The position numbers and the translations under genes are program-made. The notes under the pieces were generated by a model. The model saw nothing but the letters and a program-made list of their open reading frames with translations, was not told the origin of the DNA and did not search any database. From Acetobacter vaccinii (GTDB taxonomy: Bacteria; Pseudomonadota; Alphaproteobacteria; Acetobacterales; Acetobacteraceae), in assembly GCF_008365315.1 (NCBI RefSeq), contig NZ_CP043506.1:62001-126000 (forward strand): a DNA stretch of 64,000 nt, written 5' to 3'. Shown here piece after piece: positions 1-64,000 of this stretch; position 1 is the stretch's first letter; every line of letters starts with the position of its first letter.

Positions 1-453
1 CGACCATGTGTGCAGGAATGGGTAGGCAATGCTCTGCCCTTCAAAATACCCCACATGCCCACTGGCCCAGATGTTGGACAGGTACACCAGCGCATAGGCA
101 CCATTCAGCGCAATATCCGCCCTGTCACTTTGCAGCACCCACCACAGCATGCCCGCCGAAACCAGAACCACCATGCACACAAGCGCTGGCAGCAGCCTGT
201 AAAGGCGGCGCCAGACAAAGCGTTCGGGCCTGAAAGGCTGCTGCATGAAGGCGGAGCGCCCCATGAAATAGCCTGAAATGACAATAAAAATGTCAACGCC
301 AATAAACCCGCCGCGTATCCAGCCCGCATGAAAGAACATGACAAGCAGAACCGCCAGCCCGCGCAGGCCGTCAACATCCCGCCGCCGCGCTGGCGAGGCC
401 AGGCTTTTTGCAAATGTTGCTTTCCAGAACTGCTGAACCCGAGGGAGGGACAT
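1..453 (-). CDS. bcsY: Acyltransferase family 3 membrane protein (bcsY-like), 5' part only
   Basis: Reading the minus strand from an ATG at 453 gives an open frame that runs off the left edge. After about 20 residues it shows the family-3 acyltransferase opening DVDGLRGLAVLLVMFFHAG, then a GGFIGVDIFIVISGYF segment and, at the edge, a FLHTWS motif. These are the usual landmarks of OafA/YrhL-type transacylases, multi-pass inner-membrane enzymes that move acyl groups onto sugars. It follows the SGNH hydrolase and bcsB. In Komagataeibacter the second cellulose operon carries the same bcsX-bcsY pair, so modification of cellulose or a related glucan is a reasonable inference. About 150 residues are visible; the rest lies outside the window. 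The ribosome-binding site is weak, so the start is approximate. Confidence 0.8.
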   Translation of the reverse strand, partial: MSLPRVQQFWKATFAKSLASPARRRDVDGLRGLAVLLVMFFHAGWIRGGFIGVDIFIVISGYFMGRSAFMQQPFRPERFVWRRLYRLLPALVCMVVLVSAGMLWWVLQSDRADIALNGAYALVYLSNIWASGHVGYFEGQSIAYPFLHTWS

Positions 454-515
454 TAACACGACACTCTTACTGCAAAGGGTTTACGGCGCTGCTGTCGCCA
501 CAACCAAAAAATGCT

Positions 516-1169
516 TCAGTTTTTCTTCAGCTTCTCAAGCATGGGCATGGTCTGCGCCAGAATGGCATCACCCCACTGCCGGTAGCTGGCAGCGGTCGGG
601 TGTACACCGTCAATGGTTTTGACACTGCCCTGCGCCATAAGCTGTGTGCCGTCCACATAGGTGCAGGGAGATACTTCCGTTTTCAGAAAGCCTGCCATTT
701 CCTGCGCCCGTTTATCGGTCTTGCCGTAACGGGGGCTGAATTCCCCCCAGGTTGGCCCCACCCAGATACAGGCTGCATCACCCAGGCTGGAGGTCAGGGT
801 TTTCACCTGTTCATCCACCCAGTTTTTGGACATCTCGCTCTGGCCATAGGCCGCCATTGTGTCACCCAGCACCACCATGACAACATTGGGGTGCCACTTT
901 TCCAGCAGGGAGGCGATCGGCGGCGGGGATGTCGGCTTCATCACCGCATCTCCAACCGGAGCGTTGCCAATCCGCTGCGCTGCGCCACAGCCATTGTTGG
1001 GATTAGGCACGACCCAGTCTGCCGCTGTGGAGGAGCAGACACCGTATGTCACCACTTTGGCACCTGCGCTGACATAGGCATCCGGCAGGAGTGTCAGCAG
1101 GGAATCCTTAAACGTGACGTGACTGTCACCAATAATCAGCACTGTCAGCCCAGCCAGAAGCGCACTCAT
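516..1169 (-). CDS. bcsX: SGNH/GDSL-type hydrolase (bcsX-like)
   Basis: The product has about 217 residues. The block I motif IIGDSH lies near residue 13 with the nucleophile Ser at about 16, and the C-terminal block DGVHPTAASY supplies the Asp and His. This marks an SGNH hydrolase or O-acyl esterase/transferase. I chose the ATG at 1169 because GAGGAT stands about 8 bases upstream; an in-frame ATG at 1235 adds 22 residues but has no ribosome-binding site. The hydrophobic start (SALLAGLTVLII) may act as a short signal or anchor. It lies between bcsB and a membrane acyltransferase on the same strand. This pairing recalls alginate-type acetylation systems and the bcsX-bcsY pair of Komagataeibacter. 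Its role in polymer acylation is inferred from context. Confidence 0.75.
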   Translation of the reverse strand: MSALLAGLTVLIIGDSHVTFKDSLLTLLPDAYVSAGAKVVTYGVCSSTAADWVVPNPNNGCGAAQRIGNAPVGDAVMKPTSPPPIASLLEKWHPNVVMVVLGDTMAAYGQSEMSKNWVDEQVKTLTSSLGDAACIWVGPTWGEFSPRYGKTDKRAQEMAGFLKTEVSPCTYVDGTQLMAQGSVKTIDGVHPTAASYRQWGDAILAQTMPMLEKLKKN

Positions 1170-1276
1170 AATTTTATCCTCTCTGTCCTGCGTTGCCAGG
1201 ACCAACCCGCAAACCTGTTCCGGCTTCCGCCCCATTACGGGACGGAAGCCGGACCGTCACTCTGCCAAACCCTGCG

Positions 1277-4045
1277 TCAGGAACTGGCCGATGTATCATC
1301 CGATGAAGGAACATTATGCAGACGCCGCCGCGCACGCGCCTTCAGCAGGGCCATGGCCCCTGTGCCCATAAGGGCAACACCCGCGAGCGAGATCAGGCAC
1401 AGCAGCAGCAGGTGGGATTGCAGATACAGCTCCAGCCTGATCCAGCGCGGCAATGTGCCAACCGCATACTGGCGGGAGTTACGATAATAAGTCAGCCGTG
1501 CCCCATTGCGGATGACAAGGTCACCCTGCATGGCAGGCAGGGATTGCTTATCGCGCAGGCTATCCACCATCTGCACAAGCTGCTGCGGGGTGTCACCCAG
1601 CACCGCCACGACCGAACGATGGCTGACATAGGGTGATTCACCGCCAATCAGCAGACCGGCATTGGCAATCGGGGCATTGAGTGCAGGGGTTGCCCCCTTT
1701 TCTTCCCCACCCAGACCCAGGTTCTGGAAAAGGTACCAGATACCATCAAGCATCGTCCGCTGACCCAGCCTGACACGCTGACCGTTGATCTCGTAAGCAG
1801 AGCCGGTCAGCAGTTCCCGCGCGGGACCGACCTGATCGATGGTGGAAAGAAAGATGATATCGCGCGCCGGGGTCAGGCGGCTGACATCATCACTGGAAAC
1901 AAGCTGGATTCCGGCCACCGGATAATGGGTAGAAGCCCCCAGAAAGCCCATCAGATTCAGGAACGCATTTGCAACGCCGCTGTCAGGCTGCGACGGCATG
2001 ACCACCGCTGTTTCCGAATAATCGGCCATACGGGAGAACGGAAAGGCCGAGCCCGCAAAATACGTCAGGTTAGGCAGTGTGGTGTAATGGTAACTTCCCC
2101 GAAAATCGAAGGAAGAATCCGAATCCACTTCGGCCACGAAGTCCTCGTCCACACGGCGGCAGGCCCCACGGTCGATCGGACGGACGTTGAAGTCGAGCGA
2201 CAGGCGGTTCTGCCCAAACAGCAGAAGCGGCGGCAGGCCAGCACGCACACCCAGAGCCCCGACATGCGGGCCGGAAACCTGCAAACCCCACTGTTTCCAC
2301 ACCGTGTTTTCAAACAGCGGGAAGCTTTCCAGATAAGACGTATTGAGCGACACATCCAAGCGTGAGCCATCATGCTCAAACGCGGCATCCGCAGGAGTAC
2401 GCACCCACAGCTTGACCGGGAACGTACGCTGCCGCCAGCTAAACAGATCGGGCGGCAGGCTGAAGGGAATGTCGATCCCCAACGGGGCACTGCCCTGCCG
2501 CTGCAACGCGGTTGCGGGCATTATTTCCCCAAAGCGCACAACACGGTCTGTTGGCACAAATGCGGGGGCGTCATAAGGCTTGCGCGGTGCAAGGGCGACA
2601 TCTTCCACCACGCGGGATGAGACATCACCCAGCGTATCAGGCGAAAACACCAGCACACGGGCCGCAATTTCCACTTCGCGCTGGTTGCGTCCGGTCACGA
2701 CAAGGATGGTACCCCAGTTGTCATGCGGGTTGGCCACTTCCAGCACGGTCGGGCCTGCGGGCATGCTACCCCTGTCATCGACAGGAATATTCTCGCCCAC
2801 TTCCACAGCGTTCCCCGACATAGGCAGGGTGTTGGAGACCGGGAAGGACACGCCCCGTGCCTCTGCCAGTCTGCCCAGCCAGGAGGCCACAATACCACCG
2901 GCCTTGAGCGAGTTCTGGCCATTCACATGCGGGAACACAAACGGCACCCGCACAACATGCCGCAGGTTAGGGTCAAAGAACGGTGCAGGCAGCCGCGACA
3001 GCTTGCGCACAGGCGGCAGTTGCATGGTGGTGATAATGACCTTGGACAGGTCGGACACGCGGGCCCACAGCACACCATTATGCAGGTCGTTACAGTCGCG
3101 CCTGTATTCACCCGCAAAATGGAAGTTCAGCCGGTTCAGGCCAGTAAAGAATATAGGGTCCAGATCAAACGCAAGCGGCCCAAAGCGGGAGTTCTGCGGG
3201 TCCACCTTGACGGTGCCGACATACTGCTCGTTCAGGGTCAGCGTCAGGCTGCTGGCCTCGGGCAGCAGGGAGGGCGACAGAGCGCCATCTATAACTACCT
3301 GCGCACGGGTTACGACCTCGTCCGCCGGAACGGGAATGTCAAAACCCTGTAGCGGCGAAAAGCCCCGCAATGTCATGGGCGTGGTAATGCCCAGTTCCCG
3401 GAAGGTCATTGTCCGGGTGATTTCATGCCGGGCTGCCGGGTTTATAACGGGGGCAGGAGGCAGCGGAGCAGGCAATGCAGCCGCTTCGGGGTAAGCCGGA
3501 TCGACCACGGGGGCAGGCTGTTCAGGCGCTGCTGCGTAAGCAGGTGCGGGAGCCGCCACCGGAGGGGCAGCCTGCTGTGGTGCGGGCACTGCGGGTGCCG
3601 GGGCAAACCCTGCTGACTGGGCTGGCGCATAAGCCGGAACGGACGGCGGAGGCGGTGCGGACGTCTGACCTGCCGGGTCAACCAGCCCCGCCTGCGGCAT
3701 GGGCGCAGGCACGGCTGAAGGAGCAGAAACCGGAGGTGGCACATAGGCCGGGGGCGCAGGGGGCACCACGCCTGCCTGGGGGCGCGTAACTGCTGCGACC
3801 GGAGCTGGAGCCTGATTGTAAGAAGCCTGCGCAACCGGCGAAGGGGCACCCAGTGCCGCTACTGGCTGCGCGTTGCGCGATACATCCGTGGGAGCCAGCG
3901 GCGCGCTGGGCCGCTCTGGCACTTCATAAGGGGCAGAGTCCTGCGATGACGCAACCTGTGCTTTGGCATGACCAACAAGAATAGCCCATGCCACAACAGC
4001 ACAGGCACCACGGCACCAGCCTCGGCGCGAAGCAGCGTTCAACAC
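1277..4045 (-). CDS. bcsB: Cellulose synthase regulatory subunit BcsB
   Basis: The 922-residue product begins with a signal peptide (about 1-29, ending GHAKA). A Pro/Ala/Val-rich low-complexity stretch follows to about residue 205, and then the BcsB core, recognisable from ITRTMTFRELGITTPMTLRG, GEYRRDCNDLHNGVLWARVS and KLSRLPAPFFDPNLRHVV. One membrane helix near 878-902 precedes a basic cytoplasmic tail. BcsB is the periplasmic, membrane-anchored partner of the synthase BcsA and guides the nascent glucan. The start is GTG at 4045 and no upstream ATG fits. Upstream is a family 8 endoglucanase and downstream a bcsX-bcsY pair. No bcsA lies in the expected position, and the gap upstream is only 188 bases. 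The linker is unusually long for BcsB. Confidence 0.93.
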   Translation of the reverse strand: MLNAASRRGWCRGACAVVAWAILVGHAKAQVASSQDSAPYEVPERPSAPLAPTDVSRNAQPVAALGAPSPVAQASYNQAPAPVAAVTRPQAGVVPPAPPAYVPPPVSAPSAVPAPMPQAGLVDPAGQTSAPPPPSVPAYAPAQSAGFAPAPAVPAPQQAAPPVAAPAPAYAAAPEQPAPVVDPAYPEAAALPAPLPPAPVINPAARHEITRTMTFRELGITTPMTLRGFSPLQGFDIPVPADEVVTRAQVVIDGALSPSLLPEASSLTLTLNEQYVGTVKVDPQNSRFGPLAFDLDPIFFTGLNRLNFHFAGEYRRDCNDLHNGVLWARVSDLSKVIITTMQLPPVRKLSRLPAPFFDPNLRHVVRVPFVFPHVNGQNSLKAGGIVASWLGRLAEARGVSFPVSNTLPMSGNAVEVGENIPVDDRGSMPAGPTVLEVANPHDNWGTILVVTGRNQREVEIAARVLVFSPDTLGDVSSRVVEDVALAPRKPYDAPAFVPTDRVVRFGEIMPATALQRQGSAPLGIDIPFSLPPDLFSWRQRTFPVKLWVRTPADAAFEHDGSRLDVSLNTSYLESFPLFENTVWKQWGLQVSGPHVGALGVRAGLPPLLLFGQNRLSLDFNVRPIDRGACRRVDEDFVAEVDSDSSFDFRGSYHYTTLPNLTYFAGSAFPFSRMADYSETAVVMPSQPDSGVANAFLNLMGFLGASTHYPVAGIQLVSSDDVSRLTPARDIIFLSTIDQVGPARELLTGSAYEINGQRVRLGQRTMLDGIWYLFQNLGLGGEEKGATPALNAPIANAGLLIGGESPYVSHRSVVAVLGDTPQQLVQMVDSLRDKQSLPAMQGDLVIRNGARLTYYRNSRQYAVGTLPRWIRLELYLQSHLLLLCLISLAGVALMGTGAMALLKARARRRLHNVPSSDDTSASS

Positions 4046-4233
4046 AGAGATTTCATCCTTTATGGCACGGGGCTGTTACAAAGATGCGCCACGCTATCAT
4101 GTAAAAGCCAAACAGATCAATGCTGTTTCACTTTACTATGAGGTCACCTGAAAAATCTTTACAAAACAGAGCAGACACAGTTCGTGAAAATTTCATTAAC
4201 AAGATATTAATGGCGTCAATTGATGAAAATTAT

Positions 4234-5268
4234 TCAAGTCAAAACGTCATCCGATGCAAGTCTTGCCAACATACAGAGGGCTGCGGAGTAATAGTCGTTA
4301 CTTCTCAAAACTGAAGGTAGCACGTCCGACAGAGCCCCATCGTAAGTCAACCCTGTGCACAGAGCGATGGCCCGGAACCCCTCCGGCCCGGAATACGGGG
4401 CACACTGGTTGGTGGTCACATCGACCCAGGCAGGCAGGTGCTCAGGCCCGAATGTGTTCCAAAACGTGCTGTAGGTTGCCTGATCCTCGTCCGTAAAAAC
4501 ACGGCCCCACCACATGTACAACGGCACACGCACCGCATTGTAGGAAAACCGGGGTGGCCAGCCCTGTGCTGGAGCCGGAACCAGCCCGCCCCCTGTCAGT
4601 TCAACCCAGTCGGGCGGCAAAAACCATTTTCCAAACCGGCAGACAGCCAGCAGCACCTGCCCGTCCCGTATAATATCGTACCAGACCGGGTCATCCTGCG
4701 CGGCGTCCTGCAAGGCCGGAAAGACGTAATAGGAGGGATTGATGACCGTGCGCTGCGGAAAGACAAAACCATTCTGGCCAGGCAGAAGGAAGCTGCGCCC
4801 ACCGATCCTGACCACCAGCTTTTCACGCACAGCGCGGTACAGCGTCTGCGCTGCCCGGCGATAGCCCTCATCCCCCCAACGCCGCCCGGCGCGGGACAAA
4901 GCAAGGGCCAGAATCAGTTCTCCATCCGTGGCGGAAGATGGGTCGGGCACGGGGTCTGCTGCACCGGGTATGTATTTCCAGGCATGGAGTGCTGTGCCTG
5001 TTTGGCGCAGGTTCTGTTCGGTCCAGGTCCATAGGCGCTCAAAGCTGCCCCGGTCATCGGCGTGCTGGGCAAACAGCATGCCGTAGCCCTGCCCTTCCGT
5101 GTGCGAAATGCCACCATTACCAGTGTCCAGCACCCGCCCTTCGGGGCTTACAAAACGCTCACGAAAGCTGGCCCATTCCTCCTGCCGGGCGGCGCGGGCT
5201 TGTGGTGCCAGGCCAAGCCCCGCACCTATGGCTGCCCCACCTGCGACAAACATCCTGCGTCCCAGCAT
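4234..5268 (-). CDS. bcsZ: Glycosyl hydrolase family 8 endoglucanase (CMCax/BcsZ type)
   Basis: The 344-residue protein matches the length of the CMCax endoglucanase of cellulose-producing acetic acid bacteria. The N-terminus has a twin-arginine-like signal (GRRMFVAGG, processing after ARA near residue 26), so the enzyme is exported. The family 8 signature SHTEGQGYGML places the proton-donor Glu at about residue 58, and ATDGELILALAL gives the conserved Asp at about 115. It cleaves beta-1,4-glucan and in this group is needed for orderly cellulose synthesis. A strong GGAGGAGA ribosome-binding site precedes the ATG. The gene lies between the exopolysaccharide initiating transferase and bcsB on the same strand. 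I see no terminator after it, so read-through into bcsB is possible. Confidence 0.93.
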   Translation of the reverse strand: MLGRRMFVAGGAAIGAGLGLAPQARAARQEEWASFRERFVSPEGRVLDTGNGGISHTEGQGYGMLFAQHADDRGSFERLWTWTEQNLRQTGTALHAWKYIPGAADPVPDPSSATDGELILALALSRAGRRWGDEGYRRAAQTLYRAVREKLVVRIGGRSFLLPGQNGFVFPQRTVINPSYYVFPALQDAAQDDPVWYDIIRDGQVLLAVCRFGKWFLPPDWVELTGGGLVPAPAQGWPPRFSYNAVRVPLYMWWGRVFTDEDQATYSTFWNTFGPEHLPAWVDVTTNQCAPYSGPEGFRAIALCTGLTYDGALSDVLPSVLRSNDYYSAALCMLARLASDDVLT

Positions 5269-5335
5269 TGTCTCCTCCGTGCGCCGTTAGTTACGTCGTC
5301 GTCCCGCATACGTCTGACAGAATATACCTGTCTGG

Positions 5336-6358
5336 TCAGAACGCATTCTCACGGCTGAACAGGACAATTTTAAATGTCCTGAATATAATTTTCATATCAA
5401 GAAGAAACGACCAGTGTGTGATGTAGTATAAGTCAAAATCAACACGCTTCTGTGCGGCTTCACGTGTTGTAATTTCACCCCGGTAGCCTTCAACCTGCGC
5501 AAGCCCCGTCATGCCCGGCCGGACACGGTGCCGGGCTGAATAGCAGTCGATCGCCTTTTCATACAGTTCGTCCCCCACACGCATGGCAGTCGCGTGCGCT
5601 CGTGGTCCAACCACCGACATCTCACCAAATAGGACATTAAAAAGCTGGGGCAGTTCATCCAGGCTGAAATTACGCAGGTAACGGCCCAGCCGCGTAACAC
5701 GCGGGTCATTGCGGGAGGTGCGGATAGCCCCTGTTGCGTCACCCTTCTCCTGGTACATTGTCCGGAACTTGAAAACCCGGATCACCTGGTCATTAAAACC
5801 GTAGCGGTTCTGAACAAAAAACACCGGCCCACGGCTGTCCAGCTTGATCAGACCGGCAATAAGCAGAAAAAGCGGAGACAGGCAGGTAATCAGGATAACC
5901 GACAGCACCTTGTCTTCCATCCATTTGACCCAGAAATTACTGCCCGACAAAGGCTGGCGGCTGATGGGCATAAGGCACATGCCCAGATCATCCTGCACAG
6001 GCCCGCGGGAAAAACCGGGGGGGATGATATCCATGGCCAGATAGACATCGACCGGCAGCACAATCACCTTTTGCACAATGGCGCGCAGGCGCTCACGCCC
6101 GGCATCAAAAATGGCAATGATGATCATGTCCGGCAGGTCCTGCCGGCACACTGCGATCATATCATCCACACAACCCAGCACAGGCACGGTGTGGCCGACA
6201 CTTTCAAGGCGCTTCCAGCGATCGTCAAAAATGCCGATCACCTCATACACATCGGGTTTTTCACGCAGTTTCTGGACGATTTTTTCCCCATCAGGGGCAC
6301 CACCCAGAATAAGCACCTTCTTTTTCGCGGCCGGTGCGCGACGTCCCTTATGCAGCAT
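5336..6358 (-). CDS. Undecaprenyl-phosphate sugar-1-phosphate transferase, short form
   Basis: This enzyme loads the first sugar of an exopolysaccharide repeat unit onto the lipid carrier. About 340 residues contain a nucleotide-binding-like N-terminal domain (KKKVLILGG to about residue 130), one membrane helix near 150-172, and the bacterial sugar transferase domain with KFRTM, LDELPQLFNVL, VGPRAH and RPGMTGLAQVEGYRG. Relatives such as GumD and AceA have four or five further N-terminal helices and 470-520 residues, and those are absent. I chose the ATG at 6358 for its GGAGG site 5 bases upstream. The frame stays open to 6541, inside the preceding gene. It follows a wecG-like gene on the same strand. 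Glucose-1-phosphate is the likely substrate by family, but unproven. Confidence 0.88.
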   Translation of the reverse strand: MLHKGRRAPAAKKKVLILGGAPDGEKIVQKLREKPDVYEVIGIFDDRWKRLESVGHTVPVLGCVDDMIAVCRQDLPDMIIIAIFDAGRERLRAIVQKVIVLPVDVYLAMDIIPPGFSRGPVQDDLGMCLMPISRQPLSGSNFWVKWMEDKVLSVILITCLSPLFLLIAGLIKLDSRGPVFFVQNRYGFNDQVIRVFKFRTMYQEKGDATGAIRTSRNDPRVTRLGRYLRNFSLDELPQLFNVLFGEMSVVGPRAHATAMRVGDELYEKAIDCYSARHRVRPGMTGLAQVEGYRGEITTREAAQKRVDFDLYYITHWSFLLDMKIIFRTFKIVLFSRENAF

Positions 6359-6432
6359 TGCGCCCTCCATGGCTGTAAGCCCCCGTGGCACGATACGGCC
6401 CGCATACCCTGTCCACCATAGCGCCTGCTCCT

Positions 6433-7173
6433 TCAGCCACGACGTGTCATATCCTTGAGAACAGCCCAGGCAAAACCTGCCGCTGAAACAACATAACGGC
6501 GCAGCAGCCTGCGTGGCTCCATGGCAATGCGCCACAACCATTCCAGATTACAGGCCAGTACCAGCCGAGGGGGCTGGGGCAAAAGCCCAAACGCCACCAG
6601 CAACGCCTGCCCTATACACAAGGCCCAGCATGGGGGCAGGTCCTGCCGGTACTGATCCAGAAAAATCTCACTCCGGGGAGCCCCCACCCCCATAAACAGC
6701 AAGGTGGTGCCGTGCTGGCTTATGCACTGGGCCAGAGTGGCACAGTCGGCCGGGCGGGTCTCAAACCCATAGTCTGGCACATAACACTCCAGCACGTCCG
6801 ACAAACCGTTACGGGCCGCCCAGGCTTTGGCAGCCGCAACAGTGCGCGCACTGTCGAGCACCATAAATAACCTGTGCCGCGCCAGACGTTGGGGCTGGGC
6901 CAACAGGGCTGCCACAATACCCCGGCCTGTCACCCGGCCTGTCGCCGGCAGCCCTCTGGCACGGGCATAGTAGTAAAGCGGAAAACCATCACACGTCAGC
7001 AAGGCCGCGTTCTGGCAGGCCCGCAGCAAAGCCGGATTATGGCCCATAAGGCTGATATGCTGGATATTGGGTGTAATCACCGCCCCCACACCCTGGGCTG
7101 CGGTACGGTGGGTTGTGACCACACGCTCCGCCACCCCCTGCTCCGTCAAGGTGGAAAAGCGCAGTCCGAACAT
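6433..7173 (-). CDS. WecG/TagA/CpsF-family glycosyltransferase
   Basis: The product has about 246 residues. Motifs are TPNIQHI, CDGFPLYYYARARGL with VTGRG, LLFMGVGAPRSEIF, and a basic C-terminus NLEWLWRIAMEPRRLLRRY, the usual membrane-proximal end of the GT26 family. Members add a uronic or amino sugar to a lipid-linked intermediate at the inner face of the membrane (WecG, TagA, and GumM in xanthan synthesis). The ATG at 7173 coincides with the family core; an in-frame GTG at 7254 would add 27 residues without domain content. It lies between a PAP2 phosphatase and the initiating transferase in one minus-strand run. The donor sugar cannot be read from the sequence. Confidence 0.88.
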   Translation of the reverse strand: MFGLRFSTLTEQGVAERVVTTHRTAAQGVGAVITPNIQHISLMGHNPALLRACQNAALLTCDGFPLYYYARARGLPATGRVTGRGIVAALLAQPQRLARHRLFMVLDSARTVAAAKAWAARNGLSDVLECYVPDYGFETRPADCATLAQCISQHGTTLLFMGVGAPRSEIFLDQYRQDLPPCWALCIGQALLVAFGLLPQPPRLVLACNLEWLWRIAMEPRRLLRRYVVSAAGFAWAVLKDMTRRG

Positions 7174-7364
7174 AGGGTAATTTTCCGGCAGGACAGGCAA
7201 TGGCTTTCTCACACACTCTATCCGGCCAACACCGGACGTAAGCCCCGCAGGCACCAGCCCAGGGCGGGATAAACAGGGGAAAAGCAGGCTGACAGCATTC
7301 TCTGATGCCAGACCCGCAGTAAATTATTCTTTAGACACACACAACTGCAACAACAGCCGCCCGT

Positions 7365-7946
7365 CTACCACCCCAACGACTGATCTGCTGAGAAATAAGA
7401 AATCCGAAACATTTTCTGCAAGAAAGGCTCTGCTTCCAGAACCGAGCCATGAAAAAGCAGAACAATCGGCAGCAGCACCGGCACACAGAACCGCACCAGA
7501 TAGACTGGCACTTCCGGCAGGCTGGCATTAATCACCGATGCCCCGAGGATACCAAGCACAGCACCCGACACCACTTCCTCCGGTGTGTGGGCGTGCAGAA
7601 CCAGACGCGTATAACCGATGACACAGGCTATCAGCAGCGGGGGCAGCAGGGCCAGAAACCACGAACGCTTGCGGGGCTGCAAAAGCATGTTTGCCAGACT
7701 GCCATAAACAACCGTACTGGCCGCCACATGCCCGCTGACACTAAAGGCCCGGCCCTCGACCCCAAACTGCTGCGCCCAGAACAACCCGGCAAACTTCAGC
7801 AGCACCAGACAGGCCAGACACAGGCCCACGCCAAAGCCCCACACAATGGCACCGCGTCGCCAGCCCGTAACGACAAACATGATAACCGCCACCACAAACA
7901 ACGGCAGGATGACGGCCTCGTCACCAAAATCGGTCAGAAACTTCAT
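7365..7946 (-). CDS. PAP2-superfamily membrane phosphatase
   Basis: A protein of about 193 residues with five or so membrane helices. It contains SVSGH near residue 70, and downstream YTRLVLHAHTPEE, which corresponds to the Arg/His motif of PAP2 phosphatases with Glu where Asp is usual. The first motif (Lys...Arg-Pro) is not clear. Such enzymes remove phosphate from lipid phosphates. In an exopolysaccharide locus the attractive substrate is undecaprenyl pyrophosphate released by polymerisation, which would be recycled; this is inference. I chose the ATG at 7946 because GGAAG lies 5 bases upstream; TTG at 7958 is the alternative. Confidence 0.8.
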   Translation of the reverse strand: MKFLTDFGDEAVILPLFVVAVIMFVVTGWRRGAIVWGFGVGLCLACLVLLKFAGLFWAQQFGVEGRAFSVSGHVAASTVVYGSLANMLLQPRKRSWFLALLPPLLIACVIGYTRLVLHAHTPEEVVSGAVLGILGASVINASLPEVPVYLVRFCVPVLLPIVLLFHGSVLEAEPFLQKMFRISYFSADQSLGW

Positions 7947-8024
7947 CAACTCTTCCAAATCCCCCGTCGCGCACGCCTTTATGCCGGGTATGGCGGCATG
8001 GTGCGTCTGCGCCTGCTGGTGGCA

Positions 8025-8687
8025 TCAGAGCCGTTTGTAAAGAAAACCCGGTATATAGAAATGCCGTTTGTTAAGAACAGCCCCAAGCAGGCCGCCACGC
8101 ATTTCTTCAACACGGTCCATCAGGCTTCTGACTTCACTGCGTTCCGTACTTTCGGCCGCAATGACTATAATATTGGTATCCACATAGGGCGACAGCACAC
8201 CCCCCATGTAGGAGCGGCTCAGGGCTGGGGCATCCACCAGAATCAGATCCCACTGCGCCCGCTGGCCAGCCAGAAAATCGACCCAGTCCTTCAGGTGCAT
8301 CTGTGCGCCCTCAAGGGGGGCTGCAAATACAAGTCTGGCACTGCGTGTCTGGCACAGGCCAAGCCGACCGCCGCAGGTTGCTGCGACATCTTCCAACCTC
8401 TCGCCCGGTGCCAGACCGTAGCGGTCTTCCATGGTCTGGCCAATGCTGCCTGCCAACCCATCAATCGACAACAGCAGCACCTTAAGCCCCAGTACCTGGC
8501 TGGCGACAACGGCAAAATCACGCGTGATGCTCGATGTGCCCTCACCATCCTGCGCGGCAAGAAACTGGATGGCAAACGCCCTGCCCTCGGTTTCCGCTGG
8601 CAGCATATAGAGCAGGCGTGTTGCTTCTTTTTCCTGCATAAAGCGGCAGGTCAGGCCACTGTCTTCTGGCTTTTGCGCGTCGCTCAT
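8025..8687 (-). CDS. CpsD/BY-kinase-like P-loop protein with degenerate Walker A
   Basis: The 220-residue protein has the layout of the cytoplasmic ATPase domain of Wzc/CpsD tyrosine autokinases. A Walker A position reads AAQDGEGTSS (about 44-53), the A' strand reads KVLLLSIDG (69-77) and the Walker B reads DLILVDAP (147-154). The invariant lysine of GxxGEGKS is replaced by threonine, and the usual C-terminal tyrosine cluster is missing (only two Tyr in the last ten residues). It is probably a pseudokinase or regulatory partner of the Wzz/GumC protein encoded immediately upstream, whose frame it overlaps by 4 bases (ATGA). GGAGG stands 5 bases before the ATG. True catalytic activity is doubtful. 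Confidence 0.8.
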   Translation of the reverse strand: MSDAQKPEDSGLTCRFMQEKEATRLLYMLPAETEGRAFAIQFLAAQDGEGTSSITRDFAVVASQVLGLKVLLLSIDGLAGSIGQTMEDRYGLAPGERLEDVAATCGGRLGLCQTRSARLVFAAPLEGAQMHLKDWVDFLAGQRAQWDLILVDAPALSRSYMGGVLSPYVDTNIIVIAAESTERSEVRSLMDRVEEMRGGLLGAVLNKRHFYIPGFLYKRL

Positions 8688-10201
8688 GCGGGCCTCCGAT
8701 CGGGGCTGGGACCTTTTGACCGCACGCGCCCATGGCCACGGTCAGCCACGGCGGCCAGCACTGGCAGGCCGAGTGTGCGCTCCACATCCCTGACCGTGAC
8801 AAACACAGCCTGTGTTGCAATCCGCAGGGCGAGAACAGCAGCCGCAAGCATGGCCCCCAACAGAACCCCCGCCACCGTCAAGGGCAGGCGCAGGCTGGTG
8901 CCCTGCAATGCGGCCTCGGCAGGCTGGACAACCCTGATGTTGGCACTGGCCTCGCGCGAGGCCACGGAAGCCAGACGGGTTTCCTCCGCATTCTGGGCGA
9001 TGGTACGATAACTCGCGCTGAGAATATCACGCTCTGCCTGAAGCTTCCGACGATCCCCCGACAGGGAAATCAGTTCCTGCACCCGGTCCTGCAAATGGGT
9101 CTGGTCATCCACAATCACCCGCTGCTTGGCGCGCAGGCCGGTTGCGCGGGATGTCAGCAGAACTTTTTGCTGAAACAGTTCATTATAAACACTGTTGATC
9201 CCGGTCCGGCGGGTATCTTCCTCCCGCGCGGGCACCTTGCGCAGGTCCTGCTGCATGGCCGCAATCTGCCCAGTAATATTCTGGACAAGGGGGAAATCAT
9301 CCTGATAGCGCCCCTTGACGTCAGCTTCCTGAATCTGCAACTGGGCGAGCCGGTCTGTCAGGCTTCTGGCACGGATGCCTATGCCTGTTTCGGCGTAAAT
9401 TTCCACTTCCTTGGGCAGGGTTGCCAGTGTTTCATCCAGCGTGCTGACCTGGGCATCCAGGTTGCGGATTTCGCTTTCAATGCCTGTCTTTTCGTCACCC
9501 AGATCGCTGATACGCCGCAGCAGAACAGAAAACTGCTGCCCGATATCGCTGATTCCATGGGCCAGATCAAAATCGACCACTTTCTTTTCGGCATCGCTCA
9601 GGCGCGCACTCATTTCCTGACGTTTGACATCGGGTGCGGTCTTCATCTGCCGGTTAAAGACATCAGCCCGGTATGCAATATACTGGCGCACGAACACATC
9701 CAGCGCGTGCAGGGCAACATCACGGTCGCCATTACGCAGTGACAGCTCGATCACATTGGACTGCGGCACAACACTGACACGCAGGTCACGCCCGAAAGCT
9801 GTAATGGCGTTCTGCCGCATCTGGGCCAGGGTGCCGTGCATCCGGGGGTAAAGGACTGTCGCGCCGACATCCTCCACCACCTCTTCCGCCAGAGCCGGGC
9901 TTTTAAGAATTTCCAGCTCGCCCTGCATGATCTGGTCACGGTCAAGCACAATGGTGTTGCCATTTTGCTGGTCGGCAGGGCGGAAAACATATTCATTGCC
10001 ATACAGCACCAGCAACCTAGCCTGCGCTGTATAGATCGTATGCGCCACCATACCAGCCAGCCCGCCCAGCAGACAGGGCAGGACAAACGCCAGGACCATA
10101 GCCTTGCGATAGTAGAACAACGGGGTCAGAAGGTCGCGCGGACTCCACTTGTGATAGGATGCAGACCTGGCAATAAGGCGCGGCTGGAATTTTCCAGTCA
10201 T
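8684..10201 (-). CDS. Wzz/GumC-type polysaccharide chain-length and export protein
   Basis: A 505-residue polysaccharide co-polymerase. The N-terminal helix (about 33-55) is followed by a Wzz domain, a long coiled-coil periplasmic region with many Glu/Arg/Gln heptads, and a second helix (about 440-460). It ends in a short basic cytoplasmic tail, so the kinase domain is supplied separately by the next gene, as in split Wzc systems. It should control polymer length and connect the inner-membrane polymerase with the Wza channel encoded divergently. It is the first gene of the minus-strand exopolysaccharide run and faces the wza-like gene across about 250 bases. Confidence 0.9.
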   Translation of the reverse strand: MTGKFQPRLIARSASYHKWSPRDLLTPLFYYRKAMVLAFVLPCLLGGLAGMVAHTIYTAQARLLVLYGNEYVFRPADQQNGNTIVLDRDQIMQGELEILKSPALAEEVVEDVGATVLYPRMHGTLAQMRQNAITAFGRDLRVSVVPQSNVIELSLRNGDRDVALHALDVFVRQYIAYRADVFNRQMKTAPDVKRQEMSARLSDAEKKVVDFDLAHGISDIGQQFSVLLRRISDLGDEKTGIESEIRNLDAQVSTLDETLATLPKEVEIYAETGIGIRARSLTDRLAQLQIQEADVKGRYQDDFPLVQNITGQIAAMQQDLRKVPAREEDTRRTGINSVYNELFQQKVLLTSRATGLRAKQRVIVDDQTHLQDRVQELISLSGDRRKLQAERDILSASYRTIAQNAEETRLASVASREASANIRVVQPAEAALQGTSLRLPLTVAGVLLGAMLAAAVLALRIATQAVFVTVRDVERTLGLPVLAAVADRGHGRVRSKGPSPDRRPA

Positions 10202-10454
10202 TCAGGCTGTCCCATCGTAAAGCGAATCTTGTGCCGGTCCCAAGGCGAGGGCTCCAACACGGGCCACCCGGTGTGTGCGACATAACGCACTGCCGCGCAA
10301 CGGTATTGTGATTTTAGGCTGACGTCGAGTCATCCTTCGCGTTCTCCATACGCGCCTGAAAGCGCTATGATGGCGGAGAATTGCCTAAATCTTCCAAAAT
10401 GCTTACAGGGTCAGACTACCTTTTCAATCCTGCAAACGCGAACAGGCGGCCCCC
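10202..10454. promoter_or_regulatory. Divergent intergenic region between gumC-like and wza-like genes
   Basis: These 253 bases separate two genes transcribed outward, so both polysaccharide half-operons probably start here. On the plus strand TTGCCT (10381-10386) and TACAGG (10404-10409) stand 17 bases apart, a weak sigma-70-like candidate. I found no convincing operator palindrome. Confidence 0.4.
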
Positions 10455-11168
10455 ATGAGACTGTCACGCTGGTTTCTGACTGTCCTTTGCGCGTTTTGCC
10501 TTATGGGCTGCGTACAGCACCTCAACCCCCGCCCCCATGCGGCGCGCAATTTTGTGCCCTGGACGGACGACCCCGTGCCCTATCGCCTGTCCCCCGGTGA
10601 TTCCATAGGTCTGCGCTTTGTCCTGAACCCGGAACTGAATGAGGAAAGCCTGCCCGTCGCCACTGATGGCACTCTGGCCGCCCCGCTGGTCGGGGCCGTG
10701 CCTGCTGCGGGCAATACGGTTGATGCCCTGCACAGCCTGCTACAGGTCCGCTACGCAAAATACCTGCGCAACCCGGCGCTGGATGTCATGATCCACAGCT
10801 ACACAGCCGCCCAGGTTTATGTGGGTGGCGAGGTGAAGAAACAGGGCATCTACCCCATGCAGGGGCCGCTGAGCGTCATGCAGGCTGTCGTCATGGCCGG
10901 GGGCGCAAGCGACACCGCAGCAATGAGCGAAACAATCCTGATCCGCCGCCGTGCCGATGGCCGCCCGATGATGCGCACCATAGACCTGCGGCGTTACCTG
11001 AACACAGCCGACAGCCGCGACAACGTGGGCCTCCAGCCCGGCGATGTCGTGTACGTGCCCAAGACGGAAATCGGCTCGTTTGACCTGTTCATCGACCAGT
11101 ATCTGGACAAGTCGATCCCCTTCAACCGGACACTCAACTACAACGCCGGTTCGGCCATGTTCTTCTAA
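10455..11168 (+). CDS. Wza/GumB-type polysaccharide export lipoprotein
   Basis: The 237-residue product has a lipoprotein signal with lipobox LMGC (Cys at residue 19). A Poly_export domain opens at YRLSPGDSIGLRF, followed by an SLBB-type segment (QVYVGGEVKKQGIYPMQGPL) and a closing GLQPGDVVYVPK. Such proteins form the periplasmic and outer-membrane channel for exopolysaccharide. The size matches GumB (about 230 residues), without the long C-terminal helix domain of E. coli Wza. It is the first gene of the plus-strand run, 14 bases before the GT4 gene. Confidence 0.92.
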   Translation: MRLSRWFLTVLCAFCLMGCVQHLNPRPHAARNFVPWTDDPVPYRLSPGDSIGLRFVLNPELNEESLPVATDGTLAAPLVGAVPAAGNTVDALHSLLQVRYAKYLRNPALDVMIHSYTAAQVYVGGEVKKQGIYPMQGPLSVMQAVVMAGGASDTAAMSETILIRRRADGRPMMRTIDLRRYLNTADSRDNVGLQPGDVVYVPKTEIGSFDLFIDQYLDKSIPFNRTLNYNAGSAMFF

Positions 11169-11182
11169 GGAACACCGTAGTC

Positions 11183-12556
11183 ATGCCTGTCCAGCCCACC
11201 CCACACACGCAGCCGCCCGCACAGGCCGACGCACCGCGCCTGCGTGTGCTGGTGCTGGCCGAATCCTGCAACCCGGAATGGGCCAGTATTCCCCTGGTTG
11301 GCTGGTCACATTACGAGGCTGTCAGCCATCTGGCCGACACCCATCTTGTCACACGGGTACGTAACCGCCCTGCTATCGACCGTTACGGCCTTAAGGAAGG
11401 GCGGGACTATACCGCCATCGATACGGAATTTTTCTTTGACCTGATGTACAAGCTGGTGCGCCGCATCAGCGGCCCCAACAAGGGCTGGGCCATGCTGACC
11501 GCCCTGACCATTCCGTCCTACCTGTTGTTCGAATACATTACCTGGTGGCGTTTTCGCGCCCAGCTTAAAAAGGGGCGGTTTGACCTTGTCCACCGCATTA
11601 CGCCCCTCAGCCCGGCAGTCCCCAGCCCCATGGCCGCGTGGTGTCGCAAAGCAGGAGTGCCGTTTGTTGTTGGCCCGCTGAATGGCGGCCTGCCCTGGCC
11701 TGCCGAATTCCCCAACCTGCGCGCGCAGGAAAAAGAGTGGCTATCGCGCTTTCGCGGTCTGTTCCGCGCTTTACCGGGGTATCGGGCTACGCGTAACGCG
11801 GCCTCCGCCCTGATCATGGGCGGGATCAGCGCTTTTAAGGAAGTTCCGGCACGCTGGAAGGACAAAACTTTTTACGTGCCCGAAAACGGCTACGACCCTA
11901 CCCGCTTTGTCCCCCCCACCCCGCGCACTTACACAGGCCGCCCGTTGCGCGCCATTTTTCTGGGCAGGCTTGTCGTTGCCAAAGGCTGCGACATGCTGCT
12001 GGAGGCCGCAGCCCCCCTGCTGCGGGCAGGCACGCTGGAACTGACGATTATCGGTGGCGGCCCGGAAGATGAAAACCTGCGCACGCTGGCCCGCACTCTG
12101 GGTATTGAAAATATCATCCGTTTTACGGGGGATATTGCCCACCGTGATGTCGCACAGCATGTCGCGCAGGCGGATATCATGACCTTTCCATCGGTGCATG
12201 AATTTGGGGGGGCTGTTGTGCTGGAGGCCATGTGCATGAGGGTCGTGCCGATTGTGGCAGACTATGGTGGCCCTGCGGAGCTGGCATCACGCAACTGCGG
12301 TTTTCTGATTCCGCTACAAACCCGCGAGCCATTCATCACCGCCATTCGCACAACGTTAGAGGGTATTGTTGCCAACCCGCAGCAGCTTGAAGCCATGTCG
12401 GCCAATGCCCTGCGCCGTGCCAGCACCCTTTTTGCCTGGCCGCGCAAGGCGGAGCAGACACTGGCCATCTACCACTGGGCGCTTAACCCTACGCGCCCCA
12501 AGCCAGATTGGGGCATGCCCCTGCGTGACCCAGCACCAGAGAGCCTTAAACAATAG
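11183..12556 (+). CDS. Glycosyltransferase family 4
   Basis: A 457-residue GT-B enzyme. The N-terminal half holds an acceptor-binding fold (LRVLVLAESCNPEW). The C-terminal half has GRPLRAIFLGRLVVAKGCDML, LTIIGGGPEDENL and the EX7E motif in HEFGGAVVLEAM followed by a YGGPAEL segment. These mark a retaining GT4 enzyme using a nucleotide-sugar donor, probably adding an inner or side-chain sugar to the repeat unit. It follows the export lipoprotein by 14 bases. The donor and linkage cannot be assigned. Confidence 0.9.
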   Translation: MPVQPTPHTQPPAQADAPRLRVLVLAESCNPEWASIPLVGWSHYEAVSHLADTHLVTRVRNRPAIDRYGLKEGRDYTAIDTEFFFDLMYKLVRRISGPNKGWAMLTALTIPSYLLFEYITWWRFRAQLKKGRFDLVHRITPLSPAVPSPMAAWCRKAGVPFVVGPLNGGLPWPAEFPNLRAQEKEWLSRFRGLFRALPGYRATRNAASALIMGGISAFKEVPARWKDKTFYVPENGYDPTRFVPPTPRTYTGRPLRAIFLGRLVVAKGCDMLLEAAAPLLRAGTLELTIIGGGPEDENLRTLARTLGIENIIRFTGDIAHRDVAQHVAQADIMTFPSVHEFGGAVVLEAMCMRVVPIVADYGGPAELASRNCGFLIPLQTREPFITAIRTTLEGIVANPQQLEAMSANALRRASTLFAWPRKAEQTLAIYHWALNPTRPKPDWGMPLRDPAPESLKQ

Positions 12557-12693
12557 GGCAGGAAACTCTCTGTCGTTATAAAAGGATTTTAGCAACGCTT
12601 TTCAAAGCTCTATGCTGTGCCATGATGTTTCTGATTCAAACGCAGCATGGCCAGCGACCAATAACCTGAATCCCCCTTGTGCTGGCAATGCCT

Positions 12694-14148
12694 TCAGAGC
12701 GATCGCGGAACAGGCAAAAACCGCCGCGGCTCTTGATGCCTCTCCGGGGCGGGTTCTTCCTCCGCCTGTATCGTGGATGTATTGTCTACCTCCAGCCGGG
12801 CACCGGCCCATGGCGCGGAGGCCCTTGCTGGCAAATTACGCCGCCAGTTTTCCAGCGAGAAAATGGAATAATACAAAGCCACCGCCAGCAAAGCGTTGTT
12901 GCTGAAAAGGTTGGATTCCGTAAAATTGTGAATGCAGAGAGACAGCAGAAAAGCGAGGTGGAACAAAGCCGACGGTAAGGCCAGCACACCCACACCACGC
13001 CCCTGCACCTTGGCTGAACGCACAAACGCCCGACACCCCAGCGCCACAGCCCACGCCAGCACACCCACACCCCATAAAAACCCTATCAGCCCCCCTGTTG
13101 CCAGCAGGTCCAGATAGCCATTATGGGCCTCGTTAATATGAGCCTCGCTCCCAAACCACATGGAGGTTTTCAGGCTGGGCTGTACGGCAGGGTCGATGGA
13201 CCAGAAGGAGCTGAACCCCGCTCCAAGCCATGGTCGGGCGCTGATTTCATCAAACATAAAGGCCCACAGATCGGTCCGGCTGGTAAACGTCATGTCGCGG
13301 AAAGGGGCTAGCGGGTCGGCGTTCATGGCCATGCACCAGACAAGATACACAAAGCTGCCCACACCACTCAGCGCACAGACCGTTGCAACAAATGCCAGCC
13401 CGACCGAAAACCGCCTGCGCCCCAGCTGCCCGATTAACCAGACCAGCCCAGGCACACACAGCACAATGCCAAGGCAGGTTTTGGACCGGCTGGCCAACAG
13501 CAGCACAAAAAGCAGCACCAGTGACCCGGCACCAGCCCAGCGCCAGACACGGCGCTTAACAAAGGGCAACAATGCCCCCACCGCCAGCAGACCATAGAGC
13601 ATGATAATACCGGTCTGGTTTTTTTGCAGTTGCAGCCCAGCCAGCCCTTCATCCGTCATTGCGTAGCCAGGCATGACAATCCACACCAGCAGATCCGCAA
13701 AGGCCGCGACAACGCAGCTAAAGGCAACTGCCCGCAGAATGGCCACGCTGCCTTTAAGCCCGCAGACAACGGTTGCCGCCAGAACGATCTCGACCCATGC
13801 AAACATCACGCGCCGGAGGGAAACTGCAGGGTCTAGTGCCCATTGGGTGCTGCACGTAAAATACAGGAAAAGCCCCATCAAAGGCCACGACGCCTTAAAT
13901 AGCCCCATGATGGAGCGCCATTTCTCCTTCATGACAGGGAGTGCCAGCGCCAGCAGGGTCAGCCAGATAAAGCGGTTAAGCGGGCTGACATGGTCGGTCG
14001 CCATGGCTACGGCTGATTTTCTGTCAAACTCCGGTATACCTATGACCGCATACAGCATCATGCCAAACAGGATGACGTGAGACAGGCGGTTAACCCACCC
14101 GCTCTCCGGCCTGCCCGATATTACGGGATGCTCACCCTGCTCCGCCAT
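12694..14148 (-). CDS. O-antigen ligase/Wzy-type polymerase
   Basis: A 484-residue polytopic membrane protein with about ten hydrophobic helices. It has the Wzy_C/WaaL region around TSRTDLWAFMFDEISARPWLGAGF and a later AHNGYLDLLATGGLIGFLWG, typical of ExoQ- and WaaL-like enzymes. Beside a flippase, co-polymerase and export channel, the simplest reading is the polymerase joining repeat units in the periplasm, but a ligase cannot be excluded. The C-terminal 50 residues are hydrophilic and Pro/Glu-rich. The gene stands alone on the minus strand, convergent with the GT4 gene and divergent from the first GT2 gene, with almost no spacer at its 5' end. Confidence 0.88.
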   Translation of the reverse strand: MAEQGEHPVISGRPESGWVNRLSHVILFGMMLYAVIGIPEFDRKSAVAMATDHVSPLNRFIWLTLLALALPVMKEKWRSIMGLFKASWPLMGLFLYFTCSTQWALDPAVSLRRVMFAWVEIVLAATVVCGLKGSVAILRAVAFSCVVAAFADLLVWIVMPGYAMTDEGLAGLQLQKNQTGIIMLYGLLAVGALLPFVKRRVWRWAGAGSLVLLFVLLLASRSKTCLGIVLCVPGLVWLIGQLGRRRFSVGLAFVATVCALSGVGSFVYLVWCMAMNADPLAPFRDMTFTSRTDLWAFMFDEISARPWLGAGFSSFWSIDPAVQPSLKTSMWFGSEAHINEAHNGYLDLLATGGLIGFLWGVGVLAWAVALGCRAFVRSAKVQGRGVGVLALPSALFHLAFLLSLCIHNFTESNLFSNNALLAVALYYSIFSLENWRRNLPARASAPWAGARLEVDNTSTIQAEEEPAPERHQEPRRFLPVPRSL

Positions 14149-14231
14149 TGCCTGCCCACCTGTCGCAGTATCGGGAAATATGCTTTGCTTGCCGTCCTTT
14201 CATCATTTTGGCAACAAAAGGGGTCAGGTTC

Positions 14232-15233
14232 TTGTCCTGCCATCCATCAGACACCGTACCCACACCCCCGGTTGATATCAGCGTTGTCATTCCCTGCTAC
14301 GACAGAATGGACCTGCTGGAGCGTACCCTGCGGGCCTGTATGGCCCAGACTGGCATGCAGGGTAGGCAGTGGGAAATCGTAGTGGCAGACAACAACCCCG
14401 CGCGGCTGGCCAGCCCCCTGACCGCACGCCTGCAGCCCGATAGCCCCGTGCCACTGCGCCACGTTGCCGCTGGCGCACGCAATATCGCTCAGGCCCGCAA
14501 CCTTGGCATTGCCGCAGCCAAAGGCCGCCTGATCGCCTTTGTTGATGATGATGAAGCCCCATACCCGGATTGGCTTGCCGCCCACCATGCCTGCCTGGAA
14601 CGGACCGGAGCCGATGCCAGCTTTGGTCCGAAATACCCTGTCTTTGCCAGTGGCTCCCCCCCGACATGGGACCCGCAGGGGCGATTCTATACCACCGACT
14701 TCGGCCTGCCAGCGGACACGCAGTTGCACCCCCTGCGCTGGTTCCCCCCGCAAGCACGTGGCCTTGGCACCGGCAATTCCATGCTCCGCCGCAGCACGTG
14801 CCTGCCCGGCCCCACACCGTTTGATGAAGCCTTTGGCCGCTGTGGGGGGGAGGACACCCTGCTGCTGCTTGGCCTTGCTGCCAAGGGGCGAAAATTTGTG
14901 TGGTGCCCGACAGCCCGGGTCCGTGAGTTCAATGAAGCCGGGCGGGAGTCCTTTGCCTATATGTGCCAAAGAGTGCGCCGCAGTTCGCGCCACTCCGCTG
15001 CCGTGCGCCTGACCATCAGCCATAACCGGCTGATGGCACGTCTGGGCATATATGCCGTCGCAGCCGCACAGGCGGCAGTGTACGGGGCATTGTGGTTCTT
15101 GCGCAAACGCCCCTCCGATTACCTGCAAATCTGCAAGGCTTTGGGCAAAGCAGGGATTGGGTCGCTCGATTTTATTGCGGAAGCGGCTGACAACACCGCC
15201 CCTCCGCCACCAGCAGGACGGGCACAACCATGA
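14232..15233 (+). CDS. Glycosyltransferase family 2
   Basis: A GT-A fold enzyme: ISVVIPCYDRMDLLERTLRA at the start, VVADNNP, ARNLGIAAAKG, the metal-binding FVDDDEAPYPDW, and GRCGGEDTLLLLGLA later. C-terminal hydrophobic segments suggest membrane association. No ATG precedes the domain. I chose TTG at 14232, which follows GGGGTCAGG; TTG at 14208 or 14148 is also in frame, the last abutting the divergent polymerase start. The frame overlaps the epimerase gene by 4 bases, so the two are translationally coupled. It probably transfers a sugar in repeat-unit assembly. Substrate unknown. Confidence 0.82.
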   Translation: MSCHPSDTVPTPPVDISVVIPCYDRMDLLERTLRACMAQTGMQGRQWEIVVADNNPARLASPLTARLQPDSPVPLRHVAAGARNIAQARNLGIAAAKGRLIAFVDDDEAPYPDWLAAHHACLERTGADASFGPKYPVFASGSPPTWDPQGRFYTTDFGLPADTQLHPLRWFPPQARGLGTGNSMLRRSTCLPGPTPFDEAFGRCGGEDTLLLLGLAAKGRKFVWCPTARVREFNEAGRESFAYMCQRVRRSSRHSAAVRLTISHNRLMARLGIYAVAAAQAAVYGALWFLRKRPSDYLQICKALGKAGIGSLDFIAEAADNTAPPPPAGRAQP

Positions 15234-16189
15234 AGGTTCTTGTCACCGGGGCATCTGGCTTTCTTGGTTCAGCCGTAATCAAGGCTATCCGTGCGACAGA
15301 GGGCATGACTGCGCTGGCAGGCGGCAGGCGGAATACTGGGCCAGACAGTGTCGTATTTGACATTCTCTCCTCCCCCGCAACCCTGGCGACGGCCCTTGCT
15401 GGCGTGGATGCTGTGGTACATTGCGCGGCAGGGTCTGCACAAGCCACGGTGGCAGGAACCCGCAACACGCTGGAAGCCTGCCGCATGGCAGGCGTCCGAC
15501 AGGTGGTGCATATCAGTTCCATCGCTGTTTACGGTAATGCCCAAGGCACGGTGCTGGAGAATACGCCGCAGGTCAAAACCACAGGCCGCAGCTATGCGGC
15601 CAGCAAAGCCATGGCAGAGGCTCTTTGCCTGTCTTTTGCCCCGCTCAACATCATACGCCTGCGTCCAACCATTATTTATGGTCCTGACAGCCCGCTCTGG
15701 GTCACAGGGCTGATTGCCCGTATGAAGGCTGGTTACTGGGGCACTTATGGCGCGGCCGGTAACGGCACGTGCAATCTGGTCCATGTTGCCGATGTCGCCT
15801 CTGCCGTCGTAGCCGCGTTACAAACCCCGCAGGCCGGAGGACAGGCTTTTAACATCAATGGCCCCGACACCCTGAGCTGGAACGACTGGTTCCGTGACCT
15901 TGCTCAGGCTGCGGGCCTGCCCCCGCTCCGACCTGTGCCAGAAGCGGTGCTTTATGCGCAGGTTCTGGCCTCCCTCCCCTTCAAACTGCTCCGTCGGGCC
16001 GGGATAAAGCCCCTGCCCGCCTGGGCAACATCTGCCCCAGCCCCGAGCGAGGTCCGTCTGTTCAGGCGGCACGCCACATACCCTACACAGGCTGCAGCAC
16101 AGGCCATGGGCTGGGCCCCTTGCATAAAGCTGGCCCAGGGTCTGGCCAGTCTGAACTTACCCGCGTGCCCCTCCACAGGGGAGCCGTAA
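15230..16189 (+). CDS. NAD-dependent epimerase/dehydratase (extended SDR)
   Basis: The 319-residue protein starts with the Rossmann motif VTGASGFLG and contains VVHCAAG, ISSIAVYG, and the catalytic YAASK (YxxxK). It then has RPTIIYGP and an INGPDTLSWNDW region in the substrate-binding half. This is the extended short-chain dehydrogenase family that makes nucleotide sugars such as UDP-galactose, UDP-glucuronate derivatives or dTDP-sugars. Lying between two GT2 genes, it likely supplies a sugar for the same polymer. The exact reaction is not readable. The start ATG overlaps the previous stop. Confidence 0.88.
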   Translation: MKVLVTGASGFLGSAVIKAIRATEGMTALAGGRRNTGPDSVVFDILSSPATLATALAGVDAVVHCAAGSAQATVAGTRNTLEACRMAGVRQVVHISSIAVYGNAQGTVLENTPQVKTTGRSYAASKAMAEALCLSFAPLNIIRLRPTIIYGPDSPLWVTGLIARMKAGYWGTYGAAGNGTCNLVHVADVASAVVAALQTPQAGGQAFNINGPDTLSWNDWFRDLAQAAGLPPLRPVPEAVLYAQVLASLPFKLLRRAGIKPLPAWATSAPAPSEVRLFRRHATYPTQAAAQAMGWAPCIKLAQGLASLNLPACPSTGEP

Positions 16190-16193
16190 CGCC

Positions 16194-17177
16194 ATGGCCG
16201 AACTGCCCGCAGTTTCCATCGTCATCTGCACCTATAACCGGCCTGTGGCCCTGCAACGGCTGATCGATAACTGCCTGAAACAGGCCAGCCCGGCCGGTTT
16301 GCCTTTTGAAATCATAATTGCCGACAACAGCCCAACAGGCTACGCGCAGGCTCTGGTGCAGACATTCACGCACGCCCATGCCCCCGTGCGGTGGATACAG
16401 GCCAGCCCAGCCAATATCTCCATTGCCCGTAACCACGGCATTGCAGCAGCCCAAGCCCAGATCATCGCCTTTCTTGACGATGACATGACCATCGAAACCG
16501 GCTGGCTGGACCAGATCTATGCAACCCTTCAACACTCCGGGGCGGATATAGCCCTGTCGTCTGTCACCCCTGTAACAGACAAGCCACCACCTGCATGGTA
16601 TCCGGGTATCGATCGTTTTACCCGCGTGCTGGACATGCCTGATGCTACCCCTCTGAGCACTCGGTCAAAAGGCGGCACCTTTGGCATCGCACTGGCAACC
16701 AGTGCCTCCCTTTGGCGGCGAGCCCGCTGCTTTACCGATGCAGCCCCCTTTGACCCCGACTTCGGTCATTCCGGCGGGGAGGATCTGGACCTGTTCATGC
16801 GGTTGGAAAATCGACAGTGCGTGACTGTCTGGTGCGGCAGCGCCCACGCACGGGAATGGGTGCCTGCCGAGCGGTTACAGTTTTCCTACCTGTTCCTCCG
16901 CGCCTTCAGCGGAGGGCAGGTGTTTGCCGCAGCAACGATCCACAACGCCCGCAGACCCAGAATGACTGCCGTCAGCCTGAGCCTGCGCGGGGCAGGACAA
17001 TGCTTGGCAGGCGCCCTGCTTGTGCCCGCATACTGCGCCAAGGGGCTTGTGCGCGGCCGGTGCTTAACACCCCAGTTAGCCCATCTGCTGTTCCGGATCG
17101 CAGGGGCGGCGGGAAAGTGTACATGGTTTCGCAAAGTGCCATTGTACAGGCTGGAAAAACCCTCTCAATCCGGCTGA
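16194..17177 (+). CDS. Glycosyltransferase family 2
   Basis: A 327-residue GT2 enzyme: SIVICTYNRPVALQRLIDNC at the N-terminus, IIIADNSP, ISIARNHGIAAAQ, the DxD-like FLDDDMTIETGW, and SGGEDLDLFMRL. It resembles the first GT2 product in architecture, including a weakly hydrophobic C-terminus, so the two may be ancient duplicates. It is the last gene of the plus-strand polysaccharide run, starts 4 bases after the epimerase stop, and faces the flippase gene tail to tail. Confidence 0.88.
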   Translation: MAELPAVSIVICTYNRPVALQRLIDNCLKQASPAGLPFEIIIADNSPTGYAQALVQTFTHAHAPVRWIQASPANISIARNHGIAAAQAQIIAFLDDDMTIETGWLDQIYATLQHSGADIALSSVTPVTDKPPPAWYPGIDRFTRVLDMPDATPLSTRSKGGTFGIALATSASLWRRARCFTDAAPFDPDFGHSGGEDLDLFMRLENRQCVTVWCGSAHAREWVPAERLQFSYLFLRAFSGGQVFAAATIHNARRPRMTAVSLSLRGAGQCLAGALLVPAYCAKGLVRGRCLTPQLAHLLFRIAGAAGKCTWFRKVPLYRLEKPSQSG

Positions 17178-17243
17178 CATTACCTGTGCCTGACCACAGG
17201 AGCCGGAAGGCCTTGAACACACAGCTAGGCACAAGGCACCCCA

Positions 17244-18476
17244 TCACCCCCGCGCCACCTGCTGTGCAGGTCGCGCTTTATAAAGCACCAACCCCATCAG
17301 CAAAGCCTGTACAGCCTGACCCGCCATGGTACCCACCACCACGTAGGAAAACGGCAGAAACGCCACAATACACACCATGGTCAGGCTGGTTGCCACAGCC
17401 CCTGCAATGCCTGTCCATGCCAGTGGCCGAAACGCCCGCATGGCCAGAAAAGCACTACTGGCCACCGTCAGCACACTGCCCAGCACAACATTCCCGCCCC
17501 ACAGGACAATCAGAGACCCAGCACCTGCGTATTTGCCGTGATAAAGAAAACGGGCCACCGTTTCCCACCCGGCAGCCACCAGACCGGACCAGACAAGGCT
17601 CCCCACAACCGGTAGAAGCATGCCAAGGGCCAGAAAACGCATAAAACGCGCCCCCTGTCCCCCCTGCCACAAATGCGCCAGACGCGGCAGACCAACTGAA
17701 CTCCATGCTGCCCCCAGCATCCATGCGGGCCGGATTGTCACCTGTGTGGCAGTCAGCACAGCCAAAGCACTGGCCCCATAATACCCAGCCGCCACAAAGC
17801 TGAAGAGCCGGTTTGTCAGTTCCTCCGAAGCAGCCCCCATCAAAATCCAGCCTGAACTATGGAGGTAGTGCCTGTAGGGCGCCATGGCCCGCCAGCCCAG
17901 TGGCGCAAAATCTCCACGCATCAGCCACAACAGGCACACCACGGCACCCACGCCGTAGGCTGCCCCGGCAATCAGCAGGCCACCGTTGGGTGTTGGAGTG
18001 TACCCTCGGAGTTGGCACAATGCCATGAGTGACACGGCCATTGTCAGCGTGCCCCCGGTCAGCAGAGCGGCGACAGTGGGCTGATGCCGTGAAAACGCCA
18101 GCGCCCGTGCGTATTGAAAACACAGAAAGCCGGGCATGAACGCCACAGCCCCCATGGCCAGAAATGTGCTGCCCACACCCGCCATAACCCCACACGCTAT
18201 GGCTGTCAGACAGGTTGCCAGCGCAATAAACGCAAGCTGGACAGTGAGAAAAAATCGCTCAGGCCCCCGTCGCTTATGGGCCTCGGTATGGGGCAGGCTC
18301 ATCAGGTGCGACGTAACAAGCGTGGACTGGGCTGTCCCTGTCACCCACGCGACCGCAAGCCAGAAGGCATAAATACCATAGGCTTCCGGGTGGCCGTGCC
18401 GCGCCATCCATAAATTGATGGCAAAGGTCAGGAGCGCCCCCATAGCCTGCTCAGACAGCGAGATGACAAAACGCAT
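17244..18476 (-). CDS. Wzx-type polysaccharide flippase (MOP superfamily)
   Basis: About 410 residues with 12 or so hydrophobic helices distributed over the whole length. It opens MRFVISLSEQAMGALLTFAI, a typical oligosaccharide-translocase start, and ends in VGTMAGQAVQALLMGLVLYK. It should flip the lipid-linked repeat unit to the periplasmic face, giving the locus the full Wzx/Wzy/Wzc/Wza set. ATG 18476 fits the first helix; the frame is open to 18578, but the additional 34 residues look non-native. Sequence conservation in this family is low, so the call rests on topology and neighbours. Confidence 0.78.
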   Translation of the reverse strand: MRFVISLSEQAMGALLTFAINLWMARHGHPEAYGIYAFWLAVAWVTGTAQSTLVTSHLMSLPHTEAHKRRGPERFFLTVQLAFIALATCLTAIACGVMAGVGSTFLAMGAVAFMPGFLCFQYARALAFSRHQPTVAALLTGGTLTMAVSLMALCQLRGYTPTPNGGLLIAGAAYGVGAVVCLLWLMRGDFAPLGWRAMAPYRHYLHSSGWILMGAASEELTNRLFSFVAAGYYGASALAVLTATQVTIRPAWMLGAAWSSVGLPRLAHLWQGGQGARFMRFLALGMLLPVVGSLVWSGLVAAGWETVARFLYHGKYAGAGSLIVLWGGNVVLGSVLTVASSAFLAMRAFRPLAWTGIAGAVATSLTMVCIVAFLPFSYVVVGTMAGQAVQALLMGLVLYKARPAQQVARG

Positions 18477-18665
18477 TATACAAACAATCCGTGTCTCCGG
18501 GCTGTTGCCGACCGCCGCGCGCGGCCACTGTCCCACCCTGATGAAGCTCCGGGCAGCGGGTATCTTGCAGGCAGGCAACCGCCCGCACGACTGGCCGCAA
18601 ACATGCCCCGTACGCCTGGCAATGCTGTAGCGGACCGCCCCCTATGCGTCTATAATACAGGGGCA

Positions 18666-18980
18666 ATGACCATATTTTTCCCCCGCTGGCCTGCGCTGGC
18701 TGGCCTGTGCCTTCTCCTGTTTTCCGCAAGCCCCCTGCACGCGGAGCAACACCTGTGCACATGGGTATGGAACTGCACCAACAAGGCATGCAGGCATGTG
18801 CCCCAATGCCTGAACTCCTACGATGTCATCCCGCCTGAACCGCTGGAACTGCCCCCGGTTGCCCCGCTGGACGCCGGGTCCTCCCCCGCTGCCAACCTGC
18901 CCCCTGCGGGCCGCCACACCTGCGTGCCCCGGCATATCTGCACATCCTATGGAGTTTGCGAATGGCAGACACGGTGCTGA
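18666..18980 (+). CDS. Small cysteine-rich secreted protein, function unknown
   Basis: About 104 residues. A signal peptide ends SASPLHA near residue 27. The mature part is short, with eight or so cysteines: CTWVWNCTNKACRHVPQC near its start and CVPRHICTSYGVCEWQTRC at the very end, joined by a Pro/Ala/Leu linker. The two Cys clusters suggest disulfide-bonded hooks in the periplasm or outside the cell. The gene diverges from the flippase gene and overlaps the next secreted-protein gene by 19 bases. I do not recognise a family. Confidence 0.65.
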   Translation: MTIFFPRWPALAGLCLLLFSASPLHAEQHLCTWVWNCTNKACRHVPQCLNSYDVIPPEPLELPPVAPLDAGSSPAANLPPAGRHTCVPRHICTSYGVCEWQTRC

Positions 18981-19357
18981 TACCAGCCTCCCGCTGGCTA
19001 CTACTTGCAGCAGCCCTGGGGCTGAACTGTGGCTTGGCCCTGCCAGCAAGTGCCGTGCGCTGTTCCGGCCCTTACAGCTATCAGATGTGTGTGGATGAAT
19101 CCGGCGGAGCAGTCACCATATCCCACTTCGGCAGGGAAAGTGTTGTCTCCAGCCAGAAAGGGGACACGGGGGAATCCTATAGCCAGTTTTCAACCACGTT
19201 AGGCAAAACCACCTATACCGACAGCATCGATAGCCACGGCCATGTCCATTCCGAAATTACGGATGCCCCGCTAAACAGTGCCCTGTCAGACGCCAGAGGG
19301 GATTTTACCGACTTGAACCCAAAAGTGCTGCCCCGCCCTGAAGGAGAGCAGCACTGA
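18962..19357 (+). CDS. Small secreted protein, function unknown
   Basis: About 131 residues: a hydrophobic signal (WLLLAAALGLNCGLALPASA) followed by a hydrophilic, Ser/Gly/Thr/Asp-rich mature protein. One early Cys pair (VRCSGPYSYQMCVDESGG) precedes a polar body with TYTDSIDSHGHVHSE. I chose ATG 18962 for GGAG seven bases upstream. It overlaps the preceding Cys-rich gene and is probably co-translated with it. No known domain is apparent. Position next to the polysaccharide locus suggests a cell-surface or matrix role, as conjecture only. Confidence 0.62.
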   Translation: MADTVLIPASRWLLLAAALGLNCGLALPASAVRCSGPYSYQMCVDESGGAVTISHFGRESVVSSQKGDTGESYSQFSTTLGKTTYTDSIDSHGHVHSEITDAPLNSALSDARGDFTDLNPKVLPRPEGEQH

Positions 19358-19515
19358 GACTCCAAACCGTTAATATTTTATGAAATACAGAATACACCAG
19401 AAAAGCTCATGAAAAACAGTGAGACTCGACAGTAAACCCAAGGCTTGGATACAGAACAAACCACCGTGGTAGACCACATCGTGATGGCTCTGCCATAGCT
19501 GACCTCGCTTCCTTG

Positions 19516-20874
19516 TTACTTGAAAATAACAATACGATTCCGGCCCTGCCGCTTGGCCTGGTACAGCGCCTGGTCTGCCTGGTTGATAATCACCTTGGTG
19601 CGCGTCTGCTCATCAAACGTGCTGACCCCGCCAGACAGTGTGACGGACACCTTGTCATTGTCAGAAAGAAAAATCGGGGTGGCCGCAACGTCGGTACGGA
19701 TCCGCTCAGCACATTTACGCGCTTCTTCCGACGAGGCTTCCGTCAGAACAATCAGAAATTCCTCCCCGCCATAGCGGAAGACAAAATCGTTGGCACGCAG
19801 GCTTTTCATGATGATGTCGGCAACAAAGCGCAGGACTTCATCCCCCACCAGATGCCCGCGGCTGTCATTGATGTTTTTGAAATGGTCGATATCGAGCATG
19901 ACCAGACTGAATTTCTTGTCATTCGCAATAGAGAACGAGATTTCGTTCTGAATGACAGTATCCAGAAAACGCCTGTTCAGCATTTTGGTCAGCGGGTCCA
20001 GACCATTCTGGATCGATTCAATACTGTGGAAAGCCCGATTGATCAGGAAGTTGAATTCACTGACATTTTTCTTCAGGTCTGCTGTCAGTACCATAGTATC
20101 GACAGAGCCATCCTGCATGCCTTCAACAAGCAGATCAATCTGGCGTATTTTATCCTTGATCAAGGAATACTCATTAGTCCCCTTAAACAAGGCCTGTCCC
20201 TTGTGCGACATCCACAAGCCAAACTGGGACTCCGTCAGCTTGGTCACCTTGTAAACTTCGTTCTCGCACAGGCAGAACAGGGCGTGGGTACACCAGTCGA
20301 AGAAGGTCGTTTTCTGAATTTCCTTCTCGTAATTCAGGTCCTGACCCAACGACACCATTCTGAACGCTTCGTCGGATTCTATTTTCTTACGCAGGTCCGT
20401 ATCGTACGACTGAGAAATGAACTTGAGGGAAAAATCCGTCATTGAACTGACGTAGGATATAGCCGTCAGTCGGTCGTCCTGTTCTGGAAAAAACTTTACA
20501 ATACAATCAAATAGACGCTGCTTGATGGTATAGAGGCCATACACCACAAGATGGGTGGGTATTTCCAGCTTGGCATGGACCGCGCCGACCTTGCGCTGGA
20601 AGTCACACAGGGCGTCGATGTCTTCTTCCTGCACCGAAAACAGGCTTTTCATCCACAACAACAGATCAACGCGCAGGCGGTCCTCGATCATCTTTTTATC
20701 AAGGAACTGCGCCGCATACTTATGCTGCAACAGGGATTCGTAGAAAACGTTTACGCAGTCACCACCGCTCTCATCAACAATAGTACGGAGTCCATCACGG
20801 ATTTTAGGCGCAGTGTTCTTGATTATTTCTTTCCATTGCATGTCAGGCAGCAAATAAATGAATTCTTTGCTCAT
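19516..20874 (-). CDS. Globin-coupled diguanylate cyclase (DosC-like)
   Basis: About 452 residues: an N-terminal sensor globin (about 1-160), a helical middle part, and a C-terminal GGDEF domain. In the globin, VHAKLEIP places a candidate haem-binding proximal His at about residue 100, and VNVFYESLL puts a distal-side Tyr near 45, as in E. coli DosC. The cyclase has DPLTKMLNRR, LDIDHFKNIND, the active site GGEEF (about 369-373) and an inhibitory RxxD site (RAND) five residues before it, so it should make c-di-GMP and be product-inhibited. The gene stands alone on the minus strand. Its G+C is visibly lower than its neighbours (about 50% in sampled lines against about two thirds in gpmI). Confidence 0.9.
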   Translation of the reverse strand: MSKEFIYLLPDMQWKEIIKNTAPKIRDGLRTIVDESGGDCVNVFYESLLQHKYAAQFLDKKMIEDRLRVDLLLWMKSLFSVQEEDIDALCDFQRKVGAVHAKLEIPTHLVVYGLYTIKQRLFDCIVKFFPEQDDRLTAISYVSSMTDFSLKFISQSYDTDLRKKIESDEAFRMVSLGQDLNYEKEIQKTTFFDWCTHALFCLCENEVYKVTKLTESQFGLWMSHKGQALFKGTNEYSLIKDKIRQIDLLVEGMQDGSVDTMVLTADLKKNVSEFNFLINRAFHSIESIQNGLDPLTKMLNRRFLDTVIQNEISFSIANDKKFSLVMLDIDHFKNINDSRGHLVGDEVLRFVADIIMKSLRANDFVFRYGGEEFLIVLTEASSEEARKCAERIRTDVAATPIFLSDNDKVSVTLSGGVSTFDEQTRTKVIINQADQALYQAKRQGRNRIVIFK

Positions 20875-21174
20875 AATAGATAAAAAGCCCTCTGATATGG
20901 AAATAGCCCGATACGATTTGTACTGCCGCGCTCTATTGGCCTCAGACAAGATGTCAGGGTCAGGACGCATCCGTTTAGCCGCGCTGTTCTGTATTCTCAA
21001 CCCAGATAATCTGCCTTACCAGAATATGCACGCCACGTATCAGCAAAACGCGTGACAAATTATACTTCTGGCAGGCCATCACTGGCGGCACAGCCCCCAC
21101 CCCTTTGTGCTGGGGGGCTTTTGGTGGCATAATTGGCCAAATACTCAAAAACAGACACTAAGGCACTTCGTCCC
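20875..21174. promoter_or_regulatory. Intergenic region between cyclase and gpmI
   Basis: About 300 bases between two outward-facing genes, so it should hold both promoters. On the plus strand a TATACT box (21061-21066) has no good -35 partner. A GC-rich hairpin with arms around 21092-21098 and 21110-21117 ends in CTTTT and might act as an attenuator for gpmI. I see no gene here. Confidence 0.35.
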
Positions 21175-22713
21175 ATGGCAGCATCTCCCTCCCCGACAAA
21201 ACGACCCGTCATGCTCGTTATTCTTGATGGTTTCGGATGGCGGGAAGAACAGGCTGACAATGCCGTGCATCTGGCCCAGACCCCCAGCTTTGACCGCCTG
21301 TGGCGCGACAACCCCCACAGCTTTATCCGCACCAGCGGGGAAGATGTGGGCCTGCCCGAGGGGCAGATGGGCAATTCCGAAGTCGGGCACCTCAACATCG
21401 GCGCAGGCCGCGTTGTCATGCAGGAACTGCCGCGCATTTTCAGCGCTATCGAGGACGGTAGCCTGGCCCGGAGCCAGGTCCTGCGTGACTTTATCAGCAC
21501 CCTCAAGGCCAGTGGCGGCACCTGCCACCTCATGGGCCTGATCTCCCCCGGTGGCGTACATTCCCATCAGGACCATGCCGCAGCTCTGGCCCGCATTGTG
21601 CTGGACGCCGGTGTGCCCGTCGCCATCCACCTGTTTACCGACGGGCGCGACACCGCCCCCCGCTCGGCACAGGAGTATCTCCGTCAGTTTCAGGCAGCCC
21701 TGCCCGAAAAAGCCCAACTGGCCACTGTTTCGGGCCGCTACTACGCCATGGACCGCGACAAGCGCTGGGACCGGGTGGAAAAAGCCTACAATGCCCTTGT
21801 CGATGCCACCGGCCCTGTGGCGCAAACCCCCGAAGCCGTGATTACCAGCGCCTATGCCGCTGATATTTCGGACGAGTTTGTGCTGCCGACCATTATTGAT
21901 GGCTACAAGGGTATGCAGGATGGTGATGGCATTCTGTCCTTCAACTTCCGCGCCGACCGTATCCGCCAGATTATGGATGCCCTGCTGGAGCCGGACTTCA
22001 ACGGTTTTGCGCGCACGCGCGTTGTCCGTTTTGCCGCAGCCGTGGCCATGACCCATTACAGCGACACGCTGCGCGCACGCATGACCGTGTTGTTCCCCCC
22101 CGAGGAACTGACCAACCTGCTGGGTGAGGTTGTTGCCAACGCAGGCCTGCGCCAGCTCCGCATGGCGGAGACTGAAAAATACCCCCACGTGACCTATTTT
22201 ATGAACGGCGGGCGCGAAACCCTGTTTGAAGGGGAAGATCGCATCCTTGTTCCCTCCCCCAAGGTTGCCACCTATGACCTGCAACCCGAGATGTCGGCTG
22301 CTGAACTGACCGACAAAGCCGTGGAGGCTATCGGCAGCGGCACTTATGACCTGATTGTTCTCAACTTCGCCAACCCCGACATGGTTGGGCATACGGGCAT
22401 CCTCACCGCGGCCATCAAAGCGGTGGAAGCGGTCGATACCGGGCTTGGCCGCATAGCCAAGGCTGTTGCCGACGCCAATGGTGCCCTGCTTGTCACCGCT
22501 GATCACGGAAACTGCGAAACCATGACAGACCCGCAGACCGGCGGCCCGCACACGGCCCATACGCTCAATCTGGTGCCCCTCGTGGCCTGCGGCACCACGG
22601 TGCAGAACCTGCGTGAAGGCGGCAAGCTGGCTGATCTGGCCCCCACTCTGCTGGACATCATGGGTCTGCCCAAGCCTGCCGATATGACGGGGGCCTCCCT
22701 CCTCGCGCACTGA
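21175..22713 (+). CDS. gpmI: 2,3-bisphosphoglycerate-independent phosphoglycerate mutase
   Basis: The 512-residue cytosolic glycolytic enzyme interconverts 3- and 2-phosphoglycerate using two Mn ions. It shows the alkaline-phosphatase-fold landmarks: VILDGFGWRE with the metal Asp at about 18, GNSEVGHLNIGAGR with the phosphorylated Ser at about 68, LFTDGRD, FNFRADRIRQI, and the C-terminal metal site TADHGNCE. Length matches the family (about 510). ATG 21175 is the only sensible start; a TTG 42 bases upstream merely extends the frame. The EnvC-like gene follows closely on the same strand. Confidence 0.96.
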   Translation: MAASPSPTKRPVMLVILDGFGWREEQADNAVHLAQTPSFDRLWRDNPHSFIRTSGEDVGLPEGQMGNSEVGHLNIGAGRVVMQELPRIFSAIEDGSLARSQVLRDFISTLKASGGTCHLMGLISPGGVHSHQDHAAALARIVLDAGVPVAIHLFTDGRDTAPRSAQEYLRQFQAALPEKAQLATVSGRYYAMDRDKRWDRVEKAYNALVDATGPVAQTPEAVITSAYAADISDEFVLPTIIDGYKGMQDGDGILSFNFRADRIRQIMDALLEPDFNGFARTRVVRFAAAVAMTHYSDTLRARMTVLFPPEELTNLLGEVVANAGLRQLRMAETEKYPHVTYFMNGGRETLFEGEDRILVPSPKVATYDLQPEMSAAELTDKAVEAIGSGTYDLIVLNFANPDMVGHTGILTAAIKAVEAVDTGLGRIAKAVADANGALLVTADHGNCETMTDPQTGGPHTAHTLNLVPLVACGTTVQNLREGGKLADLAPTLLDIMGLPKPADMTGASLLAH

Positions 22714-22767
22714 ATGACGCCTGACCGGCCCTTCCCCCGCCTGACGGGCACTCCCCCCAGAGGGGCA

Positions 22768-24222
22768 ATGGCCGGACGCCGCGCCATCATTGCTGTGGGC
22801 TGCCTCTGCCTGCCCCTTCCCTCCGCCTGGGGGGAAGGCAAGCATGCCCATCATGCGCATACCGCACCATCATCACCAAAGCATGCCACCCAGCATGCCC
22901 CGCGCCACCAACACCCCGCAGCAGCCCCAGCGCACAACCCCAGCGCATTGGAGCAGGCCAAGGCGGCAGTCGCGGCCGTGCATGCCCGACAGCAGAGCCT
23001 GAACTACGAGCGGTCCCAACAGTCCAGCACGGTCGCGCAGTCTCGCACCCTCAAGGAAGAAGCACAGGCCCGCGCCGCCACAAGCCGCCACAAGGCCGCA
23101 GCGCTGTCGCTGGCAACGCTGGATGCCACAACCCACCTGCATGACACGGAACAGCAGATTGCCGATGTCGATGCCCGCATGCAGGCCACCCGTGCTGAAC
23201 AGGCCAGTTTGCAAACCGCCCTGCGGGAAGACACAAAAGCCCTGGGGCCGATCCTCCCACTGGCCGAGCGCCTGTCGCTCTATCCATCCGACACGCTGCT
23301 GGCTGCACCGCTGGCACAGGACAATGCCATAACCGGTTTTTTGATCCTGCGCGGCCTATCCCGCCAGATGGAACACCGCGCGCAGGACATGCGTGATCGC
23401 CAGGACCGCCTGAATACGCTGGATGCAGAGCTGAGCGAGCAGAAAACGCATCTGGCCCAGTTGGAACAAAACCAGCAGCAACAACGCAGCCTTGTCAGCC
23501 AGCAGGCCGCCCAGGCCCGCCGCGCCCAGAAACAGGCCGACGCCGATGCCAGGCAGGCCGTGCGCCAGTTGCAGTTAGCCACACAACGGGCCGCAACCCT
23601 GCAAGACGCCATTGCCCGACTGGACGCCATGGAAACAGCGGCCAAAACCACAATGCAGCAGGAACTGGACGCCGAAACCCGCAGGCAGGAAGAAGCCCGC
23701 GCTCTGGCCCGCCGTCAGGCAGCACTGGCGCAGGCACAGGCAGCCGCCCGCACCCAAGCGGCTGCCAGACACACAGCGCCCCCACCTGCCACACCCACGC
23801 AGCAGGTCGCGCCAGCCACTGCCCAGACAGCGGATGACACTCCGGACTCCGGCGCTGGCATAGGCCATGCACTGCGGCCTGTTGCCGGCATTCTGGTCAC
23901 AGCCTGGGGGTCACAAACCGAATCCGGCCCCGCGACCGGCATGACCTACCGCACCCCCTCGTCCGCCAGTGTGCGTGCGCCCTGCACCGGGTCTGTCGAT
24001 TTTGCAGGCAGTTTCCGCACCTATGGGCAGATGGTCATTCTCAACTGTGGGCAGCACTATCGTTTCGTTCTGGCTGGGCTGTCCGCCCTGTCGGTAGACA
24101 CCGGGCAGACACTGGCCAAAGGGGCACCTGTCGGGCGCATGGGGGCTGCCGATAGTGCGACACGGCTTTTCCTGCAGTTGCGGCACGGCCAGAAAACCGT
24201 CAATCCTGCCTCCTACCTGTAA
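22768..24222 (+). CDS. EnvC/NlpD-like murein hydrolase activator with degenerate LytM domain
   Basis: About 484 residues: a signal peptide (to about residue 22), a His/Ala/Pro-rich stretch, a long coiled coil of Gln/Ala/Arg heptads (about 65-350), and a C-terminal peptidase M23/LytM-like domain (RPVAGILVTAWGSQTESG, VRAPCTGSVDFAGSFRTYGQMVIL). The zinc-ligand His and HxH of active LytM enzymes are missing, as expected of EnvC-type proteins that activate amidases during cell separation. ATG 22768 has AGAGGGG just upstream; an ATG at 22714 abutting the gpmI stop is the alternative. The gpmI-envC-ctpA-deacetylase order is common in Alphaproteobacteria. Confidence 0.85.
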   Translation: MAGRRAIIAVGCLCLPLPSAWGEGKHAHHAHTAPSSPKHATQHAPRHQHPAAAPAHNPSALEQAKAAVAAVHARQQSLNYERSQQSSTVAQSRTLKEEAQARAATSRHKAAALSLATLDATTHLHDTEQQIADVDARMQATRAEQASLQTALREDTKALGPILPLAERLSLYPSDTLLAAPLAQDNAITGFLILRGLSRQMEHRAQDMRDRQDRLNTLDAELSEQKTHLAQLEQNQQQQRSLVSQQAAQARRAQKQADADARQAVRQLQLATQRAATLQDAIARLDAMETAAKTTMQQELDAETRRQEEARALARRQAALAQAQAAARTQAAARHTAPPPATPTQQVAPATAQTADDTPDSGAGIGHALRPVAGILVTAWGSQTESGPATGMTYRTPSSASVRAPCTGSVDFAGSFRTYGQMVILNCGQHYRFVLAGLSALSVDTGQTLAKGAPVGRMGAADSATRLFLQLRHGQKTVNPASYL

Positions 24223-24395
24223 GTGGGCTGCGTGCGGGCGGTTTCCCTCTGTGGCGGAACAGGCTAGTCTGCCGTTTCGCACCGGCGGCTGCCCCTGTTT
24301 GCAGGCACCCAGACCCGCCGGACCGCGCAGGTTGAAAAGACAGTGAAGAACACGCGCGGGGGCTTACACAACCCGGCGACAGGAGACACGATCGC

Positions 24396-25844
24396 ATGAA
24401 GTTCCGCTCTGGTCTGATGCTCGGCGCCACTGCCATGACCGGCCTTGCCCTGATTTTTTCGCCGGGTCATTTTCCCTCGGGGCACATGCTCGCTTCCGTC
24501 GCACGGGCTGAGACCCCCGCCCCAGATGCAGCCCCCACCACCAACCATGCCGAAACATACCGCCTGCTGACCCTGTTTGGCACGGTGCTGGACCTTGTCC
24601 GCTCGGACTATGTCGAGCCCGTGTCCGACCGCGACCTCATTACCAATGCGCTCAACGGTATGCTCAGCGGTCTGGACCCGCACAGCTCGTACATGACCCA
24701 GAAGCAGTACGAAGACATGATGGTCCAGATGAAGGGCGAGTTCGGGGGCCTTGGGCTGGAACTGCAACAGCAGGACGGACATATCCGCGTTGTTTCCCCC
24801 ATTGATGGCACACCCGGCTTCCGCGCTGGCATCAAATCTGGTGATTACATCATCGCCGTGGATGGCCACACGGTGGACGGCATGCCGCTTGATGAAGCCG
24901 TCAAGAAAATGCGCGGTAAGCCCAACACCAAGATCACCCTGACCATTGTGCGCGCCAAGACGCCCAAGCCGCTGACCATTACGCTGACGCGCGAAATCAT
25001 CCACATTGATGTGGTGAAGTCCGCCCTGTACGACCGTATTGGCTATATCCGGATCGCCCAGTTCAACGAAACCACGGAAAAGGAACTGCTCAAGGCTTAC
25101 AACAGCCTCAAGCAGCAGGCTGGTGGCAAGCTGGCGGGGCTGGTGCTTGACCTGCGTAACGACCCGGGCGGCCTGCTGGATCAGGCAGTTGATGTGTCGG
25201 CCAGCTTCATCCGCTCGGGTGAGATTGTTTCGACCCGCGCGCGCCACCCCAAGGACAGCCAGCGGTGGGATGCCCACGGCACCGATATTACCGATGGCCT
25301 GCCTATTGTGGTGCTGATCAACGGTGGCTCCGCCTCCGCGTCGGAAATTGTGTCCGGCGCCCTGCAGGACCACCACCGCGCCGTGCTGCTGGGCACCCGC
25401 TCGTTCGGCAAGGGGTCGGTCCAGTCGATCATTCCCATTCCGGGCAATGGGGCCATCCGCCTGACAACGGCACGCTATTACACGCCGTCTGGCCGCTCCA
25501 TCCAGGCACTGGGCATTACGCCCGATATTCTGGTGCGTGAAACCCGCGAAGACCCTGGCTTCAGCCTGCGTGAAGCTGATCTGGAGCATATTCTCAAAAA
25601 CCAGGGCGGCAACCAGACCAAGGCCCAGCCCCGGACAGACCTGCCCGCCATTGCCAAGGATATTCCGTCCGACCCGCCGCAGAACTGGCCGGAGTTTGAC
25701 TACAGCAAACCCGCAACCGACTTCCAGTTGCAGGAAGGGCTGCGCGTCGTGCGCTCCATGGCTGGCCTGCCTGCCCCCAACCCGGTGGCAAACCTGCCTC
25801 CGCTCAAGCCGGCCCCCAAGGCCGACTGCAACGCCCATAACTGA
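24396..25844 (+). CDS. ctpA: C-terminal processing peptidase (S41 family)
   Basis: A 482-residue exported protease. A signal sequence (to about 38, SVARA) is followed by the N-terminal helical part, a PDZ domain (about 115-195, GGLGLELQQQDGHIRVV) and the S41 catalytic domain. NGGSASASEI carries the nucleophile Ser (about 314) and RSFGKGSVQ the general-base Lys (about 339). It trims periplasmic proteins from their C-termini. The last 90 residues are a Pro-rich tail. The gene starts 173 bases after the envC-like gene and lies 20 bases before the deacetylase gene. Confidence 0.95.
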   Translation: MKFRSGLMLGATAMTGLALIFSPGHFPSGHMLASVARAETPAPDAAPTTNHAETYRLLTLFGTVLDLVRSDYVEPVSDRDLITNALNGMLSGLDPHSSYMTQKQYEDMMVQMKGEFGGLGLELQQQDGHIRVVSPIDGTPGFRAGIKSGDYIIAVDGHTVDGMPLDEAVKKMRGKPNTKITLTIVRAKTPKPLTITLTREIIHIDVVKSALYDRIGYIRIAQFNETTEKELLKAYNSLKQQAGGKLAGLVLDLRNDPGGLLDQAVDVSASFIRSGEIVSTRARHPKDSQRWDAHGTDITDGLPIVVLINGGSASASEIVSGALQDHHRAVLLGTRSFGKGSVQSIIPIPGNGAIRLTTARYYTPSGRSIQALGITPDILVRETREDPGFSLREADLEHILKNQGGNQTKAQPRTDLPAIAKDIPSDPPQNWPEFDYSKPATDFQLQEGLRVVRSMAGLPAPNPVANLPPLKPAPKADCNAHN

Positions 25845-25864
25845 ACAGCAGAAAGGCGGCGGCC

Positions 25865-26956
25865 ATGAACACCCCTACCCTGTGGCAACAGCTTCCGGCC
25901 AGTGGGCGGCTGTTTTTGCGCTTCTGGGGGGGCGGCCTGGGGGCCGCCGCCATTCTTGCTCTCAGCCTTCAGGTCATGGGGCCACCCCGGCATGATCTGG
26001 AAGGGCAGGATATTGATGTCACCGGCAACAACCCGGCCGACAAGTCCGCCCGCACTGGTATTCTCCCCCCGCAGACAGCCCTGCTGGCCCGCAAGGATGG
26101 GCCAGGGGGCTATCCGCTGCCTGTACGTGGTCCTCATGGCCAGACGGCACGGCGCGCCTATGCCGCCCCTGCTGTTGACGTGCCACCCGGCACCCCCATG
26201 GTCGCCCTGCTGCTGGACGGCATCACTCAGGCAGACAGCCTGAGTGATGATGCCCTGACATCCCTCCCCGGCCCGATTTCCATTGCGCTGTCCTCTGGCA
26301 CCACCGGGCTGGACACCATTGCCACCCAGGCCCGCCAGCACCAGCACGAAACCTTTATCACCCTGCCTGTGCAGGCGCAGGACAGTAAGGACCCAGCCAC
26401 CAAGGCGCTGACCCTGCTGCACTCCCCCCAGCAGAACATGGACCTGCTGACAAACACCCTATCCAGCCTGGAAGGCTATGTCGGCGTTGCCAGCACACCT
26501 GTCGGTGGCGATGACACACCCTTTACGACCTCGGAAGGGTTCCGGCCGATTTTGGAAAGCATTGATAGCCACGGCCTGCTGTACCTTGATGGCACACCCG
26601 GCACGCCTGTCACCGGGCCGGGCGTGCTGGGTCAGGTGGACGTGCGCGTTAATGCGGATACGGATATTGTGGCCATCGATATCCAGCTTCTCAAACTCCA
26701 GCAGCTTGCCCGCCAGAATGGCCGGGCCATTGGCGTTATCGGGCCGCTGCGCCCTGTCGCCCTGGCCTGCCTGCGGGCCTGGATCGCGCATTTGAAGGAT
26801 GTTGGCATTGCCCTTGTCCCCGTCAGCCAGATTGTGCTGCCAGTGGACCAGCCAGCCAGCACCCCTGCCGTTGCGGCAGGCCCGATGCGCATCAACCTGG
26901 CCAGCCCCCCTCCTCGTGGCGGCCAATTCTCACCCATTGCAGGACCACAGCATTGA
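25865..26956 (+). CDS. Divergent polysaccharide deacetylase family protein
   Basis: The 363-residue product has a short cytoplasmic start, one membrane helix (about 22-39) and a periplasmic domain of the YibQ-like divergent polysaccharide deacetylase family (PMVALLLDGI, ISIALSSGTTGLDTIATQA, TFITLPVQAQ, FRPILESIDSHGLLYLDG). The usual Asp-Asp pair appears as Leu-Asp-Gly, and the HLPM histidine is replaced by Thr, so metal-dependent activity may be lost. It follows ctpA by 20 bases and overlaps rppH by 4 bases, so the run is probably one operon. A cell-envelope role is likely; the substrate is unknown. Confidence 0.82.
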   Translation: MNTPTLWQQLPASGRLFLRFWGGGLGAAAILALSLQVMGPPRHDLEGQDIDVTGNNPADKSARTGILPPQTALLARKDGPGGYPLPVRGPHGQTARRAYAAPAVDVPPGTPMVALLLDGITQADSLSDDALTSLPGPISIALSSGTTGLDTIATQARQHQHETFITLPVQAQDSKDPATKALTLLHSPQQNMDLLTNTLSSLEGYVGVASTPVGGDDTPFTTSEGFRPILESIDSHGLLYLDGTPGTPVTGPGVLGQVDVRVNADTDIVAIDIQLLKLQQLARQNGRAIGVIGPLRPVALACLRAWIAHLKDVGIALVPVSQIVLPVDQPASTPAVAAGPMRINLASPPPRGGQFSPIAGPQH

Positions 26957-27471
26957 CGACCACTACCACGCCTCTAGACCCCGAAACCCTGCCCTACCGC
27001 CCCAATGCGGGCGCCATGATTTTTAATTCAAAAGGGCAGGTTTTCATCGCCCGCCGCACAGACATGCCCGGCGCGGGCGGCCCCCTGTCGGAAGGGACCT
27101 GGCAGTGCCCGCAAGGCGGCATTGACAAGGACGAAAGCGCGAGCGACGCCGTGCTGCGCGAAGTGTTTGAAGAAATTGGCACCAGCCATGTTCGCATTCT
27201 GGCCGAACACCCGGAATGGATTTCCTACGACCTGCCTGCCTATCTGGTCGGTCGTGCGCTGGGTGGCAAATATCGGGGCCAGATACAAAAATGGTTTGCC
27301 CTGCTGTACACGGGTGATGAAACCGACATCAGACTGAGCACACAGGCCCACCCGGAATTTGACGCCTGGATGTGGATTGACCTGAAAAGCCTGCCCTCGC
27401 GCAACGTTGGCTTTAAAAAGCCGGTTTATGAGCGTCTGGCGCAGGATTTTGCGGGCTTCGCCGTACCCTGA
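26953..27471 (+). CDS. rppH: RNA pyrophosphohydrolase RppH (Nudix)
   Basis: The 172-residue enzyme removes pyrophosphate from the 5' end of triphosphorylated RNAs and so starts their decay. It has the family opening YRPNAGAMIFNSKGQVFIARR and a complete Nudix box beginning GGIDKDESASDAVLREVFEE. KWFALLY and a C-terminal FKKPVYERL follow. The start is TTG at 26953, overlapping the stop of the deacetylase gene in the form TTGA, with AGGA upstream. Length and motifs match alphaproteobacterial RppH. Confidence 0.94.
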   Translation: MTTTTTPLDPETLPYRPNAGAMIFNSKGQVFIARRTDMPGAGGPLSEGTWQCPQGGIDKDESASDAVLREVFEEIGTSHVRILAEHPEWISYDLPAYLVGRALGGKYRGQIQKWFALLYTGDETDIRLSTQAHPEFDAWMWIDLKSLPSRNVGFKKPVYERLAQDFAGFAVP

Positions 27472-27478
27472 CTCTATA

Positions 27479-27529
27479 GATGCGCTACAGGCGGGAACTG
27501 GCTTGGTAAGCCCCGGCCTGTAGCGCATC
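27479..27529. terminator. Long inverted repeat between convergent rppH and emrB
   Basis: Two perfect 14-base arms (GATGCGCTACAGGC and GCCTGTAGCGCATC) enclose a 23-base loop that itself holds GGCTT-ggt-AAGCC. It begins 8 bases after the rppH stop, so it can serve both converging genes. No T-tract follows directly, so the terminator call is tentative. Confidence 0.5.
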
Positions 27530-27602
27530 GTATTTATCTTTCAAGAAACAGCCAAAGTGTGCGGGGCTGACGCCACGCAGCACTCTGGCCATCCACCCCG
27601 CG

Positions 27603-29180
27603 TTAGTGAGCGCCGCGGGCCTTACCATCCCCTCTGATGGGAGAGAGCAGGAAGCAGAACGGCACACACAGGAACGCCGCAATGCCCAGAATAATAAAGA
27701 CCTCATTATAAGCCAGCATGGCAATCTGGACCGAGAACTCCTTGAAAATCTGGTGTCCTGCAGCTTGCTGGGCTGCGGCCTCCGTCATCCCTCTGGCCTG
27801 TGCGGCCTGCTGCACTTGGTCGAGGTAATTGTTAAACGGCTGGCGGTAAGGTGTCATCAAATGCACCGAGTGCGCCTGCTCGGCCTGCCGCTGCTCTGTC
27901 AGCAAAGCCGTTGCCCCGGAAATGGCAAGCGACCCCAACACGTTACGCGACATGCTGAACAGGGCCGAGGCATCGGCGTTCAACCGTTCTGGTATGGTGG
28001 AATACGCAATGGTGGACAGAGGCACAAACAGGAAGGCAAGGCAGGCTGTCTGGCTCATGCGGAAGAACACAAGGTGTTTGAAGTCAAGCTGAGGCAACAA
28101 CTGGGCCGAATAGAACAGCGCCAGCCCCATCAGGCCAAACCCCAGTGCAATCACACTGCGTACACTCATGACAGTCATCAGCCGCCCGACAATGGGGATC
28201 AGCACAATCACTGCAATACCACCGGGTGAGAGCAGCAAACCAGACAGTGTCGCCGTATAACCCATCACCTGCTGGGCAAACTGCGGCACAATAATTGCAG
28301 AGGCATACAGCAGGGCACCCATGGCACCCATAAGGGCTGTACCAACCGCAAAATTCCGGTCGCGGAAAACACGCAGGTCCACAGCGGGTCTGTCGGTATG
28401 CAGCAGCCAGGCCACCGCCCCCACCAGCCCAAGCCCTGCAAGAACCGCCATGATGCAGATGAAGTTGGAGCCAAACCAGTCAGCATCCTCCCCACGGTCC
28501 ACCATGACTTCAAGCGCGCTGAAACCGATGGTGATCAGGCTGATACCAATCACATCCACCGGGGCTTTCTGCCGCTGTGCCCATGGCGGGTCTTCCACCA
28601 CGGTCATGACCCCAACGGTTGTCAGAAAGCCGAAAGGCACGTTGATGAAGAAAATCCAGCGCCAGGAAAAGTTATCCGTAATCCAGCCACCCAGTGTCGG
28701 GCCAATAACCGGCCCCACAACGGCGGCAATGGCTGTCAGGCCAAAGGCTGCGGCACGCTTGGCAGGCGGAAAACTGTCCAGAATGATGGATTGCTGGTTA
28801 GGTTGCAGCCCCCCACCAAAAAAGCCCTGCATCAAGCGGAACACCACCAGTTCGCCCAGGCTGGTTGCCATGCCACACAGGAACGATGTGACCGTGAACA
28901 TGACAATACAGATCATGAAATAGCGTTTGCGGCCAAAGACCTTACCCAACCAGCCTGAGATGGTCAGCACAATGCCGTTGGCGACCAGATAGGCGGTCAG
29001 GGTCCAGGTTGCATCGTCATACGTGCTGGACAGGCTGCCCGCGATATGGGGCAGCGACACGTTAACAATGGTGGTGTCCAGAATTTCCATGAACGCTGCC
29101 ATTGTCACGACAAAGGCAACTGTCCACGGATTATGCTTGGGCTTCCACCCGTTTACGGCCTCGACCGCGGGGGCGGCCAT
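27603..29180 (-). CDS. emrB: MFS drug exporter, DHA2 family (EmrB type)
   Basis: A 525-residue transporter with about 14 membrane helices. It shows ILDTTIVNVSLPHIAGSL in helix 1, GKVFGRKRYF in the loop between helices 2 and 3, and the FFGGGLQPNQQSIILDSFP and GPVIGPTLGGWI motifs of DHA2 drug/proton antiporters. With the adaptor EmrA it should expel hydrophobic compounds across both membranes using an outer-membrane channel. Its ATG overlaps the emrA stop by one base (TAATG). Confidence 0.92.
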   Translation of the reverse strand: MAAPAVEAVNGWKPKHNPWTVAFVVTMAAFMEILDTTIVNVSLPHIAGSLSSTYDDATWTLTAYLVANGIVLTISGWLGKVFGRKRYFMICIVMFTVTSFLCGMATSLGELVVFRLMQGFFGGGLQPNQQSIILDSFPPAKRAAAFGLTAIAAVVGPVIGPTLGGWITDNFSWRWIFFINVPFGFLTTVGVMTVVEDPPWAQRQKAPVDVIGISLITIGFSALEVMVDRGEDADWFGSNFICIMAVLAGLGLVGAVAWLLHTDRPAVDLRVFRDRNFAVGTALMGAMGALLYASAIIVPQFAQQVMGYTATLSGLLLSPGGIAVIVLIPIVGRLMTVMSVRSVIALGFGLMGLALFYSAQLLPQLDFKHLVFFRMSQTACLAFLFVPLSTIAYSTIPERLNADASALFSMSRNVLGSLAISGATALLTEQRQAEQAHSVHLMTPYRQPFNNYLDQVQQAAQARGMTEAAAQQAAGHQIFKEFSVQIAMLAYNEVFIILGIAAFLCVPFCFLLSPIRGDGKARGAH

Positions 29181-30328
29181 TACGGCGCGGCCTGCACGCT
29201 GGCAGGCGGCGGAGCATCAGAGCGGCCTGCCGTATCGACATGCACAGTGGGCTCAACCGACAGGCCCAGAGCAAGCGGCTGGTCGGGGTTGAGGCCATCA
29301 TCAATCAGGATCTTGACCGGCACGCGCTGGACAATCTTGACGTAGTTGCCGGTCGCATTTTCGGGCGGGAATGCGCTGAAGGTTGCCCCCGTCCCTTTCT
29401 GAATGGAATCCACATGCCCGTGCAGCCTCAGGCTGGGGTAGGCATCCACCCGGACATCCACCTTCTGGCCGGGGCGGATGTTGGTAATCTGGGTTTCCTT
29501 ATAGTTGGCAACAATCCAGACCACAGGCTCAACAATAGCAAACAGGCTCTGCCCTTTGCGGGCGTAGTTACCCTGCTCGACATTACGCTGGCTGATCCAG
29601 CCATCTGTCGGGGCGCGGATGACTGTCCATTCCAGATTCAGTTCCGCTTCCACAAGCTGGGCACGGGCTGACTGCACCTGAGCCTCGTTTTCCGAAATCA
29701 GGCTGACAGCGTTATTGATGTTGGGTTTGACAGGCATTGCCATCTGCACCGCACCCTGGGCGGTCAGCACATCGGCGTGGGCCATGTCCAGCGCGGCGCG
29801 CGCATAGTCAATGTCCTGCTGCGACGTCGCCGCACGTTCCACAGACCTCTGGCGGCGGTAATCCGCCTGGGCACGCAGTTCCCGTGCCTTGGCCTGATTC
29901 AACTGCCCCTGTGCCTGTATCAGCTTGCCCGGATATTGCAGCAATGCGACTTCGTGCATCATCTGCGCCGCGCTCACATGGGCCTCGGCCCCTGCCAGTG
30001 TGGCGGCTGCCTGATCGCGGCTGGCCTGCCAGTCACGCGGGTCAATCCGGGCCAGCACCTGCCCTTTGCGCACAAACTGGTTGTCGTTGACCAGCAGTTC
30101 CACCACGTAGCCTTCCACATGGGGGGCAATGGACACGGCACGGCCTGCGGTAAACGCATCGTCGGTTTCGACCTCATTACGGGTCAGGAACCAGTAGAGC
30201 GCAGCGCACACAACCAGAACAGCAATAACCCCGCCCAGGATCACCTTCCCGCGCGAACTGCCCTTTTTCTGTGGGGCGGCCTGCGCGCCGGATTCTGGGG
30301 GAGACTGTTCATTATGGTCTTCAGCCAT
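29180..30328 (-). CDS. emrA: HlyD-family adaptor subunit (EmrA type)
   Basis: About 382 residues: a short cytoplasmic tail, one membrane helix (KVILGGVIAVLVVCAALYWF), then a lipoyl/hairpin adaptor: DDAFTAGRAVSIAPHVEGYV, a long coiled-coil hairpin, and LEWTVIRAPTDGWISQRNVE. It links EmrB to an outer-membrane channel. ATG 30328 has AGGAA about 6 bases upstream; the frame also allows 30352. No outer-membrane factor gene is adjacent. Expression is likely controlled through the palindrome 61 bases upstream. Confidence 0.92.
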   Translation of the reverse strand: MAEDHNEQSPPESGAQAAPQKKGSSRGKVILGGVIAVLVVCAALYWFLTRNEVETDDAFTAGRAVSIAPHVEGYVVELLVNDNQFVRKGQVLARIDPRDWQASRDQAAATLAGAEAHVSAAQMMHEVALLQYPGKLIQAQGQLNQAKARELRAQADYRRQRSVERAATSQQDIDYARAALDMAHADVLTAQGAVQMAMPVKPNINNAVSLISENEAQVQSARAQLVEAELNLEWTVIRAPTDGWISQRNVEQGNYARKGQSLFAIVEPVVWIVANYKETQITNIRPGQKVDVRVDAYPSLRLHGHVDSIQKGTGATFSAFPPENATGNYVKIVQRVPVKILIDDGLNPDQPLALGLSVEPTVHVDTAGRSDAPPPASVQAAP

Positions 30329-30388
30329 GCCGTTTCCTGCCTCATGAAGCATTCTGGATAGAGTTCTACGGTGCCTGCTGGCACAACG

Positions 30389-30409
30389 CTGACCGATCGG
30401 TTCGGTCAG
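30389..30409. promoter_or_regulatory. Palindromic operator-like site upstream of emrAB
   Basis: CTGACCGA and TCGGTCAG form perfect 8-base arms around TCGGT. The site is 61 bases before the emrA start and resembles TetR/AcrR-family operators (GACCGATCGGTC-like). No regulator gene is adjacent, so the repressor would act from elsewhere. Confidence 0.5.
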
Positions 30410-30506
30410 TATGTTGCACGTTCACACCACGGCATCAAGCTTGACCTGCATCATGCCGTTTCATTCTGCCCCGGACAGCACCTGCGCTGGCTGACCCGAG
30501 CCCGAC

Positions 30507-32288
30507 CTAGCGTTCCAACCCCTGGGTCCTGACTAGTCGGGCATACAGGCCATCGTGCTCCATAAGAGCATCATGTGTGCCCCACTCCACGGCCCGCCCC
30601 TCATCCAGCACCACGACCAGGTCTGCCGAGCGTACGGTGGAAAGCCTGTGCGCCACAATTAATGTGGTACGCCCCTGCCGGAGAGTGGCCAGCCCGGCCT
30701 GCACCGCAGCCTCGTTATCACTATCAAGCGCGCTTGTGGCTTCATCCAGCAACAGCAGGCGCGGGTTACGGAGCAGGGCCCGGGCAAGAGCCACACGCTG
30801 CCGCTGCCCCCCCGACAGGCGTTGCCCCCCCGGCCCCACCTGCGTGTCATAACCCTGTGGCAAGGCCAGAATAAACTGCTCAGCCGCAGCGGCGCGGGCA
30901 GCAGCCTGCACCTGCGCCTCGGTAGCACCGGGCTGGCCGATCAGAATATTGTCCCGCACCGACAGGTCAAACAGCAGCGGGTCCTGGCTGACGTAGGCTA
31001 TGGCATCGCGCAGGCTGGCCAGGCTGACCTGCCGCAGATCCAGCCCATCCAGCACGATGCGCCCGGCTGTCACATCATGCAGGCGCGGCACGAGTGACAG
31101 AGCTGTGGACTTCCCCGCTCCTGAAGGGCCAACAAGGGCTACCGTAAAGCCCGGTTGGGCCTCAAAAGTCAGCCCGTCCAGCCCGATACGGCCATCGGAA
31201 TACACAAACCCGACATCCTCAAACACCAGCCGCCCCTGCCCTGCGGGCAGAGCGACAGCATCGGGCCGGTCTGTCACGGCGGGTTTTTCGTCTATAATTT
31301 CAAAAATCCGCACCAACCCTGCCAGACCTTCCTGCACGGCAGCGTTCAGCGCCCCCAGAGCGCGCAGCGGCCGGGCTGCCAGCAACAGGGCGGCCACAAA
31401 GCCAGAAAAATCACCCAGCGTTGCGCCACCCATGGCCGCACGCCAGCCTGCAAACCCCAGCACCGCAGCCACGGCAGCGCCGCCCAGAGTTTCCAGCAAC
31501 GGGTCCACCCGCGCCCGACCACGCGTGATATGCAGCATGGCCTGATTGAGGTGGTCAAACGACAGTCTGGCCCGTTCACTTTCGCCCGCTTCCATGCGGT
31601 ACACGCGCACTGTGCGAGCCTGAGCAAAGCTTTCGGTCAAAAACGCCGCAGTCTCGCCTATACGCTCCTGCATGCCGCCAGACGCCCGCCGGACACGCTT
31701 GCCAAGGCGCTGGATTGGCACCGCCGCGATTGGATACAGGAGAGCTGCAATCAGGCTGAGTTCCCAGTCCATATAGAACATGGACACAATCAGTCCGACG
31801 ACCGTGACCACATCCCCCAATGAATTGACGGCCCGAATCATGGCCTCTCGGATGGAAACCGCATCTGTCGTAAAGCGCGCGGCCAGCTTTGCGGGGGCTT
31901 CACGCTCAACATGCGTGATGTCGGTGTGCAGCAGGTGGTCGAACATTTCGCCCTGCAGGCCTCTGATCACCATCAGCACCAAACCTTGGGATGCTACAGT
32001 CTGGGCATACTGGGACAGGGATTTGGCAACTGTGATCAGCACCACCAGCAGGGGCACCTGGTAGAGAATGCGCGAATCATGGGTTGCAAACATGTCCAGC
32101 GCCCGCTGGATAACCAGCGGGTAGAGGGCCGTCAGCGCCGCAGTCAGCGCCGTAAGGGCAATAACCGCAGCAATACGCCCAGGATGACGCCTGACCTGCC
32201 CACGCCACAGACGCGCCAGAAGCATGCGCGTATCATCAGGCACAAGGGTATGAGACGAGGGGTGATTGGCCGGGGACGGTGCTGTCAT
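30507..32288 (-). CDS. MsbA-like ABC exporter (fused membrane and ATPase domains)
   Basis: About 593 residues: six membrane helices (roughly 35-320) then one nucleotide-binding domain with Walker A GPSGAGKST, signature LSGGQRQRVALARALL, Walker B LLLLDEATSALDS and the H-loop IVAHRLSTV. It forms a homodimer exporting a lipid or hydrophobic substrate; the lipid A flippase MsbA is the closest general model. The ATG at 32288 has AGGA six bases before it and lies 54 bases after the CCA-enzyme stop; longer in-frame starts would overlap that gene. It is probably co-transcribed with the tRNA nucleotidyltransferase gene. Confidence 0.9.
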   Translation of the reverse strand: MTAPSPANHPSSHTLVPDDTRMLLARLWRGQVRRHPGRIAAVIALTALTAALTALYPLVIQRALDMFATHDSRILYQVPLLVVLITVAKSLSQYAQTVASQGLVLMVIRGLQGEMFDHLLHTDITHVEREAPAKLAARFTTDAVSIREAMIRAVNSLGDVVTVVGLIVSMFYMDWELSLIAALLYPIAAVPIQRLGKRVRRASGGMQERIGETAAFLTESFAQARTVRVYRMEAGESERARLSFDHLNQAMLHITRGRARVDPLLETLGGAAVAAVLGFAGWRAAMGGATLGDFSGFVAALLLAARPLRALGALNAAVQEGLAGLVRIFEIIDEKPAVTDRPDAVALPAGQGRLVFEDVGFVYSDGRIGLDGLTFEAQPGFTVALVGPSGAGKSTALSLVPRLHDVTAGRIVLDGLDLRQVSLASLRDAIAYVSQDPLLFDLSVRDNILIGQPGATEAQVQAAARAAAAEQFILALPQGYDTQVGPGGQRLSGGQRQRVALARALLRNPRLLLLDEATSALDSDNEAAVQAGLATLRQGRTTLIVAHRLSTVRSADLVVVLDEGRAVEWGTHDALMEHDGLYARLVRTQGLER

Positions 32289-32341
32289 GCCCATTCCTGT
32301 AACAGCCCTCGCCCATGCCATGTAAGTGGTGGTGGTGGTTT

Positions 32342-33586
32342 TTAGTGCGGCTGCGCGTGCAACACTGCTGCCAACTGCGCCAGACAGGCCACCCGCCCGG
32401 CCCGGCACCCACCAGCCCGCCACCATTGCCTGACCTGCCCCAGCATATGGCCAACCTGCGGCCCGGCAGGCAGGCCCGCGGCCAGCACATCACGCCCGGC
32501 GAGTGGAAACTCCGGTGTTTCCAACGCCTCCAGACAGGCCCGCACTGTACGGAAACTGGCCCCGCCATCGGCCATCACCGGGGCATCGTCTCCCTCTGCC
32601 AGCCAGAGCCTTCCGAGCAGAACCTGTCGGGGCTCCTCCGACAGCAGCACACGCAGGGCGTCGTCCAGAGCCTCCCCAGCCCCTTGAGCAAAGAGCTTTT
32701 TTTCTTCCTGCGTGAAGCAACGGAGCAACGCCTGCACAAAGTCGCTTTCAGCCCGCGACACCTTCAGCCGTTGCACCACCTGCCGGGGCTGATGTGCCAG
32801 AGCCACCAGCAGCAGTAACGGATCACGCGGGGCCCCTGTCGCGACAAGTCTCTCCAGCCGCGCCAGACTGGCACCACCGGGCATGATTTCAGCCAAGACA
32901 CCTGCCTGCTCCATCAGGTGCAGGGTCTCAACCACCTGTGGCCCGGCCAGAATGCGCTTGAGCTCAGACCATATGCGCTCAACCGACAGCCCCCGCAGCA
33001 GAGCCACCTGACTGCTAATGGCCTGCAAGGCGGACCCATCCGGCTGCCCACGTCCGTAACGTGCCTGAAAACGGAAATAGCGCAGGATACGTAACGCATC
33101 CTCCTGAATCCGCAGTACGGCGTCGCCTACAAAACGCACATGCCCCGCTGCCAGATCTGCCTGCCCTCCAAAGTAATCGTGCAAGCCGCCAGCCCGGTCG
33201 AGCGAGAGGGCATTGATGGTAAAATCACGCCGTTGCGCGTCCTCCTGCCAATCGGCTGTCCAGCTTACGCGGGCGTGGCGGCCATCAGTTTCCTCATCCC
33301 TCCGCAGGGTTGTAATTTCATAGGGGGCGGCATCAATCACCGCTGTCACCGTGCCGTGTTCCAACCCTGTCGGCACAGCCCGCACCCCTGCCTGCTGCAA
33401 TGCATGCAACACGGCTTCGGGCGGCTGGGGCGTTGCCATATCCACATCCGTTATTGGGCGGTTGGCCAACAGATCACGCACCACCCCGCCTACAAGACGG
33501 GCATCCGGGAGAATCTGCCACAGGAGCCTGATTGCGGCCTGGCTTTGCGGCGGCAGTTGCCCCAGCAGGGCCAGCCCATCTGTCAT
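32342..33586 (-). CDS. CCA-adding tRNA nucleotidyltransferase / poly(A) polymerase family
   Basis: About 414 residues. The class II nucleotidyltransferase head is clear: RLVGGVVRDLLANRPITDVDMAT (GG, RD and DxD carrying the metal Asp residues), then a RRDEETDGRH segment and QRRDFTINALSLD. A helical RNA-binding region follows (EDALRILRYFRFQARYG, LSVERIWSELKRIL). It should add or repair the CCA end of tRNAs. The ATG at 33586 overlaps the DUF1285 stop as ATGA, so the genes are coupled. Confidence 0.9.
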   Translation of the reverse strand: MTDGLALLGQLPPQSQAAIRLLWQILPDARLVGGVVRDLLANRPITDVDMATPQPPEAVLHALQQAGVRAVPTGLEHGTVTAVIDAAPYEITTLRRDEETDGRHARVSWTADWQEDAQRRDFTINALSLDRAGGLHDYFGGQADLAAGHVRFVGDAVLRIQEDALRILRYFRFQARYGRGQPDGSALQAISSQVALLRGLSVERIWSELKRILAGPQVVETLHLMEQAGVLAEIMPGGASLARLERLVATGAPRDPLLLLVALAHQPRQVVQRLKVSRAESDFVQALLRCFTQEEKKLFAQGAGEALDDALRVLLSEEPRQVLLGRLWLAEGDDAPVMADGGASFRTVRACLEALETPEFPLAGRDVLAAGLPAGPQVGHMLGQVRQWWRAGGCRAGRVACLAQLAAVLHAQPH

Positions 33587-34158
33587 GCAGCCGATGGCCC
33601 CTGTGCCCGGGCGAGGGGGAAAAAACACCCGCAGCTCCACACCCCCATGCAGGGCACACCCTGGCAACTGCCCGGCTCGGCCAGAGCGGCAAGTTCGTAC
33701 CACACGCTGCGGGCCAGACGGGCCTCCAACGGGTAGGCGCCATCCCCTTTGCGTACAAGCAGATAGGGAGGACACCCCTCCGTACAGGCCTCGGCAGGCA
33801 CGTCCCAGACAGCCCGAATCGGGTGGTCGGGGCCTGCTGTCACCATCTCGTCCATATTGGTGCGAAAACACAGGCGCTGCGTGCGGCCCACGCCGCTCCA
33901 GTCCAGTTCGACTGCAACAAACGCCGCGTCTTCCACGCTGACGTAACCTGTCTCGAAAGGCGATCGCAGCAGGTAGTCACCATGCTCGTCGCGTGTCAGC
34001 AGCGAGCCGAAAAGGCAGACCATAGCCTTGCGCCGCACTGGAGACCCCCGGTACAGCCACTCCCCATTGCGCCGGATCAGGAAGGGCAGATGCCTGTCCC
34101 CCGCCTTGCCCGTTGCCGCTCCATCCTGTTTCGCACTGTCACGCACCGCAGCATCCAT
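33583..34158 (-). CDS. DUF1285 family protein
   Basis: About 191 residues with the conserved DUF1285 pattern FLIRRNGEWLYRGSPVRRKAMVCLFGSLL, DYLLRSPFETGYVSVEDAAF and VWYELAAL. The family is soluble, has unknown function and often lies beside the CCA-enzyme gene in Alphaproteobacteria, as here. ATG 34158 matches where homologous cores begin. The frame remains open far upstream, opposite moxR, so the start is the least certain part. Divergent from moxR. Confidence 0.8.
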   Translation of the reverse strand: MDAAVRDSAKQDGAATGKAGDRHLPFLIRRNGEWLYRGSPVRRKAMVCLFGSLLTRDEHGDYLLRSPFETGYVSVEDAAFVAVELDWSGVGRTQRLCFRTNMDEMVTAGPDHPIRAVWDVPAEACTEGCPPYLLVRKGDGAYPLEARLARSVWYELAALAEPGSCQGVPCMGVWSCGCFFPLARAQGPSAA

Positions 34159-34282
34159 CTCGTCTGCCTGTTCACCTTTCACTGGCCACCAGCCCTGTAA
34201 AGCGTGTCCATAGGTTGCCCCAGATGATATAGGAAGCATACCCTGCTTGATGTAAGCCCCGCATTGACGCCAGACTGGACCT

Positions 34283-35302
34283 ATGACCGCATCAGACACC
34301 CTGCCCCCCGCCCAGCCCCGGACCACCCCGCTGGAAGTGCGCGAAGCCGACCGCGTATGCGCGCTGCTTGGAACCGCCCAGAAGGAGCTGGCCAGTGTCA
34401 TCTTCGGACAGGACGCGGTTATCCGCCTTGCGTTGACCGCATTGCTGTCGGGCGGGCACGCCCTGCTGGTCGGCCCGCCCGGCTTAGGCAAGACCCTGCT
34501 TGTCAGCACCATTGGCACCGTACTGGGGCTGGAAACGCGCCGTATCCAGTTTACACCCGACCTCATGCCCTCTGACATTACCGGCAGTGAAATTCTGGAC
34601 GAGGACGCTACCGGCCGCCGCAGCTTCCGCTTCGTACGGGGGCCGATTTTCTGCCAGATGCTGATGGCGGACGAAATCAACCGTGCCAGCCCCCGCACCC
34701 AGTCCGCCCTGCTGCAGGCCATGCAGGAACACCGCATATCGGTCGCGGGGGCCGAGCACGCCCTGCCGCGCCCCTTCCACGTGCTGGCCACCCAGAACCC
34801 GCTGGAGCAGGAGGGCACCTACCCCCTGCCCGAAGCCCAGCTAGACCGTTTTATGCTCCAGATCGTGCTGGACTTCCCCGCCGAGGATGCAGAACGCCGC
34901 ATGCTGCTGGCCACCACCACGGCGCAAGAGCACACGGCTCAACCCGTCATGGATGCACAGGCCCTGCTGGATGCACAGGCTCTTGTCCGCAGCATGCCTG
35001 CGGGTGAGCGAATTGTGGATGCCATCCTGCGCCTTGTGCGCTCGGCCAGACCGCAGAACACAACCGACGCCACGATCCGCAACCAGGTGTCCTGGGGGCC
35101 GGGCCCACGCGCTGCGCAGACACTCATGCTGGCCACGCGCGCCCATGCCCTGCTGGATGGCCGCCTGTCCCCGAGCATGGAAGATATTGCCGCACTGGCC
35201 GTGCCGGTACTGGCCCACCGCATGGGGCTGACCTTTGCCGCCCGCGCCGATGGCCTGCGGCCAGAGGATATTGTAACCCGGCTTGTGGCCGCGCTGGGCT
35301 GA
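34283..35302 (+). CDS. MoxR-family AAA+ ATPase
   Basis: The 339-residue chaperone-like ATPase has Walker A GPPGLGKTLL, Walker B with LMADEINRASPRTQSALLQAMQE, sensor 1 ATQNPLEQEGTYPLPEAQLDRF and a lid domain. MoxR proteins assemble or activate VWA-domain partners, and the next three genes encode exactly such partners (DUF58, a BatA-like protein and a VWA protein). The gene heads a plus-strand operon whose genes overlap each other. Confidence 0.94.
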   Translation: MTASDTLPPAQPRTTPLEVREADRVCALLGTAQKELASVIFGQDAVIRLALTALLSGGHALLVGPPGLGKTLLVSTIGTVLGLETRRIQFTPDLMPSDITGSEILDEDATGRRSFRFVRGPIFCQMLMADEINRASPRTQSALLQAMQEHRISVAGAEHALPRPFHVLATQNPLEQEGTYPLPEAQLDRFMLQIVLDFPAEDAERRMLLATTTAQEHTAQPVMDAQALLDAQALVRSMPAGERIVDAILRLVRSARPQNTTDATIRNQVSWGPGPRAAQTLMLATRAHALLDGRLSPSMEDIAALAVPVLAHRMGLTFAARADGLRPEDIVTRLVAALG

Positions 35303-36289
35303 GCCATTGCGCGGCACTCTTACTTTTCTGGCTCCTCTGACCCGCCGCCTGCGCCGTGGGCAGACGGCGGGTGCCAGCCTGTCTGCTACCCGCCACCCAA
35401 CCCCTGCGGCCGCAAGCGTAGCCTCCGCCGCGGCAACCTTGGCCGAGCGCATGCCCGACCTGCTGTTACAGGCCCAGCGCGCCACAGCCAGCCTGGCGGC
35501 AGGACAGCACCAGCAGCACCGTGCAGGCTGGGGCGAAACCTTCTGGCAATACCGCCCTGCCCAGCCGGGCGAACCCGCCAGCCATATCGACTGGCGACAG
35601 TCGGCCCGCAGCACCCACGCCCAGGTGCGCGAGCAGGAAGCGGAATCCGCACGGACCATTCTGCTGTGGTGTGATTTTTCAGCCTCTATGCAGTGGCGGT
35701 CAGACACAGCCCATGCCTACAAGCTGGACAGCGCCATCCTGCTACTGCTGACCATGGCGGGCCTGCTCCTTCGTGCAGGGGAGCGTGTGCGCCTGCTTGG
35801 CCCCGATGGCCCTGTTGCCCTGCCCCCTACCGGGCCTGCTCTGGAGCGGCTGGCGATTGGTCTGACAAGGCTTGCCACGGCCGCATCAGCCAGACCGTAT
35901 CCTGCCCTGCCCCCCACAGGCCACCTGCCACGCCATGCGCATATCCTGATTGCCAGTGACTTCCTCTGCTCCGAGGACGCATTGAACACCTGCCTGCGCC
36001 AGATTGCCAGTTCCCCCGCCCGTGCCCATCTGATCCATATTATGGACCCGGCGGAAATTGACCTGCCCTATCAGGGTCGTGTTCTGTTTACAGGTCTGGA
36101 AGGCGAACCCGCTGTCGAACTGTCGGAAACCCAGGATATCCGCCAGGATTATGCCCGCCTTGTCAGCGCCTATCAGGAACGGCTGTCCCAGTCAGCCGTG
36201 CGGCATGGGCATGACAGTGTGCAGCACCGGACAGACAGCGCCCCTCTGCCCTCCCTCCTGGCGCTACATGCGCTGATGGGCCACCACGC

Positions 36290-36293
<4 letters not shown>
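35283..36293 (+). CDS. DUF58 domain protein
   Basis: Up to 336 residues. DUF58 is recognised from GETFWQYRPAQPGEPASHIDWRQSARS and VREQEAESARTILLWCDFSASM, the last carrying a VWA-like DxSxS site. The start is unclear: TTG 35283 overlaps moxR by 20 bases, TTG 35307 lies just after it, and the first ATG is 35451, close to the conserved part. It is the usual partner of MoxR ATPases in envelope-stress and maturation operons. The last 4 bases overlap the next gene. Confidence 0.88.
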
Positions 36294-39114
<2,821 letters not shown>

Positions 39115-39118
<4 letters not shown>

Positions 39119-41259
39119 CCGACATGCTTGCTCACTCCATAGGCTTTGCACCGCTGGTGCCGCTCTGGCTGCTGGCTGTGCTTGGTCTGCTTGCCCTTGT
39201 CCTGTGCGGCGCTGGCCTGCGGTATGGGGGCAGGCTTGCTGCCCTGCTACGGCTCGGGGCGGTGGCCCTGCTGCTGTTCTGGCTAGCTGGCCCGCAGCGC
39301 CTGCGCGAGAGCTGGCACAACCTGCCGCAGACTGCCCTGTTGCTGGTCGATCAGTCGCCCTCCATGTCGCTTGGGCAACGCGCCACCATTGCCCGCAAGG
39401 TAGCGGATGTTATCGCCCATACGCAAACCCCTGACCTGACCATTCGTACCGTCAGCGTGCGTGAAAACGGCCATGAAGGCACCCGCCTGTTTGACGCGCT
39501 GGATCAGGCGGCGGCGGACATTCCCCCCGCCCGCCTTGCCGGCGCGATCATGATCACCGATGGCCAGAATACGGACACACCCGCAGCCATTCCCGAGCGG
39601 CTGCGCCCGGCGGATGATCACGGCCACCACACAACCCTGCCCCTGCATGTTCTGCTCACCGCTCCGGGGGAGGAAACTGACCGCAGGCTACGTGTCCTGT
39701 CTGCTCCCCCCTATGCCATTGCGGGGCAGACCGCCACACTGCGGGTCGTCGTGGATGATACAGGCCCAGGCACCCACGCGGGCACCCCCGTCACCCTGAC
39801 CGTGCATATGAATGGCGAGGCCACACAGACGATTGCCGCCCGCACGGGGGAACCCCAGGATATTACCGTGCCTGTCGCGCATCCGGGGCAGATCCTGCTT
39901 GATGTTGCGGTCTCCCCCCTTGAGGGCGAAGTCTCGGCGCTGAATAACCAGACGGTCATTCCCATTACCGGCATTCGTGACAGGCTGCGGGTGCTGCTGG
40001 TGTCCGGCACACCCAATCAGGGCGAGCGCGTGTGGCGCAGGTTGCTCAAGGCCGACCCGGCGGTGGACCTCATCCACTTCACCATTCTGCGGCCCCCGGA
40101 AAAGGATGACGGCACACCGCTGTCCGATCTGGCCCTGATCGCCTTCCCTGTACGCGAGTTGTTTCAGGACAAGATTGACCAGTTTGACCTGATCATTCTC
40201 GATGGTTTTGAGAACCGGCATATCCTGCCCCGCACCTATCTCGACAACATCGCGTGGTTTGTACGCAAGGGCGGTGGGCTGCTGCTGACAGCAGGACCGG
40301 AGTTTGTCGGCCCAGGGTCGTTACAGGACACGCCGGTGGGCGACATTCTGCCTGCCCATGTCGCGGGTGAAAGCAGCATGATGGCGCAACGCTTCCGCCC
40401 CCGGTTGACAGACACCGGGCAGAAGCACCCTGTCACGGCATCCCTCCCCGGTGCGCCACAGGCTGACACGCCCGATGCCACACTCAACGTGCCTGGCGCA
40501 TGGGGGCCGTGGTACCGTGCGCTCCGGCCCGACAGCACCCATGGGCAGGTCCTTATGGCCGGGCCTGACAGCTCCCCCCTGCTGGTGCTTGATCGCGTTG
40601 GCAAGGGCCGCGTGGCCCTGCTGCTGTCTGACCAGATATGGCTTTGGTCCCGGGGGGAAGGTGGCGGTGGCCCACAGGCTGAACTGCTGCGCCGTATCTC
40701 CCACTGGCTGATGAAAGAGCCGGAACTGGAGGAAGAACAGCTTGCCGCCAGTATGGCCGATGGCACGCTGCATATAACCCGCAGGAGCCTGACCAACACT
40801 GCGGACACCACTGTCAGCGTCACCGGCCCCGATGGACACAGCCAGAAAGTGCCCCTGCACGCCAATGCCGCCGATGGGGTGCAGACCGCAAACCTGCCGG
40901 CCACCGCCAATGGCATCTGGCAGGTTACAGACGGGGTGCATACAGCGTACGCGGCACCAACCCAGAGCGACACGGCCGAATTTACCGACCTGAGAGCAAC
41001 GGCCGACCACCTTGCGGGCATGGCCCAGCAGACGGGAGGCGGTGTTTTCTGGCTTGGCACGTCTGACAGCCTGCATATTCCCACAATCAAGGCTGCAAAC
41101 GGCTCCACCCTGCATGGGGCAGACTGGCTGGGCTTCCCCCACAGGGGGGCGCATACGGTTACGGGGCGCACGACATCGCCCCTGCTGCCCGCCTGGCTTG
41201 TGCTGAGCCTGACTCTTGCGCTGCTGTGCGTGGCCTGGTGGCGGGAGGGTCGACGCTAA
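39115..41259 (+). CDS. VWA-like membrane protein of the moxR operon
   Basis: A 714-residue protein with two N-terminal helices (about 14-60) and one at the C-terminus (about 690-708). In between lies a VWA-like domain with a MIDAS motif LLVDQSPSMSLG (Asp 79, Ser 81, Ser 83) and AGAIMITDGQNTD. A later segment (LLTAGPEFVGPGSLQDTPV) has a glutamine-amidotransferase-like fold without an obvious catalytic Cys. It overlaps the DUF4159 gene by 4 bases. A likely client of MoxR in the periplasmic membrane; function unknown. Confidence 0.88.
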
Positions 41260-41336
41260 CGCCACTCCAGCCCAACGCCTTTGCGGCTTATCCGCGCTGT
41301 GATAAAACAGTACGCCTGTGCACTGATGGACTGATC

Positions 41337-41936
41337 ATGACCCGTTTTTCCCGCCTTGTAGCCTCTACATTAGTCCTGTGCGGACTGACGACCGCCTTAT
41401 CGACCCCTGTTCTGGCTGCCTCGGAAGGGGAAGATCAGGCCGCGGCCGCCGAGGCGGCTGAAAAAGCCGAAAGCAGACAGGCGGCCAAGCAAGCCGCCCC
41501 GCCAGCGGCCATCCCCGGTGCGGAAGGGCTGGACGAAGACAATGGCGACCATGTCGGCAAGGATGTGGAGCCCACAGCAGCGCTGTTTGACGCCATCAAC
41601 CGTGGCAGCGTGTCCGCCGCCAAGGAAGCCGTGAACCGTGGCGCTGACCTGGAAGGCCACAATATTCTGGGGCAGACCCCGCTGGACATGTCCATCGACC
41701 TCAACCGCAACCCCATTACCTTCCTGCTGCTGTCCCTGCGTGGTTCGGACTCCATCCGCACGGCCGGTGGACGGGGCGGACGGCGTATGCGTGCCAGCAT
41801 TTCCGGCGGTCTGAGTGGCGATGTGGATGATGGTGATACGGCAAGCTACGCCCCCTCCGCCCCAGCCCGGCACTACGATACCTCCGGTGGCACAACCCGC
41901 CCGTCGGAAGGCTTTCTGGGCTTTGGTGGCAGCTAA
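41337..41936 (+). CDS. Secreted ankyrin-repeat-like protein
   Basis: About 199 residues. The signal peptide runs to about residue 27 (STPVLA), followed by an Ala/Glu/Gln-rich charged segment, then one or two ankyrin-like units (ALFDAINRGSVSAAKEAVNRGADLEGHNILGQTPLDMSIDLN) and a Gly/Arg/Ser-rich tail ending FLGFGGS. ATG 41337 begins the signal; a longer frame overlaps the upstream gene. It should be periplasmic. No function can be assigned. Confidence 0.78.
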   Translation: MTRFSRLVASTLVLCGLTTALSTPVLAASEGEDQAAAAEAAEKAESRQAAKQAAPPAAIPGAEGLDEDNGDHVGKDVEPTAALFDAINRGSVSAAKEAVNRGADLEGHNILGQTPLDMSIDLNRNPITFLLLSLRGSDSIRTAGGRGGRRMRASISGGLSGDVDDGDTASYAPSAPARHYDTSGGTTRPSEGFLGFGGS

Positions 41937-42316
41937 GACCCAAGCCGGTCTGGCGACGAAATGCTCAGTCGGACCGGTTGTGTAGCGGCTTGATACCAGC
42001 CCGAGCTCTTTTTCGGGCTGCTTCAAAAACACAGATTAAAAAGCTGACCCGCGCATGCCGGGTTCGACATAAATTGGCATCACTGTGCCGACTGCCGTGC
42101 CATCACATATTAATACCATTAGTTATAAAATGTGACCTGCCGCGCAGAGACAGGTTTTGTAACGAGAGAACCGGAGTGCTTATCGGACAAGCCTCCGTCA
42201 GGCAAACGTAACCGATTTCAGCAGTGACTTCTGCACGCGTGGGCCGTATCGCCGTTAACGTCCTGACACCCGCCTGCTCTGCACATTGCCAGACACCGCA
42301 ACAATGGCCGGCTCCG
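41937..42316. other. Intergenic region between convergent genes, no gene seen
   Basis: This 380-base gap separates the ankyrin-like gene from the ccrM stop. It holds a perfect 8-base hairpin, CAGCCCGA...TCGGGCTG (41997-42020), and an AT-rich patch with TTATAAAATG near 42123. No T-tract follows the hairpin, so termination is uncertain. The GGGTTCGA at about 42060 is not part of a tRNA fold. I find no credible reading frame. Confidence 0.5.
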
Positions 42317-43420
42317 TCAGCCCGCAGCAGCGGCGCGCAGGGTTTCCTGCCGCAGGACATCGAGCGGATGCAGTGCGCCTTCCCGCTCAAAATGCCAGAA
42401 TGTCCAGCCATTGCAGGACGGCGCATTGGTCAGCACAGCCCCCATTTTATGAATGGACCCACGCTGCCCGGCGCAGACGAGAGAACCATCGGGCGCTACC
42501 ACAGCCTGCACGCGGCGCTTTTTGTCATACACGACCGTGCCAGCGACAATAACACCCTGCTCCACCAGGCTCCCAAAAGGCACACGGGGGGCCTCACGCT
42601 TGTCCTGTGTGGTCCGCACGGCTTCTTCCGTCATCGGCACTTCACGCGCCACGCGAGCCATGGCGGCCTCAACGTAGTCGGGATGGCGCTCAATCCCGAC
42701 AAAATGGCGGCGCAGACGGCGGGCCATGGCCGCAGTCGTACCCGACCCCGAGAACGGGTCCAGCACGACATCATTCACCGTAGTCGAGGCCAGCAGAACG
42801 CGATGCAGAAGGCTTTCGGGCTTCTGCGTCGGGTGCAGTTTCAGTCCATGCTCATTGCGCAGGCGCTCGTTGCCTGTGCACAGGGGCAGGTACCAGTCCG
42901 AGCGCATCTGCACATCATCGTTCAGAGCTTTCATGGCCTGATAGTTAAAGCGATAGCGGCTGTCCGGCCCACGGGCTGCCCAGATCAGGGTTTCATGCGC
43001 GTTGGTAAAGCGCCGCCCCCGGAAGTTGGGCATGGGGTTGGACTTACGCCAGACAATATCGTTCAAAATCCAGAACCCGAGGTCCTGCAGGATCGCGCCC
43101 AGACGGTAGATATTGTGGTAAGAGCCGATCACCCAGATTGTGCCGTCCTTATGCAGCAGGCGGCGGGCCTCTGACAGCCAGGAACGGGTGAAGCGGTCAT
43201 ACTCCTCGAGATCGGAGAACTTGTCCCAATCGTCATCCACACCATCGACAAGGCTGTCGTCGGGCCGGCGCAATTCACCACGGAGCTGGAGGTTATAGGG
43301 CGGGTCTGCGAAAATGCAGTCCACGGAGCCTGTGGGCAGACCGCGCATGACATCAACACACTCACCACGCAGAATCTGGTCGAGCGGAAGCTCCATGGAA
43401 ACCGATTTCGCGCCATTCAT
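42317..43420 (-). CDS. ccrM: CcrM-type adenine methyltransferase (GANTC)
   Basis: The 367-residue beta-class N6-adenine methylase has the catalytic DPPY (about 39-42, [14 protein letters not shown]), HPTQKP (196-201) and the S-adenosylmethionine site DPFSGSGTT (221-229). It also carries the C-terminal CcrM extension ([31 protein letters not shown]), which suits GANTC recognition and cell-cycle control of the chromosome. Length matches Caulobacter CcrM (358). The ATG at 43420 overlaps the rnhB stop as ATGA. Its leader region carries clustered GANTC sites. Confidence 0.95.
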
Positions 43421-44046
43421 GCCTGCTTCTCCGTCTGTCCGGCCGCTACCTGCCTGCGCACCGTGCCAAATGTTTTCCTGTGATGGGGGGAAATACCCGC
43501 AGCCCCAAGGGCCTGCCGGTGTGCTGCCGTGCCGTAGCCCGCATTGCGCTGCCAGTCGTAGTCCGGCCAACGGGCACCCAGGCGGGCCATAATGCGGTCC
43601 CGCACGACCTTGGCGACAATGGATGCCGCTGCAATGGACAGGCTAAGCCCGTCCCCGCCGACAATGGCCTGTGCGCTACACCCAAAGGCGGGCAGCTTGT
43701 TGCCGTCCACCAGCACATGGTCGGGCAGACGGGGCAGCCGTGCCACCGCCCGCTGCATGGCCAGATGGGCGGCGTTATGGATGTTCAGCGCATCCACTTC
43801 CTGCGTGGATGCCGCACCAATGCCAATTTCCACCCCTGCGACTGATGGCAGGCGTGCGGCAATGGCCTCGCGCACGGCGGGCTTGAGTTTTTTGGAATCA
43901 TCCATAATGGCGGCGAGGTCATCTGGCACGCCGGCCGAGAACACCACAGCCGCTGCCACAACGGGGCCGGCCAGCGGGCCACGGCCCACTTCGTCCACCC
44001 CGGCGACCCGTCCGCCATGGTTCTGTTCTCGCGTAAAATCCGGCAT
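43417..44046 (-). CDS. rnhB: Ribonuclease HII
   Basis: The 209-residue enzyme cuts RNA in RNA-DNA hybrids and removes single ribonucleotides from DNA. Motifs are [15 protein letters not shown] with Asp 18 and Glu 19, [14 protein letters not shown] with Asp 114, and [12 protein letters not shown], so the active site is complete. It is the first gene of a two-gene operon with ccrM, sharing a 4-base overlap. GAGGGG stands just before the ATG. Confidence 0.96.
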
Positions 44047-44071
44047 TGCCCCTCTTTCCGTCCATTTTGAA

Positions 44072-44112
44072 CGACTCGGCTAAAACAGCCGAGTCGCTCA
44101 TTTGCGACTCGC
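44072..44112 (-). promoter_or_regulatory. rnhB-ccrM leader with GANTC cluster and mutually exclusive hairpins
   Basis: Three GANTC sites (44073, 44091, 44106) fall within 38 bases. CGACTCGGCT (44072-44081) pairs perfectly with AGCCGAGTCG (44087-44096), while CGAGTCGC (44090-44097) pairs perfectly with GCGACTCG (44105-44112). Both stems use the middle segment, so only one can form. The region lies 26-66 bases before the rnhB start. A fourth site is at 44150. Confidence 0.6.
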
Positions 44113-44131
44113 AGGGACAGGAGAAGCATTT

Positions 44132-44163
44132 TTTTACCGGGATATGCAAGAGTCCCGGTAAAA
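44132..44163. repeat. Perfect 11-base inverted repeat
   Basis: TTTTACCGGGA (44132-44142) and TCCCGGTAAAA (44153-44163) enclose a 10-base loop, which begins the GANTC at 44150. It lies just after the CsbD-like gene. The T-rich side is upstream on both strands, opposite to a normal terminator, so it may be an operator or an RNA structure. Confidence 0.6.
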
Positions 44164-44171
44164 TGATTTTG

Positions 44172-44477
44172 TCAGGAACGCTTGCGACGGGGGAAAAGCA
44201 GCCAGCCCAGCGCCAGGCTAAGCCCGGAAACCAGCCCTACGGACAGCAGGGGCTTGTCACGCACGAAAGTAACAATTTTTTCCACCGTGCTTTCGCCTTC
44301 CTCATACAGATCAGCGAAATCCTGCTGCATATGGCCAGCAAACTGGTCAAACTTGCCTTCTGCCTGCAGGCCGATGTCCCCTGTCAGGCCGCCTACTGCG
44401 TCCTTGACATGTCCTTTGACATCCTTGGCCACGCCCTGAATTTCGTTTTCAGCGTTCTTGATCTTGTCGTCAGTCAT
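44172..44477 (-). CDS. CsbD/DUF883-like stress protein
   Basis: The 101-residue protein combines a CsbD-like N-terminus (KIKNAENEIQGVAKDVKGHVK, GGLTGDIGLQAEGKFDQFAG) with a C-terminal membrane helix (LLSVGLVSGLSLALGWLLF) ending in a basic anchor, as in DUF883/YqjD proteins. Such proteins rise under general stress and may tether ribosomes or coat the membrane. AAAGGA precedes the ATG. Transcribed alone, divergent from the MFS gene. Confidence 0.85.
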   Translation of the reverse strand: MTDDKIKNAENEIQGVAKDVKGHVKDAVGGLTGDIGLQAEGKFDQFAGHMQQDFADLYEEGESTVEKIVTFVRDKPLLSVGLVSGLSLALGWLLFPRRKRS

Positions 44478-44597
44478 GACATAGTCCTTTCAGGCTCTGA
44501 TCGTGCGGCCTGGGTTCCATGCGCCAGCAGGGCTGGCTATTGGAAGCCGCACGACTGATAAACGGTATCAGACCGCAAAAACGCGCCGCTGGCTAGC

Positions 44598-46001
44598 ATG
44601 GCTTTTCCCACACGTACTCAACTCATCGCGCTGACTGTTTCGTCCCTGCTGTTCATGGAACAGCTCGATGGCACAATTCTGTCCACCGCCCTGCCCGCTA
44701 TCGCGCAGAGCCTGCATGTTGATACGGTTTCAACATCGGTCGCCCTTACATCCTATATCGTCGGACTTGCCATTTTTATTCCCGCTTCTGGCGCGCTGGC
44801 AGACAGGATAGGCAGCCGCACGGTGCTGCTGGTGGCTATTTCCATTTTCGTGCTGTGTTCGCTGTTGTGCGCAGGGGCTCATTCCCTGCCATTTCTGGCT
44901 GCCATGCGGGCCTTGCAGGGTGTGGGTGGCGCCCTGATGGTGCCGGTAGGGCGGCTGGTCGTCATCCGTGGCACCCCGCGCGACCAGCTTGTGCGGATCA
45001 TGACGTGGATGACACTGCCTGCAACACTTGGCCCCCTGCTGGGGCCAGTGGTGGGCGGCTTTGTCACCACATGGCTGTCGTGGCGGTGGAACTTTTACAT
45101 CAACATCCCCGTAGGGCTGCTGGGGCTGGCGTTAACCTGGCGCTATATCCCGCAAGTGCATGAACCCTCACCCTCGCCCTTTGACTGGCATGGGCTGTGC
45201 CTGTCTGGCGGGGGACTGGCTGTTCTGTCTGTTTTTGCCGAACTGTTCAGCCACGGGGCGGGCAACTGGGCCGTGCTTGCCACCCTGCTGGGCGCAGGGC
45301 TGATGCTGATGGTGCTGTACATGCGCCATGCAGCCCACCTTGCCGCCCCGCTGCTGGACTTCAGGTTGATGCACTTTGCAACCTTCCGCGCGTCACTTCT
45401 GGCTGGGGCGGCCTCACGCATTGCTGTGGGGTCCATGCCTTTCCTGCTGCCTGCGTATCTTCAGCTTGGCAGCGGGCTGAGTGCGGCACAGAGTGGGCTT
45501 GTCACCTTTATTGCGCCGGTGGGCGCTATTCTGACACGGCCTTACGTGCCTGCGCTGCTCAAACACTGGGGCTTTCGTCGGGTGCTGATGGTCAATGGCG
45601 TTTCGGCCGCTATCGTTTTTGGCCTGATTGCGCTCTACCGGCCCAGCCACCCGCTATGGACGCTCTCTCTGGTGCTGATTGTCGCCGGGGCCACGCAGTC
45701 CATCCAGTTCTCGGCCTATAATACCGTTGCCTATGCCGATATCCCTCCCGGCCGGATGAGTGCTGCCACAAGCCTCTACGCCACCATGCAGCAGATCATG
45801 CTCTCCGCGGGGATTTGTGTGGCCGCTGCGGTCTTGACGCTGCTGGGTGATGTGCGTGGCCATGCCCAGCCAACCTCGGGTGATTTTTCTGTCGCCTTTG
45901 CCGTCACAGGGCTGATTTCCCTGCTGGCCAGCCCTCTTTGCGCCATAATGCCAGTCAATGCTGGCGCGCAAATGAGTGGCAATCTCAAAAAGCCCAGCTA
46001 G
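44598..46001 (+). CDS. MFS drug exporter, DHA2 family
   Basis: A 467-residue transporter with about 14 helices. LDGTILSTALPAIAQSL in helix 1, GALADRIGSRTVLLVAI between helices 2 and 3, and LPATLGPLLGPVVGGFVTTWLSWRWNFYINIPVG in helices 5-6 are DHA2 motifs. Unlike the emrB gene elsewhere in the window it has no adaptor gene. It probably exports a small hydrophobic compound. It lies 259 bases before the RND operon. Confidence 0.9.
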   Translation: MAFPTRTQLIALTVSSLLFMEQLDGTILSTALPAIAQSLHVDTVSTSVALTSYIVGLAIFIPASGALADRIGSRTVLLVAISIFVLCSLLCAGAHSLPFLAAMRALQGVGGALMVPVGRLVVIRGTPRDQLVRIMTWMTLPATLGPLLGPVVGGFVTTWLSWRWNFYINIPVGLLGLALTWRYIPQVHEPSPSPFDWHGLCLSGGGLAVLSVFAELFSHGAGNWAVLATLLGAGLMLMVLYMRHAAHLAAPLLDFRLMHFATFRASLLAGAASRIAVGSMPFLLPAYLQLGSGLSAAQSGLVTFIAPVGAILTRPYVPALLKHWGFRRVLMVNGVSAAIVFGLIALYRPSHPLWTLSLVLIVAGATQSIQFSAYNTVAYADIPPGRMSAATSLYATMQQIMLSAGICVAAAVLTLLGDVRGHAQPTSGDFSVAFAVTGLISLLASPLCAIMPVNAGAQMSGNLKKPS

Positions 46002-46260
46002 ACAGGACCCGCCGACACCGCCACAATGACGCCGCCAATGGTTTGGATACTCGGCCCGTGTGCCCCCGCGCCACCACCCCGATGCCCAACCTGCGGTGAC
46101 GTGTACGCATGATACCATCCATTCGAGAGACAGACATTTGATACTGGCCACGCACTGCCACAGGCCCACCATGGCGCTGCTGACCAGGCCCGCCCCTGCT
46201 GTCGGGTCCTTTCCTATTCTCGCCCCGCCCCCTCCACACGGTGAATGAACAGCACGCTCC

Positions 46261-47475
46261 ATGGACGACCATAGCCCGGCCTCCCCCCCTTCTGCCTCCC
46301 CCTCCGCACACCGCCGCAAGCGTCGGCTGCTTGGTGGCGCGGCTGTTATCGGTGTCTGCGTACTGGCCTTTGCCTTCCTGCGCCCCCATGGCAAGGAGGG
46401 TGGCACCCACGGCCACCATACGGGGGAACTGCCACAGCCCGTAGCCGTGCAAGCCGCCAAAACAGGCAGCATGCCCGTGGTGCTGACAGAACTGGGCACG
46501 GTCATTCCCATCACCAACGTGACGGTCCAGACCAGGGTGGAGGGCTACCTGCTGGAGGTACTGTTTACCGAAGGGCAGCATGTTCACAAAGGCGACCAGC
46601 TGGCCCTGATCGACCCCCGCCCTTACCAGGTACTGCTGAAACAGTATGAAGGCCAGCTTGCCCATGATCAGGCCCAGCTTGATCAGGCCCGCGTGGACAA
46701 CGCCCGCTACCAGCGCCTGATCCGCCAGGACAGTATTGATGCCAAAACCGCGCGTGATCAGGAATTTATGGTCAAGCAGCTTGAGGGCACGGTCAAATCC
46801 GATCAGGCGCAGGTGGATAATGAAAAACTGCAACTGATCTACTGCCATATTACCGCCCCGGTGGACGGGCGCATTGGTATCCGCGCCGTGGACAAAGGCA
46901 ACTTTATTGCTGCCGGTCAGTCTGGCGGGCTGGCAACGCTGGCGCAGATGCAGCCCATATCAGTCATCTTCACAGTTCCGCAGAACCAGTTGCCTGAAGT
47001 ACTGGAAGAACTGCACACCAAGAAATCCCTGCCTGTTGAAGCCTGGGACAGCGCCAACTCCGCCAAGATTGCTGATGGTGCCACCAGCGTGCTGGATAGC
47101 GAAATTGATACCGCCACCGGCACGGTGCGGATGCGCGCCATTTTCCCCAATGAGGACGAGCACCTTTTCCCCAACCAGTTCGTCAACGCCCATCTACGCC
47201 TCAAAACGCTTGAGCATGCCCTGCTGATCCCCACGACCGCCGTGCAGACCGGGCCATCAGGCCAGTTTGTCTATGTGGTCAAACCGGATGACACAGTCAG
47301 CGTGCAGACTGTCACCACCGGCATGTCGGACGCCACGAATACGGTGATCCTGACCGGGGTGAAGGATGGCGACAGAGTTGTCACCGATGGCACAGACCAC
47401 CTGCGGGCCGGGGCTAAAGTCAGCATACCCGCAGCCGCAGCACCCTCCACCGCCACAGGCAACGCAACGCCGTGA
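46261..47475 (+). CDS. mdtA: RND efflux adaptor (MdtA type)
   Basis: A 404-residue membrane-fusion protein: a cytoplasmic start rich in Ser/Pro/His, one helix (about 24-38), barrel-sandwich and hairpin segments (VTVQTRVEGYLLEVLFTEGQ, ITAPVDGRIGIRAVDKGNFI) and beta-barrel parts (VSVQTVTTGMSDATNTVI). It joins the RND pumps encoded next to the outer-membrane factor. First gene of a tight four-gene operon; the stop overlaps the GTG of the next gene. Confidence 0.93.
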   Translation: MDDHSPASPPSASPSAHRRKRRLLGGAAVIGVCVLAFAFLRPHGKEGGTHGHHTGELPQPVAVQAAKTGSMPVVLTELGTVIPITNVTVQTRVEGYLLEVLFTEGQHVHKGDQLALIDPRPYQVLLKQYEGQLAHDQAQLDQARVDNARYQRLIRQDSIDAKTARDQEFMVKQLEGTVKSDQAQVDNEKLQLIYCHITAPVDGRIGIRAVDKGNFIAAGQSGGLATLAQMQPISVIFTVPQNQLPEVLEELHTKKSLPVEAWDSANSAKIADGATSVLDSEIDTATGTVRMRAIFPNEDEHLFPNQFVNAHLRLKTLEHALLIPTTAVQTGPSGQFVYVVKPDDTVSVQTVTTGMSDATNTVILTGVKDGDRVVTDGTDHLRAGAKVSIPAAAAPSTATGNATP

Positions 47476-50400
47476 ACCCCTCCGCCATTTTCATCCGCAG
47501 GCCGGTCGCAACCACGCTGCTGATGCTGGCCATTTTTCTGGCTGGCCTTCTGGGCTACCATTTCCTGCCCATTTCCGCCCTGCCTCAGGTGGACTACCCC
47601 ACCATTACGGTGGACACGTTCTACCCCGGTGCCGGGCCGGATGTCATGGCGACCTCCGTTACCGCGCCGCTGGAAACACAGTTCGGCCAGATGCCGGGGC
47701 TGGACCAGATGACATCACGCTCATCCGGTGGGGCGTCTGTCATCACCCTGCGGTTTGACCTGTCGATGTCGATGGATGTGGCCGAGCAGGAAGTGCAGGC
47801 CGCCATCAACCAGGCCAACTCCCTGCTGCCGACCGACCTGCCCGCTCCGCCTGTTTACGCCAAGGTCAACCCCGCCGACACACCCGTGCTGACACTGGGC
47901 ATTACCTCGGCCACCATCCCCCTGCCCGAGGTGGAAGACTATATCGACACCCGGCTGGCCCAGAAGGTCAGTCAGATTTCGGGCGTCGGGCTGGTCAGCC
48001 TGTCGGGTGGCAACCGCAAGGCCATACGGGTGCGGGTCAATGTGCCCAAGCTGACATCCTACGGGATCGACATGGACACGTTGCGCACGACCATCGGCAA
48101 CGTCAACGTCAACTCCCCCACAGGCACGTTTGACGGTGCAAAGCGGGCAGCCACCTTGCGGATGGACGGGCAGATTACCAGCACACAGGTGCTGCTGGAT
48201 CAGGTTATTGCCTATCAGAACAGTGGGCCGGTGCGGATCCGCGACATTGCATCGGTTGTGATCGGGGCGGAAAACACCCAGCTTGCCGCATGGGCCAACA
48301 AGACCCCGGCCCTGATCATGAATGTCCAGCGTCAGCCCGGCGCGAACGTGATTGCGGTGGTGGACAATATCAAGGCCGCCCTGCCCACCCTGCGCCAGAC
48401 CCTGCCCCCCGGCATTGATATTGTGCCGCTGACCGACCGTACCACCACCATCCGTGCCTCGGTCGCGGATGTGCAGTTGGAACTGTTTCTGGCGCTGGTA
48501 CTGGTGGTTGCTGTTATTTTTGTCTTCCTGCGTAATGTCCCGGCCACCATTATTCCGGGCCTGTCTGTGCCGCTGTCCATTGTGGGCACGCTGGCCATTA
48601 TGTACCTGCTCAACTTCTCACTCGATAACCTGTCCCTTATGGCGCTGACCATCGCCACCGGCTTCGTGGTGGACGATGCCATTGTGATGATCGAGAACAT
48701 CTCCCGCTATATCGAAGCGGGGGAAGACCGGATGACGGCGGCCCTCAAAGGCTCGGGGGAAATTGGCTTTACCATTATCTCCCTCACCATCTCCCTCATC
48801 GCGGTGCTGATCCCGCTGCTGTTCATGAGCGATGTGGTCGGCCGCCTGTTCCATGAATTTGCGCTGACACTGGCCACCGCCATTGTCATTTCGGCCATCG
48901 TCTCGCTTACCCTTGTGCCGATGATGTGTGCGCGCATCCTGACCGAGCGCCCGCATGATGTCAGCGCTGCGGCAACCCCCTTCCAGCGCTGGTCCGCCCG
49001 TATGGAAGAAGCAACCCAGCGCCTGATCAGCTTTTATGACAGGCTGCTGGACGTAGTGCTGGCCCACCAGAAGCTGACACTTGCCGTCGCTGTCGGCACA
49101 CTTGTGCTGACTGGCGTGCTGGGCTGGACCATTCCCAAAGGCTTTTTCCCCGTGCAGGACACCGGGGTTATTCAGGGCATATCCGTCGCAGCACAGAGCA
49201 TCTCCTTCGATAGCATGAAACAGCATCAGGAGGCTCTGGCGGCTGTGGTGCTGCAAGACCCTGATGTGGCCTCGCTCTCCTCCTTCGTCGGGGTGGACGG
49301 GCAGAACGCCACACTCAACCAGGGCCGCTTTCTGATCAATCTGAAGCCCCACGACAGCCGCTCCGCCCCCATGGCCGATATTGTCCGCCGGATCGAGGCG
49401 GAAACCCGGCAGGTGGCAGGCATTACCCTGTACCTGCAACCTGTGCAGGACCTGTCGCTGGACACCACTGTGACCGCCACGCAGTACCAGTTCCTGCTGG
49501 AAAACCCGGATTATGACGCCTTTAAAACCTGGGTTCCCAAGCTGATTGAACGCCTGCGTAAAGAACCCGCGCTGACGGATGTCACATCCGACCTTCAGGC
49601 CGAAGGGCTTGTCGCGCGGGTCACGCTGGACCGACCCACAGGGGCGCGCTACTCCATCACGCCGCAGACGGTGGATAACGTGCTGTATGACAGCTTTGGC
49701 CAGCGCCAGATTTCGACCATCTATACCCAGTCCAACCAGTATCGCGTGATTATGGAGGCCGACCCGCGCTTCCAGACCAGCCTGTCCTCGCTCAACCAGT
49801 TGTATATGCCCGGCATCAGCGGCAATTCGGGGGAAAGCACCACAGGCCCCACACGCTCGCCCACATCAGGGCTGGTGCCTCTGACGGCTGTTACCGCCAT
49901 TACGCAGGAAACAGCGCCGCTGCTGCTGACCCATTTTGGTCAGTTCCCCGCCACCACCATTTCCTTCAACCTGGCACCCGGTTACACGCTGGGGGATGCC
50001 ACACAGGCAATCCGTCGGGTTGAGGGCGAGATTACCCTGCCCTCATCCTTCCAGACATCCTTCCAGGGCACGGCTGCGGCTTTTGAAGGGTCTTTGGGGA
50101 ACGAGATGTTCCTGGTCGCGGCCGCCATTATCGCGGTCTATATCGTGCTGGGTATTCTCTACGAAAGCTTCATCCACCCGATCACCATTCTGTCCACCCT
50201 GCCCTCTGCCGCCATTGGTGCGCTGCTGACCCTGATGGTGGCGGGCACGGGGCTGGATGTCATGGGGATTATCGGCATTGTGCTGCTGATTGGCATCGTC
50301 AAGAAAAACGCCATCATGATGATCGACTTTGCGCTGGAAGCCGAGCGTGAACATGGCATGGACTCCCTGCAATCCATCCGCACGGCAGCCACACTGCGTT

Positions 50401-50645
50401 TTCGCCCCATCCTGATGACAACCCTGGCCGCCATGCTGGGGGCCGTGCCGATGGTGGTGTCCAGCGGCACGGGGTCGGAACTACGCTATCCTCTGGGGTT
50501 GGCCATTATCGGGGGGCTTGCTTTTTCACAGTTGCTGACCCTGTTCACTACCCCTGTGATTTATCTGACCCTTGACCGCTGGAGCCAGCGCTGGAAGCCG
50601 CTGCGCCACACCACAACACCGCCCACCGGGCAGGCTACCCCGTGA
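47472..50645 (+). CDS. mdtB: RND efflux pump subunit (MdtB type)
   Basis: A 1057-residue proton-driven RND permease with 12 helices and two large periplasmic loops (FIRRPVATTLLMLAIFLAGL, VDYPTITVDTFYPGAGPDVM, the proton-relay region GFVVDDAIVMIENISRYIE, and IVKKNAIMMIDFALEAER). In E. coli, MdtB and MdtC assemble as a heterotrimer. It begins with GTG overlapping the mdtA stop (GTGA) and overlaps the next GTG the same way. A Ser/Gly/Thr-rich insert of about 30 residues lies in the second periplasmic loop (near 49800-49880). Confidence 0.94.
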   Translation: MNPSAIFIRRPVATTLLMLAIFLAGLLGYHFLPISALPQVDYPTITVDTFYPGAGPDVMATSVTAPLETQFGQMPGLDQMTSRSSGGASVITLRFDLSMSMDVAEQEVQAAINQANSLLPTDLPAPPVYAKVNPADTPVLTLGITSATIPLPEVEDYIDTRLAQKVSQISGVGLVSLSGGNRKAIRVRVNVPKLTSYGIDMDTLRTTIGNVNVNSPTGTFDGAKRAATLRMDGQITSTQVLLDQVIAYQNSGPVRIRDIASVVIGAENTQLAAWANKTPALIMNVQRQPGANVIAVVDNIKAALPTLRQTLPPGIDIVPLTDRTTTIRASVADVQLELFLALVLVVAVIFVFLRNVPATIIPGLSVPLSIVGTLAIMYLLNFSLDNLSLMALTIATGFVVDDAIVMIENISRYIEAGEDRMTAALKGSGEIGFTIISLTISLIAVLIPLLFMSDVVGRLFHEFALTLATAIVISAIVSLTLVPMMCARILTERPHDVSAAATPFQRWSARMEEATQRLISFYDRLLDVVLAHQKLTLAVAVGTLVLTGVLGWTIPKGFFPVQDTGVIQGISVAAQSISFDSMKQHQEALAAVVLQDPDVASLSSFVGVDGQNATLNQGRFLINLKPHDSRSAPMADIVRRIEAETRQVAGITLYLQPVQDLSLDTTVTATQYQFLLENPDYDAFKTWVPKLIERLRKEPALTDVTSDLQAEGLVARVTLDRPTGARYSITPQTVDNVLYDSFGQRQISTIYTQSNQYRVIMEADPRFQTSLSSLNQLYMPGISGNSGESTTGPTRSPTSGLVPLTAVTAITQETAPLLLTHFGQFPATTISFNLAPGYTLGDATQAIRRVEGEITLPSSFQTSFQGTAAAFEGSLGNEMFLVAAAIIAVYIVLGILYESFIHPITILSTLPSAAIGALLTLMVAGTGLDVMGIIGIVLLIGIVKKNAIMMIDFALEAEREHGMDSLQSIRTAATLRFRPILMTTLAAMLGAVPMVVSSGTGSELRYPLGLAIIGGLAFSQLLTLFTTPVIYLTLDRWSQRWKPLRHTTTPPTGQATP

Positions 50646-53600
50646 CGATCAGCCGGGTCTTCATAGACCGGCCGGTCGCCACCATCCTGCTGACCCTGGC
50701 CCTCCTGCTTGGGGGGCTTATGGGCTACCGCAGCCTGCCGGTGTCCGACCTGCCTAATGTGGACTTTCCGGTCATACAGGTGCAGGCCCGTCAGGCTGGC
50801 GGGTCGCCCGAGGAAGTGGCAAGTTCCGTCGCTGCCCCGCTGGAGCGCCACCTGGGGCAGATTGCAGACCTGACGGAGATGACATCACAGTCCTCTCAGG
50901 GTAGCACGCGTATTACGCTGCAATTCGCGCTGAACCGCGACATCAACGGTGCCGCGCGGGATGTCGAGGCCGCCTTGCAGGCCGCCCGGGCCGACATGCC
51001 CTCCACCCTGCGGCAGAACCCCAGCTACAGGAAGGCAAACCCCAATGGCGCGCCGATCCTTATTCTGGCCCTGACATCGGACACCCATACCCGGCCCCAG
51101 CTTTACGACTACGCCACCAATGTTCTGGTACAGCATCTGTCGGCTGTGCAGGGGGTTGGACAGGTCGAAATCAGCGGCAGCGCCCTGCCTGCCATCCGTG
51201 CCGAGATCAATCCTCTGCCGCTTTTCCAATATGGCATCGGGCTGGAGGATATCCGGGCAGCCCTGGCCTCCGCCAATGCCCATACACCCAAGGGCATTAT
51301 CGACCAGGACGGCAGGCGCTTTACGCTGGATACCAATGATCAGGTAACACAGGCGGAGGATTATCGCGGCCTTGTCATTGCATGGCGCAACAGCCGCCCG
51401 GTGCGCCTGACCGACATTGCAACCGTCACCAACAGTGTGGAAGACCTGCGCAACGCCGGGTATTATAATGGCCATACATCGGTCATTGCGGTTGTCTTCC
51501 CGCAGGCCGGGGCCAATGTCATCCACACGGTTGATCAGATTACCGCCCGCCTGCCCATGCTGCGTAAGGCACTGCCCGGTGGGGTGGACCTTCACATCGG
51601 GCTTGACCGTTCCCTGACCATCCGCGCCGCGCTGGCCGACACTCAGCTCACGCTGATTATTTCTGTCGTGCTTGTGGTGCTGGTGGTGCTTGCCTTCCTG
51701 CACTCCCTGCGGATGACGCTGATCCCTGCCGTGGTGGTGCCCACATCCATTATCGCCACCTTTGGCCTGATGGCGTTGTGTGGGTTCTCGCTCGACAACA
51801 TGTCGCTCATGGCGCTGACCGTCTCCACCGGGTTTGTGGTGGATGACGCCATCGTGGTGATGGAAAACATCGCCCGTTATATCGAACAGGGCATGTCCCC
51901 GCGTGAGGCTGCCATCAAAGGCAGTGGGGAAGTGGCCTTTACCGTTACCTCCATTTCCATCTCTCTGATTGCGGTTTTCCTGCCTATTCTGCTCATGGGC
52001 GGACTGGCCGGGCGGCTGTTCCACGAATTTGCGGTCACGGTGTCCCTGACCATCCTGATCTCTCTGGTGCTGTCGCTGACACTGACCCCGATGATGGCCG
52101 CCTATGTGCTGGCCCCAACCCAGCAGGCGGCCAAGCCCATGCGGCTGGCACGCTGGCTGCTGCGTGGGCTGGACCTGATGCAGGCAGGCTATGCCCGATC
52201 GCTTGATCTGGCATTACGCCATGCGCGCCTTGTGCTGTGCAGCCTGCCCCTGACCCTGCTGCTGATTGTCGCCTTGTTTGCCCGGATGCCCAAAGGGTTC
52301 TTCCCCGTGGAAGACACAGGCATGCTGATGGGCCATTTGCAGGCTGATCAGGATATTTCCTTCACCGCCCTGACCCAGAAACTGGCCAAGGTGCAGGATG
52401 TCATCCTTCAGGATCGGGATGTCGAAAGTGTTTCCTCCTTTATCGGCGGACGGGGCACAGCCAACCAGGCCAACCTGTTTCTGCAACTGACAGACAAGGC
52501 CCAGCGCAACGACACACCCCAGCAGTTGATCGCGCGCATCAGCCGGAAACTGCATAATCTGGTCGGGGCCAGTTTTTTCCTGATGGAGCCTGGTGTTGTC
52601 CGTGCGGGGGCGCGAGCGGGCAATGCGGCGTATCAGTACACCCTCAACGGTGGAGATGCGGCTGAACTATACACCTGGCAGGCCAAGCTGCTGGAGGCGC
52701 TACGCAAGCACCCGGAACTGACAGAACTCTCCTCCGACGTGCAGACCGGCGGGGCGGCCATTACCGCACGCATCAACCGCGATGCCTCTGCCCGCGTCAG
52801 CATTACCCCCCAGCTTTTGGGTAACACGCTGTACGACGCCTTTGGCCAGCGGGCGGCCTCGGTCATTTACAACCGCCTTAACCAGTATCGCGTCATCATG
52901 GAGGCCGACCCCACGCTCTGGCCAGGGCCATCCAGCCTGTCGCAGGTCTGGGTCAGCGTTGCGGGCGGCTCTGCCGGGGGCGGCACAAAAGCCAACACAA
53001 TCCGCGTGCGCCGGACATCCGGCACCGATGCGGCAGGCAGTAGTGCGGCCTCCAGCCTCAGCAGCCAGTCCTTCCGCAACCAGATTGCCAATACGCTGGC
53101 AGGAGGGGCTGGGGCCTCCAATGGGTCGGCGGTCAGCACATCGTCAGAAACCATGGTGCCGCTGACTGTGGTGTCCAAGCTCAAACCCACCCAGACCCCC
53201 CTGGCTGTTAACCATCAGGGAGATAGTGTGGCCGCCACACTCTCCTTCAATCTGGCCAGCGGGGTCGCCCTTAGTCAGGCAACACGGATTATCGAGGAAG
53301 AACAGGTGGCCCTGCACATGCCACCCACCATCCATGGCAGTTTTGCGGGCAATGCGGCGCAGTTCCAGAGTGCCGTCAACAACGAACCACTGCTGGTTCT
53401 CGCCGCCCTCGTTGCTGTCTATGTCACCCTTGGTATTCTGTATGAAAGCTATGTGCACCCGCTGACCATTCTTTCCACCCTGCCTTCCGCCGGGGTGGGA
53501 GCACTGCTGGCCCTGCAACTGGCTGGGGAGGAGTTCTCCCTGATTGCCATGATCGGGATTATCCTGCTGATTGGGATCGTCAAGAAAAACGCCATCATGC

Positions 53601-53929
53601 TGGTGGATTTTGCCATTACCGCCGAGCGTGATGAGGGGCTGTCACCGCTGGAAGCCATACGCACCGCCTGCCTGCTACGCTTCCGCCCGATCATGATGAC
53701 ATCGGTTGCTGCGGCACTAGGGGCCGCCCCACTGATTATTGCCAACGGCTATGGGGCCGAGTTGCGGCGCCCCCTTGGCATTGCCATTGTCGGCGGGCTT
53801 ATCGTCAGCCAGGCGCTGACCCTGTACACAACCCCTGTTATCTACCTGACATTCGACAAATTACGCCTGCGGGCCAGCACGCTGGCCGCCCGCTCCTTCT
53901 TCCTTCGCAGCACCAGACAGGACATCTGA
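50642..53929 (+). CDS. mdtC: RND efflux pump subunit (MdtC type)
   Basis: A 1095-residue RND permease similar in layout to its neighbour (FIDRPVATILLTLALLLGGL, GFVVDDAIVVMENIARYIEQ, IVKKNAIMLVDFAITAER) and so its probable heterotrimer partner. It is longer than E. coli MdtC (1025). Much of the excess is a Gly/Ser/Ala-rich insert of about 60 residues in the second periplasmic loop (near 52960-53150). Starts with GTG overlapping mdtB, and its stop overlaps the next ATG by one base. Confidence 0.94.
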   Translation: MTISRVFIDRPVATILLTLALLLGGLMGYRSLPVSDLPNVDFPVIQVQARQAGGSPEEVASSVAAPLERHLGQIADLTEMTSQSSQGSTRITLQFALNRDINGAARDVEAALQAARADMPSTLRQNPSYRKANPNGAPILILALTSDTHTRPQLYDYATNVLVQHLSAVQGVGQVEISGSALPAIRAEINPLPLFQYGIGLEDIRAALASANAHTPKGIIDQDGRRFTLDTNDQVTQAEDYRGLVIAWRNSRPVRLTDIATVTNSVEDLRNAGYYNGHTSVIAVVFPQAGANVIHTVDQITARLPMLRKALPGGVDLHIGLDRSLTIRAALADTQLTLIISVVLVVLVVLAFLHSLRMTLIPAVVVPTSIIATFGLMALCGFSLDNMSLMALTVSTGFVVDDAIVVMENIARYIEQGMSPREAAIKGSGEVAFTVTSISISLIAVFLPILLMGGLAGRLFHEFAVTVSLTILISLVLSLTLTPMMAAYVLAPTQQAAKPMRLARWLLRGLDLMQAGYARSLDLALRHARLVLCSLPLTLLLIVALFARMPKGFFPVEDTGMLMGHLQADQDISFTALTQKLAKVQDVILQDRDVESVSSFIGGRGTANQANLFLQLTDKAQRNDTPQQLIARISRKLHNLVGASFFLMEPGVVRAGARAGNAAYQYTLNGGDAAELYTWQAKLLEALRKHPELTELSSDVQTGGAAITARINRDASARVSITPQLLGNTLYDAFGQRAASVIYNRLNQYRVIMEADPTLWPGPSSLSQVWVSVAGGSAGGGTKANTIRVRRTSGTDAAGSSAASSLSSQSFRNQIANTLAGGAGASNGSAVSTSSETMVPLTVVSKLKPTQTPLAVNHQGDSVAATLSFNLASGVALSQATRIIEEEQVALHMPPTIHGSFAGNAAQFQSAVNNEPLLVLAALVAVYVTLGILYESYVHPLTILSTLPSAGVGALLALQLAGEEFSLIAMIGIILLIGIVKKNAIMLVDFAITAERDEGLSPLEAIRTACLLRFRPIMMTSVAAALGAAPLIIANGYGAELRRPLGIAIVGGLIVSQALTLYTTPVIYLTFDKLRLRASTLAARSFFLRSTRQDI

Positions 53930-55485
53930 TGGCCCCGTCGTCTTCCTCCTCTCCCCGTTTTCATTTCCGGCATCTGGGCGCACTGCTGCTTCCTGTCCTG
54001 GCAGCCGGATGCATGGTGGGACCTGACTACAAACGCCCCAGCGCCGTGATTTCACCCACCTTCAAGGAACTGCGCCCCGCTCCCGGCTGGCATTATGCCA
54101 ACCCGCAGATGGCAGAACTGCCCAAGGGAGCCTGGTGGCGCATTTACAATGACCCGCTGCTAAACCAGTTTGAAGCGCAGGTTGAAATCAACAACCAGAA
54201 TGTCCTGCAATACGAAGCCCGCTATCGCAACGCCCGCGCGGCCATTAACGCAATCCGCGCCCAGCTTTATCCAACACTCAGCGGCTCCCTCTCCTTCAAC
54301 CGTCAGAGTTCGGGGCGTGGGTCGCGCTCATCGGGCACCATTATCAACTATGGATCGTCCACTACCAGCAGTGTTGCGTCCAACTCGACCGAGAACACCT
54401 ATGCCCAAGGGCTTAATGCCTCCTGGGACCTTGACCTGTGGGGGCGCATCCGTCGGCAGATCCAGGCCCAGGTGACAGAAGCCCAAGCCTCTGCCGCCGA
54501 TCTGGCCAATGCCAAGCTGTCCTATCAGGCACAGTTGGCGACTGCCTATTTCAACCTGCGCTATCAGGACAGTCTGCACGACATGCTTGAGCGCAATGTT
54601 GCGTTCTATGAGCGCTCTTACCAGATTACCAAAAACCAGTATGAGGCGGGCACAACAGACCCCACCACCCTCATGCAGGCCAAAACGCAGTTGGAACAGA
54701 CACGCGCCCAAGCCATTGCCACCGACGCCGCCCGCGCGCAGTACGAGCACGCCATAGCCACCCTGATGGGCAAAGCCCCGGCAGACCTGTCCATCCCCCG
54801 TGGTGCCCTGCCCATGGCCATTCCGCCCGTGCCGGTGGCCCTGCCTGCCGCCCTGCTGCAACGCAGGCCCGATATTGCTGCTGCCGAACGCCGGATGGAA
54901 GAATACAACGCGCAGATTGGTACCGCGATTGCCGCCTTCTACCCCGATGTCAAACTGACTGCTTCCTATTCCTATAGCGGTGACCCCATTGGTTCTCTGG
55001 TGCAGGTGGCCAACCGTATCTGGTCACTTGGTGCCTCGGCCACGGAAACCCTGTTTGAAGGGGGTGCCCGTACCGCCGCCGTGCGGGAAGCCAACACCAA
55101 TTACGATGCCTACGTCGCCACTTACCGCCAGACCGTGCTGACCGCCCTGCAAGCTGTGGAAGACCAGTTGGCCAACCTGCGGGTCTTGTCCGATCAGGCC
55201 CAGCAACAGGCCATTGCTGTTGAAAGCGCCAACCGCGCCGCCACCATTGCCTTCAACCAGTACATGGCAGGCACGGCTATTTACACCACGGTGATTACGG
55301 CGGAGGTCACCGCCCTTTCCAATGCCGAGACCTCCTTGCAAATCCAGCAAAGCCGCATTCTGGACTCTGTCAGCCTGATCGAGGCTCTGGGCGGTGGGTG
55401 GGATGCAACAAGCCTGCCCAGCAAGAACTCCATGCAGCAGGACAACCCGCTGCTGCCCTCCTTTATCCAAAAAGACAAAAACTGA
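53929..55485 (+). CDS. Outer-membrane efflux lipoprotein (NodT/OprM family)
   Basis: A 518-residue outer-membrane factor. A lipoprotein signal has the lipobox LAAGC (Cys 28), followed by MVGPDYKRPS, the usual NodT opening. Two OEP repeats follow, with GLNASWDLDLWGRIRRQIQA, LATAYFNLRYQDSLHDMLE and ALLQRRPDIAAAERRMEEYNAQIGTAIAAFYPDVKLT. It forms the channel for the pump encoded upstream, completing the tripartite system in one operon. A strong terminator starts 20 bases after the stop. Confidence 0.94.
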   Translation: MAPSSSSSPRFHFRHLGALLLPVLAAGCMVGPDYKRPSAVISPTFKELRPAPGWHYANPQMAELPKGAWWRIYNDPLLNQFEAQVEINNQNVLQYEARYRNARAAINAIRAQLYPTLSGSLSFNRQSSGRGSRSSGTIINYGSSTTSSVASNSTENTYAQGLNASWDLDLWGRIRRQIQAQVTEAQASAADLANAKLSYQAQLATAYFNLRYQDSLHDMLERNVAFYERSYQITKNQYEAGTTDPTTLMQAKTQLEQTRAQAIATDAARAQYEHAIATLMGKAPADLSIPRGALPMAIPPVPVALPAALLQRRPDIAAAERRMEEYNAQIGTAIAAFYPDVKLTASYSYSGDPIGSLVQVANRIWSLGASATETLFEGGARTAAVREANTNYDAYVATYRQTVLTALQAVEDQLANLRVLSDQAQQQAIAVESANRAATIAFNQYMAGTAIYTTVITAEVTALSNAETSLQIQQSRILDSVSLIEALGGGWDATSLPSKNSMQQDNPLLPSFIQKDKN

Positions 55486-55505
55486 CAGCACGCCCCTTCG
55501 GCACA

Positions 55506-55542
55506 AAAAAGCCCTCCCGCTGTTTCGGCGGGAGGGCTTTTT
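55506..55542 (+). terminator. Intrinsic terminator of the mdt operon
   Basis: GCCCTCCCGC and GCGGGAGGGC form a perfect 10-base stem over a short loop, flanked by an A-tract and followed by TTTTT. It can also serve the small gene on the opposite strand. Confidence 0.92.
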
Positions 55543-55577
55543 GTTAACGGGCAGCCTCTGGCTTTGGTTCTGGCCTG

Positions 55578-55754
55578 CTATTTCATAATGCTGCGTCCGG
55601 CGACAAGCGCCACCACCAGGAAAACGACAAACAGCATAATACCGATAAAAAACAGGATCTTCGCCATGCCAGCAGCGGCAGAGGAAATGCCGCCAAAACC
55701 AAAAAGGCCAGCAACAAGCGAGACCACCAGAAAAAACAGAGCCAGTTTAAGCAT
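55578..55754 (-). CDS. DUF1328 (YtjA-type) small membrane protein
   Basis: A 58-residue protein read from ATG 55754 to TAG 55578. It starts [16 protein letters not shown], then [19 protein letters not shown] and a second helix [12 protein letters not shown]. The two-helix, Gly-rich pattern is that of the DUF1328/YtjA family, often stress-induced and of unknown function. It may share a transcript with the small protein upstream, 49 bases away. Confidence 0.82.
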
Positions 55755-55803
55755 ATCGGTTGTCCTTTATGTTGTATGGTCCCCGTACGGCAAGGTCAGC
55801 CTA

Positions 55804-56037
55804 TCAGCCTTTGCGCCGTAACAGAATACCGACGATGAAGCCGCACAGGCTTGCGGTGAACACCGCAAACAGAGGCTGGTCTATCACCACATCACGCATG
55901 GCTTCCGCCAGGGCAGAGCGCCCACCGGGGGTCAGCGCATCATACTCCGGGGTTTTACCAAACAGGCCGTCTGCCCCGTCCTGAACCCGGCCAATGCCAT
56001 CTTCCAGCATGTGTTCCACTTTTTTTTCTTCACTCAT
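55804..56037 (-). CDS. Small stress-type membrane protein
   Basis: 77 residues: a charged, Asp/Glu/Gly-rich N-terminus (SEEKKVEHMLEDGIGRVQDG) and one C-terminal helix (FAVFTASLCGFIVGILL) ending in basic residues RRKG. This is the general layout of DUF883-like membrane-bound stress proteins, though similarity is weak. AAGGAAAG precedes the ATG. It pairs with the DUF1328 gene downstream. Confidence 0.7.
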   Translation of the reverse strand: MSEEKKVEHMLEDGIGRVQDGADGLFGKTPEYDALTPGGRSALAEAMRDVVIDQPLFAVFTASLCGFIVGILLRRKG

Positions 56038-56118
56038 GCGGGTCTTTCCTTACACCTGCTTCTGGTCATAACGCGGCATACCACTTTTTGGATGCATACA
56101 ACCGCGCTCACCCCTGGG

Positions 56119-56931
56119 TCATATCTCGGCAGAGCGCCAGTAGGAGGCACCACCAGGGTCTGCCTCCCCCGCGATCATGGCGCGCAACCGCGTGGCATAC
56201 ATCCGAAATGCCGGAGAATCTGGGTCTCTTTCCGGCAGGTCGAGTGTAATTTCACCCGTAATGCCCGCCGGTGGCCCCCCTGCCAACACCACAACACGCG
56301 TGGCAAGGCGCAGGGCCTCGTCAATATCATGGGTGACGAACAGAACCGTTTTATGGGTTTCAATCCAGATCCGCCGCAGCTCATCCTGCAAGCCGGTGCG
56401 GGTTATGGGGTCCAACGCACCAAAGGGTTCGTCCATCAGCAACAGGTCCGGGTCCACTGTCAGGGCACGGGCAACGCCAACACGCTGCCTCTGCCCGCCC
56501 GACAGGCGGCGTGGCAGGCGCGTAGCCTCGGCCTCCAGTCCGACCAGACGCAGGGCCTCAAGCGCACGCTGCTTTCTGTCATCCCCCGACAGCCCCAAGC
56601 CTTCCAGCCCGAAAGCAACATTACGCAGGACCGAGCGCCATGGCATCAGCCGGGCATCCTGAAACACCATGGCGCTGCTGCGTCGGCCATCGCGCACAGC
56701 CGGGCCACCGGGGGCACAGGCGGTACCGCCAGTCTGGCCTTCAGTCGGCGGCACAAGCCCCATCAACACCCGCAAAAGGGTCGATTTACCAACGCCCGAC
56801 GGCCCTAGCAGGCACACAAACTCGCCTCGCTCCAAGGTAAGATTGACACCGCGGAAGACAAACTGCCCGCCACCATCATGCGACAGCCCCCCATTGTGCA
56901 GGGAAGCAACGCTCTGCACACCAGCACTCAT
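56119..56931 (-). CDS. ABC importer ATPase (SsuB/TauB type)
   Basis: A 270-residue nucleotide-binding subunit: Walker A GPSGVGKST, Q-loop MVFQDARLMPW, signature LSGGQRQRVGVARAL, Walker B LLLMDEPFGALD, switch VTHDIDEAL. The length and FQDARLMPW pattern fit the nitrate/sulfonate/taurine group. ATG 56931 overlaps the permease stop as ATGA. Last gene of a three-gene importer operon. Substrate undetermined. Confidence 0.9.
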   Translation of the reverse strand: MSAGVQSVASLHNGGLSHDGGGQFVFRGVNLTLERGEFVCLLGPSGVGKSTLLRVLMGLVPPTEGQTGGTACAPGGPAVRDGRRSSAMVFQDARLMPWRSVLRNVAFGLEGLGLSGDDRKQRALEALRLVGLEAEATRLPRRLSGGQRQRVGVARALTVDPDLLLMDEPFGALDPITRTGLQDELRRIWIETHKTVLFVTHDIDEALRLATRVVVLAGGPPAGITGEITLDLPERDPDSPAFRMYATRLRAMIAGEADPGGASYWRSAEI

Positions 56932-57692
56932 GGCTGCCACCGCAGCACACGGGCACGGACAAAGCCAAACAGAAAATCGGTCACTGCATACAACAAAGCC
57001 ATGGTCAGCATGTAAACGACCACGACATCCGTTGCCAGCAGGCTTGAAGCCTGCATCATGCGGGCGCCAATCCCCGGCACACCAAACAGTTCCGCCGCCA
57101 CAACCGACATCCAGCCCTGCCCCAGCCCTGTTCTTAACCCTGCCATGATCCCTGGGGCCGAGGCAGGCAGAACAATCTTGCCCAACCGCCCCAGAAAGCT
57201 GCCATGCCCAAAGGCTGCTGCCAGTTCAAAAAACTCAGGATCAACGCCTTTGACCGCGCCATAAGCCGCGTAAAAATTGATCCAGAAAACAGAAATCGCG
57301 ATAATAAAGGTGGCACCCGCCGTATTGAGCCCAAACCAGAGAATGGCAAAGGGCACCCAGGCCAGCCCTGGCACAGGGCGCAACAGGCGCACAACCCCTT
57401 CCAGCAGGCTGTCCACAACCACCAGCATGCCGCAGACAACGCCCAGGGCGCAGCCCAGAATGGAGCCGATCAGCAGCCCCAGCGAGTAATGCTGCAAGCT
57501 GTCCCACACGGCCTGTTGCCAAAAACCGCCCCGGACTTCGTCCAGCCAGGCATCGCCCAGGCTGCTGGGAGCTGGCACCATACTGACAGGCAAAAAGCCG
57601 CAGCGCACTGCGGCTTCCCACCCCCCCACAAACACAACCAGCCCCAACATGGCCAGCCCAAGACGGGCCTGTTTACTTAAACTCTCCGTCAC
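56928..57692 (-). CDS. ABC importer permease (SsuC/TauC type)
   Basis: About 254 residues with six membrane helices and the BPD_transp_1 coupling loop (ELAAAFGHGSFLGRLGKIVLPASAPGIMAGLRTG). GTG 57692 overlaps the binding-protein stop (GTGA) with AGGGGA five bases upstream, so I prefer it to a GTG 18 bases earlier. It makes the membrane channel for the neighbouring ATPase and binding protein. Confidence 0.9.
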   Translation of the reverse strand: MTESLSKQARLGLAMLGLVVFVGGWEAAVRCGFLPVSMVPAPSSLGDAWLDEVRGGFWQQAVWDSLQHYSLGLLIGSILGCALGVVCGMLVVVDSLLEGVVRLLRPVPGLAWVPFAILWFGLNTAGATFIIAISVFWINFYAAYGAVKGVDPEFFELAAAFGHGSFLGRLGKIVLPASAPGIMAGLRTGLGQGWMSVVAAELFGVPGIGARMMQASSLLATDVVVVYMLTMALLYAVTDFLFGFVRARVLRWQP

Positions 57693-58738
57693 GGTGTCCC
57701 CTGCCGCCACAAATCCTGAATGAACAGGTCTTCCACTGGCTGCGCCTTACGCAGAAGCCCCTGCGCGACCTCAAAATCCTGCAAGTCACGCACGCCGGGA
57801 ATAATCCTAGCTGGATCACTGATAAAGTGTGCTGCGGAATGCTCAAGTGCTTCTTTCATGAGTTCCTCGCTCACCAGCCCCCCACCGAGCACTTTCTGCA
57901 CATAAGGCACCGCTTCATCCGGGTGCTGGGACAGCAGGGTCGTGGCGCGCACAAACAATGCCGTCAACGTCTTGGTCCACCCCTGCCTGTCAGGTGCCGT
58001 TGGGCGAAGGATGGCCAGCACAGACCCCGGCTGGTCAGGCATCATGCCTTGGCCATCCACAAAAATCCGCGCATCAGGCAGGCGGCGGCGCACGACGGTC
58101 AGCGCAGGCTCACGCAGCACGGCAGCGTCAACCGCACCGGCAAGAAAAGCCTGCTGGGCGGCATCAATATCCACACCAACAATGGTTGTGGCTGCGGCAA
58201 GGTCCGTAATACCAACCCGCTGCTTCAGCCAATACCGCAGCAGCGTATCAGGCACAGAGCCCGGCGGCTGTGTGGCAATACGCGGCAGACGCCCCTGTGT
58301 CGTATGGAAATGCTCAAACACCTCACGCGTAGCCTGTGCGCTCAGCGGTGCCTGCCCGTCTGCCGGCACTGAGGCTGCCAACGGGCCGCGCGCGATAACC
58401 GACAACTCATCGACGGATGCTGCGGCCACTACCTTAACATCTGCCCCATGGGCACGAGCCTGCAACAGCGGCAGAACACCCGCCACGTACCCATCAATCC
58501 GACCGGCAACCAGAGCCTGAATAGCCTGCGGCCCGGATGTAAAACGCACCAGTTCGAGTGTCAGTCCGGCATCCTTGGCCCAACCCTTGCCATCCAGCAC
58601 AAACAGGGCGGAGGAACCCAGTACAGGAATATAACCAACCCGGATTGTTTCTGCCGCCTGCACAGGGGCCTGGGTGGTCACGGCCGCGACAGCCACGGCG
58701 GCCATCATTTTCAGAAAAAAGCGTCTCATTATACGCAT
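57689..58738 (-). CDS. Periplasmic substrate-binding protein (SsuA/NMT1 type)
   Basis: A 349-residue binding protein. Its signal contains RRFFLK (a twin-arginine-like motif) and ends near residue 28 (APVQA). The fold begins ETIRVGYIPVLGSSALFVLDG, followed by GPQAIQALVAGRIDGYVAG, typical of the sulfonate/nitrate/taurine family. ATG 58738 or 58729 are both possible. First gene of the importer operon; the AT-rich region upstream (58741-58810) probably holds its promoter. Confidence 0.88.
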   Translation of the reverse strand: MRIMRRFFLKMMAAVAVAAVTTQAPVQAAETIRVGYIPVLGSSALFVLDGKGWAKDAGLTLELVRFTSGPQAIQALVAGRIDGYVAGVLPLLQARAHGADVKVVAAASVDELSVIARGPLAASVPADGQAPLSAQATREVFEHFHTTQGRLPRIATQPPGSVPDTLLRYWLKQRVGITDLAAATTIVGVDIDAAQQAFLAGAVDAAVLREPALTVVRRRLPDARIFVDGQGMMPDQPGSVLAILRPTAPDRQGWTKTLTALFVRATTLLSQHPDEAVPYVQKVLGGGLVSEELMKEALEHSAAHFISDPARIIPGVRDLQDFEVAQGLLRKAQPVEDLFIQDLWRQGTP

Positions 58739-58932
58739 GCTCCCGTATTGAAATGAAAAGAGAATTAGATATTACATTTTATATCAGTTAAAAATATTTT
58801 GAACATCACTATAACACTTGGGTCTGCGCCCTTAAGTGCCTGCAAGCCGCACGCTCTCCCATGCTTGAGGGAAAACCCTCCTGTGCTGACATAGACCCAA
58901 CCAGCTTAAGACCGACTTTTCTGCGGACATAA

Positions 58933-58966
58933 AAAAAGCTGGCTCTTTTGCAAGAGCCAGCTTTTT
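58933..58966 (-). terminator. Terminator of the ribosomal operon after rplQ
   Basis: AAAAAGCTGGCTCTT and AAGAGCCAGCTTTTT form a perfect 15-base stem with a four-base loop. It begins 23 bases after the rplQ stop and works on either strand. Confidence 0.93.
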
Positions 58967-58988
58967 CAAATCCGACAGAAGGAAACCC

Positions 58989-59414
58989 TTAGGCCGCGAG
59001 ATCCTGAGAGGCTTCAACTTCCGGACGGGGGCCGCTGTCCTGGCCCTTGGCGCTGACATCGCGGTCAACCAGCTCGATGACAGCCATGGATGCTGCATCA
59101 CCGTAGCGCACGCCAGCACGCAGGACGCGGGTGTAACCACCGTTACGGGCCTTGTAACGCTCTGCCACAGCCGAGAACAGCTTGCGGACAATCACGTCGT
59201 CACGCAGCACGGCAAAAGCCTGACGGCGGGCGTGCAGGTCACCACGCTTGCCGAGCGTGATCAGCTTTTCCACAACCGGGCGCAGTTCCTTCGCCTTGGG
59301 CAGGGTGGTGGTGATCTGCTCGTGCTTGATGAGGGCAACAGCCATGTTGCGGAACATGGCAGCACGATGAGAAGAGGTAACGCCGAGCTTTCTGCCGGCA
59401 ATGCGGTGACGCAT
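58989..59414 (-). CDS. rplQ: 50S ribosomal protein L17
   Basis: The 141-residue protein opens [20 protein letters not shown] and has [25 protein letters not shown] and [24 protein letters not shown], the L17 pattern. A C-terminal tail of about 20 residues is common in Alphaproteobacteria. Last gene of the alpha operon, 31 bases after rpoA and followed by a strong terminator. Confidence 0.98.
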
Positions 59415-59445
59415 GGTTCAGTTCCTAGTTCAGTGAAAAGTCAGC

Positions 59446-60465
59446 TCAGAACGGCTCATCAAGCCGCTTGGCCAACTCTTCAATATTTTCCGGCGGCCAA
59501 GCCGGGACATTCATACCCAAGGACAGACCCATGGAGGTCAGGACTTCCTTGATCTCATTAAGGGACTTACGGCCAAAGTTCGGCGTGCGCAGCATTTCCT
59601 GCTCACTCTTCTGAACCAGATCCCCGATGTAGATGATATTGTCGTTCTTCAGGCAGTTTGCACTACGAACAGACAATTCAAGCTCATCCACCTTACGCAG
59701 CAGATTGCGGTTGAACGGCAGGTCATCTTCCGGCTCATCAGCCTGGACCGGACGCGGCTCATCAAAGTTGATGAACAGCTGGAGCTGGTCCTGCAGGATG
59801 CGGGCGGCCAGAGCCACTGCATCTTCCGGGGTTACAGCGCCGTTGGTCTCGACCGTCAGCAGCAGCTTGTCATAGTCGGTCACCTGGCCAACACGGGTCG
59901 GCTCGACCTTGTAGGACACGCGCTTGACCGGAGCGTAGATGGCGTCAATCGGAATCAGGCCAATGGGGGCATCTTCCGGCCGGTTGGCCAGAGCAGGCAC
60001 GTAGCCCTTGCCCGTATTGACAATGAATTCCATGCCCAGGCGTACGCCGTCATCCAGTGTGCAGATAACAAGATCAGGATTCATGATCTCGATATCGTGC
60101 CCGGTCTGGATCTGACTGGCGCGGACCTCACCGGGGCCGGTTGCCGTCAGCACCATACGCTTTGGCCCTTCGCCATGCATGCGCAGTGCCAGCTGCTTGA
60201 TGTTCAGGACAATGTCAGTGACATCTTCCCGCACGCCAGCAACAGACGAAAACTCATGCAGGACGCCGTCAATCTGAACCGCCGTGACAGCAGCACCCTG
60301 GAGGGAAGACAGCAGCACCCGCCGCAGCGCATTCCCCAGCGTCATGCCAAAGCCACGCTCAAGAGGCTCGGCCACCACGGTTGCGATGCGCGCTGGCTCG
60401 ACACCTGACTCGACCTCAAGCTTTTCCGGCTTGATCAGCGATTGCCAGTTTTTCTGAAGGACCAA
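59446..60465 (-). CDS. rpoA: RNA polymerase alpha subunit
   Basis: The 339-residue subunit starts [20 protein letters not shown]. The N-terminal dimerisation domain includes [20 protein letters not shown]. The C-terminal domain for promoter and activator contact has [17 protein letters not shown] and [17 protein letters not shown]. The full length is normal. The 109 bases to rpsK hold a terminator-like hairpin. Confidence 0.98.
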
Positions 60466-60485
60466 TGGACCGGCCTTTCAATACG

Positions 60486-60512
60486 AAAAACCACTGCGAT
60501 ACAGTGATTTTT
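60486..60512 (-). promoter_or_regulatory. Terminator-like hairpin between rpsK and rpoA
   Basis: On the minus strand the RNA reads A-tract, CACTG, loop TATCG, CAGTG, T-tract; the stem is 11 pairs with one mismatch. It looks like a weak intrinsic terminator placed inside the operon, which could lower or time rpoA expression. Confidence 0.45.
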
Positions 60513-60574
60513 CTGAAGTGGACACAACAACCTAAAAGCGGTTTCCGGCGGGGAAACCGCTTCCCGAACAGCGT

Positions 60575-60967
60575 TCAGACGCGCCGACGCTTGCGCGGGC
60601 GGCAGCCGTTGTGCGGGACAGGTGTCATATCACGGATAGAGGTGATCGTGAAACCCACGGCCTGCAGGGCACGCAGTGCGCTTTCACGCCCCGAACCAGG
60701 ACCGGAAACCTCGATTTCGAGGGTTTCCATGCCATGTTCACGCGCCTTGCGACCAGCGTCTTCCGCCGCAACCTGCGCCGCGTACGGCGTTGACTTCCGC
60801 GATCCCTTGAAGCCCTGAGCACCAGCGGAAGACCAGGAAATAGCATTCCCCTGGGCATCCGAGATGGTGATCATGGTGTTGTTGAACGTGGAAAGCACAT
60901 GTGCCACGCCCGAAATAATGTTCTTGCGCTCTTTTTTGCGAATACGCGGTGTTGCGGCTTTCGCCAT
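60575..60967 (-). CDS. rpsK: 30S ribosomal protein S11
   Basis: 130 residues with the S11 landmarks [42 protein letters not shown] and the C-terminal [17 protein letters not shown]. It lies on the platform of the small subunit near the mRNA exit. Gene order rpsM-rpsK-rpoA-rplQ is the conserved alpha operon. Confidence 0.98.
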
Positions 60968-61036
60968 GTCTTTTCTACCTCAGTCCCTGCCCGATCCCTG
61001 TGTGTGCACAGGCCGGGCATTTTAGCGAGTATTGGA

Positions 61037-61414
61037 TTAACGCGTGGCTTTCTTCTTGCCAGCGATCGCCACGGCCTTACCCTTACGGGTACGGGCGTTG
61101 GTGTGGGTCCGCTGACCACGCACCGGCAGGCCACGACGGTGGCGCAGGCCACGGTAGCAACCCAGGTCCATCAGGCGCTTGATGTTCATTGCCACTTCAC
61201 GGCGCAGATCACCTTCAACGCGGTAATCACTGTCGATCAGTTCACGCAGCTTCTGGATTTCATCGTCGCTCAGCTCGTTCACGCGCTTCGCTTCCGCGAT
61301 GCCCGTAGCCTTGCAGATTTCAGCCGCGCGGGTTGCGCCAACCCCATAAATGTACTGAAGCCCGATAACAACGCGCTTGTTTGTCGGGACATTCACGCCG
61401 GCAATACGTGCCAC
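61037..61414 (-). CDS. rpsM: 30S ribosomal protein S13
   Basis: 125 residues: [20 protein letters not shown], then [19 protein letters not shown], and the C-terminal [19 protein letters not shown], typical of S13 at the subunit head contacting tRNA and L5. It follows adk by about 118 bases, which include a small inverted repeat (61485-61510). Confidence 0.98.
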
Positions 61415-61532
61415 GCTTTATACTCCTGTACGCCCACCATAATGGCGAACGGCTCTGTAGCCCATGCCTGGGCAAATTTCACTTGGTGGCCGCGAAATAT
61501 ACTGGCCACCGGCACAAGTCAACGAAAACTGA

Positions 61533-62201
61533 TCACTTCTTCGTGAGGTCTTTCGTTTCCCCAAGGGCTGCTTCAATTTCTGCTGTGACATCAGAGGTCG
61601 GCAACATGCCGTTGATGGCATGCAAACGACCGGACTTTTCATAGAACGGCAGAATCGGCGCAGTCAGCCTGCGGTATTCCTTCAGGCGTTCAACAACCGT
61701 ATCACGGTTGTCATCAGCCCGACGCTTGAACTCATGGCTTCCACAGGCATCGCACACACCCGCAGCCTTGGGTGGGTTGGAGACCTCGTTGTAGGTCTTG
61801 CCACAGTTCGCACAGGTAAAGCGGCCCGCAATGCGATCGGCCAGAATGTCTTCATCAACATTCAGGAACAGCACCGCATCAATGCTCTTGCCATCAGCCT
61901 CCAGCATCCGCTCAAGCGCTTCTGCCTGAGCTTCAGTCCGGGGGAAGCCATCAAGGATAAACCCGTTCTGGCAATCCGGCTGGGCAATACGGTCCTTGAG
62001 CATGGCAATGATCAGATCATCCGGCACAAGCTTGCCAGAGTCCATCAGAGCCTTAGCCTGCTTCCCGACATCGGAGCCACGTGCCACTTCCGCCCGTAGC
62101 ATGTCCCCTGTCGAGATCTGGATCATGCCGTATTTCTTTTCCAGAAACACGGACTGAGTCCCCTTGCCTGCCCCAGGTGGGCCAAGAAAGATAATGTTCA
62201 T
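61533..62201 (-). CDS. adk: Adenylate kinase, zinc-lid long form
   Basis: 222 residues. The P-loop is GPPGAGKGTQ (7-16), the AMP site includes QISTGDMLRAEVARG and LDGFPRTEAQA, and the long lid holds four cysteines (130, 133, 150, 153; FTCANCGKTYNE and VCDACGSHEF), a structural zinc site. It converts ATP and AMP to two ADP. It overlaps secY by 4 bases (ATGA), the usual secY-adk coupling. Confidence 0.98.
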   Translation of the reverse strand: MNIIFLGPPGAGKGTQSVFLEKKYGMIQISTGDMLRAEVARGSDVGKQAKALMDSGKLVPDDLIIAMLKDRIAQPDCQNGFILDGFPRTEAQAEALERMLEADGKSIDAVLFLNVDEDILADRIAGRFTCANCGKTYNEVSNPPKAAGVCDACGSHEFKRRADDNRDTVVERLKEYRRLTAPILPFYEKSGRLHAINGMLPTSDVTAEIEAALGETKDLTKK

Positions 62202-63550
62202 CGTCTGACAATCCTCTGTTTCTTGCCGCCACGTGTCTTGCGCATCAGGCCCTGATACTGGTGGGCCACCAGGTGTGACTGTATCTGGGTCACCGTATCG
62301 ATCGTCACTGACACGATAATGATCAGACTGGTGCCGCCAAAGTAGAATGGCACATTATAATGACTGATCAGTATCTGCGGCAGAAGGCAGACTGCAACCA
62401 TGTAGGCCGCGCCAATAGTGGTCAGGCGCGTCAGGATCTTGTCAAAGTAGGCGGCTGTAGCAGCACCGGGCCGAACAGTGGGAATAAACCCACCCTGCTT
62501 GCGCAGGTTATCTGCCGTTTCCATGGGGTTGAAGCTGACTGCCGCGTAGAAATACGAGAAGAAGACAATCATCAACGCGTAGAACAGCATATAGAGCGGT
62601 TGCCCCTGCCCCAGCTCTTCCCCAAGGAAAGAAAGCCAGCCAGGAAGCGACTTGCCATTCATCAGGCCAGCCAGCGTCACGGGGATCAACAGCACAGACG
62701 AGGCGAAAATCGGCGGAATAACACCCGCGGTATTCACCTTCAGCGGCATATGCGTCGTGTCACCACCAAACATACGCTGCCCCATCTGACGCTTGGGATA
62801 CTGGATCACCACGCGCCTCTGAGCCTGCTCCATGAACACGATGAACATGATTGTCAGCGCAGCCAGCACCAGAAACAGGAGCACAAAGATCGGCGACAAC
62901 GCCCCTGTGTACCCCAGCTGGAAGAGACTGGCCAAAGCATGGGGCAGATTGGCGACAATACCGGCAAAGATGATCAGTGAGATACCATTGCCAACACCGC
63001 GCGAGGTTATCTGCTCCCCCAGCCACATCAGGAACATGGTGCCACCCACAAGGGCAGTCACACAGGTGACCAGAAACAGCGGTCCAGGATCAACAACAGC
63101 GGCACCACTTTGCACATTCTCCAGCCCCAGGGCGATGCCGTAAGCCTGAAAAACCGCAATCAGCACTGTCAGATAGCGTGTGTACTGGTTGAGCTTCTTA
63201 CGCCCCTGCTCACCTTCCTTCTTGAGGGCCTCAAGAGAGGGCAGCGCGGTGGACATAAGCTGGACGATGATCGACGCCGAAATATACGGCATGATGTTCA
63301 GGGCAAAGACAGTCATGCGCCCCAGCGCACCACCGGAGAACATGTTGAACATGCCCAGAATGCCGCCCTGATGCTGCGCAAGCAGCTGCCCCATCACTGT
63401 GGCGTCCACTCCCGGCACGGGAATATAGGTGCCAAGCCGATAGACAATAAGCGCACCCAGGGTAAACCAGATCCGCTTCTTGAGTTCCGTCGCCTTTGCG
63501 AACGACCCCACATTGAAATTGGCAGCCAGTTGTTCGGCCGCGGAAGCCAT
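62198..63550 (-). CDS. secY: Protein translocase subunit SecY
   Basis: The 450-residue channel protein of the inner-membrane Sec translocon has ten helices. Landmarks are LGTYIPVPGVDATVM, GGALGRMTVFALNIMPYISASIIVQL, GEQITSRGVGNGISLIIFAGI and VIQYPKRQMGQRMFGG with a basic cytosolic loop. It lies between rplO and adk as in most spc operons. Confidence 0.98.
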   Translation of the reverse strand: MASAAEQLAANFNVGSFAKATELKKRIWFTLGALIVYRLGTYIPVPGVDATVMGQLLAQHQGGILGMFNMFSGGALGRMTVFALNIMPYISASIIVQLMSTALPSLEALKKEGEQGRKKLNQYTRYLTVLIAVFQAYGIALGLENVQSGAAVVDPGPLFLVTCVTALVGGTMFLMWLGEQITSRGVGNGISLIIFAGIVANLPHALASLFQLGYTGALSPIFVLLFLVLAALTIMFIVFMEQAQRRVVIQYPKRQMGQRMFGGDTTHMPLKVNTAGVIPPIFASSVLLIPVTLAGLMNGKSLPGWLSFLGEELGQGQPLYMLFYALMIVFFSYFYAAVSFNPMETADNLRKQGGFIPTVRPGAATAAYFDKILTRLTTIGAAYMVAVCLLPQILISHYNVPFYFGGTSLIIIVSVTIDTVTQIQSHLVAHQYQGLMRKTRGGKKQRIVRR

Positions 63551-63572
63551 ACATTCACCCTTTCATACAAAC

Positions 63573-63599
63573 AGCGTCACCACAGGGTGTGGAGACGCT
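63573..63599 (-). promoter_or_regulatory. Hairpin in the rplO-secY spacer
   Basis: AGCGTC and GACGCT frame an inner CCACA/TGTGG stem with a GGG loop, giving 11 pairs with one opposed A-A. A second structure with G5/C5 arms lies at 63650-63682 and is followed by TTTC on the minus strand. Both sit between rplO and secY and could act as attenuators or RNA-processing signals. Confidence 0.4.
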
Positions 63600-63691
63600 G
63601 GCATGATAGTCTGAAAAAATCCCAGACAGCAGTTCTGCAGACCATGAAAGGGGGAAAACAGCACAGTGTACTGCCTCCCCCCATCTCATGC

Positions 63692-64000
63692 TCAGGAAGC
63701 GCTAGCTTCCGCCACAACCGGCCCGAGCAGCTTGATACTGCCCCCGACCTTTTCAATGGCGACGCGGGCAGAAGCGGAAACGCCAGAAACTTCGAACGTT
63801 ACGCTCTTTGTCAGTTCGCCCTCAGCAAGGATACGGACGCCCGCATACTTGCCAGAACCAACCAGCCCAGCTTGCTTCAGCGCTGCTTCCGTCACCGGAG
63901 CCGAAGCTTCCAGCTTGCCGTCAGCAATTGCCTGTTCAACAGCACCAAGGTTTACAGGAGCATACACCTTGCGAAAGATGTTCTTGAAACCACGCTTGGG
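63692..64000 (-). CDS. rplO: 50S ribosomal protein L15, C-terminal part
   Basis: The frame is open to the right edge and encodes the last 102 residues, with [19 protein letters not shown] and the closing [16 protein letters not shown] typical of L15. The N-terminal third is outside the window. It precedes secY in the spc operon, separated by 141 bases with two hairpins. Confidence 0.96.

Follow-up and report, generated by a model that had tools for sequence, protein, structure and literature searches.

The locus

The minus strand of the window (the whole stretch analysed, 64,000 nucleotides, from a genome of 3.08 Mb that has Acetobacter species as its closest named relatives) carries, in order, csbD (44477-44172), a 125-bp gap, rnhB (44046-43417) and ccrM (43420-42317). 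The upstream neighbor csbD (44172..44477) encodes a CsbD domain protein (Pfam PF05532, E 1.4e-15), and rnhB (43417..44046) encodes ribonuclease HII (Pfam PF01351, E 1.2e-41). The product of ccrM (42317..43420) is a GANTC methylase with a RAMA domain (Pfam) and matches the solved structure of Caulobacter CcrM over residues 9-356 (PDB 6pbd, E 5.8e-145). Four GANTC sites lie within 82 bp inside the gap between csbD and rnhB-ccrM. The stop codon of rnhB and the start codon of ccrM overlap as ATGA (43417-43420), an arrangement that is often a sign of coupled translation.

Read along the sense (minus) strand, the four sites are site I (44150..44154), site A (44106..44110), site B (44091..44095) and site C (44073..44077). 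Their first positions (44073, 44091, 44106 and 44150) are exactly those given in the initial annotation, which had also correctly placed them ahead of rnhB-ccrM and recognised a methylase of this very site in the CcrM-like product. The segments around sites A, B and C form two hairpin stems, A-B and B-C, with segment B common to both, again as annotated.

The GANTC cluster against the genomic background

The annotation had set the cluster against a chance expectation of about one site per 256 bases. The excess holds, and the background figure does not: GANTC occurs 397 times in a 400-kb sample of the same genome, or 0.99 per kb, and is the rarest of eight like palindromes. In the window, it is depleted (64 occurrences versus a shuffle mean of 155), so that the one-in-256 background understates the contrast. 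Outside the cluster, the window has at most two GANTC per 120 bp, and nowhere in the 400 kb sampled from the genome do three or more fall within 86 bp. Four GANTC in 82 bp have a Poisson estimate of 1.7e-6, which treats the sites as independent, whereas a GANTC in one arm of a stem entails a GANTC in the other. This background fits the pattern described, in the available text of PMC3973325, for alphaproteobacteria with CcrM, where GANTC is rare genome-wide and over-represented between genes.

Conservation of the sites

The leaders derive from named contigs, from genomes with the same genus label and, for other Acetobacteraceae genera, from 40 ccrM-upstream stretches hand-picked among the matches listed. 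An rnhB match was present in 34 of these 40 stretches (missing in L169, L171, L172, L178, L179 and L180), with the start codon unplaced in four of the 34. Leaders with identical 120-bp sequences were reduced to one, and palindromes were then counted in the 130-bp segment preceding rnhB. The Acetobacter group, with 48 distinct leaders, has 218 GANTC, versus 7, 5, 5, 13, 0, 9 and 18 occurrences of the seven control palindromes, and the 34 leaders from other Acetobacteraceae genera contain 87, versus 4-20 per control palindrome. At 64 more distant loci, mostly from alphaproteobacteria and including Acetobacteraceae other than acetic acid bacteria (Acidocella, Acidiphilium), the excess was not found (18 GANTC versus 9-24 per control palindrome). 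Because rnhB adjoins ccrM in 39 of these 64 loci, it is the cluster, and not the gene pair, that is peculiar to Acetobacter's side of the family.

The sites are kept in the Acetobacter group, specifically among like palindromes: at least four GANTC are present in 44 of the 48 leaders, the exceptions being L013 and L015 (from genomes of 1.5 and 1.7 Mb), L146 (zero GANTC) and L147 (two GANTC). At least three GANTC occur in 19 of the 34 other-genus loci. Across 33 aligned leaders, CGACTCG at site B and CGAGTC at site C are invariant, whereas site I is invariant except for its centre (GAGTC in L033, L043 and L046). Site A is GANTC in all 33, including L016 and L017, in which it has another centre (GAATC), so that its pairing with B is broken and GANTC is kept. 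Outside this alignment pattern, the hairpin arms of L151 read GAATC/GATTC, and L152 and L160 keep three GANTC with stem B-C absent. Selection targets GANTC itself, beyond pairing.

Covariation tests of hairpins A-B and B-C

The 142-nt sense strand folds with a z of -6.2. Folded in isolation, the B-C piece has 14 pairs at -23.3 kcal/mol and the A-B piece eight pairs at -14.8 kcal/mol. The B-C core (44072..44096, minus strand) has perfect 10-bp arms and covaries among relatives. In the 32 distinct rows of the 33 aligned leaders used for pairing and swap analysis, 88.4% of B-C cells are paired and 32 are double-change cells, versus 16.1 in shuffled alignments (0/500) and well above slid versions, by swap and shuffle statistics that ignore phylogeny. 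On two of five measures, B-C is not set apart (double-change pairs, 56/500; further pair types, 303/500). The non-Watson-Crick cells on the sense strand comprise 33 G-U, 5 A-C and 47 others, cells that are not independent events, and the G-U bias points to pairing in the sense RNA more than to a cruciform or dyad in DNA.

Stem A-B behaves otherwise. Outside a GANTC core that hardly varies, it shows no covariation. Swapped arms paired just as well in 115 of 2000 trials, so that co-evolution of the arms is not clear, and the complementarity of A-B follows from the repetition of a near-palindrome. The switch between two mutually exclusive stems that the annotation had envisaged thus loses one of its partners, since A-B lacks covariation, pairs no better than many swaps and is broken in L016 and L017; the comparison with relatives, which the annotation had named as a check, favored the sites and stem B-C. 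We therefore rejected the switch as the main reading, although the RNAalifold consensus of the full 33-leader alignment contained A-B in place of B-C, with a covariation term of just -0.4.

Three further candidates were set aside. An intrinsic attenuator at B-C was rejected because no T run follows the stem. Hairpin I (44132..44163, minus strand), a 12-pair inverted repeat after csbD that contains site I and overlaps the presumed promoter, was dismissed as a covarying RNA element, its covariation counts being weak and improving when shifted by one column. At the same place, L016-L018 have an ordinary terminator after csbD; in the window, no T run follows hairpin I on the csbD strand, so that csbD may read through into rnhB. 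Action of CcrM on the hairpin RNA was set aside in view of the inactivity of CcrM on single-stranded RNA reported in the available text of PMC6787082.

A helix that includes the rnhB Shine-Dalgarno region

Helix P1 pairs a pyrimidine tract (44115..44128, minus strand; the 5' arm) with the Shine-Dalgarno region of rnhB (44047..44063, minus strand; the 3' arm) in a duplex of -18.5 kcal/mol. Among the 32 distinct leaders, the mean energy of P1 is -16.5 kcal/mol for a leader's own arms and -13.4 kcal/mol for swapped arms, with none of 2000 swaps as good, and column counts give 22 double-change cells versus 15.0 in shuffles (2/500). P1 does not stand apart from shuffles on the same two of five measures as B-C (double-change pairs, 196/500; further pair types, 482/500), and the statistics for P1 likewise ignore phylogeny. 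RNAalifold run on 21 chosen leaders recovered, unprompted, five tract:Shine-Dalgarno pairs together with a 14-pair B-C. These 21 of the 33 leaders make up alignment A2, the basis of both the RNAalifold consensus and covariance model R1, from which near-duplicates (L034, L036, L040, L045, L052, L059 and L011) and divergent or insertion-bearing leaders (L018, L019, L042, L047 and L056) were left out, so that the consensus fold and R1 reflect this selection of leaders.

P1 is short in L039, L041, L043, L046 and L051, and the duplex is nearly absent in L018. The openness of the Shine-Dalgarno region is 0.23 in real leaders versus 0.36 when the 5' part is shuffled; across 45 loci (a set without L013, L015 and the window's own leader), the shuffled control exceeds the real leader in openness at 36 and falls below it at nine. 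In three of these nine (L005, L042 and L056), the tract is cut off by a 12-base insertion. Beyond the group, the own versus swapped comparison is marginal in 16 other genera (82/2000) and gives 150/2000 at 54 outgroup loci; because of these two values, P1 is to be regarded as unproven outside the Acetobacter group. When the 16-genera set is combined with 11 group leaders, none of 2000 swaps is as good.

The covariance model of the 90-nt leader, applied with default-strict filters, recognised the leader in 44 of the 49 group genomes, always beside the rnhB start; its remaining hits in group genomes read those places on the opposite strand. In 200 genomes of the family, it gave three hits, all in the Acetobacter group. 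A search of Rfam 15 (801 bases) yielded no family match, the best of two hits scoring 20.1 bits against a gathering threshold of 90, and we found no recognisable earlier report of the co-varying leader RNA in the open-licence literature. In the Acetobacter group, a covarying helix thus includes the rnhB Shine-Dalgarno region, weakly so in some clades. A leader RNA that would occlude the rnhB ribosome-binding site and enclose the GANTC hairpin is, judging from these folds, a better-supported RNA reading than the two-stem switch.

Leaders L146 and L147 come from genomes G055 and G056, which have the same genus label. Without the GANTC stem, both still fold the tract:Shine-Dalgarno helix and an inner hairpin; their genomes retain rnhB, and ccrM is retained in at least G056. 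With GANTC lost and the fold kept, they are natural test cases for separating the DNA and RNA layers.

Presumed promoter and GcrA motif

Three blocks are conserved before site A: GACTCTTGCGC, an A/T-rich block and the pyrimidine tract. From these blocks, we infer a promoter at 44128..44156 (minus strand; GGGACT, 17 bp, AAAAAT), with a presumed -35 overlapping site I and a presumed start near the tract, which would place sites A, B and C within the leader. Their order downstream of the presumed promoter is conserved. A start some 7 bases past AAAAAT would exclude the outer pairs of P1 from the RNA. A consensus promoter scan found no promoter at the leader; the promoters of Gluconobacter are lax, according to the available text of PMC5756330. 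In other genera, the place of the presumed -35 is taken by TTGACTCA in L166, L175 and L182 and by TTGACA in L152 and L160. The TTGACTCA of the first three is a -35-like element with a GANTC inside. We also considered GANTCTTGCG as a genome-wide promoter class and discarded it (six matches versus 12 for the reversed control).

The genome encodes GcrA (PF07750, E 1.1e-30, above the cut-off). The motif for activation by GcrA is given as YGAKTCG, with YGAKTCK also printed, in the available text of PMC7987155. YGAKTCG is fitted by three of the four cluster sites, versus three of the 60 other sites in the window and 24 of the 397 in the genome sample; the misfit is site I, and site A reads GGAGTCG in many relatives and there does not fit either. 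The available text of PMC4287350 gives TTAA-N7-TTAA as a CtrA-type promoter element, and TTAA is absent from the 125-bp gap. With the GcrA motif at three of the four sites and a GcrA gene in the genome, the methylation-sensing autoregulation of ccrM put forward in the initial annotation is plausible.

A possible two-layer control region

Computation on the leaders gives selection on the sites, co-variation of B-C and P1 in the Acetobacter group, and a position beside rnhB-ccrM. We give roughly even chances to the reading that the gap is a two-layer control region of the rnhB-ccrM operon, combining a DNA methylation cluster with a Shine-Dalgarno-occluding leader RNA, through which CcrM may regulate its own production both in transcription and in translation. 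For the DNA layer, the cluster of CcrM targets kept throughout the lineage, with one at the presumed -35 and three past the presumed start, would be hemimethylated after passage of the replication fork and fully methylated once CcrM has acted. The methylation state would alter promoter output, most likely via GcrA, and ccrM transcription would drop once the work of CcrM is done. In the RNA layer, the tract and the rnhB Shine-Dalgarno region would form P1 around the GANTC-bearing B-C hairpin; P1 would restrain translation of rnhB and, via the ATGA overlap, also that of ccrM. The start site, binding by GcrA, the direction of the methylation effect and the effect on translation are steps that we infer.

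Rather unlikely, in our estimate, is a bolder form in which the palindromes are dual-use, reporting replication and methylation at the ccrM promoter as DNA and forming the hairpin inside the occluding helix as RNA, and so couple methylation to both transcription and translation. If this were true, the choice of start would possibly decide whether the transcript has the anti-Shine-Dalgarno tract.

The cluster could act as DNA only, through methylation and GcrA, with the stems a by-product of tandem near-palindromes and RNA pairing without a role. GANTC does span genera further than any single stem, as in L152 and L160 with three sites and no B-C, and the repeated near-palindrome fully accounts for the A-B complementarity. 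However, B-C pairs beyond the GANTC core co-vary, B-C mismatches lean to sense-strand G-U, and P1 co-varies though free of GANTC sites, which leaves this account doubtful, if credible. Conversely, the region could be a structured 5' UTR in which GANTC is kept through the stem and methylation has no regulatory role, as L147 and L146 might indicate, in which the tract:Shine-Dalgarno helix and inner hairpin outlast most or all GANTC. We hold this to be improbable, given that sites I and A stay GANTC despite changed centres or broken pairing, that L152 and L160 have GANTC triplets and no stem, and that GANTC exceeds like palindromes.

It is also quite improbable that the cluster affects something besides ccrM output, whether through a hemimethylation-dependent replication or nucleoid protein or through lasting under-methylation behind a bound protein. 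Locally unmethylated GANTC are described for Brevundimonas and Caulobacter in the available text of PMC7987155, but here the cluster lies directly ahead of the operon of its own methylase, and the more distant loci lack it before rnhB. Very unlikely is control of the operon by alternative A-B and B-C RNA states, for instance by attenuation. Both stems exist, A-B followed by GCTGTTTTAG was flagged as terminator-like, and RNAalifold picked A-B on the 33 leaders. Against this, A-B is not co-selected and is broken in L016 and L017, the T-rich loop is lost in L014 and L016-L019, and B-C exceeds A-B in stability by 8.5 kcal/mol. Furthermore, transcription reaches the T run before segment C, and B-C presumably could therefore not serve as an antiterminator of A-B.

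Comparison with known systems

To our knowledge, the tie of ccrM expression to replication has been little explored outside Caulobacter. The promoter of Caulobacter ccrM itself, in work attributed to Stephens et al. 1995, reportedly has two methylation sites 3' of the promoter, and methylation was proposed to influence its shut-off. It appears to be the closest known case, with GANTC likewise at or after the promoter, here a presumed one, of the methylase gene. Unlike Caulobacter ccrM, the locus described here has at least four sites packed into some 80 bp and retained in many genera, rnhB as the first gene of the operon, a co-varying leader RNA, and a 125-bp gap without the TTAA half-site of CtrA. 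Such a dense cluster, present in many genera of the family and without excess at the 64 more distant loci, is a compact natural construct for probing methylation feedback, to which the leader RNA would bring a post-transcriptional layer.

The methylation-sensing GcrA-CcrM promoters, as described in the available text of PMC7987155 and PMC4287350, resemble this locus in having YGAKTCG sites near the promoter, here presumed, and in the presence of an encoded GcrA. They differ in that here site I, at the presumed -35, misfits the motif, and that A, B and C follow the presumed start. Another gene in the CcrM/GcrA circuit with closely spaced GANTC is Agrobacterium gcrA, whose promoter has 6 GANTC in 250 bp and is repressed by CcrM, according to the available text of PMC11514494. 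The gene concerned here is another one, and the gcrA of this genome has no GANTC in the 600 bp before it (L193). As in 5' UTRs that occlude ribosome-binding sites, the Shine-Dalgarno region has a pairing partner in an upstream tract. Unlike in those, the same segment carries DNA methylation sites, no Rfam family is matched, and no conserved core is seen apart from GANTC.

Additional observations

The pairing of genes for RNase HII and the methylase recurs in distant loci; the available text of PMC9973331 brings up RNA-DNA hybrids as something that may link RNase HII to a methylase. Elsewhere in the window, at 26222, 55511, 58936 and 60536, lie further perfect inverted repeats, each arm at least 10 bases long, which are perhaps terminators.
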